NCBI GenBank assembly: GCA_913057245.1
Contig: CAJXNH010000001.1
Coordinates: forward strand, 124,001 to 188,000
DNA length: 64,000 nt
Direction: 5' to 3'
Source of the DNA: an uncultured Phaeodactylibacter sp.
Lineage (GTDB): Bacteria > Bacteroidota > Bacteroidia > Chitinophagales > Saprospiraceae
The notes under the pieces were generated by a model, which saw nothing but the letters and a program-made list of their open reading frames with translations, did not search any database and was not told the origin of the DNA. Of this stretch, positions 1-64,000 are shown in pieces. Within the stretch, counting starts at the first letter, position 1, and each line of letters begins with the position of its first letter. The position numbers and the translations under genes are program-made.

Positions 1-690
<690 letters not shown>

Positions 691-895
691 GCGGCAGACG
701 TTTTGTCCCTTTGGTTTGTTGACCAAACCTCGTTGCGGTCAGATCGAATAACCTGCCGGTTTTCTTGGAAATGAGGCGCTTGCTGGTGCTGTACCGATAA
801 GAATAGGGTAAACTGTTCGGCAATTCTGGCTCAATCCAATCGTCAATTTGGTAAGAAATGCTATATTCGTTTCGAACCAGGACGCAAGCATTTCT

Positions 896-1900
896 ATGGA
901 TAAACATTACAAGGTGGCTGTATTGGGCCCTATTCCTTTTGACCACATTACCACGAGCAAAAACCGGGTGATTGAAAAATACGGGTGCGCCATGCATACC
1001 GCAATTGGGGCTGCTGCCCTGCTTGATCAGCAGGGTGAAGTGGTGCCCGTCACGCATGTCCGAAAAAAGGACGAGCCTCAGGTAAAGGCATTGCTGGAGC
1101 GGTATCCCAATATCAGCACCGAAGGCGTCTACGCCCATCTGGATCAGGGAGACGTCATTCAACTCCGGTTTGTAGATCAGAACAACCGTTTGGAAAAGCA
1201 AACGGCATTCATGCCACCCATCCGCCCTGAAGATGTGGAACCCTTTCTGGACAGTGATGTGTTTGTAGGCGTTCCGATTTCTGATTATGAAGTGCCATTG
1301 GAAACTCTTCGGTTTATCAAGGAAAACCGGAAGCCGGATGCGCTGACCATCTTCGATGCGCATGGGCCCACCACAGCGGTGACCACTCAGGGAGACCGGG
1401 TGCGCCGCTTTTGGATAGAACGCGACCTATGGCTGCCCTACATCGATATTCTGAAAATGAATATTGAAGAGGCAGGGTGCAGCTGGTTCAGCAAGGAGTA
1501 TAAATCTGAAGACCTTCAAAAGCCCTATCAGGACCTTTCCGAAAAAGATATGGCAGACTTCGCCCAGCACAGTCTTGAACGAGGTGTAAAGGCAGTGATC
1601 ATCACCCTGGACTCCAGAGGTTGTATGGTGTACTCTATGCCCGGCGGACAGTTTAAAGCTGAATTTGTCCCCTCCATCCCGGTAGCTGAAGTTATTGATA
1701 CCACGGGCTGTGGTGATTCCTTCGCGGGAGGGCTGGCTTACGGGCTGCTGCACGACCGGAGGGACTACGTACGGGCGGCTCAGTTTGCCAATGCGCTGGG
1801 GGCTATGCGGACACAGGGTACTACTTTTGAGGTGTTCAAGTCGCTGACTGAAACTGAAGCAATGCTGCGGCAGCACTACGAAGCGAATGCCCGCCTATGA
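896..1900 (+). CDS. PfkB/ribokinase-family carbohydrate or nucleoside kinase
   Basis: An ATP-dependent sugar or nucleoside kinase of the PfkB fold, 334 residues. The second PfkB signature is clear near residue 275 (DTTGCGDSFAGG), with the catalytic Asp in GCGD; the usual second residue is Ala, so Cys is a small deviation. The N-terminus (KVAVLGPIPFDHI) fits the first strand of the fold. The frame extends upstream to a TTG at 848, but ATG 896 is chosen because it begins directly at that strand. The stop overlaps the tilS start by 4 bp (ATGA), so the two are probably translationally coupled. The substrate cannot be read from the sequence. Confidence 0.88.
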   Translation: MDKHYKVAVLGPIPFDHITTSKNRVIEKYGCAMHTAIGAAALLDQQGEVVPVTHVRKKDEPQVKALLERYPNISTEGVYAHLDQGDVIQLRFVDQNNRLEKQTAFMPPIRPEDVEPFLDSDVFVGVPISDYEVPLETLRFIKENRKPDALTIFDAHGPTTAVTTQGDRVRRFWIERDLWLPYIDILKMNIEEAGCSWFSKEYKSEDLQKPYQDLSEKDMADFAQHSLERGVKAVIITLDSRGCMVYSMPGGQFKAEFVPSIPVAEVIDTTGCGDSFAGGLAYGLLHDRRDYVRAAQFANALGAMRTQGTTFEVFKSLTETEAMLRQHYEANARL

Positions 1901-3249
1901 GCCTGGCAAAACGCATGCTACGCTACCTGGCGGATGGTTGTGGGGTAGACCACCCAAAGCAGCAGCATTTCCTGCTGGCGGTTAGTGGTGGGAAAGACTC
2001 GGTGGTCATGGCGCATTTGTTTGCACAAACCGGCTTGTCCTTTGGCATTGGGCATTGCAATTTTCAGCTGCGTGGCAAAGCTGCGGATGAGGATGCCGCA
2101 TTTGTGGAGGATCTTGCCCGTCAGCTTGATTGCCCGTTCCACCAAACCACTTTCGATACGCTCGCTGTGGCAGAACAATCATCTGTTTCCGTACAAATGG
2201 CGGCCCGTGAGCTGAGGTACGAATGGTTAGAAACCATCCGGGAATCTTCGGGGTATGACTACGTCGCCACAGCTCATCATCTTACCGATGCTGTAGAGAC
2301 CCAAATTTTTCATCTGGTCCGGGGCACAGGTATGAGGGGGCTGCTGGGGATCCCTCCTCGCAATGGGCGGGTGGCCCGGCCATTATTATTTGCAAGTCAG
2401 CAGGAATTATCCGATTATCAGGAAGCCAACGATTTGCCCTACCGGGAAGACAGCAGTAATGCGGAGACTAAATATACCCGTAATTTCATTCGCCACCGGG
2501 TCCTGCCCGCCTTCCGGGAGTTGAATCCGGGCCTGGAGCAGTCGCTGGGCGAAAACATGCAGCGGTTTCGGGATTCGTTTTTTCTGATGGAACAAATGCT
2601 GAACCGGATCGAAGAAGCTGCTAAAACTCAGGATGGCGACCGGATTTTATATCAACTGGACGCGCTCAAAGCTTTTGCTCCGGCTTTACCAACGGTGCTT
2701 TTTGAGTTGTTATCGCCCTTTGGGCTGAATACCACACAAGCCAATGATCTGGCGTCGGGCATTCACGAAGGGCAACCGGGCAAGGTTTTTTTGACCCCAA
2801 CTCACGAAATTGCCCTGGCGGCGGAAGTGTTGGAAGTCGTTGCTAAAGGAGAAACCGTTCAGCAGTCCTTGATGATAGACAGAGGAGTAAGGCAGTTGCC
2901 GTTCCCGGGCGGTTGTCTGTATTTCCAGTTGTTGGAAGAGGTGCCGGAGCATTTCTCCGAAGACCCTAAAGTAGCCTACTTTGACTTCGAAACACTGGCA
3001 TTTCCGCTGATGCTGCGCAAATGGCGGGCAGGCGATCAGTTCCAGCCCTTTGGAATGGGCGGGAAGCATCAGAAAGTTCAGGATTACTTTAGCAACCATA
3101 AATTTACGCGGGCAGAGAAAGCCGCTGCGTGGATGTTGGCGGATGATAGTGGCACCCTGCTTTGGGTCGTGGGGCACCGCAGCAATCATGCCAACCGGGT
3201 ACGCCCTTCGACAAAGCAATGCGTGCAGGTACGGGTCGTAATGGATTAA
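1897..3249 (+). CDS. tilS: tRNA(Ile)-lysidine synthase
   Basis: Attaches lysine to C34 of the CAU-anticodon tRNA-Ile, changing it to read AUA. The 450 residues carry the PP-loop ATPase motif SGGKDS at about residues 30-35, a HHLTDAVETQ segment typical of the N-terminal ATP pyrophosphatase domain, and a C-terminal domain around residues 370-400 (RKWRAGDQFQPFGM). The length fits full-length TilS with its C-terminal domains. It overlaps the kinase gene upstream by 4 bp. Its stop codon shares a TTAA tetranucleotide with the stop of the convergent S4 gene, leaving no room for a separate terminator. Confidence 0.96.
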   Translation: MSLAKRMLRYLADGCGVDHPKQQHFLLAVSGGKDSVVMAHLFAQTGLSFGIGHCNFQLRGKAADEDAAFVEDLARQLDCPFHQTTFDTLAVAEQSSVSVQMAARELRYEWLETIRESSGYDYVATAHHLTDAVETQIFHLVRGTGMRGLLGIPPRNGRVARPLLFASQQELSDYQEANDLPYREDSSNAETKYTRNFIRHRVLPAFRELNPGLEQSLGENMQRFRDSFFLMEQMLNRIEEAAKTQDGDRILYQLDALKAFAPALPTVLFELLSPFGLNTTQANDLASGIHEGQPGKVFLTPTHEIALAAEVLEVVAKGETVQQSLMIDRGVRQLPFPGGCLYFQLLEEVPEHFSEDPKVAYFDFETLAFPLMLRKWRAGDQFQPFGMGGKHQKVQDYFSNHKFTRAEKAAAWMLADDSGTLLWVVGHRSNHANRVRPSTKQCVQVRVVMD

Positions 3250-3638
3250 AGTTTGTCTTTATAGCGTTCAATTTTCCGGCGGTCCCGCTTGGTCGGCCGG
3301 CCGGCACCTTTTTCCCTGAACTCCGTTTTTCCCTTGCCCACAAACCACTCGTTGTACTTGTTGAGTTCTTCCTCAGGCGTCAGGTCTTCGTAGCAGGTTT
3401 GGGCGATTGGTGCCCCTACGCGTTTGCGGATCAGGTCTACCGCCTTATATTGTAAATTGAAACCATTTTTCTTAACAGTAAGTTGGTCGCCCCGCTGAAT
3501 CAGCTGAGAGGGCTTAGCCACTGAATTATTCACCTGAACCTTACCAGATTTGCAGGCATCTGTGGCCTGCGTGCGCGACTTGAAAATCCGGACGCTCCAC
3601 AGCCACTTGTCTACACGTACTTTCTCAATATTCGACAT
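3246..3638 (-). CDS. S4-domain RNA-binding protein, Hsp15-like
   Basis: 130 residues with an N-terminal S4 RNA-binding domain (VRVDKWLWSVRIFKSRTQA, then GKVQVNN and KPSQLIQRGDQLTV). The C-terminal tail is strongly basic (GRPTKRDRRKIERYKDK). Members of this family (Hsp15/HslR) bind rRNA or stalled 50S-peptidyl-tRNA complexes and help recycle them; this role is inferred from the family. It is convergent with tilS, the two stop codons lying within 4 bp. The PPK2 gene upstream ends 14 bp before it on the same strand, so the two may be co-transcribed. Confidence 0.9.
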   Translation of the reverse strand: MSNIEKVRVDKWLWSVRIFKSRTQATDACKSGKVQVNNSVAKPSQLIQRGDQLTVKKNGFNLQYKAVDLIRKRVGAPIAQTCYEDLTPEEELNKYNEWFVGKGKTEFREKGAGRPTKRDRRKIERYKDKL

Positions 3639-3652
3639 AAAATCCTTGTCAG

Positions 3653-4390
3653 TTATATCGGCAGAGGCGGGTATTGCATGTTTAGTGCCTCCAGTCGTTC
3701 AACTAACGTTTTGACCACGATATAGTTCCGGTACCAGCGCTTGTCTACCGGCACAATCGTCCAGGGAATGCGGCTCTCGTTGATGGCGTACTCGTAGTAT
3801 TTCCGGTAAGTATCCCAGTGCTCGCGCTCTTTCCAGTCGTTGGGGTTATGTTTCCAGTGCTTATCGGGCTCATCAATGCGCTCCTGCAACTCTTCCCTTT
3901 GCTGCTCGTAGGACAAGTGGAGGTAAAATTTGAAGATATGGGTATTATTATCGAAGGCGAGGAGCTCCTCGAAGGCATTGATTGCCGCCATACGCCGGTG
4001 GGCGTGCTCATCGTCAATCCAGCCGTGTACTCTTTGTATGAGAATGTCCTCGTAGTGCGACCGGTTGAAGACCTGAATCATGCCTTTCGGCGGTACCTGC
4101 TTGTGGACCCGCCAGAGGAAATCGTGGGCGAGCTCTTCATCGGTAGGCTTTTTGAAGCTGTGGACCCTTACGCCGTGCGGGTGGCAATCTTTAAAGGTAT
4201 GCTTCACAGCCCCATCCTTTCCACTTGCATCCATGCCCTGAAAAATCACCAGTACGCTGTGTTTTTGCTCGGCGTACAGGACTTTTTGCAAGTCGCCCAG
4301 GCGTTCCTGCAGTTCTTTGGTCTTGTCCTCGATGTTGTCCCGGTCCAGATCGTCGGGTGGGGTAGTAGGGATTTCGCTTAGTTTGATCAT
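3653..4390 (-). CDS. Polyphosphate kinase 2 family protein, single domain
   Basis: A PPK2-family enzyme that transfers phosphate between polyphosphate and nucleotides in the cytoplasm. Its 245 residues match the single-domain type. Visible motifs are the Walker-A-like GMDASGKDGAVKH, a lid region (HPHGVRVHSFKKPT), the Walker-B-like FNRSHYEDI, and the late IPWTIVPVDKRWYRN. The frame reaches back to 4438, but that would overlap the pspC gene. ATG 4390 (MIKLSEIPTTP) leaves a 13-bp gap and is preferred. Whether it prefers AMP, ADP or GDP cannot be told from sequence alone. Confidence 0.93.
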   Translation of the reverse strand: MIKLSEIPTTPPDDLDRDNIEDKTKELQERLGDLQKVLYAEQKHSVLVIFQGMDASGKDGAVKHTFKDCHPHGVRVHSFKKPTDEELAHDFLWRVHKQVPPKGMIQVFNRSHYEDILIQRVHGWIDDEHAHRRMAAINAFEELLAFDNNTHIFKFYLHLSYEQQREELQERIDEPDKHWKHNPNDWKEREHWDTYRKYYEYAINESRIPWTIVPVDKRWYRNYIVVKTLVERLEALNMQYPPLPI

Positions 4391-4403
4391 GAACTGTTTG
4401 TGT

Positions 4404-4595
4404 TTATCGCTCCGGCATAAAAAGCCAGAGCAGCACATATACCAATAAGCCAGGGAAAGCTGCGCTCAGTACAGAAAGCAACACATAAAAAAGGCGTACG
4501 TTGGTAGGGTCCCAACCATAGTAGTTGGCGATACCTGCACAAACACCCCCAATTACCGCCTGATCTTTTCGCTTCCTTAGTTTTCGGTTAGGCAT
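4404..4595 (-). CDS. PspC-domain small membrane protein
   Basis: 63 residues, close to a bare PspC domain: a basic N-terminus (KLRKRKDQ), the AVIGGVCAGIANYYGWDPT core with its first hydrophobic segment, then a second strongly hydrophobic segment (LSAAFPGLLVYVLLWLF). PspC domains occur in phage-shock/envelope-stress proteins at the inner membrane. There is no pspA or pspB nearby, so a link to a classical Psp response is only inference. It lies 13 bp upstream of the PPK2 gene and probably shares a transcript with it. Confidence 0.88.
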   Translation of the reverse strand: MPNRKLRKRKDQAVIGGVCAGIANYYGWDPTNVRLFYVLLSVLSAAFPGLLVYVLLWLFMPER

Positions 4596-4636
4596 ATGAT
4601 GGATAAGATTTAATGATGGTAATATAGGTAGTTCCT

Positions 4637-4669
4637 GTAAAAAAGAAAAGCCCTGTAATTACAAGGCTT
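4637..4669 (-). terminator. Rho-independent terminator after the 103-residue protein gene
   Basis: On the minus strand the sequence forms a stem from arms AAGCCTTGTAA and TTACAGGGCTT (4648-4669), followed by a T-rich run (4637-4647). It follows the 4678-4989 gene and precedes pspC, separating the two minus-strand transcription units. Confidence 0.7.
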
Positions 4670-4677
4670 CTGATGTT

Positions 4678-4989
4678 CTAATGCTCCTGAGCTTCCCTGA
4701 GCTGTGCTTTTGCATCACGCCGGAGGACTCGCTGCACGGCGTAAAACTCACGGTGGGAAGGAATATATCCGCCACGCTTCCAGTGGTCTACCATGCGTTG
4801 TGCATCCTCCGGAGTTAGCTTTTTCAGTGGCGCTTCCTCCAGAATTTCCATATTGTAATTGGTGGTATTTTGCGTGTCGAGGGCAGGGTGAGGCGTCCTT
4901 CTTTTTTCTTGTTTCTGTTGTTGCTGATGTGTCAATCCATATACTAAAGCCACGACTATACCGGCTATTCCTGCTACGAGGTATTCCAT
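4678..4989 (-). CDS. Hypothetical small membrane-anchored protein
   Basis: 103 residues with no recognised family. An N-terminal hydrophobic segment (residues 3-19, YLVAGIAGIVVALVYGL) is followed by a Gln/Lys-rich linker (HQQQQKQEKRR) and a soluble, mostly charged helical C-terminus (residues 60-103). This suggests a single-pass inner-membrane protein with a cytoplasmic helical tail. It is a monocistronic unit closed by a clear terminator. No function can be assigned. Confidence 0.6.
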   Translation of the reverse strand: MEYLVAGIAGIVVALVYGLTHQQQQKQEKRRTPHPALDTQNTTNYNMEILEEAPLKKLTPEDAQRMVDHWKRGGYIPSHREFYAVQRVLRRDAKAQLREAQEH

Positions 4990-5084
4990 TAAAAAGCTAA
5001 TTTATGTCATCGATAATCAGTAATAGAACGTAATATGGCGGTGATATGTTTTGTCTACTGATTTGATTATGAATGGATTGTGCT

Positions 5085-5588
5085 TTAAATGCGGCTAAAC
5101 CACTTGAAGGTGTAGGGAAAAGGGTTATCCGCATCGGCTTCGTGCGGTTCTTGGTGGGTCAGCTTCCAGTCATCAGCACTGAACTCCGGGAAGAAGGCAT
5201 CGCCGTTTTCTACCTGTGTGTGAATGTCCGTGAGGATCAGCTCGTCGGCATAGGGCAGGGCCTGCCGGTAGATTTCTCCGCCCCCAAGCACGCAGAGCCG
5301 GGGCACTTGCTTTTGCCGGGCCAGGGCAATACCTTCTTCCACACTATGGGCAACTGCTCCACCGGGCCCCGCTTTGTAATTTCCCCGTCGGGTGATGACC
5401 ACAAACTGCTTATCCTTAAAAATGGTGTTGCCCTGATTGGACTCGTAGGATTTTCGGCCTGAGAGCAGGAAACAGCTTTCGATTTCGTTGAGGAAAAAGG
5501 CTTCGTCTGCGGGGGTAGACCAGGGCAGGCCGCCATCTTTGCCAATCACCCCGTTGTCGGAACGGGCCGCTATCATTACAATTTTCAT
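5085..5588 (-). CDS. folA: Dihydrofolate reductase
   Basis: Reduces dihydrofolate to tetrahydrofolate with NADPH. The 167 residues are of usual DHFR length. The N-terminus reads IAARSDNGVIGKDGGLPW followed by TPADEAFF, where the Asp corresponds to the substrate-binding acidic residue. A GGGEIYRQALPYADEL segment matches the conserved GG.xxY cofactor region. It starts 4 bp inside the end of... more exactly, its ATG overlaps the start of no other gene, while its upstream neighbour, the VTT gene (6265 to 5585), ends 4 bp into it (5585-5588), so the two are translationally coupled. Other one-carbon genes in the window (fhs, pabC, pabB) are far away. Confidence 0.96.
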   Translation of the reverse strand: MKIVMIAARSDNGVIGKDGGLPWSTPADEAFFLNEIESCFLLSGRKSYESNQGNTIFKDKQFVVITRRGNYKAGPGGAVAHSVEEGIALARQKQVPRLCVLGGGEIYRQALPYADELILTDIHTQVENGDAFFPEFSADDWKLTHQEPHEADADNPFPYTFKWFSRI

Positions 5589-6265
5589 GATTTTTTACGC
5601 TTTCGGTCCAGCCAAATGTACAAGCCATAGAGGAGTATTCCAATACCGCCCAGCCAGTATAGTCCGGTTTTGAGTTGGTCAAGGTCCCGGGTGAAGTAGG
5701 CGATCCCCAGAGTCAGCGGTGTGATGCCCGCAAGAGTAGCCAGTAAATAAGTTATAAATCGCATGCCCAATAAACCGGCAATAATGCTGATGGCATCTGT
5801 GGACAGGAAAGGAGAAATGCGGAACAGTACCACCGTGCCAAAACCATATTCTTCCAGGGCTTCAGTAATTTCTTCCTCTTTTTCCTGCCCTATAAAACGC
5901 TCCCGGACCTGTGCTCCAAATGCCCGTCCAATCCAATACCCAATGCCCGATGCCACCGTGACGGCGACTATTGAAATCACTACACCCCAAACCGGACCGT
6001 ACCCAATGGTAGCCACGACCATGGGCAGCCAGCTGGGAAAGATGATTAGGAACATCTGTAGGACCATGAACATTATAATGGCAATTGGGCCCCATATCCC
6101 GAACTGTTCAAACCAATTAGCCAGCGCGGCTTCATCACCCGCTTTTGCCAGCCGGAATCCCTCGTTGACGGTTTGCTGTACTGAAGGCGAGGCAAAGTAA
6201 AGCACAACCAGGCTGCCCAATAGGAGCAGGGTGAGAAAGGAGGCGGTAACTTGTGTTTTTTTCAA
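5585..6265 (-). CDS. VTT/SNARE-associated (TVP38/TMEM64, DedA-like) membrane protein
   Basis: 226 residues with about five hydrophobic segments: residues 7-26, 58-80, 86-110 and two C-terminal ones ending in a basic tail (DRKRKKS). The core FPSWLPMVVATIGYGPVWG, then GIGYWIGRAFG and the FRISPFLSTDAISIIAGLL loop, is typical of the VTT domain. Related proteins are inner-membrane proteins linked to lipid scrambling or proton-motive-force homeostasis; the role here is inferred. It overlaps folA by 4 bp. The hairpin at 6320-6360 insulates it from the sus operon upstream. Confidence 0.88.
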   Translation of the reverse strand: MKKTQVTASFLTLLLLGSLVVLYFASPSVQQTVNEGFRLAKAGDEAALANWFEQFGIWGPIAIIMFMVLQMFLIIFPSWLPMVVATIGYGPVWGVVISIVAVTVASGIGYWIGRAFGAQVRERFIGQEKEEEITEALEEYGFGTVVLFRISPFLSTDAISIIAGLLGMRFITYLLATLAGITPLTLGIAYFTRDLDQLKTGLYWLGGIGILLYGLYIWLDRKRKKS

Positions 6266-6319
6266 GGGCTTTTAAAAGAGAAAAGCGTTCGACTTTGCTG
6301 ATGTTCGAAGGCAGGCTAA

Positions 6320-6360
6320 ATGAAAACGGGCAGATGCTCCAAAGAACACCTGCCCGTATT
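6320..6360 (-). terminator. Terminator of the susC-susD-susE operon
   Basis: On the minus strand, arms ACGGGCAG and CTGCCCGT (6350-6357 and 6326-6333) enclose a 16-nt loop and are followed by TTTTCATTT, with an A-run before the stem. It lies 39 bp after the stop of the susE-like gene. Confidence 0.75.
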
Positions 6361-6395
6361 TTTAAGGCAATCAGAGACCGCCCAATCAAAATGGC

Positions 6396-7991
6396 TTACT
6401 CAAAGGAGTATTCGCCAGTCAGCACGTTGAAGCGTACCGTGTAGTTACCCGCAGTAACGGGGATATTCGGCCCATCCTGTGTGCCGGTACCACTTGGGAA
6501 ATCAGCAGCACCCCAGTTCACGCCCCAGTCATCATTCAGGCGGAACTTCGCTTCGCCATCGGTCAGTTCGATGTTCACAGTTTGAACGGAAGGCTCGGCA
6601 GGATCAGGTGTCATATCTGTATCTGAATCCCAGCCATTAGGCGTGGAATCGCCAATGATACCAACAGATGCGGCTTCAAAGTTGTACTCACCTGTTTCAG
6701 GATTAAAGGTCACTTGATAAAGGCCAAAGGTAACCGGGATATTAGGCCCGTCCTGTGTACCGGTGCCACTTGGGAAGTCAGTAGCGCCCCAGTTAACAGC
6801 CCAGTCGTTGTCGGCACGGAACTTAGCTTCACCGTCCAGCAAGCCGATCAGGATAGAGTAGGTGCCATCACCGTTATCCGTCATAGGCGTTTCTGCATCC
6901 CAGCCGCCCGGCGTAGCACTGCCAATGATACCAATGGACTCAAATCCGCCACCGCCACCGGTGCCGAGGAATTCCATGGTGTACTCCAGGGTAGCATCGT
7001 TGAAGGTGATTTTGTAAATGCCAGGGTCACCCATGAACATAGTGTTGTTGCCAAACTCTTCGGCTACACCATCACCATCTGCATCACCGAAGTTCTTGCC
7101 CATAAAGTTAGGCATTTCGGCAAATTTGAACTCATCGCCTTCAGCCAGTTCTACTTCAGCCAGTTCCCAGGTGTTGTCACCAGTGAGCTGGAAGCGGAAT
7201 TCGTCCCCGTCGAAGTTGTTGAAAGTACCAAGCAGGTAAAGGCCGGAGAGGTTGGTGGCGAACTCAACAGCCGGGCGTACCGTGTACTCCAGCGTTTCGT
7301 CGTTGAAGGTTACGGTCACTTCGCCGGAATAACCACAAGCGGTATTGCCGTTGCCGCCACTCAGGTTGCTTTCCATGAAGCCGTTGCAATCGGTGTCGCC
7401 CCAGTCCTCATCACACCAGTCCAGGCAGTTTTTGATTTTCCACTCGTCGCCGAGCAGGTCAATGCCTGAAACTTCCCAGGTGTGGTCAGCGACCAGAATC
7501 ATTTCATCACCGCCCCAGCCGTTGAAGCCACCGGCAATCCACATTTCATCGTGGTTAGCCGCGAAAGGCAGGAGTGAGATTTCGAAGGTAGTACTTCGGT
7601 TGGTAGTCTGCCCTTTAGCATCCGATACCGTGATGTTCATGCTATAGATGCCAGCGCCGAGTTGTTCGGCAGGCACTGCAAAATCTGCACCCGGCACCAC
7701 AATACTGTCGCGGGTACCCGTTACCGCCTGAGTAGCATCGGCAAGGGTATTGCCAAATTCATCCAGCAGTTGCACGGAGATTTCGGCAAGAGGCGAAGAT
7801 TCACCATCTGCCACGATGACTTTCAGGTCGAAGTTACCAACTACAATCTTGCTGTTGTTGGCCGGAGAGATGGAAACGATACCGGGCGCGAAGTCCGTCA
7901 ACGCTTCCACGTCGATCTCCTCCTTGGTACAGCTAAAGGCAACGAGCCCCGCCAAAACCAGGATGGAAAATATTTTAAGAAAATTTTTCAT
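6396..7991 (-). CDS. SusE/SusF-like outer-membrane glycan-binding lipoprotein
   Basis: 531 residues. A signal peptide ends in a lipobox (VAFSC near residue 21), predicting a surface-exposed lipoprotein. After an N-terminal Ig/PKD-like SusE domain (residues 25-140) come four glycan-binding-like modules. The first begins near EMWIAGGFNGWGGDE, the second near YLLGTFNNFDGDEF, and the last two near GIIGSATPGGWD and GIIGDSTPNGWD. The last two are near duplicates. GFNGWGG-type cores and paired Trp residues suit starch or alpha-glucan binding, as known for SusE/SusF. It is the last gene of the operon, 79 bp after susD. The actual glycan is not known. Confidence 0.88.
   Translation of the reverse strand: MKNFLKIFSILVLAGLVAFSCTKEEIDVEALTDFAPGIVSISPANNSKIVVGNFDLKVIVADGESSPLAEISVQLLDEFGNTLADATQAVTGTRDSIVVPGADFAVPAEQLGAGIYSMNITVSDAKGQTTNRSTTFEISLLPFAANHDEMWIAGGFNGWGGDEMILVADHTWEVSGIDLLGDEWKIKNCLDWCDEDWGDTDCNGFMESNLSGGNGNTACGYSGEVTVTFNDETLEYTVRPAVEFATNLSGLYLLGTFNNFDGDEFRFQLTGDNTWELAEVELAEGDEFKFAEMPNFMGKNFGDADGDGVAEEFGNNTMFMGDPGIYKITFNDATLEYTMEFLGTGGGGGFESIGIIGSATPGGWDAETPMTDNGDGTYSILIGLLDGEAKFRADNDWAVNWGATDFPSGTGTQDGPNIPVTFGLYQVTFNPETGEYNFEAASVGIIGDSTPNGWDSDTDMTPDPAEPSVQTVNIELTDGEAKFRLNDDWGVNWGAADFPSGTGTQDGPNIPVTAGNYTVRFNVLTGEYSFE
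6399..6935. repeat. Tandem duplicated glycan-binding module within the susE-like gene
   Basis: Two consecutive modules of about 88-90 codons (about 6399-6662 and 6663-6935) share long stretches, including FPSGTGTQDGPNIPV and the start GIIG.xTP.GWD. The DNA is also highly alike (for example around 6465-6500 and 6745-6780), which points to a fairly recent duplication. Confidence 0.8.
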
Positions 7992-8070
7992 GTCTTAATC
8001 TGATTGAAAATTTGATAAATTTTCGAATGGGCGGCGGGCTGCTAAGGCAGCCCTGCCGATCCATAAAGAT

Positions 8071-9648
8071 TTAATAGCCCTGGTTTTGTACCAGGTTGTC
8101 ATTAGCCAGCAGCTCTTCCGCCGGGATAGGGTAGAGGTTGAGGTGAGGCGAAGTTGTTCTGCCCTCCTGAACATTACCTTTCCATGCCCATACACCGTTT
8201 TCGGTGAATTGTCCGAAACGGATCAGGTCTGTACGGCGGACGCCTTCCCAGTACAATTCACGGCTACGCTCATCGAGGATGAAATCCAGGTTGAGGTCTG
8301 CTTCTGAAATGTTGCCAGCATCATTATTGTATGCCCGCTGACGCAGGGCATTGATGTAAGCCACAGCAGTGCCCAGGTCCCCGTTGGAAGCACCACGGAG
8401 TATCGCTTCAGCGTAGATCAGGTGGACTTCTCCAAAACGGAACATTGGGTAGTCCGTATCCGCAAAAGTAGGATCAGAACCTGGAATACCTTCAGAAGTC
8501 ACGTTCTGGTACTTTGGAACCGTGTAGCCATTGGTAAACTCATTGATGGCCTCTACCGCTTTGGTTTGCCCTTCCGTGAAGAAGATCGCCCGCTCATCAA
8601 TATTGCCGGTTTCATCGGGGAATCGGTCTACCATTGAAGGCAGTGTGCGCAGTCCACCCCAGCCGTTGTTCACGCCATAGTCTTCTGCATTCATTGCGCC
8701 GCCGATAGCCGCATGAACGAGGTAGGTGGTCCCACCGAACGTCTGAGTTGCATCACCATCGAAATTCACAGCCCAGATAATCTCCGTAGACCGGTCGTTA
8801 TCAGCCAGGAAGTTGTGTTGGTACTCGTCCATAAGGGTGTAGGCACCAGATTCGATAATCTTGTTACAGGCTTCCACCGCCTCATTCCAGTAGGTCTCCC
8901 CTCCGGTATAGACTTCTCCATTCAGGTATAGCTTGGCCTGCAGCATCCAAAGGGCGCCTTTGTCGGCGCGGCCGTAGGGTGCAGTACCTGGCTCCAGCAT
9001 ATCTCTTTCGATTTCGTTCAGCTCATTTGCGATGAACTTGAAAACCTCTTCGCGGCTGAGCTGAGTTGGAGCAGTGGAACCAATAACCTGATCTTCTGTG
9101 TAGAACGGGATGTCACCGAAGAAGTCAATGCCATGCCAGTAGCTCAGAGCACGCAGAAAACGGGCTTCTGCGCGGTAGGTGGTCATCTGGTCAGCAACCT
9201 CCTGGCTTACGCCGCGTGCGTCCAGCTTTTCCGGTGTAGATTCCCGCAGGAATTCATTCGCCAGAGAAACCTGAAAGAACACACGATAGTACATTGCGCG
9301 AACGAACTGATTGGTACTGCTCCAGCCCTGAGTAACCAGGTCGGGCAGACCATCGTCGTTCCATGCAATAATGGCTTCATCAGTTGGTAGTTCCTGCAAT
9401 TGCCAGTACTGGCGCAGGTAGCTTGAGAAGCCTTCATCCAGGGATTTGATATCCGCATTACCAGCAGGGCCTTGCTGACCGGTAACGGCCAGGCCTGCAT
9501 AAATACGGGTCAGAAAACGCTCGTAGGCAGCGTCATCTGCGAAGAAAACGTCAGGGGTCAGATCGTTCCTGGGCTGTACATCAAGATCTGTACAGGCAGA
9601 CATCACAGCCAGCACGGCGATCAACCCTATATTAATTATTTTTTTCAT
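8071..9648 (-). CDS. SusD/RagB-family nutrient-binding outer-membrane lipoprotein
   Basis: 525 residues. The signal peptide ends in lipobox MSAC (near residue 19), so a surface lipoprotein is predicted that caps the SusC pore and binds oligosaccharides. SusD hallmarks are the N-terminal NDLTPDVFFADDAAYERFLTRIYAGL-type helix (key residues D, F, Y), a central EARFLRALSYWHGIDFFGDIP motif, and the C-terminal LDFILDERSRELYWEGVRRTDLIRFGQF segment followed by NLYPIPAEEL. The length is normal. It lies 27 bp downstream of susC, in the standard C-D-E order. The substrate is not evident from the locus because no glycoside hydrolase is adjacent. Confidence 0.96.
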   Translation of the reverse strand: MKKIINIGLIAVLAVMSACTDLDVQPRNDLTPDVFFADDAAYERFLTRIYAGLAVTGQQGPAGNADIKSLDEGFSSYLRQYWQLQELPTDEAIIAWNDDGLPDLVTQGWSSTNQFVRAMYYRVFFQVSLANEFLRESTPEKLDARGVSQEVADQMTTYRAEARFLRALSYWHGIDFFGDIPFYTEDQVIGSTAPTQLSREEVFKFIANELNEIERDMLEPGTAPYGRADKGALWMLQAKLYLNGEVYTGGETYWNEAVEACNKIIESGAYTLMDEYQHNFLADNDRSTEIIWAVNFDGDATQTFGGTTYLVHAAIGGAMNAEDYGVNNGWGGLRTLPSMVDRFPDETGNIDERAIFFTEGQTKAVEAINEFTNGYTVPKYQNVTSEGIPGSDPTFADTDYPMFRFGEVHLIYAEAILRGASNGDLGTAVAYINALRQRAYNNDAGNISEADLNLDFILDERSRELYWEGVRRTDLIRFGQFTENGVWAWKGNVQEGRTTSPHLNLYPIPAEELLANDNLVQNQGY

Positions 9649-9675
9649 GGCTTAATTTTTCTTGTGTTCAACAAA

Positions 9676-12600
9676 TTAAAGTCCGAGGCTTGCGCCAAAG
9701 ATGAAGCCCAACGGACGAGGGAACGGTGCGTTATCAATGCCACCAACACCTACTTCCGGATCCAGACCGCTGTACTTGGTGAAAACCAGCAGGTTTTGAC
9801 CAGTAACGTAGAGTCGCAGGCTGGAAATACCGCGCTTAGGCAGGAAAGTGTAGCCTAAAGTCACGTTGTCCAGTCGCATGAAGGACGCATCCTCTACGTA
9901 GTAATCAGAGAAGTACTGAGGGGCAACAAACTGCGTCTCCAGTACAGACTCATGAACGTTGTTGAGGAAGAACTGGTCATTGCCAATATTTACACCTTGT
10001 ACCCGCTGATAATAACCACGGTTAGAGGCATTATTGTTGTAAACATAGTTGCCTACGGCGCCACGTATTGTCATGGCCAGGTCAAACCCTTTGAATTGGA
10101 AATTAGACGTCAAACCGTAGAGGATATCCGGTGCCGGGTTTTGGAATATGCGGCGGTCCAGCTCATTAATCTGGCCATCCCCATTCTGATCGACGTACAT
10201 CATTAAGTCATCTTCATCAGAAACGGGTGTGCCATCATCGTTCAGGATGTGCTCGTATACATAGAAGGCATCGACAGCCTGACCAACGCGTAGGATCTGT
10301 ACGTTGTTGCCTACACCACCAGAAATACCACCACGGAGGATACCGGCATCACCAGCGATATTAGAAAGGCCTAGTACCTCGTTGCGGTTATACGCTACGT
10401 TACCGGTAAGGTCCCAGCTCATATCTGCTGTTTTAAGAAGATTGGCATTCAGCGTCAGTTCCACACCCTGGTTTTGCAACTCACCAATGTTGGTCAGCAC
10501 ACGGTCTGAAAGGTTGGTGCCTGCCGGTACGTTGACTTCGAACAGCAATTGATCCGTATTCTGAGTATAGTATTCCAAAGCACCGTTGATACGGCCATTG
10601 GCAAAACCAAACTCAAGGCCTAGGTTGAGGGATGCGGTTTCCTCCCATTGCAGGCCAGGGTCATAGGCATTCGGGCGGGCTGTATTGACAAAAATTGGAT
10701 TGCCATCTGCATCCGTACCAATTTGGTAACGCGCCCGCTGATCACTGAAGGCATATTGAGGAAGGTAGCGGTAGTCGCCAATTTCCTGGTTACCTGTGAT
10801 ACCGTAGCTTACGCGAAGCTTCAGGTCCGAGAAAATATTGTTTAGGGAACCTGCCCAGTCTTCCTGTAGGACACGCCAGGCAACGGCTGCTGATGGGAAC
10901 AAGCCCCAGCGGCTTTCCGGACCGAAGCGGGTGGAACCGTCACGGCGCAGGGTTGCTGTCAGTACATAGCGCTCATCGAAGTTGTAAATCGCACGGCCCC
11001 AGAAGGAGATCAGGCGGTTTTCAAACACGGAATTGGCAGGGAATACGTCTTCGGCTTGTGCCGGCCCGTTAATTCCGAACTGATCAGTTGAGAGATTCTG
11101 CCCCTCAAACAACGGATACTGCTCGTAGAAGTCCTGATAGGAGTAACCCAGTGTAAGTTTCAGGTTGTTGCGGTCATTGAGTGCCTTGTCGTAGTTTAGG
11201 TACGCATCAAACAGGTAGTTGGTCCGGGTGTAATTCTCGATTTTCACCAGACCATTGAAGTTAGCCACCTGCGTGTTCGTGTAGGTGGTGGGTTCAAAGG
11301 TGTTCCGGTCGCCCTGATTGACATCAAAACCCAGGTTGGTTTTCACGCTGAGGCCATCAATAAGGTCACCCAGTGAATACTCAATTTCCATATTACCAAT
11401 GGTACGGAAGGATTGCCCTTCGTCAATGCGTTGCTCAGCGGCAGAAACCGGGTTACGCGGAGCCAGGCTGTTCCCGTAGGAGAAGAAACCACCGAAGGCT
11501 TCATTGTCCGGATCCAGTACGGGCTGTGTAGGATCAAAATCCCAGGCCGCACCTATGCCCGGATCAAAAACATCGCGTGTACGTGCACCGCGCAGGTTGG
11601 TATTGATCTTCAGCTTATCATCAAAGAATCTGTGGTTATAGTTAAGGCTGAAACTCGCCCGCTCAGTCTCCGAGCCACGGATGATACCTTCCAGTTGCTG
11701 ATAACCGGCAGATATGCGGTAGCCAAAGTCTTGTCCGCCCCCGGAAACGCTCAAAGAGTGGTTCTGGCCCTGAGCCTGACGCAGCATTTCATCAAACCAG
11801 TTGGTATTATTACCTCCCAGGGAGTTCAGTCGGCTTGGCGCGAAGAACGTAACTACATCACGGAAGTTATCTGCATCGAGCATCGCAGGTTCACCGCGGA
11901 TTTCATTTACGGTGTAGTACCCATCGTAATTCACCCGCGGGCGGCTGCCGGACTGCCCTTTCTTAGTGGTGATGATAATCACACCGTTCGCACCCCGTGA
12001 ACCGTAGATCGCCGTTGCAGAAGCATCTTTTAGTACGGTAAAGGATTCGATGTCGCTTGGATTGAGGAAGTTCAGCGGGTTACGGCCGCCGGCAAAACCT
12101 TCATTGTCGATAGGCATACCGTCAATAACGAAAAGCGGCTCATTACTGGCATTGATAGAAGTACCACCCCGGATACGAATGGCAGAGCCACCACCTGGAG
12201 AACCATCGCCAGGCGCAATCTGTACACCCGCTACTTTACCCGTCAGCAGTTGTTCCGGAGATACAATGGCGCCCCGGTTGAAGTTCTTGTCATCAATTTT
12301 TGCGACTACCCCGGTCGCATCTTCCTTGCGCACCGAGCCATAACCAATGACCACCACTTCCTCCAGTACTTCGGCGTCTTCGCCCAGTTGGAAGTCAAGG
12401 GTAAGGGTTTCCCCGTCTTTAACAGTAATGGCTTTAGTAAGGTCTCCGTATCCCGTGTAGGATGCCCGGAGTTGCTGTTCGCCAGCCGGCACATTTTCGA
12501 GGACGTAGTTACCGTCAAAGTCGGTAGCCGTTCCCCGGCTGCTGCCCACTAGCAGAATGGTAGCCCCGATCAGGGCCTCGCCATTTTCGTCGATCGCTTG

Positions 12601-12687
12601 GCCTTGTACAGTACCCTGAGCATACCCCTGTTGGACCAGGAGCAGCGCAGCTGCAAAAGCTACGACCAATCGCAGAATGTTTTTCAT
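9676..12687 (-). CDS. SusC/RagA-family TonB-dependent transporter
   Basis: 1003 residues. Order: signal peptide (1-23, ending QGYAQ); a carboxypeptidase-D-like N-terminal extension (about 27-105, GQAIDENGEALIGATILLVGSS then GTATDFDGNYVLENVP); a TonB-box/plug region beginning EEVVVIGYGSVRKEDATG; the SusC plug motif IRIRGGTSINASNEPLFVIDG; and a 22-strand barrel ending FGASLGL. It imports oligosaccharides or peptides across the outer membrane, energised by TonB, with SusD as lid. It is the first gene of the operon. The 490-bp region upstream holds candidate regulatory palindromes and a TATATTTG -7 motif. No ECF/anti-sigma pair or hybrid two-component regulator lies next to it. Confidence 0.97.
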   Translation of the reverse strand: MKNILRLVVAFAAALLLVQQGYAQGTVQGQAIDENGEALIGATILLVGSSRGTATDFDGNYVLENVPAGEQQLRASYTGYGDLTKAITVKDGETLTLDFQLGEDAEVLEEVVVIGYGSVRKEDATGVVAKIDDKNFNRGAIVSPEQLLTGKVAGVQIAPGDGSPGGGSAIRIRGGTSINASNEPLFVIDGMPIDNEGFAGGRNPLNFLNPSDIESFTVLKDASATAIYGSRGANGVIIITTKKGQSGSRPRVNYDGYYTVNEIRGEPAMLDADNFRDVVTFFAPSRLNSLGGNNTNWFDEMLRQAQGQNHSLSVSGGGQDFGYRISAGYQQLEGIIRGSETERASFSLNYNHRFFDDKLKINTNLRGARTRDVFDPGIGAAWDFDPTQPVLDPDNEAFGGFFSYGNSLAPRNPVSAAEQRIDEGQSFRTIGNMEIEYSLGDLIDGLSVKTNLGFDVNQGDRNTFEPTTYTNTQVANFNGLVKIENYTRTNYLFDAYLNYDKALNDRNNLKLTLGYSYQDFYEQYPLFEGQNLSTDQFGINGPAQAEDVFPANSVFENRLISFWGRAIYNFDERYVLTATLRRDGSTRFGPESRWGLFPSAAVAWRVLQEDWAGSLNNIFSDLKLRVSYGITGNQEIGDYRYLPQYAFSDQRARYQIGTDADGNPIFVNTARPNAYDPGLQWEETASLNLGLEFGFANGRINGALEYYTQNTDQLLFEVNVPAGTNLSDRVLTNIGELQNQGVELTLNANLLKTADMSWDLTGNVAYNRNEVLGLSNIAGDAGILRGGISGGVGNNVQILRVGQAVDAFYVYEHILNDDGTPVSDEDDLMMYVDQNGDGQINELDRRIFQNPAPDILYGLTSNFQFKGFDLAMTIRGAVGNYVYNNNASNRGYYQRVQGVNIGNDQFFLNNVHESVLETQFVAPQYFSDYYVEDASFMRLDNVTLGYTFLPKRGISSLRLYVTGQNLLVFTKYSGLDPEVGVGGIDNAPFPRPLGFIFGASLGL

Positions 12688-12742
12688 AAGAGCTACAATT
12701 TAATTTAGGTTGTATGGTAAGTTTAGATTACCCGTGTCAATT

Positions 12743-12763
12743 TTAGTGTACACTTTACACTAA
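12743..12763. promoter_or_regulatory. Interrupted palindrome, candidate operator
   Basis: Arms TTAGTGTA and TACACTAA are perfectly complementary around a 5-bp centre (CACTT), 56 bp upstream of the susC start. A closely similar inverted repeat occurs at 57546-57564 ahead of a porin gene. Binding by a regulator is inference. Confidence 0.4.
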
Positions 12764-12871
12764 TTCAATAGTTTGAGTGGTAGGCGTAAATCCCTGACGA
12801 CTTGGCATTTGTCGTTTTTGAGTAACAGTAAGCAGTGGGGGTTAATGTAGTTTTTATACCAAGTCCATCGG

Positions 12872-12879
12872 CAAATATA
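12872..12879 (-). promoter_or_regulatory. Candidate -7 element (TATATTTG) for susC
   Basis: Matches the Bacteroidota TAnnTTTG -7 consensus on the minus strand, about 185 bp upstream of the susC start. No good -33 TTG was found at 19-21 bp spacing, so this is weak. If used, it implies a long leader containing the palindrome at 12743-12763. Confidence 0.3.
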
Positions 12880-12961
12880 TTCCTTGATTCGCAATTGCCC
12901 TATTAAATTTTGGAATAAATTTGAGCAAAACCCGACTTTCATGAACCATTTGCTAAGTTTT

Positions 12962-12975
12962 CTGATTGCAATCAG
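12962..12975. promoter_or_regulatory. Perfect 14-bp palindrome
   Basis: CTGATTGCAATCAG is a perfect dyad, about 275 bp upstream of susC and about 85 bp upstream of the candidate -7 element. That is a plausible activator position. Function is inferred only from symmetry and location. Confidence 0.3.
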
Positions 12976-13177
12976 CCGTTTGTTTCGACAGCCACAAAAG
13001 AAATTATCTTGCCTGTGCTATACCATGACCTTTATCACTCCCGGGCTTTTTGTGCTTTGATCTTTATCATTTGAGTTGAAAGCAGGTTTTTAAAGGGGAT
13101 CCCCACTCTCCCGGAAAGGCGGCCATACAGCAAGCACTGAGACTATGTTTTCGGATGCTGCAGTTGTTTTGGCAGAG

Positions 13178-13795
13178 TTAAACCGCCGGGTCAACCTTCA
13201 GCCGGTCAATCATTTTGTTCAATTCGATAAAACAGCGCCCGGTCAGTACTGCATCCTCAAGCGCATTGTGCTCCTCGGTCTCCCGCTCCAGGTTGAAATA
13301 AGCGGCAATGGCGGTGAGGCTTTGGCGCTCCGGCACGGCTTCTCCGGCGGCTTTGAAGATCGGGAATAAGGCGTGGGTTAGCGACTGCATATCCAGCATG
13401 TGGTAGCTGAAGGGCCAACGGCGGTTGATAATACCATAGGCAGCGCGCAGGAAAGCGAAGTCATTCACGATGCCCAGGCCGGAAATCATGGTATGCCGCA
13501 GCGCCCGGCTGTTATCGAAGGGGTCTGGCTTGAGCTTTCGCAGCCCCAGCATCCAGGCTTCGAATTCGGGCAGGACATCATCCAGCATAGGAGCGTCCTT
13601 TAATTGTTCAAGGCTGATGCCGTGGACTTCTTCGGAGGGCTTGGAGAACGCTTCCTCATTTTCCGGGTATACGTAAGATTGATACCGGCCCAGTTCCATC
13701 CAGTTATCAGTATAGAGCACGGCGCCGATTTCGATAACGTCGTGATAGCTCGGGTCGTCGCCCGACATTTCAAGGTCAATTACCAAATATTCCAT
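13178..13795 (-). CDS. DEDDh-type 3'-5' exonuclease (DnaQ-like fold)
   Basis: 205 residues from ATG 13795. The frame extends to 13996, but the preferred start begins directly at the Exo I motif (VIDLEMSGDDPSYHDVIEIG, catalytic D and E). Exo II is probably GIVNDFAFLRAAYGI with its Asp, and Exo III is HNALEDAVLTGR with the His and Asp of the DEDDh class. It probably trims single-stranded DNA or RNA 3' ends. It stands alone, not joined to a polymerase. The yebC gene is divergent, 188 bp away. Which nucleic acid it acts on is not readable from the sequence. Confidence 0.88.
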   Translation of the reverse strand: MEYLVIDLEMSGDDPSYHDVIEIGAVLYTDNWMELGRYQSYVYPENEEAFSKPSEEVHGISLEQLKDAPMLDDVLPEFEAWMLGLRKLKPDPFDNSRALRHTMISGLGIVNDFAFLRAAYGIINRRWPFSYHMLDMQSLTHALFPIFKAAGEAVPERQSLTAIAAYFNLERETEEHNALEDAVLTGRCFIELNKMIDRLKVDPAV

Positions 13796-13983
13796 AGCGA
13801 GGTTTGTTGGGCTAAAATAAGGGATTTTTGCTGCTTTGAAAACATACCTGAAGCGATTGGCGTAAAAATATTGAGAACTAAATATGGCAGGCTGATTTGT
13901 AAACGCTAATTTTGCAAGCATTCTGAGGCAGGGCCGCCATATAAGGCAGCACTGCTTTATTGATTCAAATTTAAATTGCAGAT

Positions 13984-14697
13984 ATGGGACGCGCATTTGA
14001 ATACCGTAAAGAGCGGAAAATGAAGCGCTGGGCCAACATGGCCAAGACTTTCACGCGTATCGGCCGGGAGATTGCTATTGCTGTTAAGGAGGGTGGGCCG
14101 GACCCGGAGTATAACCCCCGCCTGCGTCTGGCTATACAAAATGCCAAGACCGCCAATATGCCTAAGGCTAACGTAGAGAATGCCATCAAAAAGGCAACTT
14201 CCAAGGATGCGGAAAACTACGAAGAGCTGGTCTACGAAGGGTATGCGCCCCACGGTGTAGCCCTGATGGTGGAAACGGCAACGGATAACCCCACGCGTAC
14301 CGTGGCGAGTGTCCGCCATATCTTCTCCAAGTATGGAGGCAACCTGAGTACTTCCGGCTCAGTAGACTATATGTTTTCCCGTAAGGCCAACTTTAAAGTC
14401 AAGGCGGAAGGGCAGGACCGGGAAGAACTGGAGCTAGGCCTCATTGATTTTGGGCTGGAAGAGTTGAGACAGGAGGACGATAAAATAGTCCTGGTCTGCG
14501 CTTTTGAAGATTACGGCAATCTCCAGAAAGGTATCGAGGAATTCGGGCTGGAAGTGACGGAGTCAGAACTGGTCCGCATCCCCAGCCATTACAAAGAGCT
14601 GACAGACAGCGAAGTGGAGGATGTTATCAAACTGATCGAAATCATGGAGGACGATGACGATGTCAATGCGGTTTTCCACAACATGAAAGAAGACTAA
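13984..14697 (+). CDS. YebC/PmpR-family protein (TACO1-like)
   Basis: 237 residues, the family's normal length. The N-terminus MGRAFEYRKERKMKRWANMAK is a slightly divergent form of the usual GHSKW-containing start. It is followed by KTFTRIGREI, PKANVENAIKKA, a YEGYAPHGVALMVE core and FSKYGGNLSTSGSV. YebC proteins were long annotated as transcription regulators; more recent work on the family supports a role in relieving ribosome stalling, so the function should be read as translation and/or regulation. A TAATTTTG -7-like motif lies at 13907-13914. Its stop (TAA) overlaps the next ATG by one base. Confidence 0.94.
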   Translation: MGRAFEYRKERKMKRWANMAKTFTRIGREIAIAVKEGGPDPEYNPRLRLAIQNAKTANMPKANVENAIKKATSKDAENYEELVYEGYAPHGVALMVETATDNPTRTVASVRHIFSKYGGNLSTSGSVDYMFSRKANFKVKAEGQDREELELGLIDFGLEELRQEDDKIVLVCAFEDYGNLQKGIEEFGLEVTESELVRIPSHYKELTDSEVEDVIKLIEIMEDDDDVNAVFHNMKED

Positions 14698-15032
14698 TGG
14701 ATTTTTACCGAATCAATCGCACCGCCCTTGTCGTGAAGCCCAAACCAGCGCTGATCGAGTGGGCTAATGAAGTTTTTCCGGAACAGCCTCTTGATTTCGC
14801 TGATATGGATCAGCACGATGAAGCAGATGTTTTTCTGTTGCCAGATTTCGAGGATGTAGAGGATATTCTTTCTCATCTTAAAGCCAATGTAGAAGATCTC
14901 CTCAGCGTCCTGCTGGAAGGCTGGAGCCTGGACGAGAACGATTGGCCAGAGACCCTGGACTGGGCATTGTTTGAGCGGTTCTACGACTACCACGTTGAAA
15001 CGATGGTAACGGATACTATCGAGGAGGATTAA
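14697..15032 (+). CDS. Hypothetical acidic protein coupled to yebC
   Basis: 111 residues, strongly acidic (long Asp/Glu-rich stretches such as DMDQHDEADVF and DFEDVEDIL), with no signal peptide, membrane segment or recognised domain. Its ATG shares a base with the yebC stop (TAATG), a typical reinitiation arrangement, so it is likely made together with YebC. The C-terminal part (YDYHVETMVTDTIEED) is also acidic. An OmpR-like or nucleic-acid-mimic role can be imagined from charge alone, but there is no evidence for one. Confidence 0.75.
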   Translation: MDFYRINRTALVVKPKPALIEWANEVFPEQPLDFADMDQHDEADVFLLPDFEDVEDILSHLKANVEDLLSVLLEGWSLDENDWPETLDWALFERFYDYHVETMVTDTIEED

Positions 15033-15037
15033 AAAAA

Positions 15038-15055
15038 CAGGCTGGTTTCAGCCTG
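15038..15055 (-). terminator. Terminator-like hairpin with its U-tract on the minus strand
   Basis: Arms CAGGCTG and CAGCCTG surround a 4-nt loop. Seven A residues directly precede it on the plus strand (15031-15037), so a proper U-tract exists only for a minus-strand RNA. It follows the acidic protein gene, where it may still help stop plus-strand transcription or protect the 3' end. Confidence 0.5.
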
Positions 15056-15114
15056 CTGCATACTTCAGGAACATACAAAGCTCTCCATAGAGCTGGCAAC
15101 TATTATTAGGGTTA

Positions 15115-17394
15115 ATGACGGATCAAGCAAGGGTTTGGGCTAGCCACAAGGGGCTAACTGTTTTATTTTGGTGTGTTTTCAGCAGCCTTGCCGCCGGGCA
15201 GGCGTTGGAGGGTCTGGATATCCGGGCCGCTGTAACGCCCATGCGGCTGGACGGGGTGCTGGATGAAGCAGCCTGGGAAAATGCCGGTGTGGCAACTGAT
15301 TTCTACCAAAACTTTCCTTTTGATACCTCCTACGCAGAACTGGATACCGAAGTCCGCGTCACCTTCGATGAGACAGCCCTTTACATTGGCGCGGTCATTT
15401 ATCAGCCACAGGAAGATTACATCGTCACCTCTTTGCGCCGGGATTTCGAACTTGGCCCTTCCGATGAATTCGCGGTCAATATTGATCCCTTTCAGGATAA
15501 AATCAATGGTTTCCATTTTGCTGTCACGCCCCTGAATGTACGCCGGGAAGGCCTCATCGACAACGGCAACAGCATTTCCACCGACTGGGACAATAAATGG
15601 TACGCTGAGGTGTCTAACCATCCGGATTACTGGGTGGTGGAAATGGCCATCCCTTTCAAAACGCTGCGATACAAACGGTCTGAAGGTGCCAATCAGTGGC
15701 GGATCAACTTCAGCCGCATATCTGTCAAGCAAAACGAGCGTTCTACCTGGAATCCGGTGCCCAGGCAGTTCGGGATCAATAACCTCGCTTTCACTTTGCC
15801 AATGCGCTGGGTTACGCCGCCACCGAGCCCGGGCTTAAACGTTTCGCTTATCCCGTACGCTATTGCGGGTGTGGAGCGGGATGAAGAATTTCGGCTACCC
15901 GCAGAGCGCAACTTCAATGCCGGGGGGGATGCCAAGATTGCCATTACCCCCTCCCTAAACCTCGACCTGACCTTTAATCCTGATTTCAGTCAGGTGGAAG
16001 TAGACCGGCAGTTGACCAACCTCAGCCGTTTTGAGCTCTTTTTTCCGGAACGGCGGCAGTTTTTTCTCGAAAATGAGGATTTGTTTGGCAAGTTTGGTTT
16101 CCCCAGCAGCCGTCCTTTTTTCAGCCGTAGGATTGGCCTGGCGCAGGGCACCCTCCGGCGCACGACTACGGACGGGGACGAGATCGAAGTGCAACGCAGT
16201 TTTAATGTGCCGATTTTGGCGGGCGCCCGGCTCAGCGGTAAGCTGGACAACAACTGGCGGGTGGGCCTGCTGAATATGCAGACCGGCGCTGTCTCCGATG
16301 CTGACCTTGCGCCTGCCAACTATTCCGTGGGCGTGCTGCAGCGCAAAGTCTTTGACCGATCCTTCGTCGGTGCCATTTTTACCAACAAAGTGAACTACCG
16401 GCCAGATGGTGCGGGCGGTTACGAAGTCGACCCTGATGCTTTCAACCGGGTGGCAGGGCTGGAATACAATCTTTTTTCAAAGGATAATAAATGGGAAGCC
16501 GAGGCTTTCTACCACCGCTCTTTTACCAGCGATAATCATGTGGATGCGCAGGCTGCCGCCCTCTTCGTGGGCCATTACCTGCGCAACTGGCGTATCTTTT
16601 TTCCAACCCACTACATCGGGCGCAACCACGAAGCCGAAATGGGCTTTGTGCCGCGCCGGGGCTTCCTGTCCACCTCACCGGGTATCACCCATTTGATCTT
16701 TCCAAAAAAGAAATGGTGGGCGGAGCGGGTCATCGCCTTTGGGCTCAGCGCAAGGACAGAGTTTATTTTCAACCAACCGGACTATCAACTGACCGACCGG
16801 GAGTTGAGTGCCGGTGCATTTGTGGAATTTCCGGGGCAAAGCGAGCTCAGTTTAAACTATACAGAGAATTACACTTTCCTGTTTTTCCCATTTGACCCGA
16901 CCAATACTGGAGGCGTTGAGTTGCCGGAAGGGACAGATTATACTTACCCCACCCTCAATTTGAGCTTTAACTCAGATGTGCGCAAGGACTTTTACTATGG
17001 CGTGGAGGGCAGCTACGGACGATACTTCAACGGGGATTTCTCCCGCCTGCGATTCCAGCTGAATTACCGCTGGCAGCCATTGGGGATTCTGGCCCTGGAT
17101 GCGACGTACACGGATATTCAGTTGCCCAGCCCTTACAACGATGCGGGCATATGGCTGGTCGGCCCCCGGGCGGAACTCTCCTTTTCCCGAAGTGTTTTCT
17201 TCAGTGTCTTCCTGCAGTACAACACGCAGGCCGACAACGTCAACATCAATACCCGTTTGCAGTGGCGCTTTAAGCCGGTATCGGATATTTTCCTGGTATA
17301 CACCGACAACTATTTTTCCGACCAGTTTCTGGTGAATCCACGCGGCAAAAACCGGGCGATTGTCCTCAAAGCTACTTACTGGCTCAATTTGTAG
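15115..17394 (+). CDS. DUF5916 protein with N-terminal CBM9-like domain
   Basis: 759 residues. A hydrophobic signal-like segment (about residues 13-28, LTVLFWCVFSSLAAGQ) precedes a CBM9-like beta-sandwich (about 35-215; DGVLDEAAWENA, TEVRVTFDETALYIGA, WVVEMAIPFKTLRY). A DUF5916 region follows, rich in alternating aromatic strands (NPDFSQVEVDRQLTNLSRFELFFPERR with its F..E..D pattern) and ending ATYWLNL, as expected for an outer-membrane barrel. Proteins of this type are common in Bacteroidota and their role is unknown; envelope or outer-membrane location is inferred. Its 3' end overlaps the convergent acyltransferase gene by 11 bp. Confidence 0.85.
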   Translation: MTDQARVWASHKGLTVLFWCVFSSLAAGQALEGLDIRAAVTPMRLDGVLDEAAWENAGVATDFYQNFPFDTSYAELDTEVRVTFDETALYIGAVIYQPQEDYIVTSLRRDFELGPSDEFAVNIDPFQDKINGFHFAVTPLNVRREGLIDNGNSISTDWDNKWYAEVSNHPDYWVVEMAIPFKTLRYKRSEGANQWRINFSRISVKQNERSTWNPVPRQFGINNLAFTLPMRWVTPPPSPGLNVSLIPYAIAGVERDEEFRLPAERNFNAGGDAKIAITPSLNLDLTFNPDFSQVEVDRQLTNLSRFELFFPERRQFFLENEDLFGKFGFPSSRPFFSRRIGLAQGTLRRTTTDGDEIEVQRSFNVPILAGARLSGKLDNNWRVGLLNMQTGAVSDADLAPANYSVGVLQRKVFDRSFVGAIFTNKVNYRPDGAGGYEVDPDAFNRVAGLEYNLFSKDNKWEAEAFYHRSFTSDNHVDAQAAALFVGHYLRNWRIFFPTHYIGRNHEAEMGFVPRRGFLSTSPGITHLIFPKKKWWAERVIAFGLSARTEFIFNQPDYQLTDRELSAGAFVEFPGQSELSLNYTENYTFLFFPFDPTNTGGVELPEGTDYTYPTLNLSFNSDVRKDFYYGVEGSYGRYFNGDFSRLRFQLNYRWQPLGILALDATYTDIQLPSPYNDAGIWLVGPRAELSFSRSVFFSVFLQYNTQADNVNINTRLQWRFKPVSDIFLVYTDNYFSDQFLVNPRGKNRAIVLKATYWLNL

Positions 17395-18277
17395 CCGATT
17401 TAGTTTCCAGTTTCCAGTCTTCCGGGCGGGCATGTTTCCAGCGCCGGTGGCTCCACAGCCAGTATTCAGGCTTTTGGCGGATTTCCTCCTCCAGCAGCCG
17501 GGTGTGGGCTTCTGAAATGGCACCGGCGGGCAGACTGGCCGGGTTCTCAGAAATCACTTTGAACCGGATTTCGTAATACCCCCGCTTTACCTTGTCAATG
17601 TAGCCGAAGATAACCGGGTAGTTGTACTTTCGGGCGTAGGCCTCCGTGCCGAAAAGCACTGCCGTGTCCTGGTTGAGAAACTCGGTCCAATAGGCCCGGT
17701 TGGGGTTGGAGGGCGCCTGATCTGTGGCAAAGAGAATAATGCTAATGCCATGATCCGCCTCAAAGAACTCCCGGGTTTTGCGGATGGAAACCATATCCAT
17801 CCCGAAGCGGCTTCGGGAGTCTGTAATTTTTTGGTTGAAGAACCGGTCTTTCAGCGGCTTGTAAAGGCCCACAACCCGATGTTTGATGTACATAGGCATA
17901 GCCGTGGCGGTCATCTCCCAGTTGTTGTAGTGGCCGGCACAAAGAATAACAGGCTGCTGCCGCTCGTAAAATGGCTCCAGAATTTCCGGATTGACCATTT
18001 TTCCCCGGCGCTTGATCTCTTCTTTTGGGATACTGAAGGAGCGTACGGCTTCTACTACCAAGTCGCACAAATGCCGGTAGTACTCCCGGGCGATGCGGTC
18101 GATTTCTTTTGCTGATTTTTCCGGGAATGAGCGCTCCAGGTTACCCAGGATCACCTTTTTGCGGAAGCCAAATACCCGGAACAGCAGCCAGGAGAGGACA
18201 TCAGATAGCCTGTGCATAACGGGCAAAGGCACGTACGAAAGGGGCTTGAGCAGCAAGTAAAAAAGGACTACGTTCAT
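17384..18277 (-). CDS. Lipid A biosynthesis acyltransferase, LpxL/HtrB family
   Basis: 297 residues. An N-terminal hydrophobic segment is followed by the acyltransferase motif CAGHYNNWE, with the HX4E-type catalytic pair of the LpxL/LpxM family. Later come the SIRKTREFFEADHGISIILFATDQAP region and VLFGTEAYARKYNYPVIFG, which form the substrate site. It transfers secondary acyl chains onto lipid A precursors at the inner membrane. Acyl specificity cannot be told. It is convergent with the DUF5916 gene (11-bp overlap) and divergent from the 18413 gene, 135 bp away. Confidence 0.92.
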   Translation of the reverse strand: MNVVLFYLLLKPLSYVPLPVMHRLSDVLSWLLFRVFGFRKKVILGNLERSFPEKSAKEIDRIAREYYRHLCDLVVEAVRSFSIPKEEIKRRGKMVNPEILEPFYERQQPVILCAGHYNNWEMTATAMPMYIKHRVVGLYKPLKDRFFNQKITDSRSRFGMDMVSIRKTREFFEADHGISIILFATDQAPSNPNRAYWTEFLNQDTAVLFGTEAYARKYNYPVIFGYIDKVKRGYYEIRFKVISENPASLPAGAISEAHTRLLEEEIRQKPEYWLWSHRRWKHARPEDWKLETKSATN

Positions 18278-18379
18278 ATCATTCAGCGATTCGTTAATGC
18301 CAGCCGTGCGATGAGCAGGCTTTCAGTGGCGGCACAAAGGTAATATTAAACCATATACTGCGTTTTGCTTCAGGTTGCC

Positions 18380-18387
18380 TAACTTTG
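18380..18387 (+). promoter_or_regulatory. Candidate -7 element TAACTTTG
   Basis: Matches TAnnTTTG 26 bp before the ATG of the SprB-repeat gene. No TTG stands at the expected -33 spacing, so only the -7 half is supported. Confidence 0.4.
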
Positions 18388-18412
18388 CGCCGAAAATTCA
18401 GAAAACCATACC

Positions 18413-21400
18413 ATGAGCAGAAGCTACCTACTATCGCTTGCTTTGATTTTGCTGGGCTTTGCCGTAAAGGCACAGGAAGACAACCTGGAGGTGATCCGGA
18501 GTACCGCCCTTCCCTGGGGCAGCCCGGTCAAAAATATATTTGTTGATACTGATAATACCAAGTGGGTGGCCAACACCCAAACCATTCAAAAAGTCAGTGG
18601 AGCCCGTTCCGCTGACCCTATCGCGCTTCAGCTCGGCGAGATGGGGCTGTTTCAGTTCTCTGGCGGTAATGCTGACATTCGCTGGCAGCGGCAGGAGCTT
18701 ACGGAAGCGATTGGGGATATCATTGACGAAGACAACTACATCACTGCCGCTTTTTTCGATGAGGTCAATCAGGATATCTGGCTGGGTACGAGTCTGACCG
18801 GTGCCTACCGACTGAAAAAAGAAAATGGCAAGCTGGTTTTCAAAGAGCAGCTGTCGATGGACAACACCAAGCTGAGGTCCAACTTCGTGCATGAAATCGC
18901 CAAGGACGGGCCAGGGCGCATATGGATCGCCACGAATGATGGCGCTTTGGTCGGGCGGGATGGCAAATGGGACCTGTTGGAGAAGGGGCTGATCATTGAG
19001 TCTGTTGCTGTGGCGAATGGGGAAGTCTGGCTAATGGGCGATGGGCTGGTTGGAAAAGTAGACCGCAAAGACCGCTGGGAGCTTATTGATATCCCAACCG
19101 ATGCAGTGGAAGGCAGCATCACTGATATTGCGCTTGACTCAAAAGGGCGGCTTTGGATAGCCTCCCGTATTATTGCCGCTTACGATCCGGCTAGCGGGGA
19201 AACCAGAACTTTCGGGGGAGCAGAAGAATACACCAGTGAATTTGCGAACTACCTGGCCGTAGACCTTGATGGTGCAGTTTGGATTGGAACAGAAGATAAA
19301 GGCGTTTACGTTATTCAAAAAGGCTCGTCCCTGGTCGCTACAGTAGAGCTTGTCAGCCCGGTCACCTGCAATGGAAATGGCTCAGATGGGGCCCTGCGGG
19401 TAAAAGTAACCGGTGGTGCTCCACCATACACTTTCAATTGGAGCGGCAATGCAACTGGCGATAGCCCGGACCGCCTGACGCCAGGCACTTACCGCCTGAC
19501 CATTACGGATACCAAGGGCAACAGCCGCCTGACGGATATCAGTGTGCCGGACCGCAGGGTTACCCTTCGGGCGGAGGCCCGCAGCGAGGTTAGCAGTGCT
19601 GGTGCTGCCGACGGGCAGGCAGAAGCAAGGACTACAGGAGGCATGCCTCCTTATAAATATGCCTGGGACAATGGAGAGACAACACCCATCGCCATGCAGC
19701 TGTCAGAAGGCGCACATACAGTGACCGTGACCGACCGGCAGGGCTGTGAAGTGTCAGCTGTGGTCAATATTTCGCGTACCCTTGAGGAATTGGCCGTTCA
19801 AATTGAGCAGATTAAGCCCATCAAATGTCAGGGGAATAAAAGTGCTGTGCTGAAAGTCAATGCAGCAGGCGGCGCCAAGCCTTACACGTACAAGTGGAGT
19901 GCAGCCGATGCGCCCACGCCTCAGCTGACCGGATTGCTTGCCGGGGACTACAGCGTTACAGTTACCGATGCGAATGGCACGGTTGCATCAGCAACTTATA
20001 CAGTGGAGGAGCCCTCCGCTTTTCAGGTTCAGGCTCAGGTCACGCAGCCGGCTTCCGCCAATGGCAGTGATGGCGCCGCCGAGGTGGAAGCTTCCGGAGG
20101 GGTGCCCCCTTACCAGTTTGCGTGGAGTAGCGGTGGCAATGCGGCAGCGGTGACCGGTCTTCCTGCTGGCAAACATACCGTTACCGTTACGGATGCCAAT
20201 GGATGTGCCACTACCGCCGAGGTGACCGTGGGCGAAGATATTCTACCCTTATCGCTGAATATTAGTCAGGATGCCACTATTGATTGCCAGGGGGCAGCAG
20301 CAGGTGCGCTTTCCGCCAAAGTGACGGGCGGTAAGAGCCCCTTCACTTACGCCTGGAGTAATGGTGGTGCAGGAGAAGTCCTAAGTGGCCTGACTGCCGG
20401 AGCCTATACCCTGACCGTTACGGATGCAGCGGGGACGGCTGCAGAGGCTTCCTACACCATCGAAGAACCGGCAGCTTTAAAAGCCCGTGTAGTACAGGTG
20501 GCTCCCGCGAATACCGGCGCTTCCGATGGTGCTGCCAAAGCAGAGGTTAGCGGAGGTGTGACGCCCTATACCTACTTGTGGACGAATGGTGCCGGTACAG
20601 CGGAAATCGAAAGCCTGGTATCCGGTACCTACACGGTCACAGTAACCGATGGTAACGGCTGTAAGGCAACAGCCAAGGTGGAAGTTACGGAAGATATCGC
20701 TCCGCTTCAGGTTCAACTGGAAGTGAGCCAGCCCGTAAGCTGCTCAGAAGGCGCCGATGGGCAACTTACAGCAGTGGTGGACGGTGGTAAAGGCCCCTTT
20801 GCCTACGCCTGGTCGAATGGCAGTACTGCTGAGCAGCAGTTGAAAGCCCTCACTGCAGGCACCTACAGCCTCACGGTAACCGATGCGGTAGGCAACACCT
20901 CAAGTGCTACGGTGGAAGTCAGCGCCCCGCCCAGGCTTAAGGTTGGAGTGGAAGTTACAGGAGAAGCCAGCCCGGGCCAGGCAGACGGGCGGGCAGTGGT
21001 CCGCGCGACCGGTGGGAATGAAGGCTATCAGTACCTCTGGAGCAGTGGCGAAACCAGTGCCGAGGCTACTAGGCTACCAGCCGGCATGCAAACGGTTACC
21101 GTTACGGATGCGAAGGGGTGCAACTCCACTATATCTGTAGAAATGGTGGAAGAGATACAACCTTTGCAGGTGTCTTTGTCTCTGATTCAGCCTGTTACCT
21201 GTGCCGGAGCAACTGATGGTGTGCTCGCTGCCACTGTCAAAGGTGGTAAAGGGCCATTTGTCTACGCCTGGAGCAGCGGGCAAAGCGAGGGAGAGATTAC
21301 CGGGCTGCAGGCTGGAAACTATTCGCTTACCGTAACGGATTCCAAAGGGACCAGCGTACAAGCCACCTTCGGCTTAACAGAGCCTACACCGGTACAGGCA

Positions 21401-23359
21401 ACGGCTGCTGCAACCCAACCAGCGAGTACAAATAATTCAGATGGTATAGCCAGGGTCAATGCCACCGGCGGTACTGAACCTTATGCCTACTCCTGGAGTA
21501 CGGGAGCAACTACTGCGGAAGCAAATAGTCTCGCACCAGCCGAGCATCGTGTAACGGTTACAGATGCCAACGGCTGCACAACTACTGCAACAGTAAGCAT
21601 TAGTGAAAATATTTTGCCGCTGCAGGTCTCCTTAACTGAAGTTGCCTCCATTAGCTGCAAAGGGGAAGCGACCGGCGCAGTTTCCAGTGAAGTCACGGGC
21701 GGCAAAGCCCCATTCACTTATGTGTGGAGTGCCGGGCAGGAAAGCGGGAAAGCAGAGCAGCTAACTGCCGGCGCATATACCTTGACGGTTACAGATGCAG
21801 CAGGCACAACTGCAACGGCAAATCTCACGCTGTCTGAGCCCGAAGCGCTTTCGGCAGAAGCGCTTGCTGTACAACCGGCGAGCACCAATAATACGGATGG
21901 TATAGCCAGGGTTAGTGCCACCGGAGGCACTAACCCTTACACTTATTCCTGGAGTACGGGCGCTGCTTCTGATGAAGCCAGCGGCCTGGCACCGGGGGAG
22001 CACAGTGTGACCGTTACGGATGCAAACGGCTGCACCGCCACGGCAACGGTAAGCATCGGCGAAAACATACTGCCGCTGGCACTGAAACTGGAAGTCTCCG
22101 CACCTATCAGCTGCAAGGGTGGGTCAGGCGCGCTGAATGCCGCCATCACCGGTGGTAAGCCACCATTTGCTTACGCCTGGAGCAATGGCGCTACTGAACC
22201 CCAGGCGGCTGGTCTATCCGCTGGTACTTACCAGCTCACGATTACCGACGCAGCGGGGACGACAGTAGAGGCTGAGACAACTTTATCAGAACCAGCAGTG
22301 CTTTCAGCAAAAGCGACAGCGGTACAACCGGCCAGCACGAACAACAGCGATGGCGTTGCTAAAGTGACCGCTAACGGGGGCACTGCGCCTTACGCTTACG
22401 CCTGGAGCACAGGAAGTACCGGGGAACAGGCAGCCGGGCTGCCACCGGCTACTCATCAGGTAACGGTAACGGACGCCAATGGCTGCACAGCGGAGGCATC
22501 GGTTGTGATTTCCGAGAATATCCTCCCGCTTGAAGTAGAGCTATCAGCAACCCAGACCATTTCCTGTAGCAGCGCTTCGGACGGTGCTGTAGAAGCGGTT
22601 ATCAATGGAGGTAAACCGCCTTACACTATTGCATGGAGCGACGAAAGTACCGCTGGTGAAAACCGTACGGGACTAGGCGCGGGCACTTACGAAGTCACTG
22701 TGACCGACGAAGCGGGCAACGAAAAGACAGCAGCTGTTTCCCTATCTGCACCGGAACCACTTACTGCTGAGTTGGGACGCGTAGAACCTGCTTTCAGCGA
22801 TACCAGTGAAGATGGAAAGGCAGAGGTAAGCGGGAACGGAGGCACACCGCCGTACAAAATCAGTTGGGATAACGGTGCTGAGGGCCCTCTGGTAGAAAAC
22901 TTAAGCCTGGGACAGCACAGTGTCACCGTCACGGATGCCAACGGCTGTACTGCAAGTGCCGAATTTGAAATTACAGAAAGAGTGCTGAAGGAACTGACAC
23001 GTGCAGTTAGCAGCGGTCAGACCATTCAGATGCAAAAGCTGCAGTTTGAAGCGGACAGTTCCCGGATTCAGGAATCCGTTAAACCTCTGCTGAACGAGAT
23101 TTATCTCTTCCTAAAGGATAATCCCTCTATTGTAGTGGAAATCGGGGGGCATACGAATAACCTGCCTCCGGACGAGTATTGCGATCAGTTGTCTACCGCC
23201 CGTGCCCGAGCCGTGGCGGAGTATATGGTAGCTAAAGGGATTCCTTCAGACCGGGTGTTCTACAAAGGATATGGGAAACGGAAACCCTTGTTTTCCAACC
23301 GCACCGAAGATGGGCGAAGGCGGAATCAACGGGTGGAGATTAAGATATTGAGATTATAG
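18413..23359 (+). CDS. Giant propeller / 16 x SprB-repeat / OmpA-domain envelope protein
   Basis: 1648 residues. A signal peptide (1-20, ending VKA-QED) is followed by a beta-propeller-like domain (about 25-310), with 'two-component propeller' type blades such as DIWLGTSLTGAYRL, RIWIATNDGALVG and AVWIGTEDKGVYVI. From about 311 to 1520 run sixteen SprB-like beta-repeats of about 75 residues each, in strict alternation of a type with a Cys (SCKG...GGKxPFxYAWS...LTVTDAxGT) and a type ending VTVTDANGC. The C-terminus (about 1539-1648) is an OmpA-like peptidoglycan-binding domain (LQFEADSSRI, LSTARARAVAEYM, NQRVEIKIL). The usual GHTDN is GHTNN here. There is no T9SS sorting domain, so the OmpA end probably anchors it to the wall. 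Adhesion or scaffold roles are inferred. Confidence 0.93.
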   Translation: MSRSYLLSLALILLGFAVKAQEDNLEVIRSTALPWGSPVKNIFVDTDNTKWVANTQTIQKVSGARSADPIALQLGEMGLFQFSGGNADIRWQRQELTEAIGDIIDEDNYITAAFFDEVNQDIWLGTSLTGAYRLKKENGKLVFKEQLSMDNTKLRSNFVHEIAKDGPGRIWIATNDGALVGRDGKWDLLEKGLIIESVAVANGEVWLMGDGLVGKVDRKDRWELIDIPTDAVEGSITDIALDSKGRLWIASRIIAAYDPASGETRTFGGAEEYTSEFANYLAVDLDGAVWIGTEDKGVYVIQKGSSLVATVELVSPVTCNGNGSDGALRVKVTGGAPPYTFNWSGNATGDSPDRLTPGTYRLTITDTKGNSRLTDISVPDRRVTLRAEARSEVSSAGAADGQAEARTTGGMPPYKYAWDNGETTPIAMQLSEGAHTVTVTDRQGCEVSAVVNISRTLEELAVQIEQIKPIKCQGNKSAVLKVNAAGGAKPYTYKWSAADAPTPQLTGLLAGDYSVTVTDANGTVASATYTVEEPSAFQVQAQVTQPASANGSDGAAEVEASGGVPPYQFAWSSGGNAAAVTGLPAGKHTVTVTDANGCATTAEVTVGEDILPLSLNISQDATIDCQGAAAGALSAKVTGGKSPFTYAWSNGGAGEVLSGLTAGAYTLTVTDAAGTAAEASYTIEEPAALKARVVQVAPANTGASDGAAKAEVSGGVTPYTYLWTNGAGTAEIESLVSGTYTVTVTDGNGCKATAKVEVTEDIAPLQVQLEVSQPVSCSEGADGQLTAVVDGGKGPFAYAWSNGSTAEQQLKALTAGTYSLTVTDAVGNTSSATVEVSAPPRLKVGVEVTGEASPGQADGRAVVRATGGNEGYQYLWSSGETSAEATRLPAGMQTVTVTDAKGCNSTISVEMVEEIQPLQVSLSLIQPVTCAGATDGVLAATVKGGKGPFVYAWSSGQSEGEITGLQAGNYSLTVTDSKGTSVQATFGLTEPTPVQATAAATQPASTNNSDGIARVNATGGTEPYAYSWSTGATTAEANSLAPAEHRVTVTDANGCTTTATVSISENILPLQVSLTEVASISCKGEATGAVSSEVTGGKAPFTYVWSAGQESGKAEQLTAGAYTLTVTDAAGTTATANLTLSEPEALSAEALAVQPASTNNTDGIARVSATGGTNPYTYSWSTGAASDEASGLAPGEHSVTVTDANGCTATATVSIGENILPLALKLEVSAPISCKGGSGALNAAITGGKPPFAYAWSNGATEPQAAGLSAGTYQLTITDAAGTTVEAETTLSEPAVLSAKATAVQPASTNNSDGVAKVTANGGTAPYAYAWSTGSTGEQAAGLPPATHQVTVTDANGCTAEASVVISENILPLEVELSATQTISCSSASDGAVEAVINGGKPPYTIAWSDESTAGENRTGLGAGTYEVTVTDEAGNEKTAAVSLSAPEPLTAELGRVEPAFSDTSEDGKAEVSGNGGTPPYKISWDNGAEGPLVENLSLGQHSVTVTDANGCTASAEFEITERVLKELTRAVSSGQTIQMQKLQFEADSSRIQESVKPLLNEIYLFLKDNPSIVVEIGGHTNNLPPDEYCDQLSTARARAVAEYMVAKGIPSDRVFYKGYGKRKPLFSNRTEDGRRRNQRVEIKILRL
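19345..22975 (+). repeat. Sixteen alternating SprB-type coding repeats (eight A/B pairs)
   Basis: Each A/B pair is about 150-155 codons. The B units starting near 21410, 21870 and 22320 are almost identical (QPASTNN.DG.A.V), and so is the DNA, which indicates recent internal duplication. The units before about 21100 are more divergent. Confidence 0.85.
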
Positions 23360-23366
23360 AGTATGG

Positions 23367-23410
23367 GGCGGTGCCTGGTAACGGTGCCGCCTCTTCTATC
23401 TATCTTTTAT
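23367..23410 (+). terminator. Terminator after the SprB-repeat gene
   Basis: Arms GGCGGTGCC and GGTGCCGCC (23367-23375, 23383-23391) pair with two G-U wobbles around a 7-nt loop, followed by a T-rich stretch. It begins 7 bp after the stop codon. Confidence 0.65.
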
Positions 23411-23426
23411 GGATTTGAGCATGGGC

Positions 23427-24230
23427 TTACCCATTGCCCAGCTCCACCGCCCGGTCAAGCGCTGCCTGTGCGCCCGCAATGATGTCATCACGGACCAGGT
23501 TTTTATCGTAGGAAGCAAGGGCGGCCTCTGTGGTGCCCCCCCTGGAGCAGACCTTCTCAATCCACTCCTCACAGGTGAAGTCCGTCTTATTGAAGAGTTC
23601 TACAGCGCCCCGGAACGTCTGGCTGACCAATAGTTCTGCCTCAGAGTAAGAAAAGCCCATATTACGGGCGGCATCCATCATGGATTTCATGAAAAACCAG
23701 ACGTAAGCCGGTCCACTGCCAGATATTGCGGTAGCCGCATCGATGGCTTCTTCCCTTTCTACGTACACGGTTTTGCCGGTGGTGTTCAGGAGGTTTTGAA
23801 CCATGACGAGCTCTATCCGGGTGACTGCATCCGAAGAAGTAAAGGCGGTCATGCCCATACCAATTTGGGCGGGGAGGTTGGGCATCGCCCGGATCACCTT
23901 CTCCGCGCCCAAACTATCAGAGATAGTAGAAAGCTTCACACCAGCCATAATAGACAGGAAGACCTGTTGAGGGTCAATAAGCGGTTTGATATGCTCAAAC
24001 AGTACGGAGGAATCCTGAGGCTTAACCGCAAAAATGACAAGGTCGGACTGTTGGATGCAGTCTTCTGCCCGGCCATAAACCGTGCCGATGTCTCTTTTGG
24101 CCAACTCTGCCGCTTTTTGAGGCGATTTTTCCAGAATCATCATGTCCTCTTTGCTGGCAATATGAGAGCGCAGGAAGCTTTGGGCGTAGGTAAGCCCCAT
24201 GTTGCCGCCGCCAATGATCAGTATTTTCAT
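23427..24230 (-). CDS. proC: Pyrroline-5-carboxylate reductase
   Basis: Reduces pyrroline-5-carboxylate to proline with NAD(P)H, the last step of proline synthesis. The 267 residues are of normal length. The N-terminal Rossmann motif reads IIGGGNMGLTYAQSF. The family signature is seen near residues 165-185 (AISGSGPAYVWFFM), and SRGGTTEAAL near the C-terminus matches the conserved PGGTT region. No other proline genes lie nearby. It is divergent from yceI. Confidence 0.96.
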   Translation of the reverse strand: MKILIIGGGNMGLTYAQSFLRSHIASKEDMMILEKSPQKAAELAKRDIGTVYGRAEDCIQQSDLVIFAVKPQDSSVLFEHIKPLIDPQQVFLSIMAGVKLSTISDSLGAEKVIRAMPNLPAQIGMGMTAFTSSDAVTRIELVMVQNLLNTTGKTVYVEREEAIDAATAISGSGPAYVWFFMKSMMDAARNMGFSYSEAELLVSQTFRGAVELFNKTDFTCEEWIEKVCSRGGTTEAALASYDKNLVRDDIIAGAQAALDRAVELGNG

Positions 24231-24312
24231 AAAGTTGAATTTTTCAAAGGTGGTCTGGATGAGGCGTAAAGCTACAATTTACCAGGAATAAGCAGAAATT
24301 TTCATTTCGATG

Positions 24313-24343
24313 TTGCAACTTTGATTGTAAGCACCTAAATTTG
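24313..24343 (+). promoter_or_regulatory. Bacteroidota-type promoter of yceI
   Basis: A TTG at 24313-24315 stands 20 bp upstream of TAAATTTG (24336-24343), matching the -33/-7 arrangement of the Bacteroidota primary sigma factor. This is the best complete promoter match seen in the window. It predicts a leader of about 70 nt. Confidence 0.55.
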
Positions 24344-24368
24344 TGCCAATCAAAGTTTAAACATTAAC

Positions 24369-24389
24369 AAGGGTAGCGTTGTTACCCTT
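24369..24389 (+). promoter_or_regulatory. Hairpin in the yceI leader
   Basis: Arms AAGGGTA and TACCCTT around a 7-nt loop, followed by TTCTATAAAAAA, about 30 bp before the ATG. It could stabilise the mRNA or act as a weak attenuator. The role is not known. Confidence 0.4.
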
Positions 24390-24418
24390 TCTATAAAAAA
24401 CAATCAAACCAAACCATT

Positions 24419-25027
24419 ATGAAAAAGGCAAGTATTTTCTCTGTGCTGCTGGCAGCAGTAGCGATGATCGGCATGAGCTTTACTAATCCCGTTGAAGGCG
24501 AAAAAGAACGCCGCACAGTAAGCGTGGCGGAAAGCAACATCGTATGGAACGGCTACAAAGTGACCGGCTCTCACACCGGCAACATTCAGCTGAAGTCTGG
24601 CGAACTGGAGTTCGATGGCGATCAGCTCACCGGCGGTAGCTTCGTTATTGATATGACTTCAATCACGAACACCGACCTGGAAGGCGCGTGGAACCAAAAG
24701 CTGGTTGGGCACCTCAAGTCAGACGACTTTTTTGGTGTGGAGAAGTACCCAACGGCAACTTTCGAAATCACACAAGTGGTTTCCCGCGGTAAGCCGGGCG
24801 AATACAAAATCGTTGGTGACCTGACGATTAAAGGTATTAAAAAAGAAATCAAGTTCCAGGCAGATGTTGAGGATATGGGCGACAAAGCCAAGGCTGTTGC
24901 TGAGGTCGTTGTTGACCGTTCTGAGTACAACGTGCGTTACGGTTCAGGCAGCTTCTTTGACAACCTGGGCGACAAGACCATCTACGATGAGTTTGATCTG
25001 CAGATTAGCCTCGTAGTGAACAAGTAA
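24419..25027 (+). CDS. YceI-family secreted lipid-binding-like protein
   Basis: 202 residues with an N-terminal signal peptide (MKKASIFSVLLAAVAMIGMSF...) and a YceI lipocalin-like beta-barrel. Typical features are SNIVWNGYKVTGSHTGNIQLKSGEL, MTSITNTDLEG, HLKSDDFFGVEKYPTATFEI and GDLTIKGIKKEI. YceI proteins bind isoprenoid-like lipids in the periplasm; the ligand here is not known. It has its own promoter-like element and is followed by a hairpin terminator lying inside the 3' end of the convergent sensor-kinase gene. Confidence 0.95.
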   Translation: MKKASIFSVLLAAVAMIGMSFTNPVEGEKERRTVSVAESNIVWNGYKVTGSHTGNIQLKSGELEFDGDQLTGGSFVIDMTSITNTDLEGAWNQKLVGHLKSDDFFGVEKYPTATFEITQVVSRGKPGEYKIVGDLTIKGIKKEIKFQADVEDMGDKAKAVAEVVVDRSEYNVRYGSGSFFDNLGDKTIYDEFDLQISLVVNK

Positions 25028-25045
25028 TCAGATCAGAAATGATCG

Positions 25046-28000
25046 TCAGTTAGGAAGGGGAGTGGCAAAAGCCGCTTCCCTTTCTTCGTAGATAGCGCAG
25101 CTGAAATAAAAGGTAGCGCCCTTACCCTCTTCTGTGGATAGCCCGATTTGGCCATTCTCTTCCTCAATGATTTTCTTGCAGATTGCGAGGCCTATACCTG
25201 TACCCGGGTACTCAAGGCTGGTATGCAGGCGCTGGAATATCTTAAATATCTTTTCCTGGTACTGCGGGTGGATGCCGATGCCATTATCCTCAATGTAGAT
25301 ATAGGGCTTATCGTTTTCTTCCCGGGCCATCACACGTATCATCAGGTCGCGGTCCGGATGCCGGAATTTTGAGGCATTGGACAGCAGGTGATAGAACAGT
25401 AGTTGCCCGTTGCGGGTGTTGATCCAGATTTTTTGGTTTTGGGTAAGCAAGCTTACATGGTTTTGTCCCTGAAGGCCAGGGATTTGCCCGATGGCATGCT
25501 CCACCAGGTCTTTGACGGTGTTCCAGCTTCTTTGCTCGGAGTAGGCGGTGATTTGAGAATATGCCTGCAGGTCATCAATCAGTTGCTCCAGTTGCTGCGT
25601 TCCATTTACGGCAAAGTCAATAAACTCCAGCTCTTCCTGATCGAGCTTGTTCTCAGCACGGCGGCGCAGCAGCTGCACAAAGCTGGAAATATTACGCAGG
25701 GGCGACTTTAGGTCGTGGGCGGCAATGTACGTAAACTGATTGAGCTCCTGATTGGACCGCCGGAGCTTAGTATTGGAAGCTTCCAGTGCCTGGTTTTGCT
25801 CTTTCAAGGCTTTTGTTTTTTCTTTGACCAGCTGATGGAGCTCCCGGTTTTTCGCCCTGCGGTTGAAGCTTTGGAGGATAAGCAGCATAACTGCTAAAGC
25901 ACCTATGAATAATAACCAGTAAAACGGGGCAGACTGTGTGAAGGGGCGGTTGATTTTGAAGTGGAAAGGTTTGGGAAGGTAGCTGATTTGACCTTTGTCT
26001 GTCAGCGCCCTGAGCTCAAAGGTATAGCTCCCGGGCTGCAAGCCTGCGTACCTGGCCTCTGGAGTCTTTGTAGAAGCCCATTCCTCGTTCAGCCCTTTCA
26101 GCCGGTACTGAAAAGTGATGGTCTGCCGGTCCTGGAAGTTCAGGGAGGCAAACCTGAATTGTATATTGTTCTCATCCGGGGCCAGACTGGCCACAGGAGC
26201 TTTGAGGAACATAGTATCATTAACCTCCGGTGGATAAAGCATTAGCTTTGGCGACGATGAAGCATTGATGATTTCGCTGGGCTTAAAGTACATCACCCCT
26301 TCATTAGTGGCAATGAATACCTGCTCCCGCCAGAGGGTGATATCATTGATATTGTTGGAGAGCAAACCGTCCGACTTGCTGTAAGTTACGAGTTGGGTGC
26401 TGCCACCGTCATAAGAGGGGGCTATCCAATTGGTAAGCCCCTTGTTTGTTCCAATCCAAAGGTCACCCTGTTGGTCTTGGTAAAGCACATTGATGAAATC
26501 ACTGGCCAGCAAGCTATCCTGGTTGAGTATCCGGTATTCATTGTTTTTGATCAGAATCAGTCCGTCGCCTCTGGTACTGGCACAAACTGTGCTGTCTGCC
26601 AGGATTTCGAAGTCTGTGACCTGAGTGGAGAATACAGGGTGGCGGTTTTTCCAGAAAATGGTATCCGTTGGCGTGATTTGCATCAAGCCATTGGCTATGG
26701 TGTGGGCCCAGATATTTCCACTATGGTCTACGGTGCTGGCGTAAGATCTGCCATCGAAAACAGGCTGGACTTTCTCTGCTGTTTTGTCGATCATATCCCA
26801 GGGAGCAGCCATCACGTCTATTTGGGCAAGGTCAGCTGCAGCTATCTTTCGAATGCCTTGATGACTGGATATGATAAGATCGCCATTTAGGCCTATGCTT
26901 AAATTCTTGATGGCTTCCTGCAAGAGGAGCTGTTCCTTTTCCTGGCTATAGTAAATCAGACCGATGTCCGTAGCCAGGAAGTAATGGCCGGGAAGGGGAA
27001 TGACAATTTTCAGAATGCGGTTAGTGATATGAAAACCAGGCTTTGCTGTAAGCGTTTTACGCCCTGTCACCGTCACTTTACCGGCGCTGTCGGGTGTAAG
27101 AAATTCGAGGATGTCACTGCGGTTGCCGGTAATCAGGTGCTGATCGGTAGCCAGTATACTGTTGATAGTATTTTCGGCCAGCCCGTTTGCTTTGCGCACC
27201 ACCTGTATAGCACTGGCTTGGCGGGGCAAAAAGTAAAGCCCGTTTCCAAGTGTGGCAATCCAGGCATTGCCTTCTTTGTCCAACAAGACGCTGGATGGTT
27301 GAAGGCCCTTTAAAAGGGTTTGCTGGTGAACAGCCACAGTATCGTCCCGAATGGCATACACTTCAATACCATTTTTCGGCTGTATTACCCAGAGATTATT
27401 GTCTTTCAACCGAATGTGACTGTTGAGGTCGCGTCCCTCAATCAGTTCCCTCACTGTTTCGGTTTCCGTATTAATCACTAACACATTGCCGTTAAAGTGG
27501 CAATAAAGCAAGGGCCCTTTTGAGGCATAGTAGAAATAAAAGACTTCGTCTTTTGACTTCCCAACCTCAAATTGCTTGTTGATTTGATTGCCGGCTATTT
27601 GGAGTAGCTCTGTTCTGTACCCCTTCTTTTTTCTGATCATCCAGGGCTGCCCATGATGTTCGAAGACCCAATAATAGGTACTATCCCCCCTGAGGATGTC
27701 CGGGTTAACAGGTAGAGGTTTCAGGTCGTCATTGAGCCTGAAGAGGTCACTTGACCGGCTTACCCAAAGCCCACTGTCCGCTTTCACAAACTGATGGTCA
27801 ATGTAGGAGGAAAAGGTCTTGGAAGAAATAGGAGCGATTTGTACCTTGAAGTCAGGGGTAAGATAAGATAGTGGCCCGAGTGTATTTACCCAAAGCCGGT
27901 AGTCTACATAATCTATGCCAATTACATCATTACTGGGTAGTCAATCTTTAGTAGTAAGGGTATGAAATTCATAGCCATCAAAGTAGGAAAGGCCAACGTC

Positions 28001-28192
28001 AGTAGAGACCCAAATAAAACCGGAACTGTCCTGCTCGATGCCATAAACAACTTTAGAAGGCAGCCCATCCTCAATATCAAAATGGACGAGTTGTTCATCA
28101 CTGACCTGACTATGCAGAAGGTAGCTGTTCGAAAAAAGCGCAAAAAAAAGAACACACCAGAGTAGGCAATTACCCTTTTTTAGCTTTGACAT
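25046..28192 (-). pseudogene. Propeller sensor histidine kinase interrupted by an in-frame TGA
   Basis: Read through, this is a 1048-codon gene: signal peptide (1-29), a Reg_prop beta-propeller, a Y_Y_Y domain (about 650-735; FRFASLNFQDRQTITFQYRL), one membrane segment (about 756-774), a coiled coil, HisKA with its His near 825 (AAHDLKSPLRN), and HATPase_c (NASKF, EDNGIGI, GTGIGLAICKKI). Codon 84 (27941-27943) is TGA in a place where propeller proteins have Gly (TTKD-stop-LPSNDVIG). The frame stays open and homologous on both sides, so it is one point change, for example GGA to TGA. No ATG follows soon; a GTG at 27787 would give a 913-residue protein lacking a signal peptide. It has no receiver or DNA-binding domain, unlike HTCS hybrids. 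Alternatives are a sequencing error or readthrough. Confidence 0.85.
25054..25087 (+). terminator. Terminator of yceI inside the kinase 3' end
   Basis: Arms GGGGAGTGGC and GCCGCTTCCC (25057-25066, 25071-25080) form a 10-bp stem with two wobbles around AAAA, followed by TTTCTT. It lies within the last codons of the convergent kinase gene. Confidence 0.65.
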
Positions 28193-28260
28193 GATTCGTT
28201 CCGGTCAGTGACTCTGAGATTCAGAGCGAAAAGCTACGAAAAAAAGAGTAAACTGAGCAC

Positions 28261-29487
28261 TCAGAAGCTCCCAAATAGTGACAGAGCAATGTTTGGATTA
28301 AAGACCGTTTTTTGATTGGCTGTTGTTGAAAAACCTGAGATAGGGGCGCTGTAGGTTAGGGTAGTGAACATTTTGTCACCAAACCTATACCGCAAACCAG
28401 ACGTCCAGCCTGCATTCCATCGGTTCAACCCTGCGGTTGATTGGGAGCGGTTCGTCAAATTTAGGGCGGCAAGGCTTTCCTCGCTCCCGTCCGTTCCGCC
28501 ACTACTATTGGTTGGAGTCCCTGCGCTTGTCCACATATCTGTCTGCCGGGCACCGGTAAGGTACGCCATGAAGAAGCCACCTTCCAACCCTAGTCTCGGG
28601 GTGATTTGATAACCCATCCGGATGGCAGTGTTGGCGAAGTGCACCATTTCAACCTGTTTGGTTAAGTCGACCAGAGCCGGGTTATTGGAGAAGCTGCTGT
28701 TGGAAAAGGCGAACTGCCGTTCCTCCACTTGCTGCTCCGCTCCAAGCCGGAGGTAGCTGAGGTTAAGGCGGCTGTACCATCTTGACCCCTCGGGCTCCCA
28801 GGCGAGGAAAACCCCTGCATCATACCCTGTGCTGCCTTGTTCCGGCCCATAGAGCCCGCTTACGAAAAGCCCGGGCTGCCAGGGGGAATTAGCTGCAGAA
28901 GCAGTGGTTTCGGGCTGTTCAGGCAGTGATGGAAAGCTTTGTTCTTCCAATGGTTCAGGGCTGAGCACCGCAAGAGCGTTCAGTGGAGGGATAGCGGAAA
29001 GGGTAGGGGAGAGCGTAAGTGGCTTTTCCTGCTCTATGGATGTCGTTGCACTTGCTGTCTGTCCATCCTTAACCGGTGCATTAGACTCAGACTGCTTTAC
29101 AGGGCGGGCAATTGGGGAAGTGTTCAAAGCGGCATTTGGGTAAGGAGCTGCTCCTGCTGTTGGGGGAGTATTGCCTGCAATGGGTGAGGAGTCGCCCTGG
29201 CCAGTAACGTTTGCTTCCTGCTCCGACGGTGAGTGTTCCGGGTCTTGGCTTGCCCTTGCCCATTCGGAAGGAACCGGCAATTGCCCGATGACTGTATGAT
29301 GATCGGCATAATCATTTAGCAGCCAACCTGTGCCTATGCCAATGGCCAGCAGTGCAGCACTCCACCATACCCATACCAACGGGCGGCGCTGTTGAACGGG
29401 CATTTCCTGGTCGAGCATTTGCCGCATGCCTGACCAGCCCTCTTCCACCCAATCCGGGTCAATATCCGGTGTAAAATTATCCTGCAT
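28261..29487 (-). CDS. Anti-sigma-like protein fused to an outer-membrane beta-barrel
   Basis: 408 residues in three parts: a short N-terminal cytoplasmic part (1-35, acidic then Arg-rich before the membrane); one membrane segment (36-57, PLVWVWWSAALLAIGIG); a long Pro/Ser/Thr/Glu-rich linker (about 65-205); and a C-terminal beta-barrel-like domain (about 206-408) ending SLFGSF, with the terminal Phe usual for barrel assembly. Its ATG lies 11 bp inside the ECF sigma gene, so it is translationally coupled, which suggests an anti-sigma role. Such architecture would join inner and outer membranes in one chain. This is inference from hydrophobicity and composition; family membership is not certain. 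Confidence 0.75.
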   Translation of the reverse strand: MQDNFTPDIDPDWVEEGWSGMRQMLDQEMPVQQRRPLVWVWWSAALLAIGIGTGWLLNDYADHHTVIGQLPVPSEWARASQDPEHSPSEQEANVTGQGDSSPIAGNTPPTAGAAPYPNAALNTSPIARPVKQSESNAPVKDGQTASATTSIEQEKPLTLSPTLSAIPPLNALAVLSPEPLEEQSFPSLPEQPETTASAANSPWQPGLFVSGLYGPEQGSTGYDAGVFLAWEPEGSRWYSRLNLSYLRLGAEQQVEERQFAFSNSSFSNNPALVDLTKQVEMVHFANTAIRMGYQITPRLGLEGGFFMAYLTGARQTDMWTSAGTPTNSSGGTDGSEESLAALNLTNRSQSTAGLNRWNAGWTSGLRYRFGDKMFTTLTYSAPISGFSTTANQKTVFNPNIALSLFGSF

Positions 29488-30031
29488 GGTTGTAATGCGT
29501 TCTGATTAATTGTTTCAGTTTTTGCCTGGCATTGGAAAGGTGCCATTTTGAGGTGCCGGTGCTGATCCCCAACTGCTTCCCAATTTCCACGTGCGTGTAA
29601 CCTTCAATAGCGTAGAGATAAAAAACCTCTCTTGTGGCATCCGGTAAATAAGATACCAGCTTGAGGATATCCTCCAAATACAACTGGCTCAGGGCGTTGT
29701 CAGGTGCAGGCCCGTCCCGGTCTTCCAGATCGAGAAAATGGACCTGATTGTTGTGCTTTTTGAAGTGATCTGACAGACTGTGGAAAACCAGCCTCCGGAT
29801 CCAGCCTTCGAGCGATCCGTTGAAGGAGTACTTTTCCAGCTTTTTGAAAACCCGGAGAAACCCTGCATTCAGGATTTCCAGGGCAACAGATTTATCCTGG
29901 GTATAACGCAGGCACATCCGCATCATACTGTTGAAGTACTTGCGGTAGAGCATCTCCTGAGCAAGGCGCCTGTTTTTCAGGCAGCCTTCCACCAGCTCTT
30001 CATCGGTATATGCGGATGCGTCCTTTGCCAT
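29477..30031 (-). CDS. ECF-type RNA polymerase sigma factor
   Basis: 184 residues from ATG 30031 (MAKDASAYTDEELV). The frame extends to 30133, but the added part does not resemble sigma N-termini. Region 2 is seen in RKYFNSMMRMCLRYTQDKSVALEILNAGFLRVFKKL, with the usual DA replaced by NA, and region 4 in LPDATREVFYLYAIEGYTHVEIGKQLGISTGTSKWHLSNARQKLK, a helix-turn-helix that binds the -35-like element. Its 3' end overlaps the anti-sigma-like gene. Together with the upstream barrel and LVIVD genes on the same strand, it may form an envelope-sensing operon. Confidence 0.94.
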   Translation of the reverse strand: MAKDASAYTDEELVEGCLKNRRLAQEMLYRKYFNSMMRMCLRYTQDKSVALEILNAGFLRVFKKLEKYSFNGSLEGWIRRLVFHSLSDHFKKHNNQVHFLDLEDRDGPAPDNALSQLYLEDILKLVSYLPDATREVFYLYAIEGYTHVEIGKQLGISTGTSKWHLSNARQKLKQLIRTHYNHAG

Positions 30032-30151
30032 ATTAAAATTGGTTCCTAGACAAATCTCGTGATTTAGAGTCAAGCCAAAAAGGAAATCAACGCTCTCGTT
30101 GGTTGCTTTTGCTTCCCTTTTCGACTTGACCACGAGATTTGACCAAGAAGG

Positions 30152-30757
30152 CTAAAATTTAACGCCTATTTGCAGTTGTATACGCCGGAACTTCCATTCC
30201 TGCGTAGTCTGCCGGTCACCCCACCACCAGCCAAAGTGCTCAAACGTCGACTCAGCTGCCTGAAACTGAAAGCCCAGGCTTAGCAACAGGCATAGTTCCT
30301 GACGGATGGGGACTTCCAGGCCCAGCGCCCCGTGAGCATTAAAACCGCCTTTTGCATCAACCAGCAGGGTTTCATCGTCCCTCCTGTTAAGCGCTGCCCC
30401 GTAACCGGCAGCCAACTGCAAATAAGGCTGTACGCCAGTCTGGAAAGGGTCATAAAGCTTACAAACAGCCCAAAACGGGAAGTAGCTGTAGCCACTGTTG
30501 AACTGATAGCTTTGTGCTCCAACTCCTCCACCTATCCCAAGATAACGTTTTATCCGGTAGGTGCCAACGTATTGCAGAGAGGCACCGGCCTGTATTTCTG
30601 AATCTGAGGACCCAATCAGGCTGCCATAGTGCACTTCATGTGCCCACCGGGGCTCGAATATGCTTTCAGTATCCTGCTGTGCCTCAACTGCGCCTGGCAG
30701 GAGCAGCACCAAGGCTGTAAATACGGCAACAGCCCATACTTTTGTATGCTGTACCAT
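30152..30757 (-). CDS. Hypothetical outer-membrane beta-barrel protein
   Basis: 201 residues with a signal peptide (about 1-26, ending VEAQQ). Alternating hydrophobic strands follow (LQYVGTYRIKRYLGIGGGVGAQSYQF, PYLQLAAGYGAALN, LLLSLGFQFQ), ending RIQLQIGVKF with a terminal Phe, as in small outer-membrane barrels. No specific family can be named. It starts 1 bp after the LVIVD gene ends and lies 120 bp before the ECF sigma start, all on the minus strand, so it probably belongs to the same transcription unit. Confidence 0.8.
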   Translation of the reverse strand: MVQHTKVWAVAVFTALVLLLPGAVEAQQDTESIFEPRWAHEVHYGSLIGSSDSEIQAGASLQYVGTYRIKRYLGIGGGVGAQSYQFNSGYSYFPFWAVCKLYDPFQTGVQPYLQLAAGYGAALNRRDDETLLVDAKGGFNAHGALGLEVPIRQELCLLLSLGFQFQAAESTFEHFGWWWGDRQTTQEWKFRRIQLQIGVKF

Positions 30758-30758
30758 A

Positions 30759-32036
30759 TCAAAGCGATAATAAGTTGCTCAACCGGCGTGGTGCCTCCGG
30801 GTTGGTAATATCATATTGATATAAACCATCTTCCCCGATGACAATCGCTAAGCCACCCTGCAGCGTAATGATATCATAAGCCTGGAATCCTGTCATTTTG
30901 CCAATCTGTTCGTTGCCAACCGTTGCCGGGTCGGTGGCATCAAAAACCTTGACGCCTTGTTCGTTCTCACAAATGTATAGGGCATTATTCAGCTTGGACA
31001 AGCCATGTGGATTGTGCATGCTGAAGCTCTTGATCAGTACCGGGTCCGTGAGGTTAGTCACATCGACTACATCCAGCTGATTGGTAAAAGTCTCGCACTC
31101 CGTGCCGTTCCGAAGGGTCACGTAGGCAACATTCCCATCCACAAACACAGGGTCGCAAGCGGTAGCGTGGCGGAATACCGACAGCTGCTCCGGCGCGGTG
31201 GGTACGCTGTTGTCAAAAATATACATGCCATTGGCAGCACCGATAAACAGCTTATCTCCGTAAGGGAAAATCGTCTCAATGCCCCAGCCTATGTCAACGA
31301 CGTTTATCTTTTCAGGCTCAGGGGTAGCGGACAGGCCAAATACATGCAGCCGGTGTTCGTCCACCACATAAAGGTGGTCCTGGGCGAGGGTGAATCTGGC
31401 CATTGAGCCTCCAACGCCCACATCCTGCGCCTGCCCGGCGGATTCATTCGCGAAATCTTGCGCCACACCGCCTGCCGCCACATCAATGAACAACGTGCCG
31501 TCCCTCCAAAAAGAATTCCCGGTGTAGGAATTGCAGGCTACTTCCTCGGTCATTGGCACTTCCTCGTACCGGACCAGGTAGCCCATCTCCTCATCAAAAC
31601 TGTGGCTGGGAATGGCTTCTTCGGTCCGTCCGGCAAAAACCGGGCTGTTAGGATGGGTAATGTCAATGGAGACAAGGTCAACATAGTTGTCCGCGTAGAT
31701 CATATTGCCCCGTACTGCCATATCCATATTGCCTGGAATATTTAGGAATCCAAAGGGCTGGGGATCTTCCGGATTGCTATTGTCGATCAGGTGTATGCCC
31801 GCGCCCCGTTCATTGATCAGGAGAAAATCCTGGTAAACGTAAATTTTGCCGGGGTTTTCCAGGTCTCTGGGCGCTTCAAATTCTATTGCGTGGCGGAAGT
31901 CAGCGGGTTTCACATAGACCGGCTCATAGGCCTGGAAGGTGGTGGTGGCCTCACAGGTATCCTGTATACAGGAAGGCAAAGCCAGCGCAAGGCTTAGCAG
32001 CCCCATCAGATAATAGAAAGTCGGGATCGATTTCAT
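30759..32036 (-). CDS. LVIVD-repeat surface lipoprotein
   Basis: 425 residues with a lipoprotein signal ending LALPSC (near residue 22). The remainder is a beta-propeller built of LVIVD-type repeats: GKIYVYQDFLLINERGAGIHLIDNSNPEDPQPFGFL, then VSIDITHPNSPVFAG, LHVFGLSATPEPEKI, LDVVDVTNLTDPVLIKSF, VKVFDATDPATVG and YQYDITNPEAPRRL (each shown in part). Such propellers are usually exported. It is the first gene of the probable operon with the barrel, sigma and anti-sigma-like genes, so it may be an envelope sensor or target; that is inference. Confidence 0.88.
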   Translation of the reverse strand: MKSIPTFYYLMGLLSLALALPSCIQDTCEATTTFQAYEPVYVKPADFRHAIEFEAPRDLENPGKIYVYQDFLLINERGAGIHLIDNSNPEDPQPFGFLNIPGNMDMAVRGNMIYADNYVDLVSIDITHPNSPVFAGRTEEAIPSHSFDEEMGYLVRYEEVPMTEEVACNSYTGNSFWRDGTLFIDVAAGGVAQDFANESAGQAQDVGVGGSMARFTLAQDHLYVVDEHRLHVFGLSATPEPEKINVVDIGWGIETIFPYGDKLFIGAANGMYIFDNSVPTAPEQLSVFRHATACDPVFVDGNVAYVTLRNGTECETFTNQLDVVDVTNLTDPVLIKSFSMHNPHGLSKLNNALYICENEQGVKVFDATDPATVGNEQIGKMTGFQAYDIITLQGGLAIVIGEDGLYQYDITNPEAPRRLSNLLSL

Positions 32037-32151
32037 AAATATGAATTTGTGAAAAGTTTAGAAATAATCTATTCCCAATGACTTCTCACAAAGCTAGACG
32101 TTGGATAAAGCCGCGAGGGTTGGGTTAAAGCCCTATATTTGTGCAAAAAAG

Positions 32152-33564
32152 ATGAGGGAAATCATTCTGGCTATATTCATTTGGGTTGCTTGCGGGATAA
32201 CGGCACTGGCTCAGGTGACTTTCAACATTACAAGTGTGCCCGCTAATACCCCGGATGGCGCGGTCCTTTATGCAGCAGGCAACTTCAACGGCTGGGAGGA
32301 AGGCAGCCCGGATTATGCCTTTACTGAAACAGCCAACGGGGCTTACACCCTTACCTTTGAGCCTGATCCTGGAACCCTGATGTTCAAGTTTACCAGGGGT
32401 AGCTGGGCAACTGTGGAAGGCAATTCGGATGGCGGTTTTCTACCCAACCGGACTTTGGAGTACGATGGAGGGCAACTGGAGGTTGATCTGGAAATCGCAT
32501 CCTGGGAAGGGGATAACCCGGGCAGTACCACCGCTGCGGATAACGTTTCCGTGGTGGCGGAAGATTTTTATATGCCTCAGTTGGACCGCAATCGCCGCAT
32601 TTGGGTTTATCTGCCACCAGATTACACGACTTCCACAACGGACTATCCGGTTCTTTATATGCACGATGGGCAGAATCTCTTCGATGCGGCTACCGCTGCT
32701 TTTGGTGAGTGGGAAGTGGATGAATCGCTCAATGCCCTGTTCCAAGATGGGGATGAGGGCGTAATCGTGGTTAGCATTGACAACGGCGGCGTGGCCCGGT
32801 TGGATGAGTATAGCCCATGGGTGAATCCCAGTTACGGTGGAGGTGAGGGCGATGCTTATGTGGACTTCATCGTAGAAACCCTAAAGCCTTACATAGACGA
32901 AAACTACCGGACGTTACCGGGGCGGGCTCATACAGGGATTATGGGGTCAAGCATGGGCGGCCTGATTTCGCTTTATGCAGCGATGGAGCATCAGGATGTG
33001 TTCAGCAAAGCAGGCATTTTCTCTGCTTCTTTCTGGTTTGCCGAAGCGTGCTATGACCATGTCAGCAGTCAGGGCAAGCAGCAGGATATGCGCATCTATA
33101 TGATTGCCGGAGCACAGGAAGGCGCGAATGGTCAGCAGGTGGCGGATATGCTGGCGATGAAGCAGGAACTATTGGATGCCGGGTTTGAGGAGAGTGAAGT
33201 CATTGCAATGGGGCACCCGGACGGAACGCATGCTGAATGGTATTGGAAACGGGAGTTTCCGGCTGCCTACGAGTGGCTGTTTGCCGATGTAGGAACACCA
33301 ATAAATGAAGCGCCCCGTGATTTTATGCAAGGTGTGGATGTTTTTCCAAATCCGGGTGGAGATACGGTATACATCGCGTTGCCGGAAGAAAAACTTGGGC
33401 TTCAGTGCAGGGTTTTTACAGCTGAAGGCAAACTAGTAAGGCTCATTCAGCCTGATGGTCGGAGAATGAGCCTTGCCGGATTGCCGCCTGCTACCTATTT
33501 GATAGGCTTTTACCTGAAAAGCGGGCATTATATAGGCATGAAACGCCTGATGGTGCAGAAATAA
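32152..33564 (+). CDS. Secreted CBM-esterase with T9SS sorting domain
   Basis: 470 residues from ATG 32152 (the frame also allows TTG 32101). After the signal peptide (MREIILAIFIWVACGITALAQ) comes a CBM20/48-like domain (about 22-125; AGNFNGWEEG, TLMFKFTRGSW). An alpha/beta-hydrolase of the enterochelin-esterase/feruloyl-esterase type follows (about 140-385), with LYMHDGQNLFD, nucleophile motif GSSMGG, and a late HPDGTHAEWYW carrying the probable catalytic His. The C-terminus (about 395-470; VFPNPGGDTVYI...LPPATYLIGF) is a T9SS type A signal. It is likely exported to the surface and acts on esterified glycans, but the substrate is not known. A TATATTTG motif lies only 11 bp before the ATG. 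Confidence 0.9.
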   Translation: MREIILAIFIWVACGITALAQVTFNITSVPANTPDGAVLYAAGNFNGWEEGSPDYAFTETANGAYTLTFEPDPGTLMFKFTRGSWATVEGNSDGGFLPNRTLEYDGGQLEVDLEIASWEGDNPGSTTAADNVSVVAEDFYMPQLDRNRRIWVYLPPDYTTSTTDYPVLYMHDGQNLFDAATAAFGEWEVDESLNALFQDGDEGVIVVSIDNGGVARLDEYSPWVNPSYGGGEGDAYVDFIVETLKPYIDENYRTLPGRAHTGIMGSSMGGLISLYAAMEHQDVFSKAGIFSASFWFAEACYDHVSSQGKQQDMRIYMIAGAQEGANGQQVADMLAMKQELLDAGFEESEVIAMGHPDGTHAEWYWKREFPAAYEWLFADVGTPINEAPRDFMQGVDVFPNPGGDTVYIALPEEKLGLQCRVFTAEGKLVRLIQPDGRRMSLAGLPPATYLIGFYLKSGHYIGMKRLMVQK

Positions 33565-33620
33565 CGGTTCAGGCTGCGGTTTCCTACACTTAAGGAAATC
33601 GGTAAGTCAGACTGAAGGAA

Positions 33621-33794
33621 TTACTCTTCAGCTTCTACTTCGTAACCACCGATGACTTCGTACAAGCCATTCTTTACGCGCTTTTCGAATTCTTTCCGAG
33701 GCACAGGCATTTTCCTGTTTAAAGTCGTCAGTTGTACGGTAACGGTCTTGGAAGTTTCCTTGAGTACTTTGACTTTGATGCTGCGATCTATCAT
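33621..33794 (-). CDS. Small conserved-looking protein, paralogue of the 35075-35251 product
   Basis: 57 residues (begins MIDRSIKVKVLKETSK). No known domain was recognised. The pattern V.V......K.VT followed by .PR..F..R...GLYE is shared with the 58-residue protein at 35075-35251, so the two are probably paralogues with a small beta-rich fold. The C-terminus is acidic (YEVEAEE). It lies downstream of several small minus-strand genes around a cold-shock gene. The coding claim rests on this paralogy and a clean start and stop. Confidence 0.65.
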   Translation of the reverse strand: MIDRSIKVKVLKETSKTVTVQLTTLNRKMPVPRKEFEKRVKNGLYEVIGGYEVEAEE

Positions 33795-33882
33795 AATAGC
33801 TGTCGATTAAAGTGTTGAAGAAAGTAGTTGTCCGGTAAGTTCGAATAATCGGCTACCGCACTATGATCCAATAAAGGCACAC

Positions 33883-34269
33883 CTAGATGTTAATCAGGGT
33901 GGCGTTGATGTCGTGTTGTTTAACCAACCGGTCGGCAAAGGCACGGTGCCCATGCGGCGTAAAGAGGAAAAATTTGCCCTCTTTGATCGAGGCTAACCGG
34001 TCGAGCAGCTTCCACTTGGTAATGAGGTCTTGTTTTTGGTCTGATTTCATTGCGATTTCAAAGTAGCATTTATTGCCCCGCATCACTGCGGTAATGTCAG
34101 GGGTAATATAGGTCTCTTCCTCATCGGGAGAGGACGGCGGTTGCTTAAAAGACGTAGGCTTTTCGATTTCCTCGTCTTCCACGTTGGCTTTTACTTTTGA
34201 GTAACCTCTTTGTTTGACCCAGGTAATAGCCTTTTCGTAAACTTTTTCATCTTTCTCAGACGTAACCAT
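33883..34269 (-). CDS. Hypothetical protein with nuclease-fold-like core
   Basis: 128 residues. The N-terminal half is charged (EKVYEKAITWVKQRGYSK, then a Glu/Pro-rich linker). The C-terminal half reads TPDITAVMRGNKCYFEIAMKS, then LITKWKLLDRLASIKEGKFFLFTPHGHRAFADRLV. The succession PD...FEIAMK followed by an amphipathic helix is reminiscent of PD-(D/E)XK-type nuclease or Holliday-resolvase-like folds, but the E..x-K spacing is not exact, so a structural rather than catalytic likeness is possible. It has no signal peptide. It is part of the run of small minus-strand genes. Confidence 0.65.
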   Translation of the reverse strand: MVTSEKDEKVYEKAITWVKQRGYSKVKANVEDEEIEKPTSFKQPPSSPDEEETYITPDITAVMRGNKCYFEIAMKSDQKQDLITKWKLLDRLASIKEGKFFLFTPHGHRAFADRLVKQHDINATLINI

Positions 34270-34553
34270 ATCATGGAGGCTTTAATGATGAAACAATATC
34301 TGGATTTGCCTCCCCGAATAAAACCAGGGAAGAGGCACGATGTGCGATAGATTTAGCAAAACCTTTTATGGAACGGCGGTCGGGCTGCAATCTTAACTTA
34401 CTGCAAGCCGGGGTACAAATTTCCATAAAGCCGACCAATTTTGAAGTTTTGCCGCCAGCCTGATCTCAAAAACTGATGGTATCGGGGGAGGCGTCAAAAA
34501 AACTGGACGAAAACACTTTTTACAAGCCTGACTTTGCTTTCTATCCGGGAAGA

Positions 34554-34769
34554 TTAGGAAGCCAGGGCGGCAGGCATGGAGTTATCCACGAATTTTTTGC
34601 CATCCCACTTGCCAAGCCACTCAATTTCTTTTCCGGCTTTTTGGTACTTCTTAAAAGTAGAGATAGCAGCATCCTTCGACTTTCTGAAAATGGTAATATT
34701 GTTGGGGACAGATTTTATTGTAAAGTAGTACTTGCCTTTACCCATTGCAAAGTTCTTACGCAATTTCAT
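34554..34769 (-). CDS. Hypothetical small basic protein
   Basis: 71 residues, strongly basic (MKLRKNFAMGKGKYYFTI..., KDAAISTFKKYQKAGKEIEWLGKWDGKKF). The short beta-helix pattern and many Lys and aromatic residues suggest a small nucleic-acid-binding or single-domain protein, but no family was recognised. It lies 49 bp after the cold-shock gene on the same strand, so stress-related co-expression is plausible. The 284 bp upstream of 33883's start and downstream of this stop (34270-34553) show no gene or clear signal. Confidence 0.6.
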   Translation of the reverse strand: MKLRKNFAMGKGKYYFTIKSVPNNITIFRKSKDAAISTFKKYQKAGKEIEWLGKWDGKKFVDNSMPAALAS

Positions 34770-34818
34770 AGTAATAGTTTAGTGAAAAAAAATAGAATGA
34801 ATCTTAAAATCCTGGCTG

Positions 34819-35061
34819 CTAAATCAACCGGACTTTTCGAGCTTCAAGCCCTTTGTCGCTGGCTTCCACCTCGAAGGCTACTTCGTCGCCTTTTGAAATT
34901 TTGTCTTCAAGACTGGTGACGTGGACGAACACATCTCGGTCCATATTTTCGGGCTCTATAAAGCCATAGCCGCGCTTGCGGTTAAAAAATTTGACTTTAC
35001 CCTTCTTTTCAAATGATTCGTCCTCTCCAGTGAAGTAATTCACAACTTTCTTTAACCACAT
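34819..35061 (-). CDS. Cold-shock domain protein
   Basis: 80 residues: an 18-residue N-terminal extension (MWLKKVVNYFTGEDESFE) followed by a full cold-shock domain (about 20-80). RNP1 is KRGYGFIEP and RNP2 is DVFVHVTSL, the two RNA/ssDNA-binding motifs, with the last strand at EARKVRLI. It is an RNA chaperone or ssDNA-binding protein in the cytoplasm. The N-terminal extension is unlike bare CspA. It starts 13 bp after the 58-residue protein gene, so the two probably share a transcript. Confidence 0.93.
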   Translation of the reverse strand: MWLKKVVNYFTGEDESFEKKGKVKFFNRKRGYGFIEPENMDRDVFVHVTSLEDKISKGDEVAFEVEASDKGLEARKVRLI

Positions 35062-35074
35062 GGTATTCTTGGTT

Positions 35075-35251
35075 TTATACTGCAGGTTTCATGAATTCAG
35101 GATTCAAAATTTCATACAGCCCCAATTCTTTCCGGTGCAGAAAGGTTAGTCTGGGCAGCTGAATCTGGCAATGCTGATCGAGAAAGAGCAACGTAACATA
35201 TTTTGCGCTGGCTTCAATAACTTGTACCCTGCGGGTTTTGATTTTTGCCAT
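35075..35251 (-). CDS. Small protein, paralogue of the 33621-33794 product
   Basis: 58 residues from ATG 35251 (MAKIKTRRVQVIEASAK). The frame reaches back to 35341 but without sequence resembling the paralogue. It shares with the 57-residue protein the pattern V.V......K.VT, .PR..F..R and GLYE, pointing to a common small beta-rich fold. It lies directly upstream of the cold-shock gene (13-bp gap). The function is not known. Confidence 0.65.
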   Translation of the reverse strand: MAKIKTRRVQVIEASAKYVTLLFLDQHCQIQLPRLTFLHRKELGLYEILNPEFMKPAV

Positions 35252-35538
35252 GAAAATTTTTTCCTGGTTAATGTGTTTTCCTGTTTTGGATGTAGCAGTG
35301 CAGATTCTCCGGAACCTGTAAGGGCATTCTATTCCCGTCAAAAAACATTCAGTCGGATGCGTATTCGATTGAATTGATTTTCAGGTATTTAGAGGGGAAA
35401 TGCAAGAAAACCCAAATTTTACACAAACTTTTAAACAACTTGCTACATTAGTAGAAACGGCTTTCCCAAATAAATAGTTCAATTTCGGGAATAAAGGGGT
35501 ATTATTGCCCTGTTCTTTTCGGGGTCAACCAAGTGCTC

Positions 35539-35790
35539 ATGTTTACCATATTTCTTCTCATTGCAGCTTACATCGTATACCGGGCAGTACGGCAAATTCT
35601 GCGGGTGTATGAATGCCCTTCTGATGAGGTCCTTACTGCCTTTTGGCGTGGGAAACTAAGACCGGGCAGCGAGCCCCACCGTCAGTTGATCACCCACCTG
35701 GGGACCTGCGAAAAATGTCAGGAGCGGCTGCACCTGCTCCGGCAGGGGCTGCCGCTGGAAGACCACCTTATCGACAGGGATCAGGATTAG
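35539..35790 (+). CDS. Small membrane protein with zf-HC2-like Cys motif
   Basis: 83 residues from ATG 35539 (a GTG at 35533 is also possible). The N-terminus is a membrane segment ([17 protein letters not shown]), followed by a soluble part with [16 protein letters not shown], a HLxxCxxC pattern as in the zinc-binding anti-sigma domain zf-HC2. Here the zinc motif follows the membrane segment, the reverse of classic anti-sigma proteins, and no sigma gene is adjacent. Its stop overlaps the stop of the convergent fhs gene within TTAG. Confidence 0.7.
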
Positions 35791-37457
35791 AACAAGCCTG
35801 AAATCACTCCTTCATCATCAATATCAATATTCAGGGCAGCTGGCGCCGCTGGCAGGCCCGGCATACGCATCATATTTCCGCTAAGCGGTACGAGGAAGCC
35901 GGCACCGGCAGCAACTTCAATCCCCCGGATGTGAAGGGTAAAGCCTTCGGGACGGCCGGTCAGCTTAGGGTCATCCGACAGGGATTTTTGCGTTTTGGCG
36001 ATACAAACGGGCAAGCCTTCCAGCTCCAATTTTCGGATTCGCCGTAGATCCCGCTCTGCTTCCCGGCTGTAGGCTACATCGGCAGCGCCGTAGACTTTCG
36101 TGGCAATCGCTTTTATTTTTTCCTTTACAGGCATGCCCCACTCATACATGGGCTTGAAGAGCGTATTGCTGCTTTCTGCAAGTTCGACCACTGCTTCCGC
36201 CAATGCGCGTGTCCCTTCGCCTCCATTAGCCCAGCCATCAGAAAGGGCTACCTTAACGCCTTTCTGTGCGCAAGCGGCTTCAACAGCGGCAAGCTCCTCT
36301 TCGGTGTCGTGGATAAACCGGTTGATGGCCACTACAACCGGCAAGCCAAACTGTTGCAGGTTTTCCAGGTGCTTTTCCAGATTCGGTAAGCCTTTTTTGA
36401 CCGCCTCAGGATTCGGGGCCTTCAGGTCATCCAGGCTGACACCACCGTGGTACTTTAAGGCCCGGATGGTGGCGACAAGCACTGCTGCTTTGGGCGACAA
36501 GCCTGCGCTTTGGCATTTGATGTCCAGGAATTTCTCAGCGCCCAGGTCTGCGCCAAAGCCTGCTTCGGTGACGGCGTAGTCTGCCAGGCTTAGCCCCATC
36601 CGTGTGGCGATCACGGAGTTCGTGCCCTGAGCAATATTGGCAAAGGGGCCACCATGGAGGATGGCGGGCACACCTTCCAGCGCTTGCACCAAATTGGGCT
36701 TGATGGCATCCTTAAGCAGCGCTGCCATTGCGCCCTGCGCACCAAGGTCACGGGCATAAACCGGCTTCCGGTCATAGGTGAAGCCAACGAAAATATTGCC
36801 AAGGCGGTCCTTTAAATCAGTACGGTTCTCGCAAAGGCACAGAATCGCCATGATTTCTGAGGCCGCAGTGATATCAAAGCCCGTCTCCCGGGGCAGCCCG
36901 TTGCCGGTACCGCCCAAGCCTACCACAACTTGCCGCAAAGCCCGGTCGTTCATGTCCATAACCCGTTTCCAGAGGACCGTTCGGGGGTCGATGCCCAGGT
37001 TATTTTGCTTACTCTGAATGTTGTTGTCAATGAGGGCGGCCAGCAGGTTATGGGCTTTCTCAATAGCACTGAAGTCGCCGGTAAAGTGGAGGTTGATGTC
37101 CTCCATGGGCAGGACTTGCGACTGCCCACCCCCGGCAGCACCGCCTTTGATGCCGAAAACCGGGCCTAAAGAGGGCTCCCTAAGCACCACTACTGTCTTC
37201 TTCCCAATTTTTTGCAGCCCCTGGCTTAGCCCGATGGATACCGTCGTTTTGCCTTCTCCGGCGGGCGTTGGAGAAATGGCGGTCACCAGGATAAGGTTGT
37301 TTTGCCTGGCTTTTTCTGCATCAATTAGGGAGAGGGGGAGCTTGGCTTTGTGGTGGCCGTAGCGTTCCAGGCTGCCTTCGGGCACACCCAGTTTGGCGGC
37401 AATCGCTCCAATATCCTGAAGCGTTGCCTGCTGAGCAATTTCAATGTCTCGATTCAT
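35787..37457 (-). CDS. fhs: Formate-tetrahydrofolate ligase
   Basis: ATP-dependent synthesis of 10-formyl-tetrahydrofolate from formate in one-carbon metabolism. The 556 residues are of family length. Clear motifs are [14 protein letters not shown] (P-loop), [18 protein letters not shown] and FHIDxx-type regions ([20 protein letters not shown]), plus a C-terminal [19 protein letters not shown]. It is convergent with the small zf-HC2-like gene, sharing a TTAG. The upstream 277 bp contain an inverted repeat (37492-37513) and a plus-strand terminator that belongs to a different, unknown transcript. Confidence 0.97.
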
Positions 37458-37491
37458 GTGTGGTTTTATCTGGTTTGGTATTGGTTAGGTC

Positions 37492-37513
37492 ATACCTGTT
37501 TAAGGGCAGGTAT
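37492..37513. promoter_or_regulatory. Inverted repeat in the fhs leader
   Basis: Arms ATACCTG and CAGGTAT (perfect, 7 bp) around 8 bp, 35 bp upstream of the fhs start. It could be an operator or, transcribed, a leader hairpin. Confidence 0.4.
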
Positions 37514-37522
37514 AATCCACTT

Positions 37523-37737
37523 TAGTTTTGGCTGTTTCAATGATATATATCAGTAGAAAAGCGAAAAAACAGGTAAATGATTAACTATTTGTAAGCCCTT
37601 TGCTAATTAAGTGTGATCTTTTATTAAAATTTTTAAAAAAGTGAAACAAAAGCCAGCTTATCGAGTTAAATTTACCAGAGTTTTTTCATACTAATTAATT
37701 TGCTGAACCGCATTCTTGTCTGAGTGCGGTTTTTTTA
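37523..37737 (+). ncRNA. Candidate plus-strand small RNA between fhs and mscS
   Basis: The 277-bp gap between two minus-strand genes contains a plus-strand TAGTTTTG -7-like motif (37523-37530) and, about 200 bp later, a strong plus-strand intrinsic terminator (37706-37737). No plus-strand open frame of note lies between, so a non-coding RNA of about 200 nt is suggested. The sequence is A+T-rich and does not resemble a known family to the eye. No -33 TTG stands at the proper spacing, so the 5' end is uncertain. Confidence 0.35.
37706..37737 (+). terminator. Plus-strand intrinsic terminator with no annotated gene before it
   Basis: Arms AACCGCATTC and GAGTGCGGTT form a 10-bp stem with loop TTGTCT, followed by seven T residues. 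The one T-G pair is a valid wobble only in the plus-strand RNA; on the minus strand it becomes a mismatch, and the T-run lies on the wrong side. It ends at the mscS stop codon. Confidence 0.75.
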
Positions 37738-38580
37738 TACTCCGGGGTCCGGGTTTTCCCGCATGCTTACCACTCGCTGTGGCAGGCCGAAGGCAATTCC
37801 GGCAGCCCTAAACCGTGACACCAGGCGCTCCATTACATCACACCCCATGGCAAAGGCACTGGCATTGTCTTCCGCCCACAGGTAGGCACGCAGGCGCAGC
37901 CCGCTTTCCCCCAAATCAATCACCCGGATTCTGACCATCGGCACACCTTCTGCTTTTTCTTCCTCCGACCGGTTGTCCAGCAAATTGGGGTGGGCCATCG
38001 CCTCTTCAGTCAGGATGGATTTTGCCAACTCCAGGTCGGTATCATAGCTTAATGAAAATTCCAGCCACTTGCAGATCGAGTCATCCCCAAAGTCGGAATT
38101 AATGATGACCTCCTCGCTGATGACCGAGTTGGGGATGAGGATGCGGCGGTTTTCAAAATCCCGGATCACCACGTGCCTGAGGCTGATATCTTCAACCACG
38201 CCCTGCAGGCCCGACTGGAATTTGAGCCGGTCATTGACCCGAAAAGGTTTGAAAATAATAATGAAGACCCCGCTGATGATGTTGGCCAGGGCATGTTGGG
38301 AAGCAAAGCCTACGGCTACGGCCAAAATCCCGGCACCCGCCAGCAAGGAATTGGCAATAGCACGCATATTGGGCATGGTGTAGACCGCCCAGCCGAAGCC
38401 TATTATGTATATCAGGCCGGTAATAGCGTGCCTAAGGAAAATGTAGTTGGTTGGGTCGTTTCTGATGATAACGGTCGAGCGCTTGAGAAACCGCCGGAAA
38501 AGCCAGCTGAATATAGCTGCCAGTACGATAGTGGCAGCTATAATTCCTAAAAACAGCGCATAAGGTTTGAGTTGTTCCAT
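37735..38580 (-). CDS. MscS-family small-conductance mechanosensitive channel
   Basis: 281 residues. Two or three N-terminal membrane segments (about 7-28, 50-68, 78-100) are followed by the pore-lining and beta domain: AGAGILAVAVGFASQHALANIISGVFIIIFKPF and NDRLKFQSGLQGVVEDISLRHVVIRDFENRRILIPNS (quoted in part, key features G..A spacing and IPNS). A cytoplasmic vestibule follows. It releases osmolytes during hypo-osmotic shock at the inner membrane. Its ATG overlaps the upstream gene's stop (TAATG), so it is translationally coupled to the ATP-grasp-like gene. Confidence 0.93.
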   Translation of the reverse strand: MEQLKPYALFLGIIAATIVLAAIFSWLFRRFLKRSTVIIRNDPTNYIFLRHAITGLIYIIGFGWAVYTMPNMRAIANSLLAGAGILAVAVGFASQHALANIISGVFIIIFKPFRVNDRLKFQSGLQGVVEDISLRHVVIRDFENRRILIPNSVISEEVIINSDFGDDSICKWLEFSLSYDTDLELAKSILTEEAMAHPNLLDNRSEEEKAEGVPMVRIRVIDLGESGLRLRAYLWAEDNASAFAMGCDVMERLVSRFRAAGIAFGLPQRVVSMRENPDPGV

Positions 38581-40013
38581 TACGACAACATGATTTCATC
38601 CAGTAAGGCCTGATCGTCATCCAGGGACTTGAACAGGCGGGTGCGGAATTTATTTTTGGAGTTGAAAAGCTGTATGGACATCTTGTCGATGGCGATCATC
38701 GATAATACCGTTTGAATGTAAGCATCCACCAGGTCATCGAGCCCAATACCGAGCTTGTTGAAATCCCTGCGGTCCATAAGCAGCAGCCGGTTGGTATCGG
38801 AGCCCCAGCTGTTCGATCCCTCCTTAATGGAAAGATTGGTGCCGAGCATGGACCAGGAGTCGGTGCCCCCTTCGATATGGTCAGCCAGTGGTTCGGCAGC
38901 GCGGCGGGCGTAGATAGACAGGGGCCTGATGCCTTCTGCAGTGTAGCTGACCATCATGCGGATGTCGGCCACATAGGCATTGCCCTTGCTGCTGGGCACG
39001 GTTCCAATATGATAGAGTTTCCCCTTACTGCTCGTCGAGCTCCAGTTATAGTTGCCGATGAGCGACTGTACGATGAAGCGGGAGTATTTGAAGTCTTGCT
39101 TCATAAAATCCGCCAACTCCTGTTCGTTAACAATAGTGTAAACACCCTGCCCGGCGTTGCTGTATGGGTTTTTGACCACAGCCTGCCCGCCCAGCTTAGC
39201 CACCCAGATGGGCACTTCATCCAGGCTGACGTCCCAGATGGTTTCCGGCGTCAGGATTTCCAGCCCGGCTTGTTCCAGTTCGGCATTGAACAGGTCATAG
39301 GCTTTGGAGGCCAGCATTTTATTGCGCCCGCCCGCCAGGCAAGCGACGATCGGGTTGAAAATCTGCGTTTTGCTCATCACCGGCAGCCGGTTCCAGGGGC
39401 TTTGGGTGAGGTAGCGGAAAGCCATTCTGATTTTGTGCCATTCCCCATCCGTACCCAGGACATACATGACCCCGTCTTTGAAGCGGACGGCCGGGTCTTC
39501 GTCCGTATTGTAATACGTTACGGTATGTACCGGCTCCTGGAAAACATCAGCCATGGCTTTAGCGTAGCCTATGGCCTCCATGGGGTTCTTGTCATAGACC
39601 ACTGCCAGCTCACCTGAAGGGCCGCGGCGGGACTTGGTCAGGGGTTTGAAAGTACGCTCCATCAGCAGCCGGTAGCCGCCTTGTTCCTGATTGTCATCGA
39701 GCAGCGGCATAGACTTTTGACCGGAAGGGCAGGAGTTGTTCTCAATAACCACCATTTGGCGTTTGCCCTTCTCACTCGTCACGTGCATGAGGTCAGCGCC
39801 CGCCCATACAAAGTGCCTGGGTTTGTATTTGAGCAGGTTGCGCAGTGTATCCGGGCTCACCATAGGGTGGAGGTGGCAATAACGCTTGATGATGCGCTCC
39901 TGGCTCAGGTTGAGGAAAAAGGAGATCATCGGGTGGATGGTAGCGTTCAGGGCTTTGGCGTACCAATGGTCTTCCGGTTCAAATTGTCCGGGTTGGAATA
40001 GTTGGGACTTCAT
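38580..40013 (-). CDS. Probable ATP-grasp-like protein of unknown substrate
   Basis: 477 residues, cytoplasmic, no signal peptide. Features consistent with ATP-grasp are VAKLGGQAVVKNPYSNAGQGVYTI (Lys before a Gly-rich loop, residues about 270-293), FIVQSLIGNYNW, then ADIRMMVSYTAEGIRPLSIYARRAAEPL in the region that carries metal ligands in that superfamily. The substrate is unknown. It overlaps mscS by one base (TAATG), which suggests that the product works with, or is co-regulated with, the channel. The assignment to ATP-grasp is from pattern only. Confidence 0.6.
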   Translation of the reverse strand: MKSQLFQPGQFEPEDHWYAKALNATIHPMISFFLNLSQERIIKRYCHLHPMVSPDTLRNLLKYKPRHFVWAGADLMHVTSEKGKRQMVVIENNSCPSGQKSMPLLDDNQEQGGYRLLMERTFKPLTKSRRGPSGELAVVYDKNPMEAIGYAKAMADVFQEPVHTVTYYNTDEDPAVRFKDGVMYVLGTDGEWHKIRMAFRYLTQSPWNRLPVMSKTQIFNPIVACLAGGRNKMLASKAYDLFNAELEQAGLEILTPETIWDVSLDEVPIWVAKLGGQAVVKNPYSNAGQGVYTIVNEQELADFMKQDFKYSRFIVQSLIGNYNWSSTSSKGKLYHIGTVPSSKGNAYVADIRMMVSYTAEGIRPLSIYARRAAEPLADHIEGGTDSWSMLGTNLSIKEGSNSWGSDTNRLLLMDRRDFNKLGIGLDDLVDAYIQTVLSMIAIDKMSIQLFNSKNKFRTRLFKSLDDDQALLDEIMLS

Positions 40014-40082
40014 GCGTTGTGCTTTTCCTGTTTTTGTGGGTAAGGTATGGTTTTCAAAATGGGATAAACAAGCTACCCGCTG

Positions 40083-40706
40083 TTATTTTTTTGTAAACGG
40101 GCGGCTTTGTCTAATGTTGGTTGGGTGCACTGCAATTACCGGGCCTTCTTCCAGGTCCATCATCGCATTGAAGAGCGCGATTTTTTCAAATTGGTCAAGG
40201 CTGGCAGCGTGAATGTCCGCAGGGGAAATGCGGCCCTGCTCCAGGAGCCGTGCCCTCCGGGTCCCCTCTAGCATTGGCTGTCTGGGCGTCAGCCATCGGG
40301 AGCCGTCCCACAGGGCGATATTGGCATAGGAGGTGTCGGTGAGCAAGCCATTCTTAACGAATAACACATCATCTGCTGCTCCGCGTTCGGCAAAGGCGGC
40401 GTTAATCAGTGCGCGGTCTTCGTACTTGCAGGCGTAGTCGATATGATCGGCATTGGCTAGGGTAAGCCTGTGCACGGGGCGTATTGCGTAGGGCGTAAAT
40501 TCAACAGTTTCAATGTATTCCCGATAGAGCACCCGGCACTTGTAACGCCCTTCTTGAAATCGTTGAGGGACAGTAATGCGATGAAGGTCAGGAAAGGTCG
40601 TCCAGCCAAGGGCATGTGCGCTGCGCCGGACGCGGGCCTGGTGAAATACCAGCCCCTTCAGTCGCCCATTTTGGCAACAAATGGTTTCGAGCAGGCGGGG
40701 CCTCAT
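40083..40706 (-). CDS. pabC: Aminotransferase class IV, probable aminodeoxychorismate lyase
   Basis: 207 residues, shorter than many class IV aminotransferases (about 270), but with a plausible PLP-binding Lys region (HIDYACKYEDRALI) and the conserved DVLFVKNGLLTDTSYANIALWDGSRWLTP segment. Converts 4-amino-4-deoxychorismate to p-aminobenzoate in folate synthesis. The function is supported mainly by its 4-bp overlap with pabB upstream. Branched-chain or D-amino-acid aminotransferases are the alternatives if the context is ignored. Confidence 0.85.
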   Translation of the reverse strand: MRPRLLETICCQNGRLKGLVFHQARVRRSAHALGWTTFPDLHRITVPQRFQEGRYKCRVLYREYIETVEFTPYAIRPVHRLTLANADHIDYACKYEDRALINAAFAERGAADDVLFVKNGLLTDTSYANIALWDGSRWLTPRQPMLEGTRRARLLEQGRISPADIHAASLDQFEKIALFNAMMDLEEGPVIAVHPTNIRQSRPFTKK

Positions 40707-41707
40707 AGCAACGGTGCGGTTGCAGGGGCAAAAGGCAAGTAGGCTTTTTGAAGCAACTCTTCGTACTCCGCTTCCATCCGGCTGCGGGCGGTGATGCCTC
40801 CGCCACTTTTGAATACCAGCCCATCAGGGGTGGCTTCCACAAAACGGATCATCACACCGCTATCTACCGTTTGCCCGTCGTAAATGCCGCACACGCCGGT
40901 GTAGTAACCGCGGTCTTGTCCCTCTGCGGCCCGGATGACCTCTACCGTCTTCTGCTTTGGCGCCCCGCTTATGGAGCCGGCCGGGAGTAGTTTGAAGAAC
41001 AAGTCACCCAGTTGCTGATGGAAGTCAGCGGGCAGTTGCCCCTCAATCTCGGTACTGGTCTGCAGCAGGCTGCCGGTATGGGTAGTAATAGCCTCCACGT
41101 AACGGTAGCGCTTTACCCGGACTTTTTTAGCCACCATGCTCAGGTCATTGCGGATGAGGTCGACGATCGTGGCATGTTCTGCCCGCTCTTTGTCGTTGCT
41201 CAGCAATTGTTGTTCGGCACCGGGCAGGGTAGCATCGATCGTGCCCTTCATAGGAAAGGAGGCGATGCGCCCGTCCTGGCTGACTCGCACAAAAGGCTCC
41301 GGAGAAAAGCAGGTAAACTGCCCCTTCATCCAAATCCGGTAACGCGCCCGGCTGAGCAGGAAAATATCGTGCAGGCTCAGGTTGGTATCAATGGCAGTAG
41401 GGAAGGCCAGGTTCAGCAAATAGGTATTGCCGGCGTGCAAAGCTTGCTGCACCTGTTCAAATGCGGCAGCATACCGTGCAATAGATACCGGGTGGCGTTC
41501 GAAGTGGAAGTCGGTAGCAGAGGGCATGCCCCTGTCATTCCGATGGGTGTGAATGGCAAACTGCAACTGCTCCGGGTCGATGGTGTCAAGAGGCAGCACG
41601 ACGGGGCGCTGCATTTCAAAGTCAATCAGGAAGAGGAAAGGCCGGTGGTCTTTGCCCAGGTCATTCATGCGTTGCCGGGCGGTCTGCCGGTCGGTGGTTA
41701 TGGTCAT
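40703..41707 (-). CDS. pabB: Aminodeoxychorismate synthase component I (chorismate-binding)
   Basis: 334 residues, a chorismate-binding domain enzyme without the long N-terminal part of anthranilate synthase. Typical features are TYLLNLAFPTAID, FSPEPFVRV, FPMKGTIDA, the EHATIVDLIRNDLS motif, VKRYRYVEAITTHTGSLLQT and the late GSISGAPKQKTVEVI. Makes 4-amino-4-deoxychorismate from chorismate for p-aminobenzoate and folate. It overlaps pabC by 4 bp. The glutaminase partner (pabA/trpG) is not in the window. Short PabB forms of this kind are common in the phylum. Confidence 0.93.
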   Translation of the reverse strand: MTITTDRQTARQRMNDLGKDHRPFLFLIDFEMQRPVVLPLDTIDPEQLQFAIHTHRNDRGMPSATDFHFERHPVSIARYAAAFEQVQQALHAGNTYLLNLAFPTAIDTNLSLHDIFLLSRARYRIWMKGQFTCFSPEPFVRVSQDGRIASFPMKGTIDATLPGAEQQLLSNDKERAEHATIVDLIRNDLSMVAKKVRVKRYRYVEAITTHTGSLLQTSTEIEGQLPADFHQQLGDLFFKLLPAGSISGAPKQKTVEVIRAAEGQDRGYYTGVCGIYDGQTVDSGVMIRFVEATPDGLVFKSGGGITARSRMEAEYEELLQKAYLPFAPATAPLL

Positions 41708-41814
41708 GTTCCGGTTTGGGTTCCTTTAGTTAGACGGTTGTGCCAGCCATAGTAACACGATAAGGCGGATAGAGTTGAAATGTACACTTTTTCCTATTTT
41801 CGCTCCAAAAGAAT

Positions 41815-42627
41815 ATGACCCGAGCGGAACTTAGTGCCCAAATCCGGCAAAAGCAATCCTACCTGTGCGTTGGCCTCGATGCCGACATCGACCGATTGCC
41901 CCGCCACTTGCTGGATAAAGAGGACCCGGTTTTTGAGTTCAACAAAGCCATTATTGACGCCACCAAAGATTTATGCGTGGCCTATAAGCCCAACCTGGCT
42001 TTTTACGAGGCACTCGGCAGTAAAGGGTGGGAAAGCCTCCGCAAGACCCTGGAATACATCCCCGATGAGCACTTCACGATTGCCGATGCCAAGCGGGGCG
42101 ATATTGGCAATACTTCCCGCCTTTATGCACAGGCATTTTTTGGGGAGATGGGCTTTGATGCGGTTACGGTAGCCCCTTACATGGGGGTTGATTCTGTAAA
42201 ACCGTTTCTGGAGTTTGAAGGCAAATGGGTGATCCTTTTAGCGCTGACCTCCAACAAGGGCAGTCAGGATTTCCAATTCGATCAGCAGGAAAACGGCCAG
42301 CCTTTGTATGAGAAAGTCATGCGAAAGGCGCAGGAATGGGGCACGCCAGGCAACCTAATGTACGTCGTTGGGGCCACCCACCCGGAGAAATTTAAGGAAA
42401 TCCGGGAAATTGCACCGGAGCACTTTCTGTTGGTGCCCGGTGTAGGCGCACAGGGCGGCGACCTTGAAGCCCTGACCCGCCACGGTGCCAATTCGGATGT
42501 GGGGCTGCTGGTCAATTCTTCCCGGGGCATCATTTTCGCCGGGGAAGGGGAGGACTTTGCAGAAAAAGCAAGGAGTGCCGCTCAAGCCCTGCAAACCTCT
42601 ATGGCTGCATTGCTTCAAAACCTATAG
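41815..42627 (+). CDS. pyrF: Orotidine 5'-phosphate decarboxylase (type 2)
   Basis: Last step of UMP synthesis, decarboxylating OMP. The 270 residues fit the longer type 2 enzymes. The N-terminal [13 protein letters not shown] and the catalytic [10 protein letters not shown] (Asp-x-Lys-x-x-Asp) are present, followed by [14 protein letters not shown] and the late [14 protein letters not shown] phosphate site. No other pyr gene lies nearby. It is 3 bp upstream of the gntP-type permease gene, so the two probably share a transcript, although their functions are not clearly linked. Confidence 0.96.
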
Positions 42628-42630
42628 CTT

Positions 42631-43968
42631 ATGCTCACCGGAATCCCTTTGCTGCTGGCGATTATTGCGGCAATCGTACTAATTATTGTGCTGTCTGCCC
42701 GGTTGGGCGTGCACCCCCTGCTCAGCCTTTTGAGCGCTACCTTGTTTTTGGGACTGGTAGCCGGTATGCCACTCTCCGGGCTGATTATTGCCATTAACGA
42801 AGGCTTCGGCGGGCTGATGGGCTACATTGGGCTCATCGTGGTATTCGGGAGTATCATAGGTTATATTTTGGAGAAATCGGGTGCTGCCCACCGGCTGGCG
42901 ATTGCGTTGCTCCGTAGCGTAGGGAAAGGGCGACCTGCCCTGACGATGTCGGCAATTGGGGCAATCACCAGCATTCCGGTGTTTTGCGACAGCGGTTTTA
43001 TCATCCTGTCCGGGCTGAATGACGCGGTCGCCCGGCAGTCGGGCGTTAAAAAAGGCGTGCTGGCGCTTTCCCTCTCTGCGGGGCTTTACACCACCCACAC
43101 CCTGGTGCCGCCTACGCCGGGCCCAATCGCAGCTGCCGGCAACCTCGGTGCAGCGGATTATCTCGGCACGATTATGCTACTCGGGCTGCTGGTCGCCCTG
43201 CCCACGATGCTGGTCGCGGTATTCCTGGCTAAGCGGCTGGGGCAGCGGCTGGAACTGCCGGAGCTGGTAGCAGAAGCGCCGGAGACAGGTACATTGCCTT
43301 CCCTGGGGCGCTCCGTTTTGCCCATACTGCTCCCGATTTTGCTCATCGCAGCGGGTTCGGTCCTCAAACTGCTCGGGTACGATGGACCAGGCAGGTCCGT
43401 ACTGTTGTTTCTCAGCCACCCGCTCATTGCCCTCATGCTGGGCACGGTGGCCGCCCTGTGGCTAATGCCCAAATGGGACAGCGCGCACCTCAGCGGCTGG
43501 ATAGGAGAGGGCATCAAACTGGCAGGGCCGATTCTTATTATAACGGGTGCGGGTGGTGCTTTTGGAGGCGTTCTGAAAGCCACGCCGGTTGCGGACCTGG
43601 TGGAAGGCAGTCTGGGCAGTGGCGGTTATGCCGGAGCAGGTGTGTTGGTGGTCGCTTTTCTGATTGCTGCGTTTTTGAAGACAGCTCAGGGCTCCTCTAC
43701 CAATGCGCTGGTGATTACTTCCTCTCTGCTGGCACCGGTAGCTTTGCAACTCGGAATGGACAGCCCGGTGGAACTGTCGCTGCTGGTCCTGTCGATAGGT
43801 GGTGGCGCAATGACGATCTCTCATGCCAACGACAGTTACTTTTGGGTAGTCACGCAGTTTAGCGGTATGGAAATGCGGGAGGCGTACCGGAGTTTTACGT
43901 TGATTACAGCGGCTCAGGGGGCGACGGTTTTGGTGGGGGTGTTGGGGTTGTATTGGGTTTTATCTTGA
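42631..43968 (+). CDS. GntP-family gluconate/organic acid permease
   Basis: 445 residues with about 12 hydrophobic segments over the whole length. Family features are GMPLSGLIIAINEGFGGLMGYIGLIVVFGSIIGYILEKSGAA near the N-terminus (shown in part), FCDSGFIILSGL, and the conserved HTLVPPTPGPIAAAGNLGA loop. C-terminally, the QGSSTNALVITSS and HANDSYFWVV motifs are present. It imports gluconate or a similar sugar acid with protons at the inner membrane. No gluconate kinase is adjacent, although a PfkB-type kinase lies near the start of the window. Confidence 0.93.
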   Translation: MLTGIPLLLAIIAAIVLIIVLSARLGVHPLLSLLSATLFLGLVAGMPLSGLIIAINEGFGGLMGYIGLIVVFGSIIGYILEKSGAAHRLAIALLRSVGKGRPALTMSAIGAITSIPVFCDSGFIILSGLNDAVARQSGVKKGVLALSLSAGLYTTHTLVPPTPGPIAAAGNLGAADYLGTIMLLGLLVALPTMLVAVFLAKRLGQRLELPELVAEAPETGTLPSLGRSVLPILLPILLIAAGSVLKLLGYDGPGRSVLLFLSHPLIALMLGTVAALWLMPKWDSAHLSGWIGEGIKLAGPILIITGAGGAFGGVLKATPVADLVEGSLGSGGYAGAGVLVVAFLIAAFLKTAQGSSTNALVITSSLLAPVALQLGMDSPVELSLLVLSIGGGAMTISHANDSYFWVVTQFSGMEMREAYRSFTLITAAQGATVLVGVLGLYWVLS

Positions 43969-44109
43969 GTTTTGCTTTTGGAAGGGTTTAGTATCTTCCA
44001 CATGTATTTTTAAACTTTGTGATGCCCAAACGCTGCATTATTGCTATTGTTACAATGCTTTTGAGGCAGTAAATATTCAACTTACTTAGATTTCAGCGAA
44101 TCAATTATT

Positions 44110-45156
44110 ATGGAAGAAGGATCACTTTTCGGGATTTCAAATTCAAACAGATCAGGCAAGGATCTTTGGGGTAAGAATCAATTTAATTCTTCTTTCCCCG
44201 CAGCATTAGCTTGCTACATGAGGTCAAAAAATATACCTGCCGTTTATCTTTCTCTTAACGAAGAGCTTAATGTAGTTGCTAATGATATAGCAATTGACGA
44301 AGTGTTCAATACAGATAAACCTAATGAATCAATTCGGTTTGAATTCGAGTCAAAATTTGAGCCATATCAGCAATGGGCATTTGACGATATTCGAAATATA
44401 GATTTAATACTAAAAGATGGAAAAGATTTCCTGAGGGCGCTAGAAGTCAAGTTAACTGTGATACCTGATCAAACTACTTTTCGAAAGGGAGAGGAGGAAT
44501 GGAGCTCGGAACTCGTTATCAGACCTGCTACTACTTCATATTGTGCACTCGGAATTGCAAATTCCTGCAGATCTGTTTTTAATGAAATAAGACCTCTTTT
44601 CGAACCCGTAGGATCATCAATTCAGCATTGGGATAATTCATTTGAGATAATTGCAAAACAGACACAGATGCTTGAGACACTAGATACTTTCCAGTACCAA
44701 TATCTTTCCTTTCAACAGCCGTTTCTTCTTCAGCCAGTTTGGAAAACAAAGGGAAAGTCTCCTCTGCTGTCTGACAACGCATTCGACATTTTCGTTTGGA
44801 GTGATTTTGCTTTATGTAGAACATTCTTAGATAAATCATATTCTACAAATGAAAAAGTCAATAGGTACATGAGAAGTACTGCAAGATTTTTTAAAATACT
44901 GTTCGAAATAACACAAAGTCGTAAAGTGTCGATAGGGAAAACTTACGCACAAATGACTTTCGGTCTTCAAACAGATAAGGAGTTTGCTTTGAGCGGAATT
45001 AATACAGCTCCCTATATTCAATCTGAACGCCGGACAAAGCCAATTCTTCCCCCAAGCATCCTCAAGGATATTATTTTGAATGGGGGCGAAAAATTGCTCA
45101 GCCCGGAGAGGAGGTTTGATCAAACGATATACTATACAGCATCGAATTTGTTTTAA
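44110..45156 (+). CDS. Type II restriction endonuclease, HindVP-like
   Basis: 348 residues resembling the HindVP/HgiDI family, whose characterised members cut GRCGYC; the specificity here is inferred. The likely catalytic core is near residues 95-115 (NIDLILKDGKDFLRALEVKL), which gives the D...ExK pattern of PD-(D/E)XK nucleases. The N-terminal GKDLWGKNQFNSSFPAAL is typical of the family. The gene and its partner are clearly A+T-richer in base and codon use than both neighbours (many AAA, ATA, TTA), a sign of horizontal transfer. It lies 74 bp upstream of the methyltransferase in the same direction. Confidence 0.8.
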   Translation: MEEGSLFGISNSNRSGKDLWGKNQFNSSFPAALACYMRSKNIPAVYLSLNEELNVVANDIAIDEVFNTDKPNESIRFEFESKFEPYQQWAFDDIRNIDLILKDGKDFLRALEVKLTVIPDQTTFRKGEEEWSSELVIRPATTSYCALGIANSCRSVFNEIRPLFEPVGSSIQHWDNSFEIIAKQTQMLETLDTFQYQYLSFQQPFLLQPVWKTKGKSPLLSDNAFDIFVWSDFALCRTFLDKSYSTNEKVNRYMRSTARFFKILFEITQSRKVSIGKTYAQMTFGLQTDKEFALSGINTAPYIQSERRTKPILPPSILKDIILNGGEKLLSPERRFDQTIYYTASNLF

Positions 45157-45173
45157 AAGCCGCGTTTAAAGTT

Positions 45174-45201
45174 TTGTTTTAATAAATTTTTAATAAATTT
45201 G
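45174..45201 (+). promoter_or_regulatory. Candidate promoter of the methyltransferase gene
   Basis: TAAATTTG (45194-45201) matches the -7 consensus, with a TTG at 45174-45176, spacing 17 bp (shorter than the usual 19-21). If real, the methyltransferase can be expressed independently of the nuclease, which would protect a new host. Confidence 0.4.
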
Positions 45202-45230
45202 TTTTCAATAGGCTTAAAACTTTTAATCAA

Positions 45231-46199
45231 ATGAAGGTAATTGATTTGTTTTCCGGATGTGGAGGAATGTCATTGGGTTTTCAAAATGCTGGTTTTGATA
45301 TTGTAGCCGCCTACGATAATTGGAATCCTGCTGTAATGTTATACCGAGATAATTTTGAGCATCCGATATACGAATTTGACCTTGACGATCCAGTAAGCCA
45401 TGAACATATCAAAGATTTTAGCCCTGATGTAGTAATAGGAGGTCCCCCCTGTCAGGATTTCTCTAGTGCAGGAAAGCGAGATGATACCCTTGGAAGGGCA
45501 GATTTGACGATAACTTATGCGGAAATAGTAAAAAAAGTACGTCCACGTTTTTTTGTCATGGAAAATGTCGAAAGAATCAAGAAAAGCAGAATTCTTGACC
45601 AATCTATAGATATTCTTGCTGGTTGCGGGTATGGCTTGACAATGAAAGTACTTGATGCAAGTTATTGTGGTGTGCCACAAGCTAGGAAACGGTTTTTTAT
45701 GATAGGTTGTATTGATGAATATGATGACTTTCTGCTTCCATTTTTAAATGGTAATTTAAGCAAGTCGCGAATGACCATGAGAGATTATTTTGGTGAGAGT
45801 CTAGGTGTAGAGCATTACTACCGGCATCCAAGAAGCTACAAAAGAAGAGGTATATTTAGTATTGACGAGCCTAGTCCAACTGTTAGAGGTGTTAATCGTC
45901 CAATACCTAAAGGCTACAATCCTCATCACGGTGATACTTCACCTGTTACAGATAAAGTTAGACCGTTGACAACAAAAGAAAGAAGTTTGGTGCAGACCTT
46001 CCCAGCGGATTTTCTTCTAAAGGGGTCAAAAACAAATGTGGAGCAGGCTATAGGAAATGCTGTTCCTGTAAAATTAGCTGAATATGTTGCTAACTGCCTC
46101 CAAGAATATGTTAATGTGAAAAGAGAAAATACCTACAAGGCAAACGCTCAAGCGAGAATGGCAATGGATAAAGATACATTAAGTTATAGTCAGGTCTAA
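45231..46199 (+). CDS. DNA (cytosine-5-)-methyltransferase of the restriction-modification pair
   Basis: 322 residues with the C5-methyltransferase motifs in order: I (DLFSGCGGMSLGF, AdoMet site), IV (GGPPCQDFSSAGKR with the catalytic Cys), VI (ENVERI), VIII (QARKRFFMIG), a target-recognition region (about 175-225), IX (PTVRGVNRPIP) and X (QAIGNAVP). It protects host DNA from the partner nuclease. The short target-recognition domain suits a single-specificity enzyme. Base composition matches the nuclease gene, not the neighbours. An exact sequence specificity cannot be read. Confidence 0.95.
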   Translation: MKVIDLFSGCGGMSLGFQNAGFDIVAAYDNWNPAVMLYRDNFEHPIYEFDLDDPVSHEHIKDFSPDVVIGGPPCQDFSSAGKRDDTLGRADLTITYAEIVKKVRPRFFVMENVERIKKSRILDQSIDILAGCGYGLTMKVLDASYCGVPQARKRFFMIGCIDEYDDFLLPFLNGNLSKSRMTMRDYFGESLGVEHYYRHPRSYKRRGIFSIDEPSPTVRGVNRPIPKGYNPHHGDTSPVTDKVRPLTTKERSLVQTFPADFLLKGSKTNVEQAIGNAVPVKLAEYVANCLQEYVNVKRENTYKANAQARMAMDKDTLSYSQV

Positions 46200-46238
46200 A
46201 GAAAAAATAGGAGCATTTAATTTCCGTCAAATGAATTT

Positions 46239-47528
46239 ATGCGTTTTAGCATAGCCATTATACTATTTTTGATCCTTCAACTCGGTCATGTTTGTGCACA
46301 GCCTTACGTAGAAGGCGGGCAGACCCGTCACCGCTTTGCGCAGTTGCTGGTCGGGGCGGACGCGGTATTCTTTCCGGCATCGGGGCAGACTTTCGCGCTG
46401 GATGAAGACGGCAGCTTGTCGGATTTTACGCCCAATGCAGCCCTTGTCCCGCGCATCAATATCGCAGGGACACACTTTTGGGGGCACGCTAATTTTTACA
46501 TTTCCATACCCGTTGCGAATGTGCTGGACAACAGTGTGCCATTTGGTGGGGATTATACCTTTAATCCCGGCGTTGAAACCGGGCTGCGGGTGTACCCCTG
46601 GCGTATTGAGGAAAAGAAATTCCGGCCTTTCGTTGGTACTGCCTTTGCGGTCAGCGACTGGCAGCAGAACACCAATATGGGCTCGGGAGCATTCGCGCAT
46701 CAAACGCGTTTTCCGTTACAATTGGGGCTGACCTGGCAGCGGAAGCATTTGCTGTTTGAATTGGGCGCCGGGCAGTTTTTGAATAACCAAACGGACTATT
46801 ACGTCAATCTAAATGATGCCGTTGAGATTGAACTCCCCTCCACTTACTTCTGGCTGGGCTGCAATTGGCAGATTGAGACCACCCTTAGCGCAGAGCCCAA
46901 TTGGGAAAATGGGAGAACGGCGGCTGCGGTGGAGCGCCTGGCGGAAAAGCGTGCCCTGAGTGGCTGGTCGGTCGCTGTGGGCCCCTCATCTGCCTTTGTA
47001 CTGGGCAATTCCCCGCGCAATGATAAGCTGTACCCGGCGATAGGCCGCCATAGCGGTGCGGCAATCTTACCGGAATTTGGGTTGGGCTACTACCACTATC
47101 CCTGGGATGCCCACCTGAACCTGGCTTTCCGGGCGAACCGGTCGGAGCGTTCGGCTTACGGCACGGCTCAGGTCCTGCAACGCCGGGCCTTAACACTCGA
47201 AGCCTATAAATTCCTCTTTGATTACCATGGCTTCGTACCGTTTATTGGCCCCCACCTCAGCCGCGAGTGGCTCAGCATGGAGGAAACGGTGCAGCGGTCT
47301 ACGCCTTACGAGGGCAGCGAAGTACAATGGGTGCCGGGCGTGACCTTCGGCTGGGATATCCGGCCCAATCAGCTGCAGGGCTTTATCCTGCGCACCAATT
47401 TGCGGTATACGCCAACTCAAAATATAGGACCTGAGGGTGGAGTCTCCTTCTGGCAGCTGGAGTTCAACTTCATTCAGCTGGTGCTCTATCCCGGGCGGGT
47501 TAAGCGGATGCGGCGGGCGTTGCGATAA
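46239..47528 (+). CDS. Hypothetical outer-membrane beta-barrel protein
   Basis: 429 residues. Signal peptide about 1-20 (MRFSIAIILFLILQLGHVCAQ), then strands with alternating aromatic residues (HANFYISIPVANVLD, GLRVYPWRIEEKKFRPFVGTAFAVSDW, LGLTWQRKHLLFELGAGQF) and a late FGWDIRPNQLQGFILRTNLRY. It fits a barrel of about 16 strands. The final residues (MRRALR) are basic rather than a terminal Phe, which is unusual for barrel assembly. No family was identified. It directly follows the acquired restriction module but returns to the base composition of the host. Confidence 0.75.
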   Translation: MRFSIAIILFLILQLGHVCAQPYVEGGQTRHRFAQLLVGADAVFFPASGQTFALDEDGSLSDFTPNAALVPRINIAGTHFWGHANFYISIPVANVLDNSVPFGGDYTFNPGVETGLRVYPWRIEEKKFRPFVGTAFAVSDWQQNTNMGSGAFAHQTRFPLQLGLTWQRKHLLFELGAGQFLNNQTDYYVNLNDAVEIELPSTYFWLGCNWQIETTLSAEPNWENGRTAAAVERLAEKRALSGWSVAVGPSSAFVLGNSPRNDKLYPAIGRHSGAAILPEFGLGYYHYPWDAHLNLAFRANRSERSAYGTAQVLQRRALTLEAYKFLFDYHGFVPFIGPHLSREWLSMEETVQRSTPYEGSEVQWVPGVTFGWDIRPNQLQGFILRTNLRYTPTQNIGPEGGVSFWQLEFNFIQLVLYPGRVKRMRRALR

Positions 47529-47571
47529 TTGGAAATGAAAGGGGCTTTCGTATATTGTACCGTTGGTTGTC

Positions 47572-48597
47572 ATGAATAAAAAAAATCAGGCAATGGAGGG
47601 ACAGAATTACTATCGTATCAAAGAGCTAAACATCGAAAACTTCCCCAAAGGGCAAATCAGCGAAGCCTGGTTGCATATCATTAATAATGGGATTGGGGAG
47701 CCGGTAAGGATACCCATTATTATTGCCAGAGGGAAAGAAGAGGGCCCCGTGCTTGGGCTGAATGCCGCTTTGCACGGAAACGAACTGAACGGCATCCCGG
47801 TCATCCAAAAGCTTATCAACGACCTAAATCTGGAGGAGCTCAGGGGGACCATTGTGGGGGTATTGGTTGCGAATGTTCCCGGGCTGTTGCTGGAGCAAAG
47901 GGCTTTCAACGATGGCGTGGACCTCAACCGGATCAGCCCGGGCAAGCGAGATGGGACCCAAAGCGAGCTTTACGTCTACCGTCTGTTTGAAAGGATCGTG
48001 AAGAAATTTGATTACCTGATCGATTTGCATACCGCAAGTTTCGGGCGCGTAAACACTTACTACATAAGGGCTGACATGTCTGACGAGATGAGCTCAAGGA
48101 TGGCAAGGCTGCAGAATCCCGAAATCATTCTCAACCACACGCCCATCGGGATAACGCTGAGGGGACGGGCTGCCATCCATGGCATCAAGACCATCACCAT
48201 AGAGTTGAGGGACCCCCATTTATTCCAGCGGGATGTGATCAATGACAGTCTGGTAGGAGTCCGCAACATACTCTACGACCTGAAGATGCTGCCCGGTGAA
48301 ATCCTTTGCCCTGCCGATGAAATTACCCTATGCGACTCCTCCTATTGGCTATACACCGACGAAGGGGGGATTCTCAATGTCTTTCCACAGCTCGGGCAGC
48401 AACTAAGAAAAGGCGATAAAATTGCCGCCGTCAAGACCATTTTTGGAAAAACCGTCAAGGAGTACTTTTGCCCTGAAGACGGGGTCGTCATTGGCAAGAG
48501 TGTCAATCCCATCAATCAATCCGGTAGCAGGATTTTGCATTTAGGGATTAATACGAAGAAGATACCTTGCATTACTGCGCAGGAGTTGGTAAATTAA
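47572..48597 (+). CDS. Succinylglutamate desuccinylase/aspartoacylase-family deacylase
   Basis: 341 residues from ATG 47572, a zinc-dependent M14-like carboxypeptidase fold. The zinc-binding motif HGNELNGIPVI (His and Glu, about residues 65-75), then GVDLNRISPGK and DYLIDLHT with the third metal ligand His, are all present. The C-terminal lid (about 250-340) is beta-rich. Family members deacylate N-acyl amino acids; others are lipid or sugar deacylases, so the substrate is open. No arginine-catabolism (ast) genes lie nearby. Confidence 0.9.
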   Translation: MNKKNQAMEGQNYYRIKELNIENFPKGQISEAWLHIINNGIGEPVRIPIIIARGKEEGPVLGLNAALHGNELNGIPVIQKLINDLNLEELRGTIVGVLVANVPGLLLEQRAFNDGVDLNRISPGKRDGTQSELYVYRLFERIVKKFDYLIDLHTASFGRVNTYYIRADMSDEMSSRMARLQNPEIILNHTPIGITLRGRAAIHGIKTITIELRDPHLFQRDVINDSLVGVRNILYDLKMLPGEILCPADEITLCDSSYWLYTDEGGILNVFPQLGQQLRKGDKIAAVKTIFGKTVKEYFCPEDGVVIGKSVNPINQSGSRILHLGINTKKIPCITAQELVN

Positions 48598-48622
48598 TAC
48601 AGCTGGCTATTGTTCTAAACCT

Positions 48623-50041
48623 CTACCACTCCACCGCTTCCGTCTGCACCGGAATGCGCTTCAGGTGCGGCTTTTTGTTCAGGTAGCGCTGTATGAGGCG
48701 CGTGGTTTCCGGATTGCCGGCGTAGAGTGTAATGGCATCCCGGAGGTTATCCATGCTGCCATTCAGCCCTTCCTCATCGAGGTACCCAAAGCCTTGGTAA
48801 TTGCCATTTTCAACCAGAATGACGGCCAATTCTCCAGGCTCCCTGCCTTCATCCAGCAGGAAAAAGTCTTCTTCGAATACCGTGGAAAGGACTTCCCTGG
48901 CCGCCATGGCCCGCTCATTGTAGTCTTCCACTGATTCCTGTTCAGTACAGGCACCGTGGCACTGCTTGATGTGGTAGTGGAAGCAGGGACCGCTGTTGCC
49001 GGGCTGTAGCTTGCAAAGCCGGGCACAAAGCTCAAAGGCTTCCCGGACGCGGTTGAGGTGGTTGCGGGCGTGGGCAAATTTGGGATACTCCGAAATGACC
49101 TGCAGGGTTTTCCGGCGGGCAGCATTTGCCTGTGTGGCCTCATAGCAAATGTATCCGGCCTCATCCGTAAAGGTATGCACCAGATAAGGGAAGCGCCGCA
49201 CCCGCTGTGCCCGGTTGATGGGCGGGTGGAGGCGTTTGATCTCGTGACTTTCCAGCAAAAGGGCCACCAGCTCGCTGCCGGTTATTTCGTAGGTGATATC
49301 GTGCACATGCCGTTGCAGCTTCCCCGCTTTCTCTGTTTTGTCGGCGAAGTGCTCGGCAATGCGCTTTTTGATGTTGATGCTCTTGCCTACGTAAACCACT
49401 TCTCCCTGAGCGTTGTGCAGGTAGTACACCCCGCATTCCTCAGGCAGGGCATGCATCTTTTCCATATCAAAGGACTTGGGCAGCAGGGATTCTTTGATGC
49501 CCAGGTTGACCATGTCTACGACTTGCTTTTGATTGTCTTCTTCTGCCAGAATGCGGCGCAGCAGCTCTGCTGTGGCGAGGGCGTCATCCAGTGCGCGGTG
49601 GCGGGCATCGGCTTTCCAGCCCATCCATTTGATGAGGTTGCCAAGGCTGTAGGATGGCAGCCCCGGGAAAGCTTTGCGGCTCAGGCGGACCGTGCACAGG
49701 TTCCTCCGGGAATAGGTATAGCCCAGCCGTTTGAACTCCTCCCTCAGGAAGCTGTAGTCAAAGCGCACATTATGCGCCACGAAAATGGCGCCTTCCGTCA
49801 TTTCCACTATCTTTCGGGCTACTTCGTAGAATTTGGGCGCATCTTGCACCATTTCCTGCGTAATGCCCGTTAGTTGTGTGATGCCGTAGGGGACGTAGCA
49901 CTCGGGGTTGACCAAAGAACTGTAGGTGTCCAGGACTTGCTGCCCATCGTGAAGGACAATGCCCACTTCAATGATCTTGTGGCGGGAAGCCCGGCCTCCG
50001 GTAGTCTCCAGATCGACAATCGCGTAACGCTTGGGTTGCAT
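48623..50041 (-). CDS. DEDDh exonuclease fused to GIY-YIG/UvrC-like nuclease domain
   Basis: 472 residues. Residues 1-180 form a DnaQ-like exonuclease: Exo I DLETTGG, Exo II HNVRFDYSFL and Exo III HRALDDALATAELL. Residues about 200-290 form a GIY-YIG domain (ECGVYYLHNAQGEVVYVGKSINIKKRI), as in the N-terminus of UvrC and in Cho. Residues about 330-400 carry the Cys-rich UvrC-like segment (LCKLQPGNSGPCFHYHIKQCHGAC). The fusion suggests repair of branched or damaged DNA. It is divergent from the NamZ-like gene, 32 bp apart. Confidence 0.93.
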   Translation of the reverse strand: MQPKRYAIVDLETTGGRASRHKIIEVGIVLHDGQQVLDTYSSLVNPECYVPYGITQLTGITQEMVQDAPKFYEVARKIVEMTEGAIFVAHNVRFDYSFLREEFKRLGYTYSRRNLCTVRLSRKAFPGLPSYSLGNLIKWMGWKADARHRALDDALATAELLRRILAEEDNQKQVVDMVNLGIKESLLPKSFDMEKMHALPEECGVYYLHNAQGEVVYVGKSINIKKRIAEHFADKTEKAGKLQRHVHDITYEITGSELVALLLESHEIKRLHPPINRAQRVRRFPYLVHTFTDEAGYICYEATQANAARRKTLQVISEYPKFAHARNHLNRVREAFELCARLCKLQPGNSGPCFHYHIKQCHGACTEQESVEDYNERAMAAREVLSTVFEEDFFLLDEGREPGELAVILVENGNYQGFGYLDEEGLNGSMDNLRDAITLYAGNPETTRLIQRYLNKKPHLKRIPVQTEAVEW

Positions 50042-50073
50042 AGTTTAATCTCCGTCAGTAAAAACAATATGTT

Positions 50074-51297
50074 GTGAAGTTAAAAATTTTGTTTGTAATA
50101 CTGGGTTTTTTGCCACTAAATTGTGCAAAAAGTGTGTCAGAAAAGGCGGTTCAGCCGGTTGATATACCATCGGCTGTGGACATCGATAGCACGCTCGTTC
50201 TCGGCGCAGCGCGTATGGACGCCTATTTGCCGGACTTGCAGAAAGCCAAAGGCGTGGGGCTGGTCGTCAACCCAACCTCGATGGTGGGCCGCACGCATCT
50301 GGTGGATACGCTCCTGGCTCAGGGCGTCAACGTCCGACAAATCTTCGCACCGGAACATGGCTTCCGGGGCACAGCTGATGCCGGAGAGACGGTGACGGAT
50401 GGCAAAGACAAACAAACCGGGCTGCCCATCATTTCCCTCTACGGCGACAATAAAAAGCCGAAACCTTCCCAACTGCAAGGCCTGGATGTCGTGGTATTCG
50501 ACATTCAGGATGTGGGGGTGCGCTTTTACACCTACATTTCCACCCTGCACTACGTCATGGAGGCTTGTGCGGAACAAGGCATTAAAGTCCTCGTCCTCGA
50601 CCGCCCCAATCCTAACGGGCATTACGTGGACGGCCCAATCCTTGACCCGGATTTCAAGTCCTTTGTAGGCATGCACCGGGTGCCGATTGTACACGGCATG
50701 ACGGTTGCGGAATATGCCAAAATGGTCAATGGCGAAGGCTGGCTAAAAGGTGGTATCAAGTGTGAACTGGAAGTGGTGCCCTGCCTGAACTACACCCATT
50801 CCACGCCCTACGAATTGCCGGTAAAGCCCAGCCCGAACCTGCCCAACAACCGCTCCATTTACCTTTATCCGTCGCTTTGTTTTTTTGAAGGCACGGTGGT
50901 CAGCGTAGGGCGGGGGACGAACACCCAATTCCAGGTCTACGGCCATCCCGACGCTACTATTGGCGATTACTACTTCACGCCCGAGCCCATGCCCGGCGCC
51001 AAATACCCCAAACTGGAAGGGCAGCGTTGCCGTGGCTTTTCCCTGGCCAGCACTGCACCCGAACGCATTCGTCGGGAAGGCTACCTGAACCTTGACTACC
51101 TCGTTGATTTCTACCAAGCCTACCCGGATAAGGCGAACTTCTTTTTGGAGACCCTCTTTATCGACAAGCTGGCGGGCACGGATGCCTTGCGCAAAGCTAT
51201 TGTCGCTGGTCAATCGGCGGAGGAAATCCGGGCCTCCTGGGCAGAAGGGCTGACGGCTTACCGGGAGATGCGGGAGGTGTATTTGCTGTATCCCTGA
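50074..51297 (+). CDS. NamZ-like exo-beta-N-acetylmuramidase (DUF1343) lipoprotein
   Basis: 407 residues from GTG 50074. A short signal ends in lipobox PLNC (residue about 17), so it is a probable lipoprotein. The DUF1343 core begins GLVVNPTSMVGRTHLVDTLL and contains FAPEHGFRGTADAGETV, VVFDIQDVGVRFYTYISTL and a conserved FFEGTVVSVGRGTNTQFQVYG segment. NamZ removes terminal MurNAc from peptidoglycan fragments, so the role is wall recycling or use of exogenous wall material. It stands alone, without a known recycling operon beside it. The short 32-bp divergent spacer to the nuclease gene must hold both promoters. Confidence 0.92.
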   Translation: MKLKILFVILGFLPLNCAKSVSEKAVQPVDIPSAVDIDSTLVLGAARMDAYLPDLQKAKGVGLVVNPTSMVGRTHLVDTLLAQGVNVRQIFAPEHGFRGTADAGETVTDGKDKQTGLPIISLYGDNKKPKPSQLQGLDVVVFDIQDVGVRFYTYISTLHYVMEACAEQGIKVLVLDRPNPNGHYVDGPILDPDFKSFVGMHRVPIVHGMTVAEYAKMVNGEGWLKGGIKCELEVVPCLNYTHSTPYELPVKPSPNLPNNRSIYLYPSLCFFEGTVVSVGRGTNTQFQVYGHPDATIGDYYFTPEPMPGAKYPKLEGQRCRGFSLASTAPERIRREGYLNLDYLVDFYQAYPDKANFFLETLFIDKLAGTDALRKAIVAGQSAEEIRASWAEGLTAYREMREVYLLYP

Positions 51298-51346
51298 CTT
51301 CGCAACGTGTTAGGGTGCGCATTCCCTTCGCGCCCTCACTTCAGCT

Positions 51347-51630
51347 CGGTGCTCTTGTCGTATCCCGGTCTTTACCGGGATACGGCAGGTTCTCCATGGC
51401 AGAAGCTGGAGCAGAGCGCCTGGGAAGGACCAGGCTTAAGCTCTACCCCAGCAGCCTAATGCTCCTGTCGTAGAGCTTTCTGCTCTGCTGCAGGTTCTAC
51501 CTGGGAAAGCTGGAGCAGAGCGCTTGGGAAGTCTCAGGCTAAAGCTCTACCCTGGCAGCTCAGTGTTCCTGTTGCGGAGCTTATCTCGCGGGTACTTTAC
51601 CGGTATCCGGCAGGTTTCATAGCAAAACCG
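51347..51630. repeat. Cluster of three hairpin repeat elements
   Basis: This lies in the 463-bp gap between the NamZ-like gene and the next gene. Three degenerate copies begin near 51347, 51457 and 51562, each with GCTCCTGTCG-like sequence, a hairpin, then GGCAGGTTCTACCTGG-like sequence and GGAGCAGAGCGC. In copy 1 the stem is TATCCCGGT/ACCGGGATA (51361-51382, perfect 9 bp); in copy 2 it is AGAGC/GCTCT. Another copy lies at 57434-57505. The rest of the gap (51631-51760) is A+T-rich and shows nothing further. Confidence 0.75.
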
Positions 51631-51760
51631 TGGAACCGGCAAAATGGATAGCTCATCATGCCTTTAAGTTTTCTGCTCCCGAAGTGTTAAAAATTAGGAG
51701 CTTCTGTTTTTTTTTTGCATCTTACATGGTACATTGTTTAAAACTATAAAAAACATTACC

Positions 51761-52204
51761 ATGCTTAACTTATTGAAAACCTTAACCATTCTCACTATTT
51801 TTTCCTTTGCTTTTATATCATTCCATGAAGTTTCAGCTAATGATTTAAGTGATTCTTCTTGCTCTTTGACCTTTACGAATGATCAGATATGCAATGTAAC
51901 TACAAACGACTGTTCAGAAGTTGAATTATTAGTACAAAATCTATATAGTATTCCGTGCGGGAGCAACGTAACAGATATAGACTGGACTTTTGACCCGGGA
52001 GTAGTCTTATGCGGAGGAGGCCCTTGGAGTGGTGTCAGCCCAACTTATACAGTTGACATAGACGTTGTTGCAACCTCGGCTAATAAGCCAGGTAGTAGCA
52101 GCGATAACGTGCCTGTAGGTGTTACTATGACTTATACCTACAACTGCTCAGGAAGTACTTGTACGAACTCTTATTATAGAACCATTTTTGTAACTGTTTG
52201 CTAG
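51761..52204 (+). CDS. Secreted cysteine-containing hypothetical protein
   Basis: 147 residues from ATG 51761 (a TTG at 51734 is also open). It has a signal peptide (MLNLLKTLTILTIFSFAFISF...) and a mature part with eight Cys residues (DSSC, IC, DC, PC, LC, NC, TC, VC), an even number suiting four disulfides. It is Thr/Ser/Asn-rich and likely beta-rich. No family was recognised. Base composition is A+T-richer than its neighbours. It opens the island of secreted proteins and may be a cell-surface or extracellular factor. Confidence 0.7.
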   Translation: MLNLLKTLTILTIFSFAFISFHEVSANDLSDSSCSLTFTNDQICNVTTNDCSEVELLVQNLYSIPCGSNVTDIDWTFDPGVVLCGGGPWSGVSPTYTVDIDVVATSANKPGSSSDNVPVGVTMTYTYNCSGSTCTNSYYRTIFVTVC

Positions 52205-52279
52205 TGAATATAATTTCGCCTAGTACACGGTCTACCAGGACGTGCGGTATTAAAGCTCAATTTATTTGCACGCGTTCTT

Positions 52280-53461
52280 ATGACAAAAATTTCGAGAATG
52301 ATTCCATTAATTCTACGGGTAGGTGTCTGCCTGGTAGCGCATGCTCTAATGATTCAGCATATATCCGCTCAAAACCTGGTACCGAATCCGTCCTTTGAGC
52401 TGGTAATTGATGATCCGGAATTCAGGCCAACAGGGGTCAATAGTTCTGTAGACTGGTTCATATTGCTGTTTACGACAGAGTTTTTTCATCGGTCTTATGC
52501 CGCTGTTGCCAGTGTGCCGGCTAATCATCGTGGATTTCAGGAGCCTTATATCGGAGATGGATATGCAGGCATTATTGTTTATCCTTTGCATTCCCGGGAG
52601 TTTCTTGCAGTGCAGTTGACAGCGCCATTGGAGCCGGGAGAGGTTTATACCCTAACCTTTCAGGTTAGTCTCTTGGAGCGGTCAAAGTTCCGGACTGATG
52701 ATTTTGGGGCTATGCTGTTGCACAACCGGCCTGAACAGGACAGCTTGAGCAGGTACCATTATTCGGTAAAAAACCTTGAAGGTCGTGTCCTTTCGGATAC
52801 TTCCGGATGGATGGAAATCCGGGGGCAGTACCTGGCTGAGGGTGGCGAAGAATACCTGCTTATTGGTAATCTATACGATCAGGCACGTACCACTTTTGAG
52901 GAAACAGGGGTTGAGAATGCTTTGCCCTGGGCTTACTATTATGTAGATCAGGTCGTGTTGGAACGATGCGGAGAAACAGGCAGCTCTATCACCCAATTAC
53001 CTCCAAAGGACACTGTGATTTGCGATAGTGGCAGTGCAATGCTCGAGGGGTTGCCTGATGCAGATGGCTATTACTGGGTTGGGGAAGGTACCGAACCTGT
53101 GCTGCAAACCCGGAGGCCAGGAAGGTATATGCTCAATCATTACTATGGATGTGATATCCTCCAGCAGTCTTTTACCGTTGAAACCGATGGGTGTTTCTGT
53201 GATATTACCTTTCCTTCTCCCAGTAGGCTGCCTGCCGAATTGCGTCCTTTACCTTCCCGAAATGTGGAAAGTTACACCCTTGAACTCTTCAATGCCGCCG
53301 GGCAGAAAGTCTGGTCAGGCGATCAGGAAAGCCTGAGCCAGACAAAGCTTTCTTTGGCTGCGGGCATTTATTTCTGGCGCGCAAAGCTTGACTGCTTCAG
53401 GGAGTTGGATCAACAGCCGTTTCAGCGTACCACGAGCGGGCGCATATTATTTGTGGATTAG
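52280..53461 (+). CDS. Secreted 'NLVPNPSFE'-type protein, possible T9SS cargo
   Basis: 393 residues. The signal peptide ends IQHISAQ (about residue 30), and the mature protein starts NLVPNPSFE, a beginning frequent in Bacteroidota surface proteins with carbohydrate-binding-like sandwiches. A beta-sandwich follows (about 31-225), then a second small domain (about 230-300; VICDSGSAMLEGLPDADGYYW). The C-terminus (about 325-393; YTLELFNAAGQKVWSG...LSLAAGIYFWRAKL) resembles a T9SS sorting domain with a non-standard last stretch. An adhesive role is inferred, not shown. Confidence 0.75.
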   Translation: MTKISRMIPLILRVGVCLVAHALMIQHISAQNLVPNPSFELVIDDPEFRPTGVNSSVDWFILLFTTEFFHRSYAAVASVPANHRGFQEPYIGDGYAGIIVYPLHSREFLAVQLTAPLEPGEVYTLTFQVSLLERSKFRTDDFGAMLLHNRPEQDSLSRYHYSVKNLEGRVLSDTSGWMEIRGQYLAEGGEEYLLIGNLYDQARTTFEETGVENALPWAYYYVDQVVLERCGETGSSITQLPPKDTVICDSGSAMLEGLPDADGYYWVGEGTEPVLQTRRPGRYMLNHYYGCDILQQSFTVETDGCFCDITFPSPSRLPAELRPLPSRNVESYTLELFNAAGQKVWSGDQESLSQTKLSLAAGIYFWRAKLDCFRELDQQPFQRTTSGRILFVD

Positions 53462-53814
53462 GGCTAGGGTGAGGAGGTTTGCAGGGCTATAAAGCTATTG
53501 TGCTGATCTAAATTTTTGACGGAGCATCTATCCGGTCTTGGTTTTCCCTTTGCGAGGAGGTTGTGAGGTTTAGCTTCCTTTCGCCTTCCAGCTAAAACGG
53601 GCGAGCTCCCAACATTGTTTTTCTCCACCCAAATCCGTATCTTACCGATTATTCACTAACCGCAAAAAACGGACCTCATGTTTACACACACACACATTCC
53701 ATCCGCCGAAGCCAACAGGCGAAAGAGGACACACACATTCCATCCGCCGAAGCCAATAGGCGAAGGAGGACACACACATTCTGCGCACGACATTCTGTTA
53801 AGCTTATTTTTTCC
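53462..53814. other. 353-bp region before the metalloprotease gene with 41-bp repeats
   Basis: Between two plus-strand genes. The first 200 bp show only degenerate GGAGG-containing direct repeats (near 53470 and 53555). From 53678 the sequence can be read from an ATG through an AC tract and two and a quarter 41-bp repeats, but this frame ends at TGA 53822-53824, out of register with the downstream gene. No terminator or recognisable promoter was found. Confidence 0.6.
53690..53781 (+). repeat. 41-bp tandem repeat with AC tract (possible phase-variation switch)
   Basis: Copies at 53690-53730 and 53731-53771 differ at two positions; a partial third runs to 53781. The unit starts ACACACATTCC and ends AGGAC. 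An alternating AC tract (53684-53696) precedes it. As 41 is not a multiple of three, copy-number change alters the reading frame between ATG 53678 and the downstream coding sequence. Confidence 0.85.
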
Positions 53815-55836
53815 ATGCTCATGATATCAGGCTTGCATACCGCAACCGGGCAAAGCTACGTCACTTATGGTTTATATGGGGAGTACGAAGAAGACCCCAA
53901 GAGCTATTTCCTGCGCGTTCAGTTCAATTTTATAGATGCAGATGCACCTAACGAAGATGCTGCATGGTGGGAAGTAGGGGGGTATGACTTGGCGGACGAA
54001 GCTCAAAAAGGGCTGGACAACCTCAATCAGGCGTTCAACCCGCATGGAATATTTTTCCTGGCAGACGAGCCAACGCCGGATTGTGCTACGCCAGCTACCT
54101 ATCGTTCTTATTTTGATTTGCAAAATCAAAATCCGCAAGGGTTAAGTGTTTTGGAGCTGATTAGGGGGAGCCTCCAAACGGAAGATGAGGTTGAACGGGC
54201 CCTGAATATTTACATTAACAGTGGCCAGGGGGAACCTTTGGGCTTTGCGCCTCAACTGCCTGGCAACCATGTAACTGTCAAGGGCTTGGAAGCTGGCGAA
54301 CTAGCCACTAGCGGCACTATAACGGTGCACGAGGTAGGGCATGCGCTGGGGCTGTTGCATACCTTTGCCGGTGATGTACTTGGGGAGTGCAATGAAGGGG
54401 ATATTCCTGAACCTGTGGGCTTCTGCTCTTCAGAAGAAGACCTTTGCTATTGCTGTGGCGATTACGTTTGTGATACAGACTACGATCTGAATGAGGATTT
54501 TGAGCTTGACCCTACAGATTGCTCTGGCGGTGAATCTATACCAGCGAGTGTGCGGCGCAATTACATGAACTACATATCTCCGGATGAATGCCGGAATGCT
54601 TTTACGGAACAGCAAGGGTTAAGGATGAAAATGTATTTGCGGGAGCTGAAGGATTACTATTCGGATGACGTATTGGAAAAAATCCAACTACAGGAAGCCG
54701 CCTACCCCGGCACCGCCCCTTCCGGTGTAACAGGTAATCTTACAGTAGAATCCGAGGTGCTTGAAATACTGTCGCCCCTGCAAATGCTGCCTGGCGCAAC
54801 CATTACCGTGAAAACTGGTGCAGCCCTCCACATTAAAAGCACCCTGACGAGTGCCTGCGATGAGATGTGGCAGGGAATAAAAGTAGAGTCAGGAGGTATC
54901 GTCAAAGTTTTTGGGCAGGGCGTTATTGAACATGCCGAATGCGGGATAGATGTAGTCGGGAATAGCTCTGAGGTGAGTATCCTCGGGGGTACACTTTTGA
55001 ATAACTCGATAGGCTTGCGCGTAGCTGCGGATGATGCGATTGAGACGAGCAATCAGGTCTTTTTTGCCAACTTTGAGCTCAACGACCAGTATAAAGGTGC
55101 TTCTGATGAACGGCCCTATTTCATGGTCTTGCGCGGCAACCGGGGCACCCGGATCAGGTACACCACTTTTGCAGATGAGCGGACAGCTGATTGTTCTGCC
55201 CCAAACGGGGACTGCCCAAAACGTGCCATTGGTATTGATGCCCGGGAGGAATTCTTTTTCGGAGACATGCCGTTTTTCCAGTTGCTTTGGGCGCGCATCC
55301 CACAATTGGTAGCCCTGACCCCTTATCAGTCAGGTACTTACAGCAGCCTTTCTGCACTCTTTTCGGCTCTGTCCCCTTATGTGTCCGAAGGGGGCGGCCT
55401 GTCCAATATGCCAAAACCTTTGGTTGAAGCGTTGTATAATTTTACTACGCACTGCAACGAAGCGGGCTTTCTCGCGGTGGAACTCTTGCGGCGCAATGGG
55501 GTAGAAGCAGCGGTGCAGTGCAACAGCCCGAGCCCGGCAATGGCTCAACAAAACAGCGGAGGGCCCCAGGCAAAGGAACTGCACCACAGGCAGGACCGTA
55601 GGAGTGCTGTGTTTTTCCCTAACCCCACGCAAGGCACCCTTCAGGTCGTCCTTTCAGAAGGGACAGATCGGGCCTCCCTGATACTTTACAACTTACAGGG
55701 GCAACCTGCCTTCCAGGCCGTGCTCACCGGGCAGCGTACCACCCTGCAACTGCCAGTGCCAGCCGGCATCTACTGGGCACGCCTGCAAATAGCCGGGCAG
55801 CAGCCGGTGCACCACAAAATCATTGTATCACGCTAA
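53815..55836 (+). CDS. M43 (pappalysin)-like secreted zinc metalloprotease with T9SS domain
   Basis: 673 residues from ATG 53815. The zinc motif HEVGHALGLLH is at 172-182 (His ligands, catalytic Glu), followed by a Met-turn-like RRNYMNYISPDECRNAFTEQQ (about 241-262), as in M43 peptidases. A right-handed beta-helix-like middle (about 300-480) follows, and a C-terminal T9SS signal (VFFPNPTQGTLQVVL..., IYWARLQI). The N-terminus from this ATG (MLMISGLHTATGQ) is a hydrophobic core without the usual basic start. Reading upstream in the same frame gives basic VKLIF-type residues but no start codon. A 41-bp repeat tract lies just upstream, so expression may depend on repeat number. Confidence 0.85.
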   Translation: MLMISGLHTATGQSYVTYGLYGEYEEDPKSYFLRVQFNFIDADAPNEDAAWWEVGGYDLADEAQKGLDNLNQAFNPHGIFFLADEPTPDCATPATYRSYFDLQNQNPQGLSVLELIRGSLQTEDEVERALNIYINSGQGEPLGFAPQLPGNHVTVKGLEAGELATSGTITVHEVGHALGLLHTFAGDVLGECNEGDIPEPVGFCSSEEDLCYCCGDYVCDTDYDLNEDFELDPTDCSGGESIPASVRRNYMNYISPDECRNAFTEQQGLRMKMYLRELKDYYSDDVLEKIQLQEAAYPGTAPSGVTGNLTVESEVLEILSPLQMLPGATITVKTGAALHIKSTLTSACDEMWQGIKVESGGIVKVFGQGVIEHAECGIDVVGNSSEVSILGGTLLNNSIGLRVAADDAIETSNQVFFANFELNDQYKGASDERPYFMVLRGNRGTRIRYTTFADERTADCSAPNGDCPKRAIGIDAREEFFFGDMPFFQLLWARIPQLVALTPYQSGTYSSLSALFSALSPYVSEGGGLSNMPKPLVEALYNFTTHCNEAGFLAVELLRRNGVEAAVQCNSPSPAMAQQNSGGPQAKELHHRQDRRSAVFFPNPTQGTLQVVLSEGTDRASLILYNLQGQPAFQAVLTGQRTTLQLPVPAGIYWARLQIAGQQPVHHKIIVSR

Positions 55837-55847
55837 ACAAGCCTGCC

Positions 55848-57359
55848 ATGAAATTAGTAACCAAAGCACTTTTACTGCTGCTGCTGGGGGCTGTAGGCCT
55901 TCGTGCACAGTCTTTTAATATTGCTGAAGATTTAGGGTATCAAAGTAATTTCTTTGAAAGGGTGATGGTCCATAACGATACAATCATTGCCGTGGGTACC
56001 GCTCGCACTGACTCCTTAGAAAGCGGCGTTTTAATTGCTTCATACGATTCCACAGGGCAGCGGTTAGCCAGCCAGCTATTAACAGACTTTGGAGGCGAAG
56101 GTCTATATATGCTTGATAATGCTGGTGGATTTGCACCCGCAAATGGAGGGGGGTATGTTATAATTGCTTACACGATCCGTTTTAATGCCATTTTTATTAA
56201 ACTGGATGAGCAGCTCAACGAAGAGTTCCGTCATGAGTATACTGACATTGAAGATGTTAGCAATTATCACTACCGCAGCCCTATACCTTTAGAAGAGGGG
56301 TATTTGTTGTACGGCGATATAGACCGGGACAATGGGGTGCCCGACCCCTTTGTGCGCATTGTGGACGAGCATGGGCAAACCGTGCGGCTTAATTTCTACG
56401 GGAATTATGAGGATAAGGACATCTACCAGGATGCACAGCTTTTAGGGGATTCTATTTTAGTAGCTGGGGGGCAGCGGCAGGTTAGCCTGGGCTATAGCAA
56501 AAACTTTTTCCACCGTATCCGGATATCCGATGGTGCGCTTTTAGATAGCTGGGAGTCTTCAGTAAACGCGGACATGGGATGGCTGCGGCAATTGGTTGCC
56601 CTGGAAGATGGGGATATCATCACCTTTGGGCAGCAGCCGCTGGAAATTATCGACTGGAATACTTACATCGTACAGCCTATGCTGACCCGCCTCAATAGCA
56701 ACCATGAGATCGTCTGGCAGCGGCCTATTTACCGTTCTGGCTATCATTCTAGAAATAATGGCCTGCACGAAATCAAGCACGTGTCTGATGGCTACTTCGT
56801 AGGATCTGGCCACGTAAGTACAAATGTAGATGGCAACTCCACCCGTGCAGGCTGGCTATTTAAGTTCACGGCTTTCGGGGATTCGCTCTGGTCGCGCTAT
56901 TACCTTCCTCCATTTGACACCCTTAATAATCCTATCCTCGGGGGGAGCTTTTTCTCCTTTGGAGAGCTGTCCAGCGGTAATTTAGTCAGTGGCGGAGAAG
57001 CTAATGGCGATGGCCCTCGCCGCTGCTGGATCATCAAAACAGATGCCAATGGGTGTCAGGGGGAGACGCCCTGTGAGGTGCTTACGGATGTGGCGGAGGC
57101 GGAGCCGATGGAGGCGTTAGGTATGCGGGTGTTCCCAAACCCGGTCTCCCGCCACCTCACCGTCGCCTGGGCGGGGGCAGCGCCCACGGGCACGGGCCAC
57201 TTCACGCTCTACAATATGCAGGGGCAGGCGGTATGGTCAGAAGTGCAGCCATGTGCACCAGAGGTGCTACTACAGTTACCGGAGTTGCCGCCGGGCGTTT
57301 ATGCCCTGCGCGTGGAAGCGGAGGGGCAGGCTTGGGTGGAACGGGTGGTGATTAAGTAG
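55848..57359 (+). CDS. Secreted beta-propeller-like protein with T9SS sorting domain
   Basis: 503 residues. The signal peptide ends GLRAQ (about 20). The mature part is built of recurring segments of about 50 residues (for example SFNIAEDLGYQSNFFERVMVHNDTIIAVGTA, shown in part; DSILVAGGQRQVSLG; YFVGSGHVSTNVDG), as in beta-propeller or PQQ-like repeats. The C-terminus (VFPNPVSRHLTVAW, GHFTLYNMQGQAVW, LPELPPGVYALRV) is a clear T9SS type A signal. It follows the metalloprotease gene by 11 bp, so co-transcription is likely. The function is not known. Confidence 0.85.
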   Translation: MKLVTKALLLLLLGAVGLRAQSFNIAEDLGYQSNFFERVMVHNDTIIAVGTARTDSLESGVLIASYDSTGQRLASQLLTDFGGEGLYMLDNAGGFAPANGGGYVIIAYTIRFNAIFIKLDEQLNEEFRHEYTDIEDVSNYHYRSPIPLEEGYLLYGDIDRDNGVPDPFVRIVDEHGQTVRLNFYGNYEDKDIYQDAQLLGDSILVAGGQRQVSLGYSKNFFHRIRISDGALLDSWESSVNADMGWLRQLVALEDGDIITFGQQPLEIIDWNTYIVQPMLTRLNSNHEIVWQRPIYRSGYHSRNNGLHEIKHVSDGYFVGSGHVSTNVDGNSTRAGWLFKFTAFGDSLWSRYYLPPFDTLNNPILGGSFFSFGELSSGNLVSGGEANGDGPRRCWIIKTDANGCQGETPCEVLTDVAEAEPMEALGMRVFPNPVSRHLTVAWAGAAPTGTGHFTLYNMQGQAVWSEVQPCAPEVLLQLPELPPGVYALRVEAEGQAWVERVVIK

Positions 57360-57433
57360 CCGACTTCGCATCTCTACTTGCTATGTCGGCCGTAGAAGGT
57401 TAAAGTGTTTAAAGTTAAAGTTTGCAGCTCATT

Positions 57434-57505
57434 GCTCCTGTCGTATCCCGGTTTCTTCTGGGATCCGGCAGGTTCTACCTGGAAAAACCGGGGCAGAGCT
57501 CCTGA
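57434..57505. repeat. Fourth copy of the hairpin repeat element
   Basis: Begins GCTCCTGTCGTATCCCGG, as in the 51.3 kb cluster, with stem ATCCC/GGGAT, then CCGGCAGGTTCTACCTGG and GGGGCAGAGC. It lies in the gap after the T9SS protein gene. Confidence 0.7.
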
Positions 57506-57545
57506 AAAACCATTATACACTCCAGGATGCTCATTTAGTCGCACA

Positions 57546-57564
57546 TAGTGTAACTTTAACACTA
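57546..57564. promoter_or_regulatory. Interrupted palindrome, candidate operator
   Basis: Arms TAGTGT and ACACTA around a 7-bp centre (AACTTTA), 77 bp upstream of the porin-like gene. It resembles the palindrome before susC (12743-12763): both have TAGTGT, an ACTTT centre, and ACACTA or CACTAA. Confidence 0.4.
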
Positions 57565-57640
57565 AATCACCCCTCCCCCTGAGATAAGTCACTGCGGAAG
57601 TGTGCTGCCTTTTGTTCCTTGCGGGCAAAAGCATGACGAT

Positions 57641-58924
57641 ATGAAACGGTTCCTGCAAATTCTGGTGGTGTTGATGATGGGATGGAGCGTGCTGCAAGGA
57701 CAGGGCGTACTGCGGTACAACCTGGATACCACCGGGCAGACTTACCTCAAAGCCAGTCTTCGCGCCCAGCTCTGGGGGCGGTATACGCAGATGAACCCCG
57801 GTACCGTTATCTACGGCGAGCCCACCAGTGAGTACTTCGATGTATCCATCCGCCGCCTGCGGATGAACTTCTGCGGGCAGCTGACCCCCGAGCTTTTCGT
57901 TTACGCTGGTTTTGGCAATAACAACCTCAACTACCGCAACAGTGCAGACTTCCAAATCGGGGTGTTGGACCTTTACGCAGAGTATGCCTTTCACCGGGCC
58001 CTGGCCGTTGGTTTTGGGAAATCCGGCTACCACGGGCTGAGCCGCCTGAATTTGCGCAGCAGCCGCTCCATGCTGGGGCTGGATGCGCCCCTGTTTTCCC
58101 TTTACTCTGTCAACCAGACCGATCACCTGGGGCGCAACCTGGGCATTTGGGTGAAGGGGCAGGCTGGCAACTGGGATTACCGCGCCGTCATGAACAATCC
58201 GATAAAGTACGATAGTGGCGACCCCGGTGCCTACGCTGACTGGGCCAATACCCGCCCACGCCTGCGCTGGTCCTTCTACCTCAAGCATCAGTTTGCTGAC
58301 CATGAGGGAAACGGGCCCTTTGGAGCCGGTACTTACCTGGGCAAAAAGAAAATCTTCAACCTGGGCGCAGGCTTTGCCTGGCAGCCCCGCGCGATGTGGA
58401 CGGGCAGCGCGTTGAGCCCCGATTACCATGATATGTTCCACTTTGCCGCAGACCTGTACGTGGAGTGGCCCGTGTTTAAGGGCACTGCCGATGCCTTTAC
58501 GGCTTACCTCGGCTTTTTCAATTATGACTTTGGGCCCGGCTACCTGCGCAACCTAGGCGCCAACAATCCTGCCACCGGCTTATTACTGAGCGAAGCCAGC
58601 TTCAATGGCACCGGCGCTGCCTTCCCAATGATTGGTACCGGGCAGGTGCTGTTTTGGCAAACCGGCTATTTATTGCCAAAAAGGGTCACGCCAACTCAAG
58701 CCCGCCTGCAGCCCAATGCTTCCGTGGAATACGCCCGTTACGACCGGCTCTCTGACCCTATGCTGGCCTATGAGCTGGCGGTCAATCTGTTGTTCAACGG
58801 GCACAACAGCAAGCTAACGCTGGGCGCACAGAACCGCCCCATCTTCCAGGCACAGGAAAACGGCGTCTTCGAAACGGACCGGCTGTGGATGGCGGTCTTG
58901 CAGTATCAGGTGGAGATTAATTAG
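57641..58924 (+). CDS. Porin-like outer-membrane beta-barrel (phosphate-selective porin type)
   Basis: 427 residues from ATG 57641 (the frame also opens at 57602). It has a signal peptide (MKRFLQILVVLMMGWSVLQGQ) and strands rich in Tyr, Phe and Gly (KASLRAQLWGRYTQM, LFVYAGFGNNNLNYR, WSFYLKHQFADHEG, FTAYLGFFNYDFGPGYL), ending AVLQYQVEIN. The start and barrel pattern resemble OprP/OprO-type porins, but a specific ligand is not shown. The last strand ends in Asn, not Phe. The stop shares TTAG with the convergent gene. A long minus-strand open frame across it is a shadow. Confidence 0.8.
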   Translation: MKRFLQILVVLMMGWSVLQGQGVLRYNLDTTGQTYLKASLRAQLWGRYTQMNPGTVIYGEPTSEYFDVSIRRLRMNFCGQLTPELFVYAGFGNNNLNYRNSADFQIGVLDLYAEYAFHRALAVGFGKSGYHGLSRLNLRSSRSMLGLDAPLFSLYSVNQTDHLGRNLGIWVKGQAGNWDYRAVMNNPIKYDSGDPGAYADWANTRPRLRWSFYLKHQFADHEGNGPFGAGTYLGKKKIFNLGAGFAWQPRAMWTGSALSPDYHDMFHFAADLYVEWPVFKGTADAFTAYLGFFNYDFGPGYLRNLGANNPATGLLLSEASFNGTGAAFPMIGTGQVLFWQTGYLLPKRVTPTQARLQPNASVEYARYDRLSDPMLAYELAVNLLFNGHNSKLTLGAQNRPIFQAQENGVFETDRLWMAVLQYQVEIN

Positions 58925-59595
58925 AAGTTGACTTCCAGGATGAAATGCCTTGCCAGAGCCAATTCACGGATTGTGCCGATAAATGCTCTGTCCGTCTGAG
59001 AGGAAGATTCCGGATAGCGGTTTTCCACCCGGTAGAAACTCCACCCCAGGGCACTTTCAAGACCGAACTGAAAATGCTGCCCTACACGGTAGCGCAACCC
59101 TGTGAAAAGATGGATATTGTAAGAACGATAGAACGCATCTTCTACTGAAAGATCCAACTCCCTGGATAATCCATCAACCGAAAAGACCCCCATTTCGCCA
59201 ATAGCAATATACTCATTGATAAAGGTAGAGCGCGTATAGCCTACCTCCTGCCCGAAAGTAATGCTAAACTTGCCAATTGGGCGGTACCATTCGAGCCCAA
59301 AGTTAAAATTGAAGTTCCGCTGGTCCAGAATTTTGTCATCAAGTGAACGGTCTGCATCGTCTTCAATAGTAAAGCGGTTCAGTACGCCAAGCCCAACCCT
59401 GTAAAAGATTTGGTAGGGCCCCTTCTGATTGATGAATCTTTTGTAATAGATCATATTGGAAGTCCCAAAAAGGTTGGTGTTCACCGGAGCTATGGCAATC
59501 ATGTTCCGTAATGTATCCGTAGTGGGGGCATCTTTTTGAGCCATTATTCCAGAACAGGAAAAGAGCACAAATAACAGTAGTAACAACTTATTCAT
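58921..59595 (-). CDS. Hypothetical outer-membrane beta-barrel protein
   Basis: 224 residues from ATG 59595 (the frame also opens at 59700). It has a signal peptide (MNKLLLLLFVLFSCSGIMAQ) and a barrel pattern (KRFINQKGPYQIFYRVGLGVLNRF, FNFGLEWYRPIGKFSITFGQEVGY, FTGLRYRVGQHFQFGLESALGWSFY). It ends HFILEVNF with terminal Phe, as in outer-membrane barrels. The family is not known. It overlaps the porin gene tail-to-tail by 4 bp. The sbcD gene is divergent, 221 bp away. Confidence 0.8.
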   Translation of the reverse strand: MNKLLLLLFVLFSCSGIMAQKDAPTTDTLRNMIAIAPVNTNLFGTSNMIYYKRFINQKGPYQIFYRVGLGVLNRFTIEDDADRSLDDKILDQRNFNFNFGLEWYRPIGKFSITFGQEVGYTRSTFINEYIAIGEMGVFSVDGLSRELDLSVEDAFYRSYNIHLFTGLRYRVGQHFQFGLESALGWSFYRVENRYPESSSQTDRAFIGTIRELALARHFILEVNF

Positions 59596-59816
59596 AAGAG
59601 CGGATTTGTACAGGTAGCGCACCTGAGGTTTAATAGATAAGGCTAAATATAAAGAACAATGTCGATTGTTACTCAATGTTTCGTCGGTTTTGATTCGCAA
59701 TAGCGGCGCTATAGGTTACTTGCGAAACCGTCGGCCATTTTTCGTCATAGCGTTTGAAGCATCTGATGTACCGGATTTGCTATAAAAACCGTATACTGCC
59801 CATTCATCTGGTTATT

Positions 59817-61043
59817 ATGAAAATCATCCACACCTCCGACTGGCACCTGGGCCAGAAACTATTGTACAACGACCGGGAAGAAGAGCACCGCCGGGCCCTG
59901 GACTGGCTATTGCAGGCTATTGAACAAGAGCAGGCCGACGGGCTTATTGTTGCCGGTGATATTTTTGATATTGGCAATCCGCCCAATTACGCCCGCAGCC
60001 TGTACTATCAGTTTTTGCGCAAACTGCTGAATACCAACTGCCGGCATGTAGTGATCACCGGAGGCAACCACGATTCTCCGGCTATGCTCAATGCGCCCCG
60101 GGAGCTGTTGCAGGCACTGAATGTGCATGTGGTAGGCGCGGCAGGCGAAGATGCAGCAGAGGAAATCGTGGTCTGGAAGGACGAAGCCGGCAGGGTAGAG
60201 GCGATCATCGCAGCGGTCCCTTTTCTGCGCGATCGCGACCTGCGCTACAGTGTGGCCGGGGAAACGGGCTACGACCGGGTGGAGCAAATCCGAGCAGGTA
60301 TCAAACAGCACTATGATAACCGGGCGGCTTATATTTCTAAACACTTCGATACCTCGGGCGTACCGGTGATCGCGACCGGGCACCTCTACGCCACCGGTGC
60401 GGGCGCTTCCGGCAGGCAGGACAACATCTACATCGGCAATACAGAAAACATCGAGGCGCGGCAGTTTCCGGAGCTATTTGACTATGTAGCACTCGGGCAT
60501 ATTCACCGGGCGCAGGTGGTGGGTGGATTGGAGCATGTGCGGTACTCCGGCTCGCTTATCCCGCTGAGCTTTAGTGAAACGAAGGACGAGAAAGCCATTT
60601 ATGTATTGGAATGGTCTGGCAAAACGCTGGATCAGGTACGCAGCCTGCCGGTACCGGTATTCCGGCGGTTGAAGGGCATCAGCGGGAATCTGGAAGAAGT
60701 GCTGGAAAGCCTGTCCCGTTTCGTCCAAAAAGACCGGGAAGGGCTGGAACCCTGGATTGAGGTCAGTGTGGAACTGGACCGCATGGTGCCGGAGCTGAGC
60801 ACCCTTTTGCAGGACGCCCTGGAAGCCAACGGCGGCGGCGCATCCATCCTGAAGATACAGGCCCGTTACCCGCAACGGCAGGAGCTGTCCCAACAGAATG
60901 CCCCCGACCTCGACACCCTGGAAGCCGAGGAAGTCTTCAAAATGAAGTGTGAACAATACGGCAGCCCCCCCGACCAAATGGACGAACTGCTCGCTACTTT
61001 CCGGGAGTTGCAGTCCTGGATGACCGAACAAGAAGAAGTATAG
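59817..61043 (+). CDS. sbcD: Exonuclease subunit SbcD (Mre11-like)
   Basis: 408 residues from ATG 59817 (MKIIHTSDWHLGQ). The frame opens at 59754, but this start fits the family exactly. It is the nuclease subunit of the SbcCD complex, which processes hairpins and double-strand ends. Phosphodiesterase motifs are DWHLG, GDIFDIGNPP, GNHDSP and, later, GHLYATGAG and ALGHIHRAQVV, which hold the Mn ligands (Asp, His, Asn). It is followed 24 bp later by sbcC on the same strand, the usual order. Confidence 0.97.
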   Translation: MKIIHTSDWHLGQKLLYNDREEEHRRALDWLLQAIEQEQADGLIVAGDIFDIGNPPNYARSLYYQFLRKLLNTNCRHVVITGGNHDSPAMLNAPRELLQALNVHVVGAAGEDAAEEIVVWKDEAGRVEAIIAAVPFLRDRDLRYSVAGETGYDRVEQIRAGIKQHYDNRAAYISKHFDTSGVPVIATGHLYATGAGASGRQDNIYIGNTENIEARQFPELFDYVALGHIHRAQVVGGLEHVRYSGSLIPLSFSETKDEKAIYVLEWSGKTLDQVRSLPVPVFRRLKGISGNLEEVLESLSRFVQKDREGLEPWIEVSVELDRMVPELSTLLQDALEANGGGASILKIQARYPQRQELSQQNAPDLDTLEAEEVFKMKCEQYGSPPDQMDELLATFRELQSWMTEQEEV

Positions 61044-61067
61044 CTTTAATACCCTGGACTTTAACTG

Positions 61068-64000
61068 ATGAGAATCAATACTATACGCTTTCTGAACCTC
61101 AATTCCCTGCGCACCGAACAGGAACTCCGTTTTGACCAGTCCCCCTTGTCAGAAAGTGGCCTGTTTGCCATCACCGGAGATACAGGCGCGGGCAAAAGCA
61201 CTATTCTTGATGCCCTTACCCTGGCGTTGTACGGGCAAGTGCCCCGGAAGGCAGATGAAGGCGAAATCATGTCTTACGGCACTGGAAAAAGCCTGGCCGA
61301 GGTAGAGTTTGAAGTCGGTCTGGAACGCTACCGCAGCAAGTGGAGCATCTGGCGGGCCCATGAAAAAGCAGAGGGTGCCCTGCAGCCCTCCCGCCGGGAA
61401 CTGTCCCACTGGAATGCCGAAAAGCAGGCTTTTGAAATCATCGGAGAGAAAAAACGAGAGGTCAATGAGAAAATTATTGAGATCACAGGACTGGACTACG
61501 ACCGTTTTTGCCGGTCCGTGCTGCTGTCCCAGGGCGATTTTGCCGCCTTTCTCAAGGCAGACGAGCGCGACCGCAGCGAACTGTTGGAACGCATCACCGG
61601 CACCGCTATCTATTCTGACCTTAGTAAAGCTGCCTTTGAGCGCCACAAACTGGAAAAGCAGAGGCTGGAAGCCCTGGAACAGGAGCTTGAAATGCTCGAT
61701 TTGCTTTCGGAAGAAGAAGCTGCAACCCTCGATCAGCAATTAAAGGAACTCCAAAATACCGTCAAATCCCGGCGGGCAGAAGAGCAGCAACTCCGGGAAC
61801 AACTTAACTGGCTGCTTCAGCTGGAAAAACTGCAGCAAAAAGAACAACGCCTGCAGCAGGAAGCCGCCAACCTGGAAGAACAATCCACCGCTTTCCAGCC
61901 CAAAGCCGAGCGTCTTGCCCTCCACCGCAGAGCCCTGCCCCTGCAATTGCCTATTCAGCGCCTGCAGGACGCCACCGGTCAGTTACATGCCCTCAACGAA
62001 GGCATCGCAAAGGACGAACAGGCGCTCCCGGCCTTGCAGCAACAGCTCGAAGCGGCAAAAAACAAGAGCACCGCCGCTACCGATGCCCTCCAATCGGCCA
62101 AAGCAGCACAGCAAAAGCAGGCACCGGTGCTGGAAAAGGTCAAAGCCCTGGATCTGACTATTGCCGGACAACGCCCGGCTTTGGAAAAACAGCAGCAAGC
62201 CCTTGCCCATGCCCGGGAGGACCTGCAGAAAACAACGCAGCAACAGCAAAAAACAGCCACAGCTTTGCAAACAGCCAGAGAAAAGGCGGAATCGGTTGGC
62301 CAATGGCTGGAAACCCACGCTTCCTGGTCAAAACTGGCCGAAGACCTGCCCGGCATCCGCGAGCAACGGAAACAGCTGGCTGGCAGCTTCAAGGAACAAC
62401 AGTCCATCAGCAAAAAGCTGGAAGAACAAGAAAACAGGCAGAAGACAGGTGCCGCCGCTCTGTCCACACTGCAGCAACAGGCCGATGATTTAAAGCAGAA
62501 ACGAGACCAAACCCTGAGCCGGCTGGAGCAACTGGCGCCCAGGTCTTTCACCACCGATACCAGCTCCCTGCTGGACCGCCTGCACGAGGAAATCACCGGT
62601 CTGACCCAGCGGCAAACCCGCCTGGAAAAACTTCAAACCCTCAGCCGGGATTACGAAAAACTGCTGGCGACCTACAGCCGACTGGAGGCCGAACTGGAAG
62701 AGCTGCAGTCCCGCGACCGCATTCTGAACACCGAAGTCCTGGGCACCCTCGATCAGATCGACCAATTGCAGAAGACCCGGCAGTACCGCAGCCGCATTTT
62801 TGAGCAGCAGCAGGCCATTGCCAACTATGAGAAAGACCGTGCCCATTTGGAAGAAGGCGAGCCCTGCCCGCTTTGCCTGTCGACTCACCACCCCTTCCGG
62901 GAAAAAGAAGTGAAGCCCTTTGTAGATGAAGCCCGGGAAGACCTAAAGCGTGCAGAAGTGCAACTGGAAAAAGCCCAGCAGCAGCAACGGCAACTCCTGA
63001 CCGAGCAGCAGCAGATCGAAATGCGCATCGAGCAGTTGCAGGGCGATGAGAAAAAAGACCTGGCTGGCAAATTGCAGGAGCAGTACGAGCAGCTCGTGGC
63101 CCATGAAGAGCAAATTGCTGCCCTTCAACCTAAAGAAAGCCAATGGGTGAAAGCCTCGTCACTGAGTGGCGAGCTAAACGCCGTACAAGCCGAACTGGAA
63201 CAGCGGCAGGCCGACCGAAAAACCCTGGGGCAGGTCCTGAAGTCCCTGGATGCGATAAAGGCAGACCTGGAAAAAGCCGAACGCCGCTACCATGATGCCG
63301 CCGCTGATCAGCGATTGTTGGAAGCCGAAGCCAACCGATTGCAACAGGAGCAGGCCGAAAAAGCCTGGCAATTTGAGGAAGGCACCGCCCGCATTAATCA
63401 GTTGCTGGAGCCCCACGGTTTTGCCTTCGAGCTGAAGACCGCCAAAGCCATGTTCCAAACCCTGGAAGAGCGTCGGGAAGCCTGGGCTGCCCAAAAAGGA
63501 GAAGCCGATGCCTTAGCAAAGGAAACCGCCGTGCTGGAAGCCCAATTGGAGCAGCTCAATCAGCAAATGCAAGAACGGCAGGCAGTAGCACAGGAACAGG
63601 AGGCCGCCGTAAAGGAAACTCAATTAGCCCTTGCCCAACTACAGCAGGAACGCGAAACCTTATTTGGCGACAAAGACCCGGTCAAGGTGGGGCAGGCACT
63701 ACAGGAGCAGCAGGAGCAGGCAGAAGCGCAGCGGGATGAAGCACAGGATGCCGCTGTCAAAGCAGAGCGGGCCGTACTTACCACCCAATCCAGCCTTAAG
63801 GAAAAGCAGGAACAGCAAATCAGCCAGTCCGCCAAGGTTAAAGGATTTGAAGACGAGCTGGCCAAAGCCGCCCGTTCCGCAGGTTTCGAAGATGCCGCTA
63901 CTGCCCAGTCTGCCTTACTAACCGAATCGGAAGCCCAGTCCCTCGAAACGGAGGCCGAAACCCTGCGGCAGCAACAACAACAGGTCCAACAGCGCCTGAA
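61068..64000 (+). CDS. sbcC: Exonuclease subunit SbcC (Rad50-like), 3' end outside the window
   Basis: 977 codons from ATG 61068 to the window edge with no stop. It is the ATPase and coiled-coil partner of SbcD. The N-terminal ATPase lobe has Walker A ITGDTGAGKST (about residues 32-42) and a Q-loop-like region. Long Gln/Glu/Leu-rich coiled coils follow, with a zinc hook CPLC at residues 600-603. The second coil is unfinished at the edge. The signature motif and Walker B must lie beyond. The hook position implies a protein of about 1200 residues, longer than the usual ~1050, because of extended coils. Confidence 0.96.
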   Translation, partial: MRINTIRFLNLNSLRTEQELRFDQSPLSESGLFAITGDTGAGKSTILDALTLALYGQVPRKADEGEIMSYGTGKSLAEVEFEVGLERYRSKWSIWRAHEKAEGALQPSRRELSHWNAEKQAFEIIGEKKREVNEKIIEITGLDYDRFCRSVLLSQGDFAAFLKADERDRSELLERITGTAIYSDLSKAAFERHKLEKQRLEALEQELEMLDLLSEEEAATLDQQLKELQNTVKSRRAEEQQLREQLNWLLQLEKLQQKEQRLQQEAANLEEQSTAFQPKAERLALHRRALPLQLPIQRLQDATGQLHALNEGIAKDEQALPALQQQLEAAKNKSTAATDALQSAKAAQQKQAPVLEKVKALDLTIAGQRPALEKQQQALAHAREDLQKTTQQQQKTATALQTAREKAESVGQWLETHASWSKLAEDLPGIREQRKQLAGSFKEQQSISKKLEEQENRQKTGAAALSTLQQQADDLKQKRDQTLSRLEQLAPRSFTTDTSSLLDRLHEEITGLTQRQTRLEKLQTLSRDYEKLLATYSRLEAELEELQSRDRILNTEVLGTLDQIDQLQKTRQYRSRIFEQQQAIANYEKDRAHLEEGEPCPLCLSTHHPFREKEVKPFVDEAREDLKRAEVQLEKAQQQQRQLLTEQQQIEMRIEQLQGDEKKDLAGKLQEQYEQLVAHEEQIAALQPKESQWVKASSLSGELNAVQAELEQRQADRKTLGQVLKSLDAIKADLEKAERRYHDAAADQRLLEAEANRLQQEQAEKAWQFEEGTARINQLLEPHGFAFELKTAKAMFQTLEERREAWAAQKGEADALAKETAVLEAQLEQLNQQMQERQAVAQEQEAAVKETQLALAQLQQERETLFGDKDPVKVGQALQEQQEQAEAQRDEAQDAAVKAERAVLTTQSSLKEKQEQQISQSAKVKGFEDELAKAARSAGFEDAATAQSALLTESEAQSLETEAETLRQQQQQVQQRL

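Follow-up and report, generated by a model that had tools for sequence, protein, structure and literature searches.

The 64-kb window analysed here, by which we mean the whole stretch of DNA under study, comes from contig 1 of a genome of 3.5 Mb that is 62% complete and comprises 63 contigs. On its forward strand lies an intact metalloprotease frame of 673 amino acids (53815-55836, from ATG 53815), which contains an M43 domain at about 54316-54639 with the motif HEVGHALGLLH (HExxHxxGxxH; PF05572, 32.4 bits, cut-off 23) and, at about 55615-55827, a weak match to Por_Secre_tail, the type IX C-terminal domain (22.8 bits, cut-off 27). The signal-peptide core and cleavage region of this frame (KLIFSMLMISGLHTATGQS) is encoded at 53800-53856 of the same strand. 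A protein started at ATG 53815 begins MLMISGLHTATGQS, i.e. inside the hydrophobic core and without K or R, and no ATG, GTG or TTG is present in the protease frame between its upstream stop and the core, the frame staying open 85 bp 5' of ATG 53678. An earlier sequence-only reading, which held that the protease lacks a basic n-region when started at 53815, is borne out in this respect.

Upstream of the protease, and out of frame with it in this allele, a leader frame of 48 codons (53678-53824, forward strand) runs from ATG 53678-53680 to TGA 53822-53824 and translates as MFTHTHIPSAEANRRKRTHTFHPPKPIGEGGHTHSAHDILLSLFFPCS. It passes through an AC dinucleotide tract (53684-53696; 13 nt, or 6.5 units) and through 41-bp repeats, which tandem-repeat analysis delimits as copy 1 (53688-53728), copy 2 (53729-53769, 39/41 identical to copy 1 and with the core form that is found at other loci of the genus) and a partial third copy of 12 bp (53770-53781), all on the forward strand. 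The array (53688-53781, 2.3 copies) has a TRF score of 174, the highest of four in the 64-kb window, and is not a product of chance, since the score lies far above those of the other three (46-72). Repeat units of 2 and 41 bp, neither a multiple of three, are thereby placed between ATG 53678 and the hydrophobic core. The distance from this ATG to ATG 53815 is 137 bp (2 mod 3); removal of 41 bp leaves 96 bp and removal of 2 bp leaves 135 bp, either of which is in frame, and across the repeats neither the beginning of the leader frame nor the frame of the protease contains a stop. The sequence-only reading had given the leader frame exactly to the base, its spacings were reproduced when recomputed, and its statement that no stop would intervene once the frames are joined holds as well.

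A putative promoter of the Bacteroidota type (TTG-N20-TATCTTAC, 53615-53645, forward strand) precedes the leader; it is a pattern match and an inference only, and its TATCTT element also occurs 5' of leader A (see below) at locus L024. An Rfam scan of 53400-54000 returned just two sub-threshold matches to eukaryotic families, which we judge to be chance. At the downstream end of the leader an ATGA is found at 53821 (window 53820-53824), where the TGA that ends the leader overlaps an ATG in the frame of the protease; because of this overlap re-initiation in the OFF state could yield a little unexported protein, which is no more than a guess.

The orthologous locus in Phaeodactylibacter xiamenensis

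The orthologue (L005/L107; G001 C79) is found in P. xiamenensis KD52 (G001), a cultured member of the same genus. It shares 93% of amino acids with the window protease over the catalytic part, and more than 300 bp of upstream DNA are near-identical and include the same ATG. Within about 130 bp there are four length differences: the P. xiamenensis allele has one 41-bp copy where the window has two, 10 AC units where the window has about 6-6.5, and two 2-bp insertions. Its distance amounts to 108 bp, a multiple of three, so that leader and protease form a single frame of 886 codons starting MFTHTHTHTFHPPKPTGERGHTQILRTTFYIKLIFSMLMISGLHTATGQS (ON), with an unusually long n-region of about 31 residues ahead of the KLIF segment. 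In-frame and out-of-frame alleles of the same gene are thus at hand, and from this comparison it follows that the length-variable part lies exactly between start and core and that both states exist in nature. As judged by its frame, the window allele is OFF. This had been proposed from the window alone and is now supported by the joined 108-bp frame of the orthologue, expression being inferred in both cases. Orthologues with a conserved start at 53815 behind unrelated upstream DNA, or an invariable repeat number, would have refuted the proposal; instead, the upstream DNA and ATG 53678 are shared and both tracts differ. A more distant homologue without a tract (L006, in G013) has an ordinary start beside its signal peptide, MNPASTRNLAFLFCLLALSIF.

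The two repeats need not contribute equally. Both had been put forward as contingency elements, and this stands for the 41-bp repeat, for which a copy change is seen. It is weaker for the AC tract of the window, since 6.5 units are short compared with 8-21 in relatives and slippage is expected to be slower. The main event for the window allele is therefore probably the loss or gain of a 41-bp copy.

The two proteases also differ farther downstream. About 1.0 kb of the P. xiamenensis gene is missing from the window (55240-55250 against L107 4010-5047), the joint being a short shared sequence, an 8-bp overlap of both alignments, and while the window protein ends in the weak type IX domain, the P. 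xiamenensis frame ends soon after similarity resumes.

Loci of the same plan in the genus and beyond

Pattern searches, on which all genome-wide counts given here are based and which included several metagenome-assembled or draft genomes, identified at least 17 loci of this plan in the genus, the window among them. They share a start codon, one or more AC tracts and usually the 41-bp element or a relative, followed by the hydrophobic core of either a signal peptide or a lipoprotein signal. Five leader types can be distinguished: A (CTCATGTTTACAC), B (ACAATGAACTTGC), C (CGTATGAACCATTC), and D and E in G003. In three of the genomes from the genus, the 41-bp element accompanies the leaders of further genes, and the leader ATG of the window is kept in G001 C79, G001 C17 and G004 C150. 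Five loci are ON (G001 C79, G001 C35, G001 C38a, G004 C200 and, with a GTG start, G000 C16b), all with a frame unbroken from the leader start, and 12 are OFF. Genes behind leader B occur in both states, ON in G001 C35 and OFF in G001 C37 and G004 C348. Most of the OFF genes have 530-1012 open codons and are not decayed, the A-leader gene G004 C150 being a decayed one with 42 codons left. Six of the 12 lack any usual start codon in the gene frame; GTG or TTG is found in frame at some OFF loci, and ATG at G003 C477. AC tracts of at least 7 units in the genus are mostly found at such leaders (exceptions include G004 C367 and G002 C655). The core GCCGAAGCC..GGCGAAGGAG is also dispersed away from AC leaders, namely at G003 C66, C82, C209, C219, C225 and C261, G001 C76 and G005 C35.

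Outside the genus, the pattern ATGAA-N5-35-(AC)7 was found in 21 of 328 family genomes, from 17 genera, as compared with about 7 for a backwards control and 10 for the GT version. A long frame with a hydrophobic core follows 15 of 24 distinct ATGAA-(AC)7+ tracts, whereas the same rule is met by only one of 10 GT tracts (Fisher p = 0.008). About 19 loci with the plan occur in other Saprospiraceae genomes, nine ON and 10 OFF. The comparison of orthologue N-termini suggested by the sequence-only reading finds leader and protease joined in P. xiamenensis; the design is repeated at 16 other loci of the genus and about 19 others of the family. No usual start codon precedes the core in the gene frame at about seven of the 10 OFF loci outside the genus. 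Repeat number varies within conserved flanks, as in the same-flank copies of G122 and G208 with 11, 8 and 9 AC units; these differences are observed between species and paralogues, not between strains. At L164, in another genus, an AC tract is accompanied by a relative of the GCCGAAGCC..GGCGAAGG element, seen as the translation QSAEANKAKEG. In a phylum-wide sample 6 of 296 genomes had the pattern, and in several of these the leader contains a stop, but two loci from two genomes of another Bacteroidota family (L202 and L203) have the same plan, both OFF.

GT tracts did not serve as a clean negative control: they are mostly negative, but those at L193 and L197 enter frames of secreted proteins. 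Both lie inside the signal peptide itself, where they encode Cys-Val repeats, and both are out of frame. In view of this position GT would occasionally be used too, and such tracts in the hydrophobic core could be another type of this switch.

Among the targets that can be recognised, secreted metalloproteases form the most frequent class. Pfam matches comprise M43 (window, G001 C79, G003 C329 and G003 C540), thermolysin-like M4 (G001 C35), reprolysin-like or M66 domains (L162, L167 and, weakly, L150) and tyrosinase (L164); beta-helix proteins and type IX C-terminal domains are also among the targets.

Leaders have also been exchanged between such genes. G000 C16b (L120) and G001 C38a (L106) are one lipoprotein gene, with 98% identity 3' of the repeat and 94% in the collinear DNA farther upstream. 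In between, G000 C16b has leader B over about 400 bp (93% identity with that of G001 C35) in place of the leader C of G001 C38a, and the two similarities of G000 C16b overlap only within a 47-bp repeat. This chimeric joint is directly observed; with collinear DNA on both outer sides, it could be an artefact only if the assembly had gone wrong twice, independently. The G000 C16b frame behind leader B extends for just 104 codons from the core, compared with 736 in G001. In G003, two different genes are headed by leader E, whose copies of about 155 bp are 97% identical and cease to match at the AC tract. Our best reading of these alignments is that the repeats also act as the joints in this exchange of promoter-leader segments between genes.

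Interpretation and alternatives

We consider it likely that the window carries a translational phase-variation switch on the protease, for which reversibility, export and protein output are inferred in the absence of population or expression data. Under the proposed mechanism, transcription would begin 5' of the leader and translation at ATG 53678, itself an inferred start codon, and the AC tract and 41-bp repeats would encode the N-terminal portion of a signal peptide that is long. With a total length that is a multiple of three, the leader would join the hydrophobic core and the protease would be exported (ON, as in P. xiamenensis); any other length would lead to an early stop in the leader and no exported protease (OFF, as in the window). 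The state would flip through slippage that adds or removes AC units, or through recombination or slippage that adds or removes 41-bp copies. These processes and their mutational rates are inferred; directly observed are the frames, the recurrence of the design and the differences in length from one species or paralogue to another.

The frames alone prove nothing, since the ON fraction (5 of 17 in the genus, about 14 of 36 overall) is the one third to be expected of a leader frame that plays no role, and we rejected the ON/OFF ratio as evidence for selection for the same reason. Further points against the switch are the unusually long n-region of the ON signal peptide, the short AC tract of the window, the in-frame starts at some OFF loci and the metagenome-assembled or draft state of several genomes. 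The case rests on the absence of alternative starts, the conservation of leader starts, the strand asymmetry and the intactness of OFF genes.

The chance-like ON fraction is also what would be found if the leader ATG had no role, the repeats being untranslated, the KLIF segment being started from an unusual codon (ATT or GTT), or the tract affecting transcription or RNA stability. Immediately ahead of AAG CTT ATT there is indeed ATT in P. xiamenensis and GTT in the window, and a few OFF loci have GTG or TTG in frame. Such an explanation must nevertheless account for many unrelated signal peptides that lack a usual start in the gene frame, every one of them behind a tract, for AC tracts that follow an open ATG leader on the coding strand where GT tracts rarely do, and for the uninterrupted frames from the leader start at the five ON loci; we regard it as unlikely. 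Somewhat less room is left for the idea that the repeats are decayed remains of mobile or intergenic repeats which had inserted into signal peptides, OFF genes being pseudogenes. The dispersal of the GCCGAAGCC..GGCGAAGGAG core away from leaders (G003, G001 C76, G005) and the decay of G004 C150 are in its favour, but most OFF loci retain frames of hundreds of codons, an ON orthologue exists, leader starts are kept, and the same plan is found on many different genes across genera. A miscount of repeats in a fragmentary metagenome-assembled genome, whose assembly is unchecked against reads, is very improbable for an array of less than 100 bp with two copies distinguishable at two bases, the more so as copy-number and AC differences recur in independent genomes, including that of a cultured strain.

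Beyond the translational switch on the protease, the loci could belong to a family-wide Saprospiraceae phasome, in which AC-built n-regions and a dispersed 41-bp element shift the frame and join mobile promoter-leader cassettes. We offer this only tentatively, with somewhat more doubt than belief. If true, one repeat would provide both on/off switching and a re-wiring of expression of secreted proteases and surface proteins.

Relation to known switches

Switches in which repeats shift the reading frame are known mostly in pathogens that have small genomes and are adapted to a host. Those proposed here concern marine bacteria with large genomes and affect their exported proteases and surface lipoproteins; an algal culture was the source of the closest named relative (PMC4263839). 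Bet-hedging in the breakdown of polymers and proteins, or phage avoidance, becomes directly testable in a culturable strain. Many secreted proteins of Saprospiraceae may also be truncated or missed by annotation pipelines, because their true start lies 5' of the tract or because it is an OFF allele that was deposited. A literature search, outside the coverage of which most subscription papers fall, found no report of phase variation in Saprospiraceae. In the same phylum, surface and secreted functions of Bacteroides are likewise phase-variable, by DNA inversion according to a review (PMC11868660), and a 2025 review, in the passages located, mentions phase variation of Bacteroides only as inversion or without a repeat mechanism; unlike these systems, the present switch would act by repeat length, and there is no sign of inversion.

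Closer parallels are found in Neisseria opa, with CTCTT pentamer repeats in the region coding for the leader peptide (PMC3960869), and in Helicobacter pylori oipA, whose signal-peptide region contains CT dinucleotide repeats (PMC10564699). As in opa, the frame of a surface protein is shifted by tandem repeats within the part that encodes the signal peptide, a genome has several loci, each in a state of its own, and recombination takes place between loci. The repeats are here, by contrast, AC dinucleotides and a 41-bp element ahead of the hydrophobic core, the proteins concerned are lipoproteins, type IX cargo and secreted metalloproteases of Saprospiraceae, and no switching rate is known. Similar to oipA, a dinucleotide tract in the 5' coding region decides between ON and OFF by frame, yet it is AC instead of CT and encodes His-Thr in the n-region, a second and longer repeat can shift the frame as well, and unrelated genes share leaders. 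The comparative features of an Opa/OipA-like translational contingency locus with simple sequence repeats are met as far as sequence comparison can tell, population switching being inferred. Our best reading is that, in a lineage for which we found no report of such switches, a different tract works in the manner of Opa and OipA.
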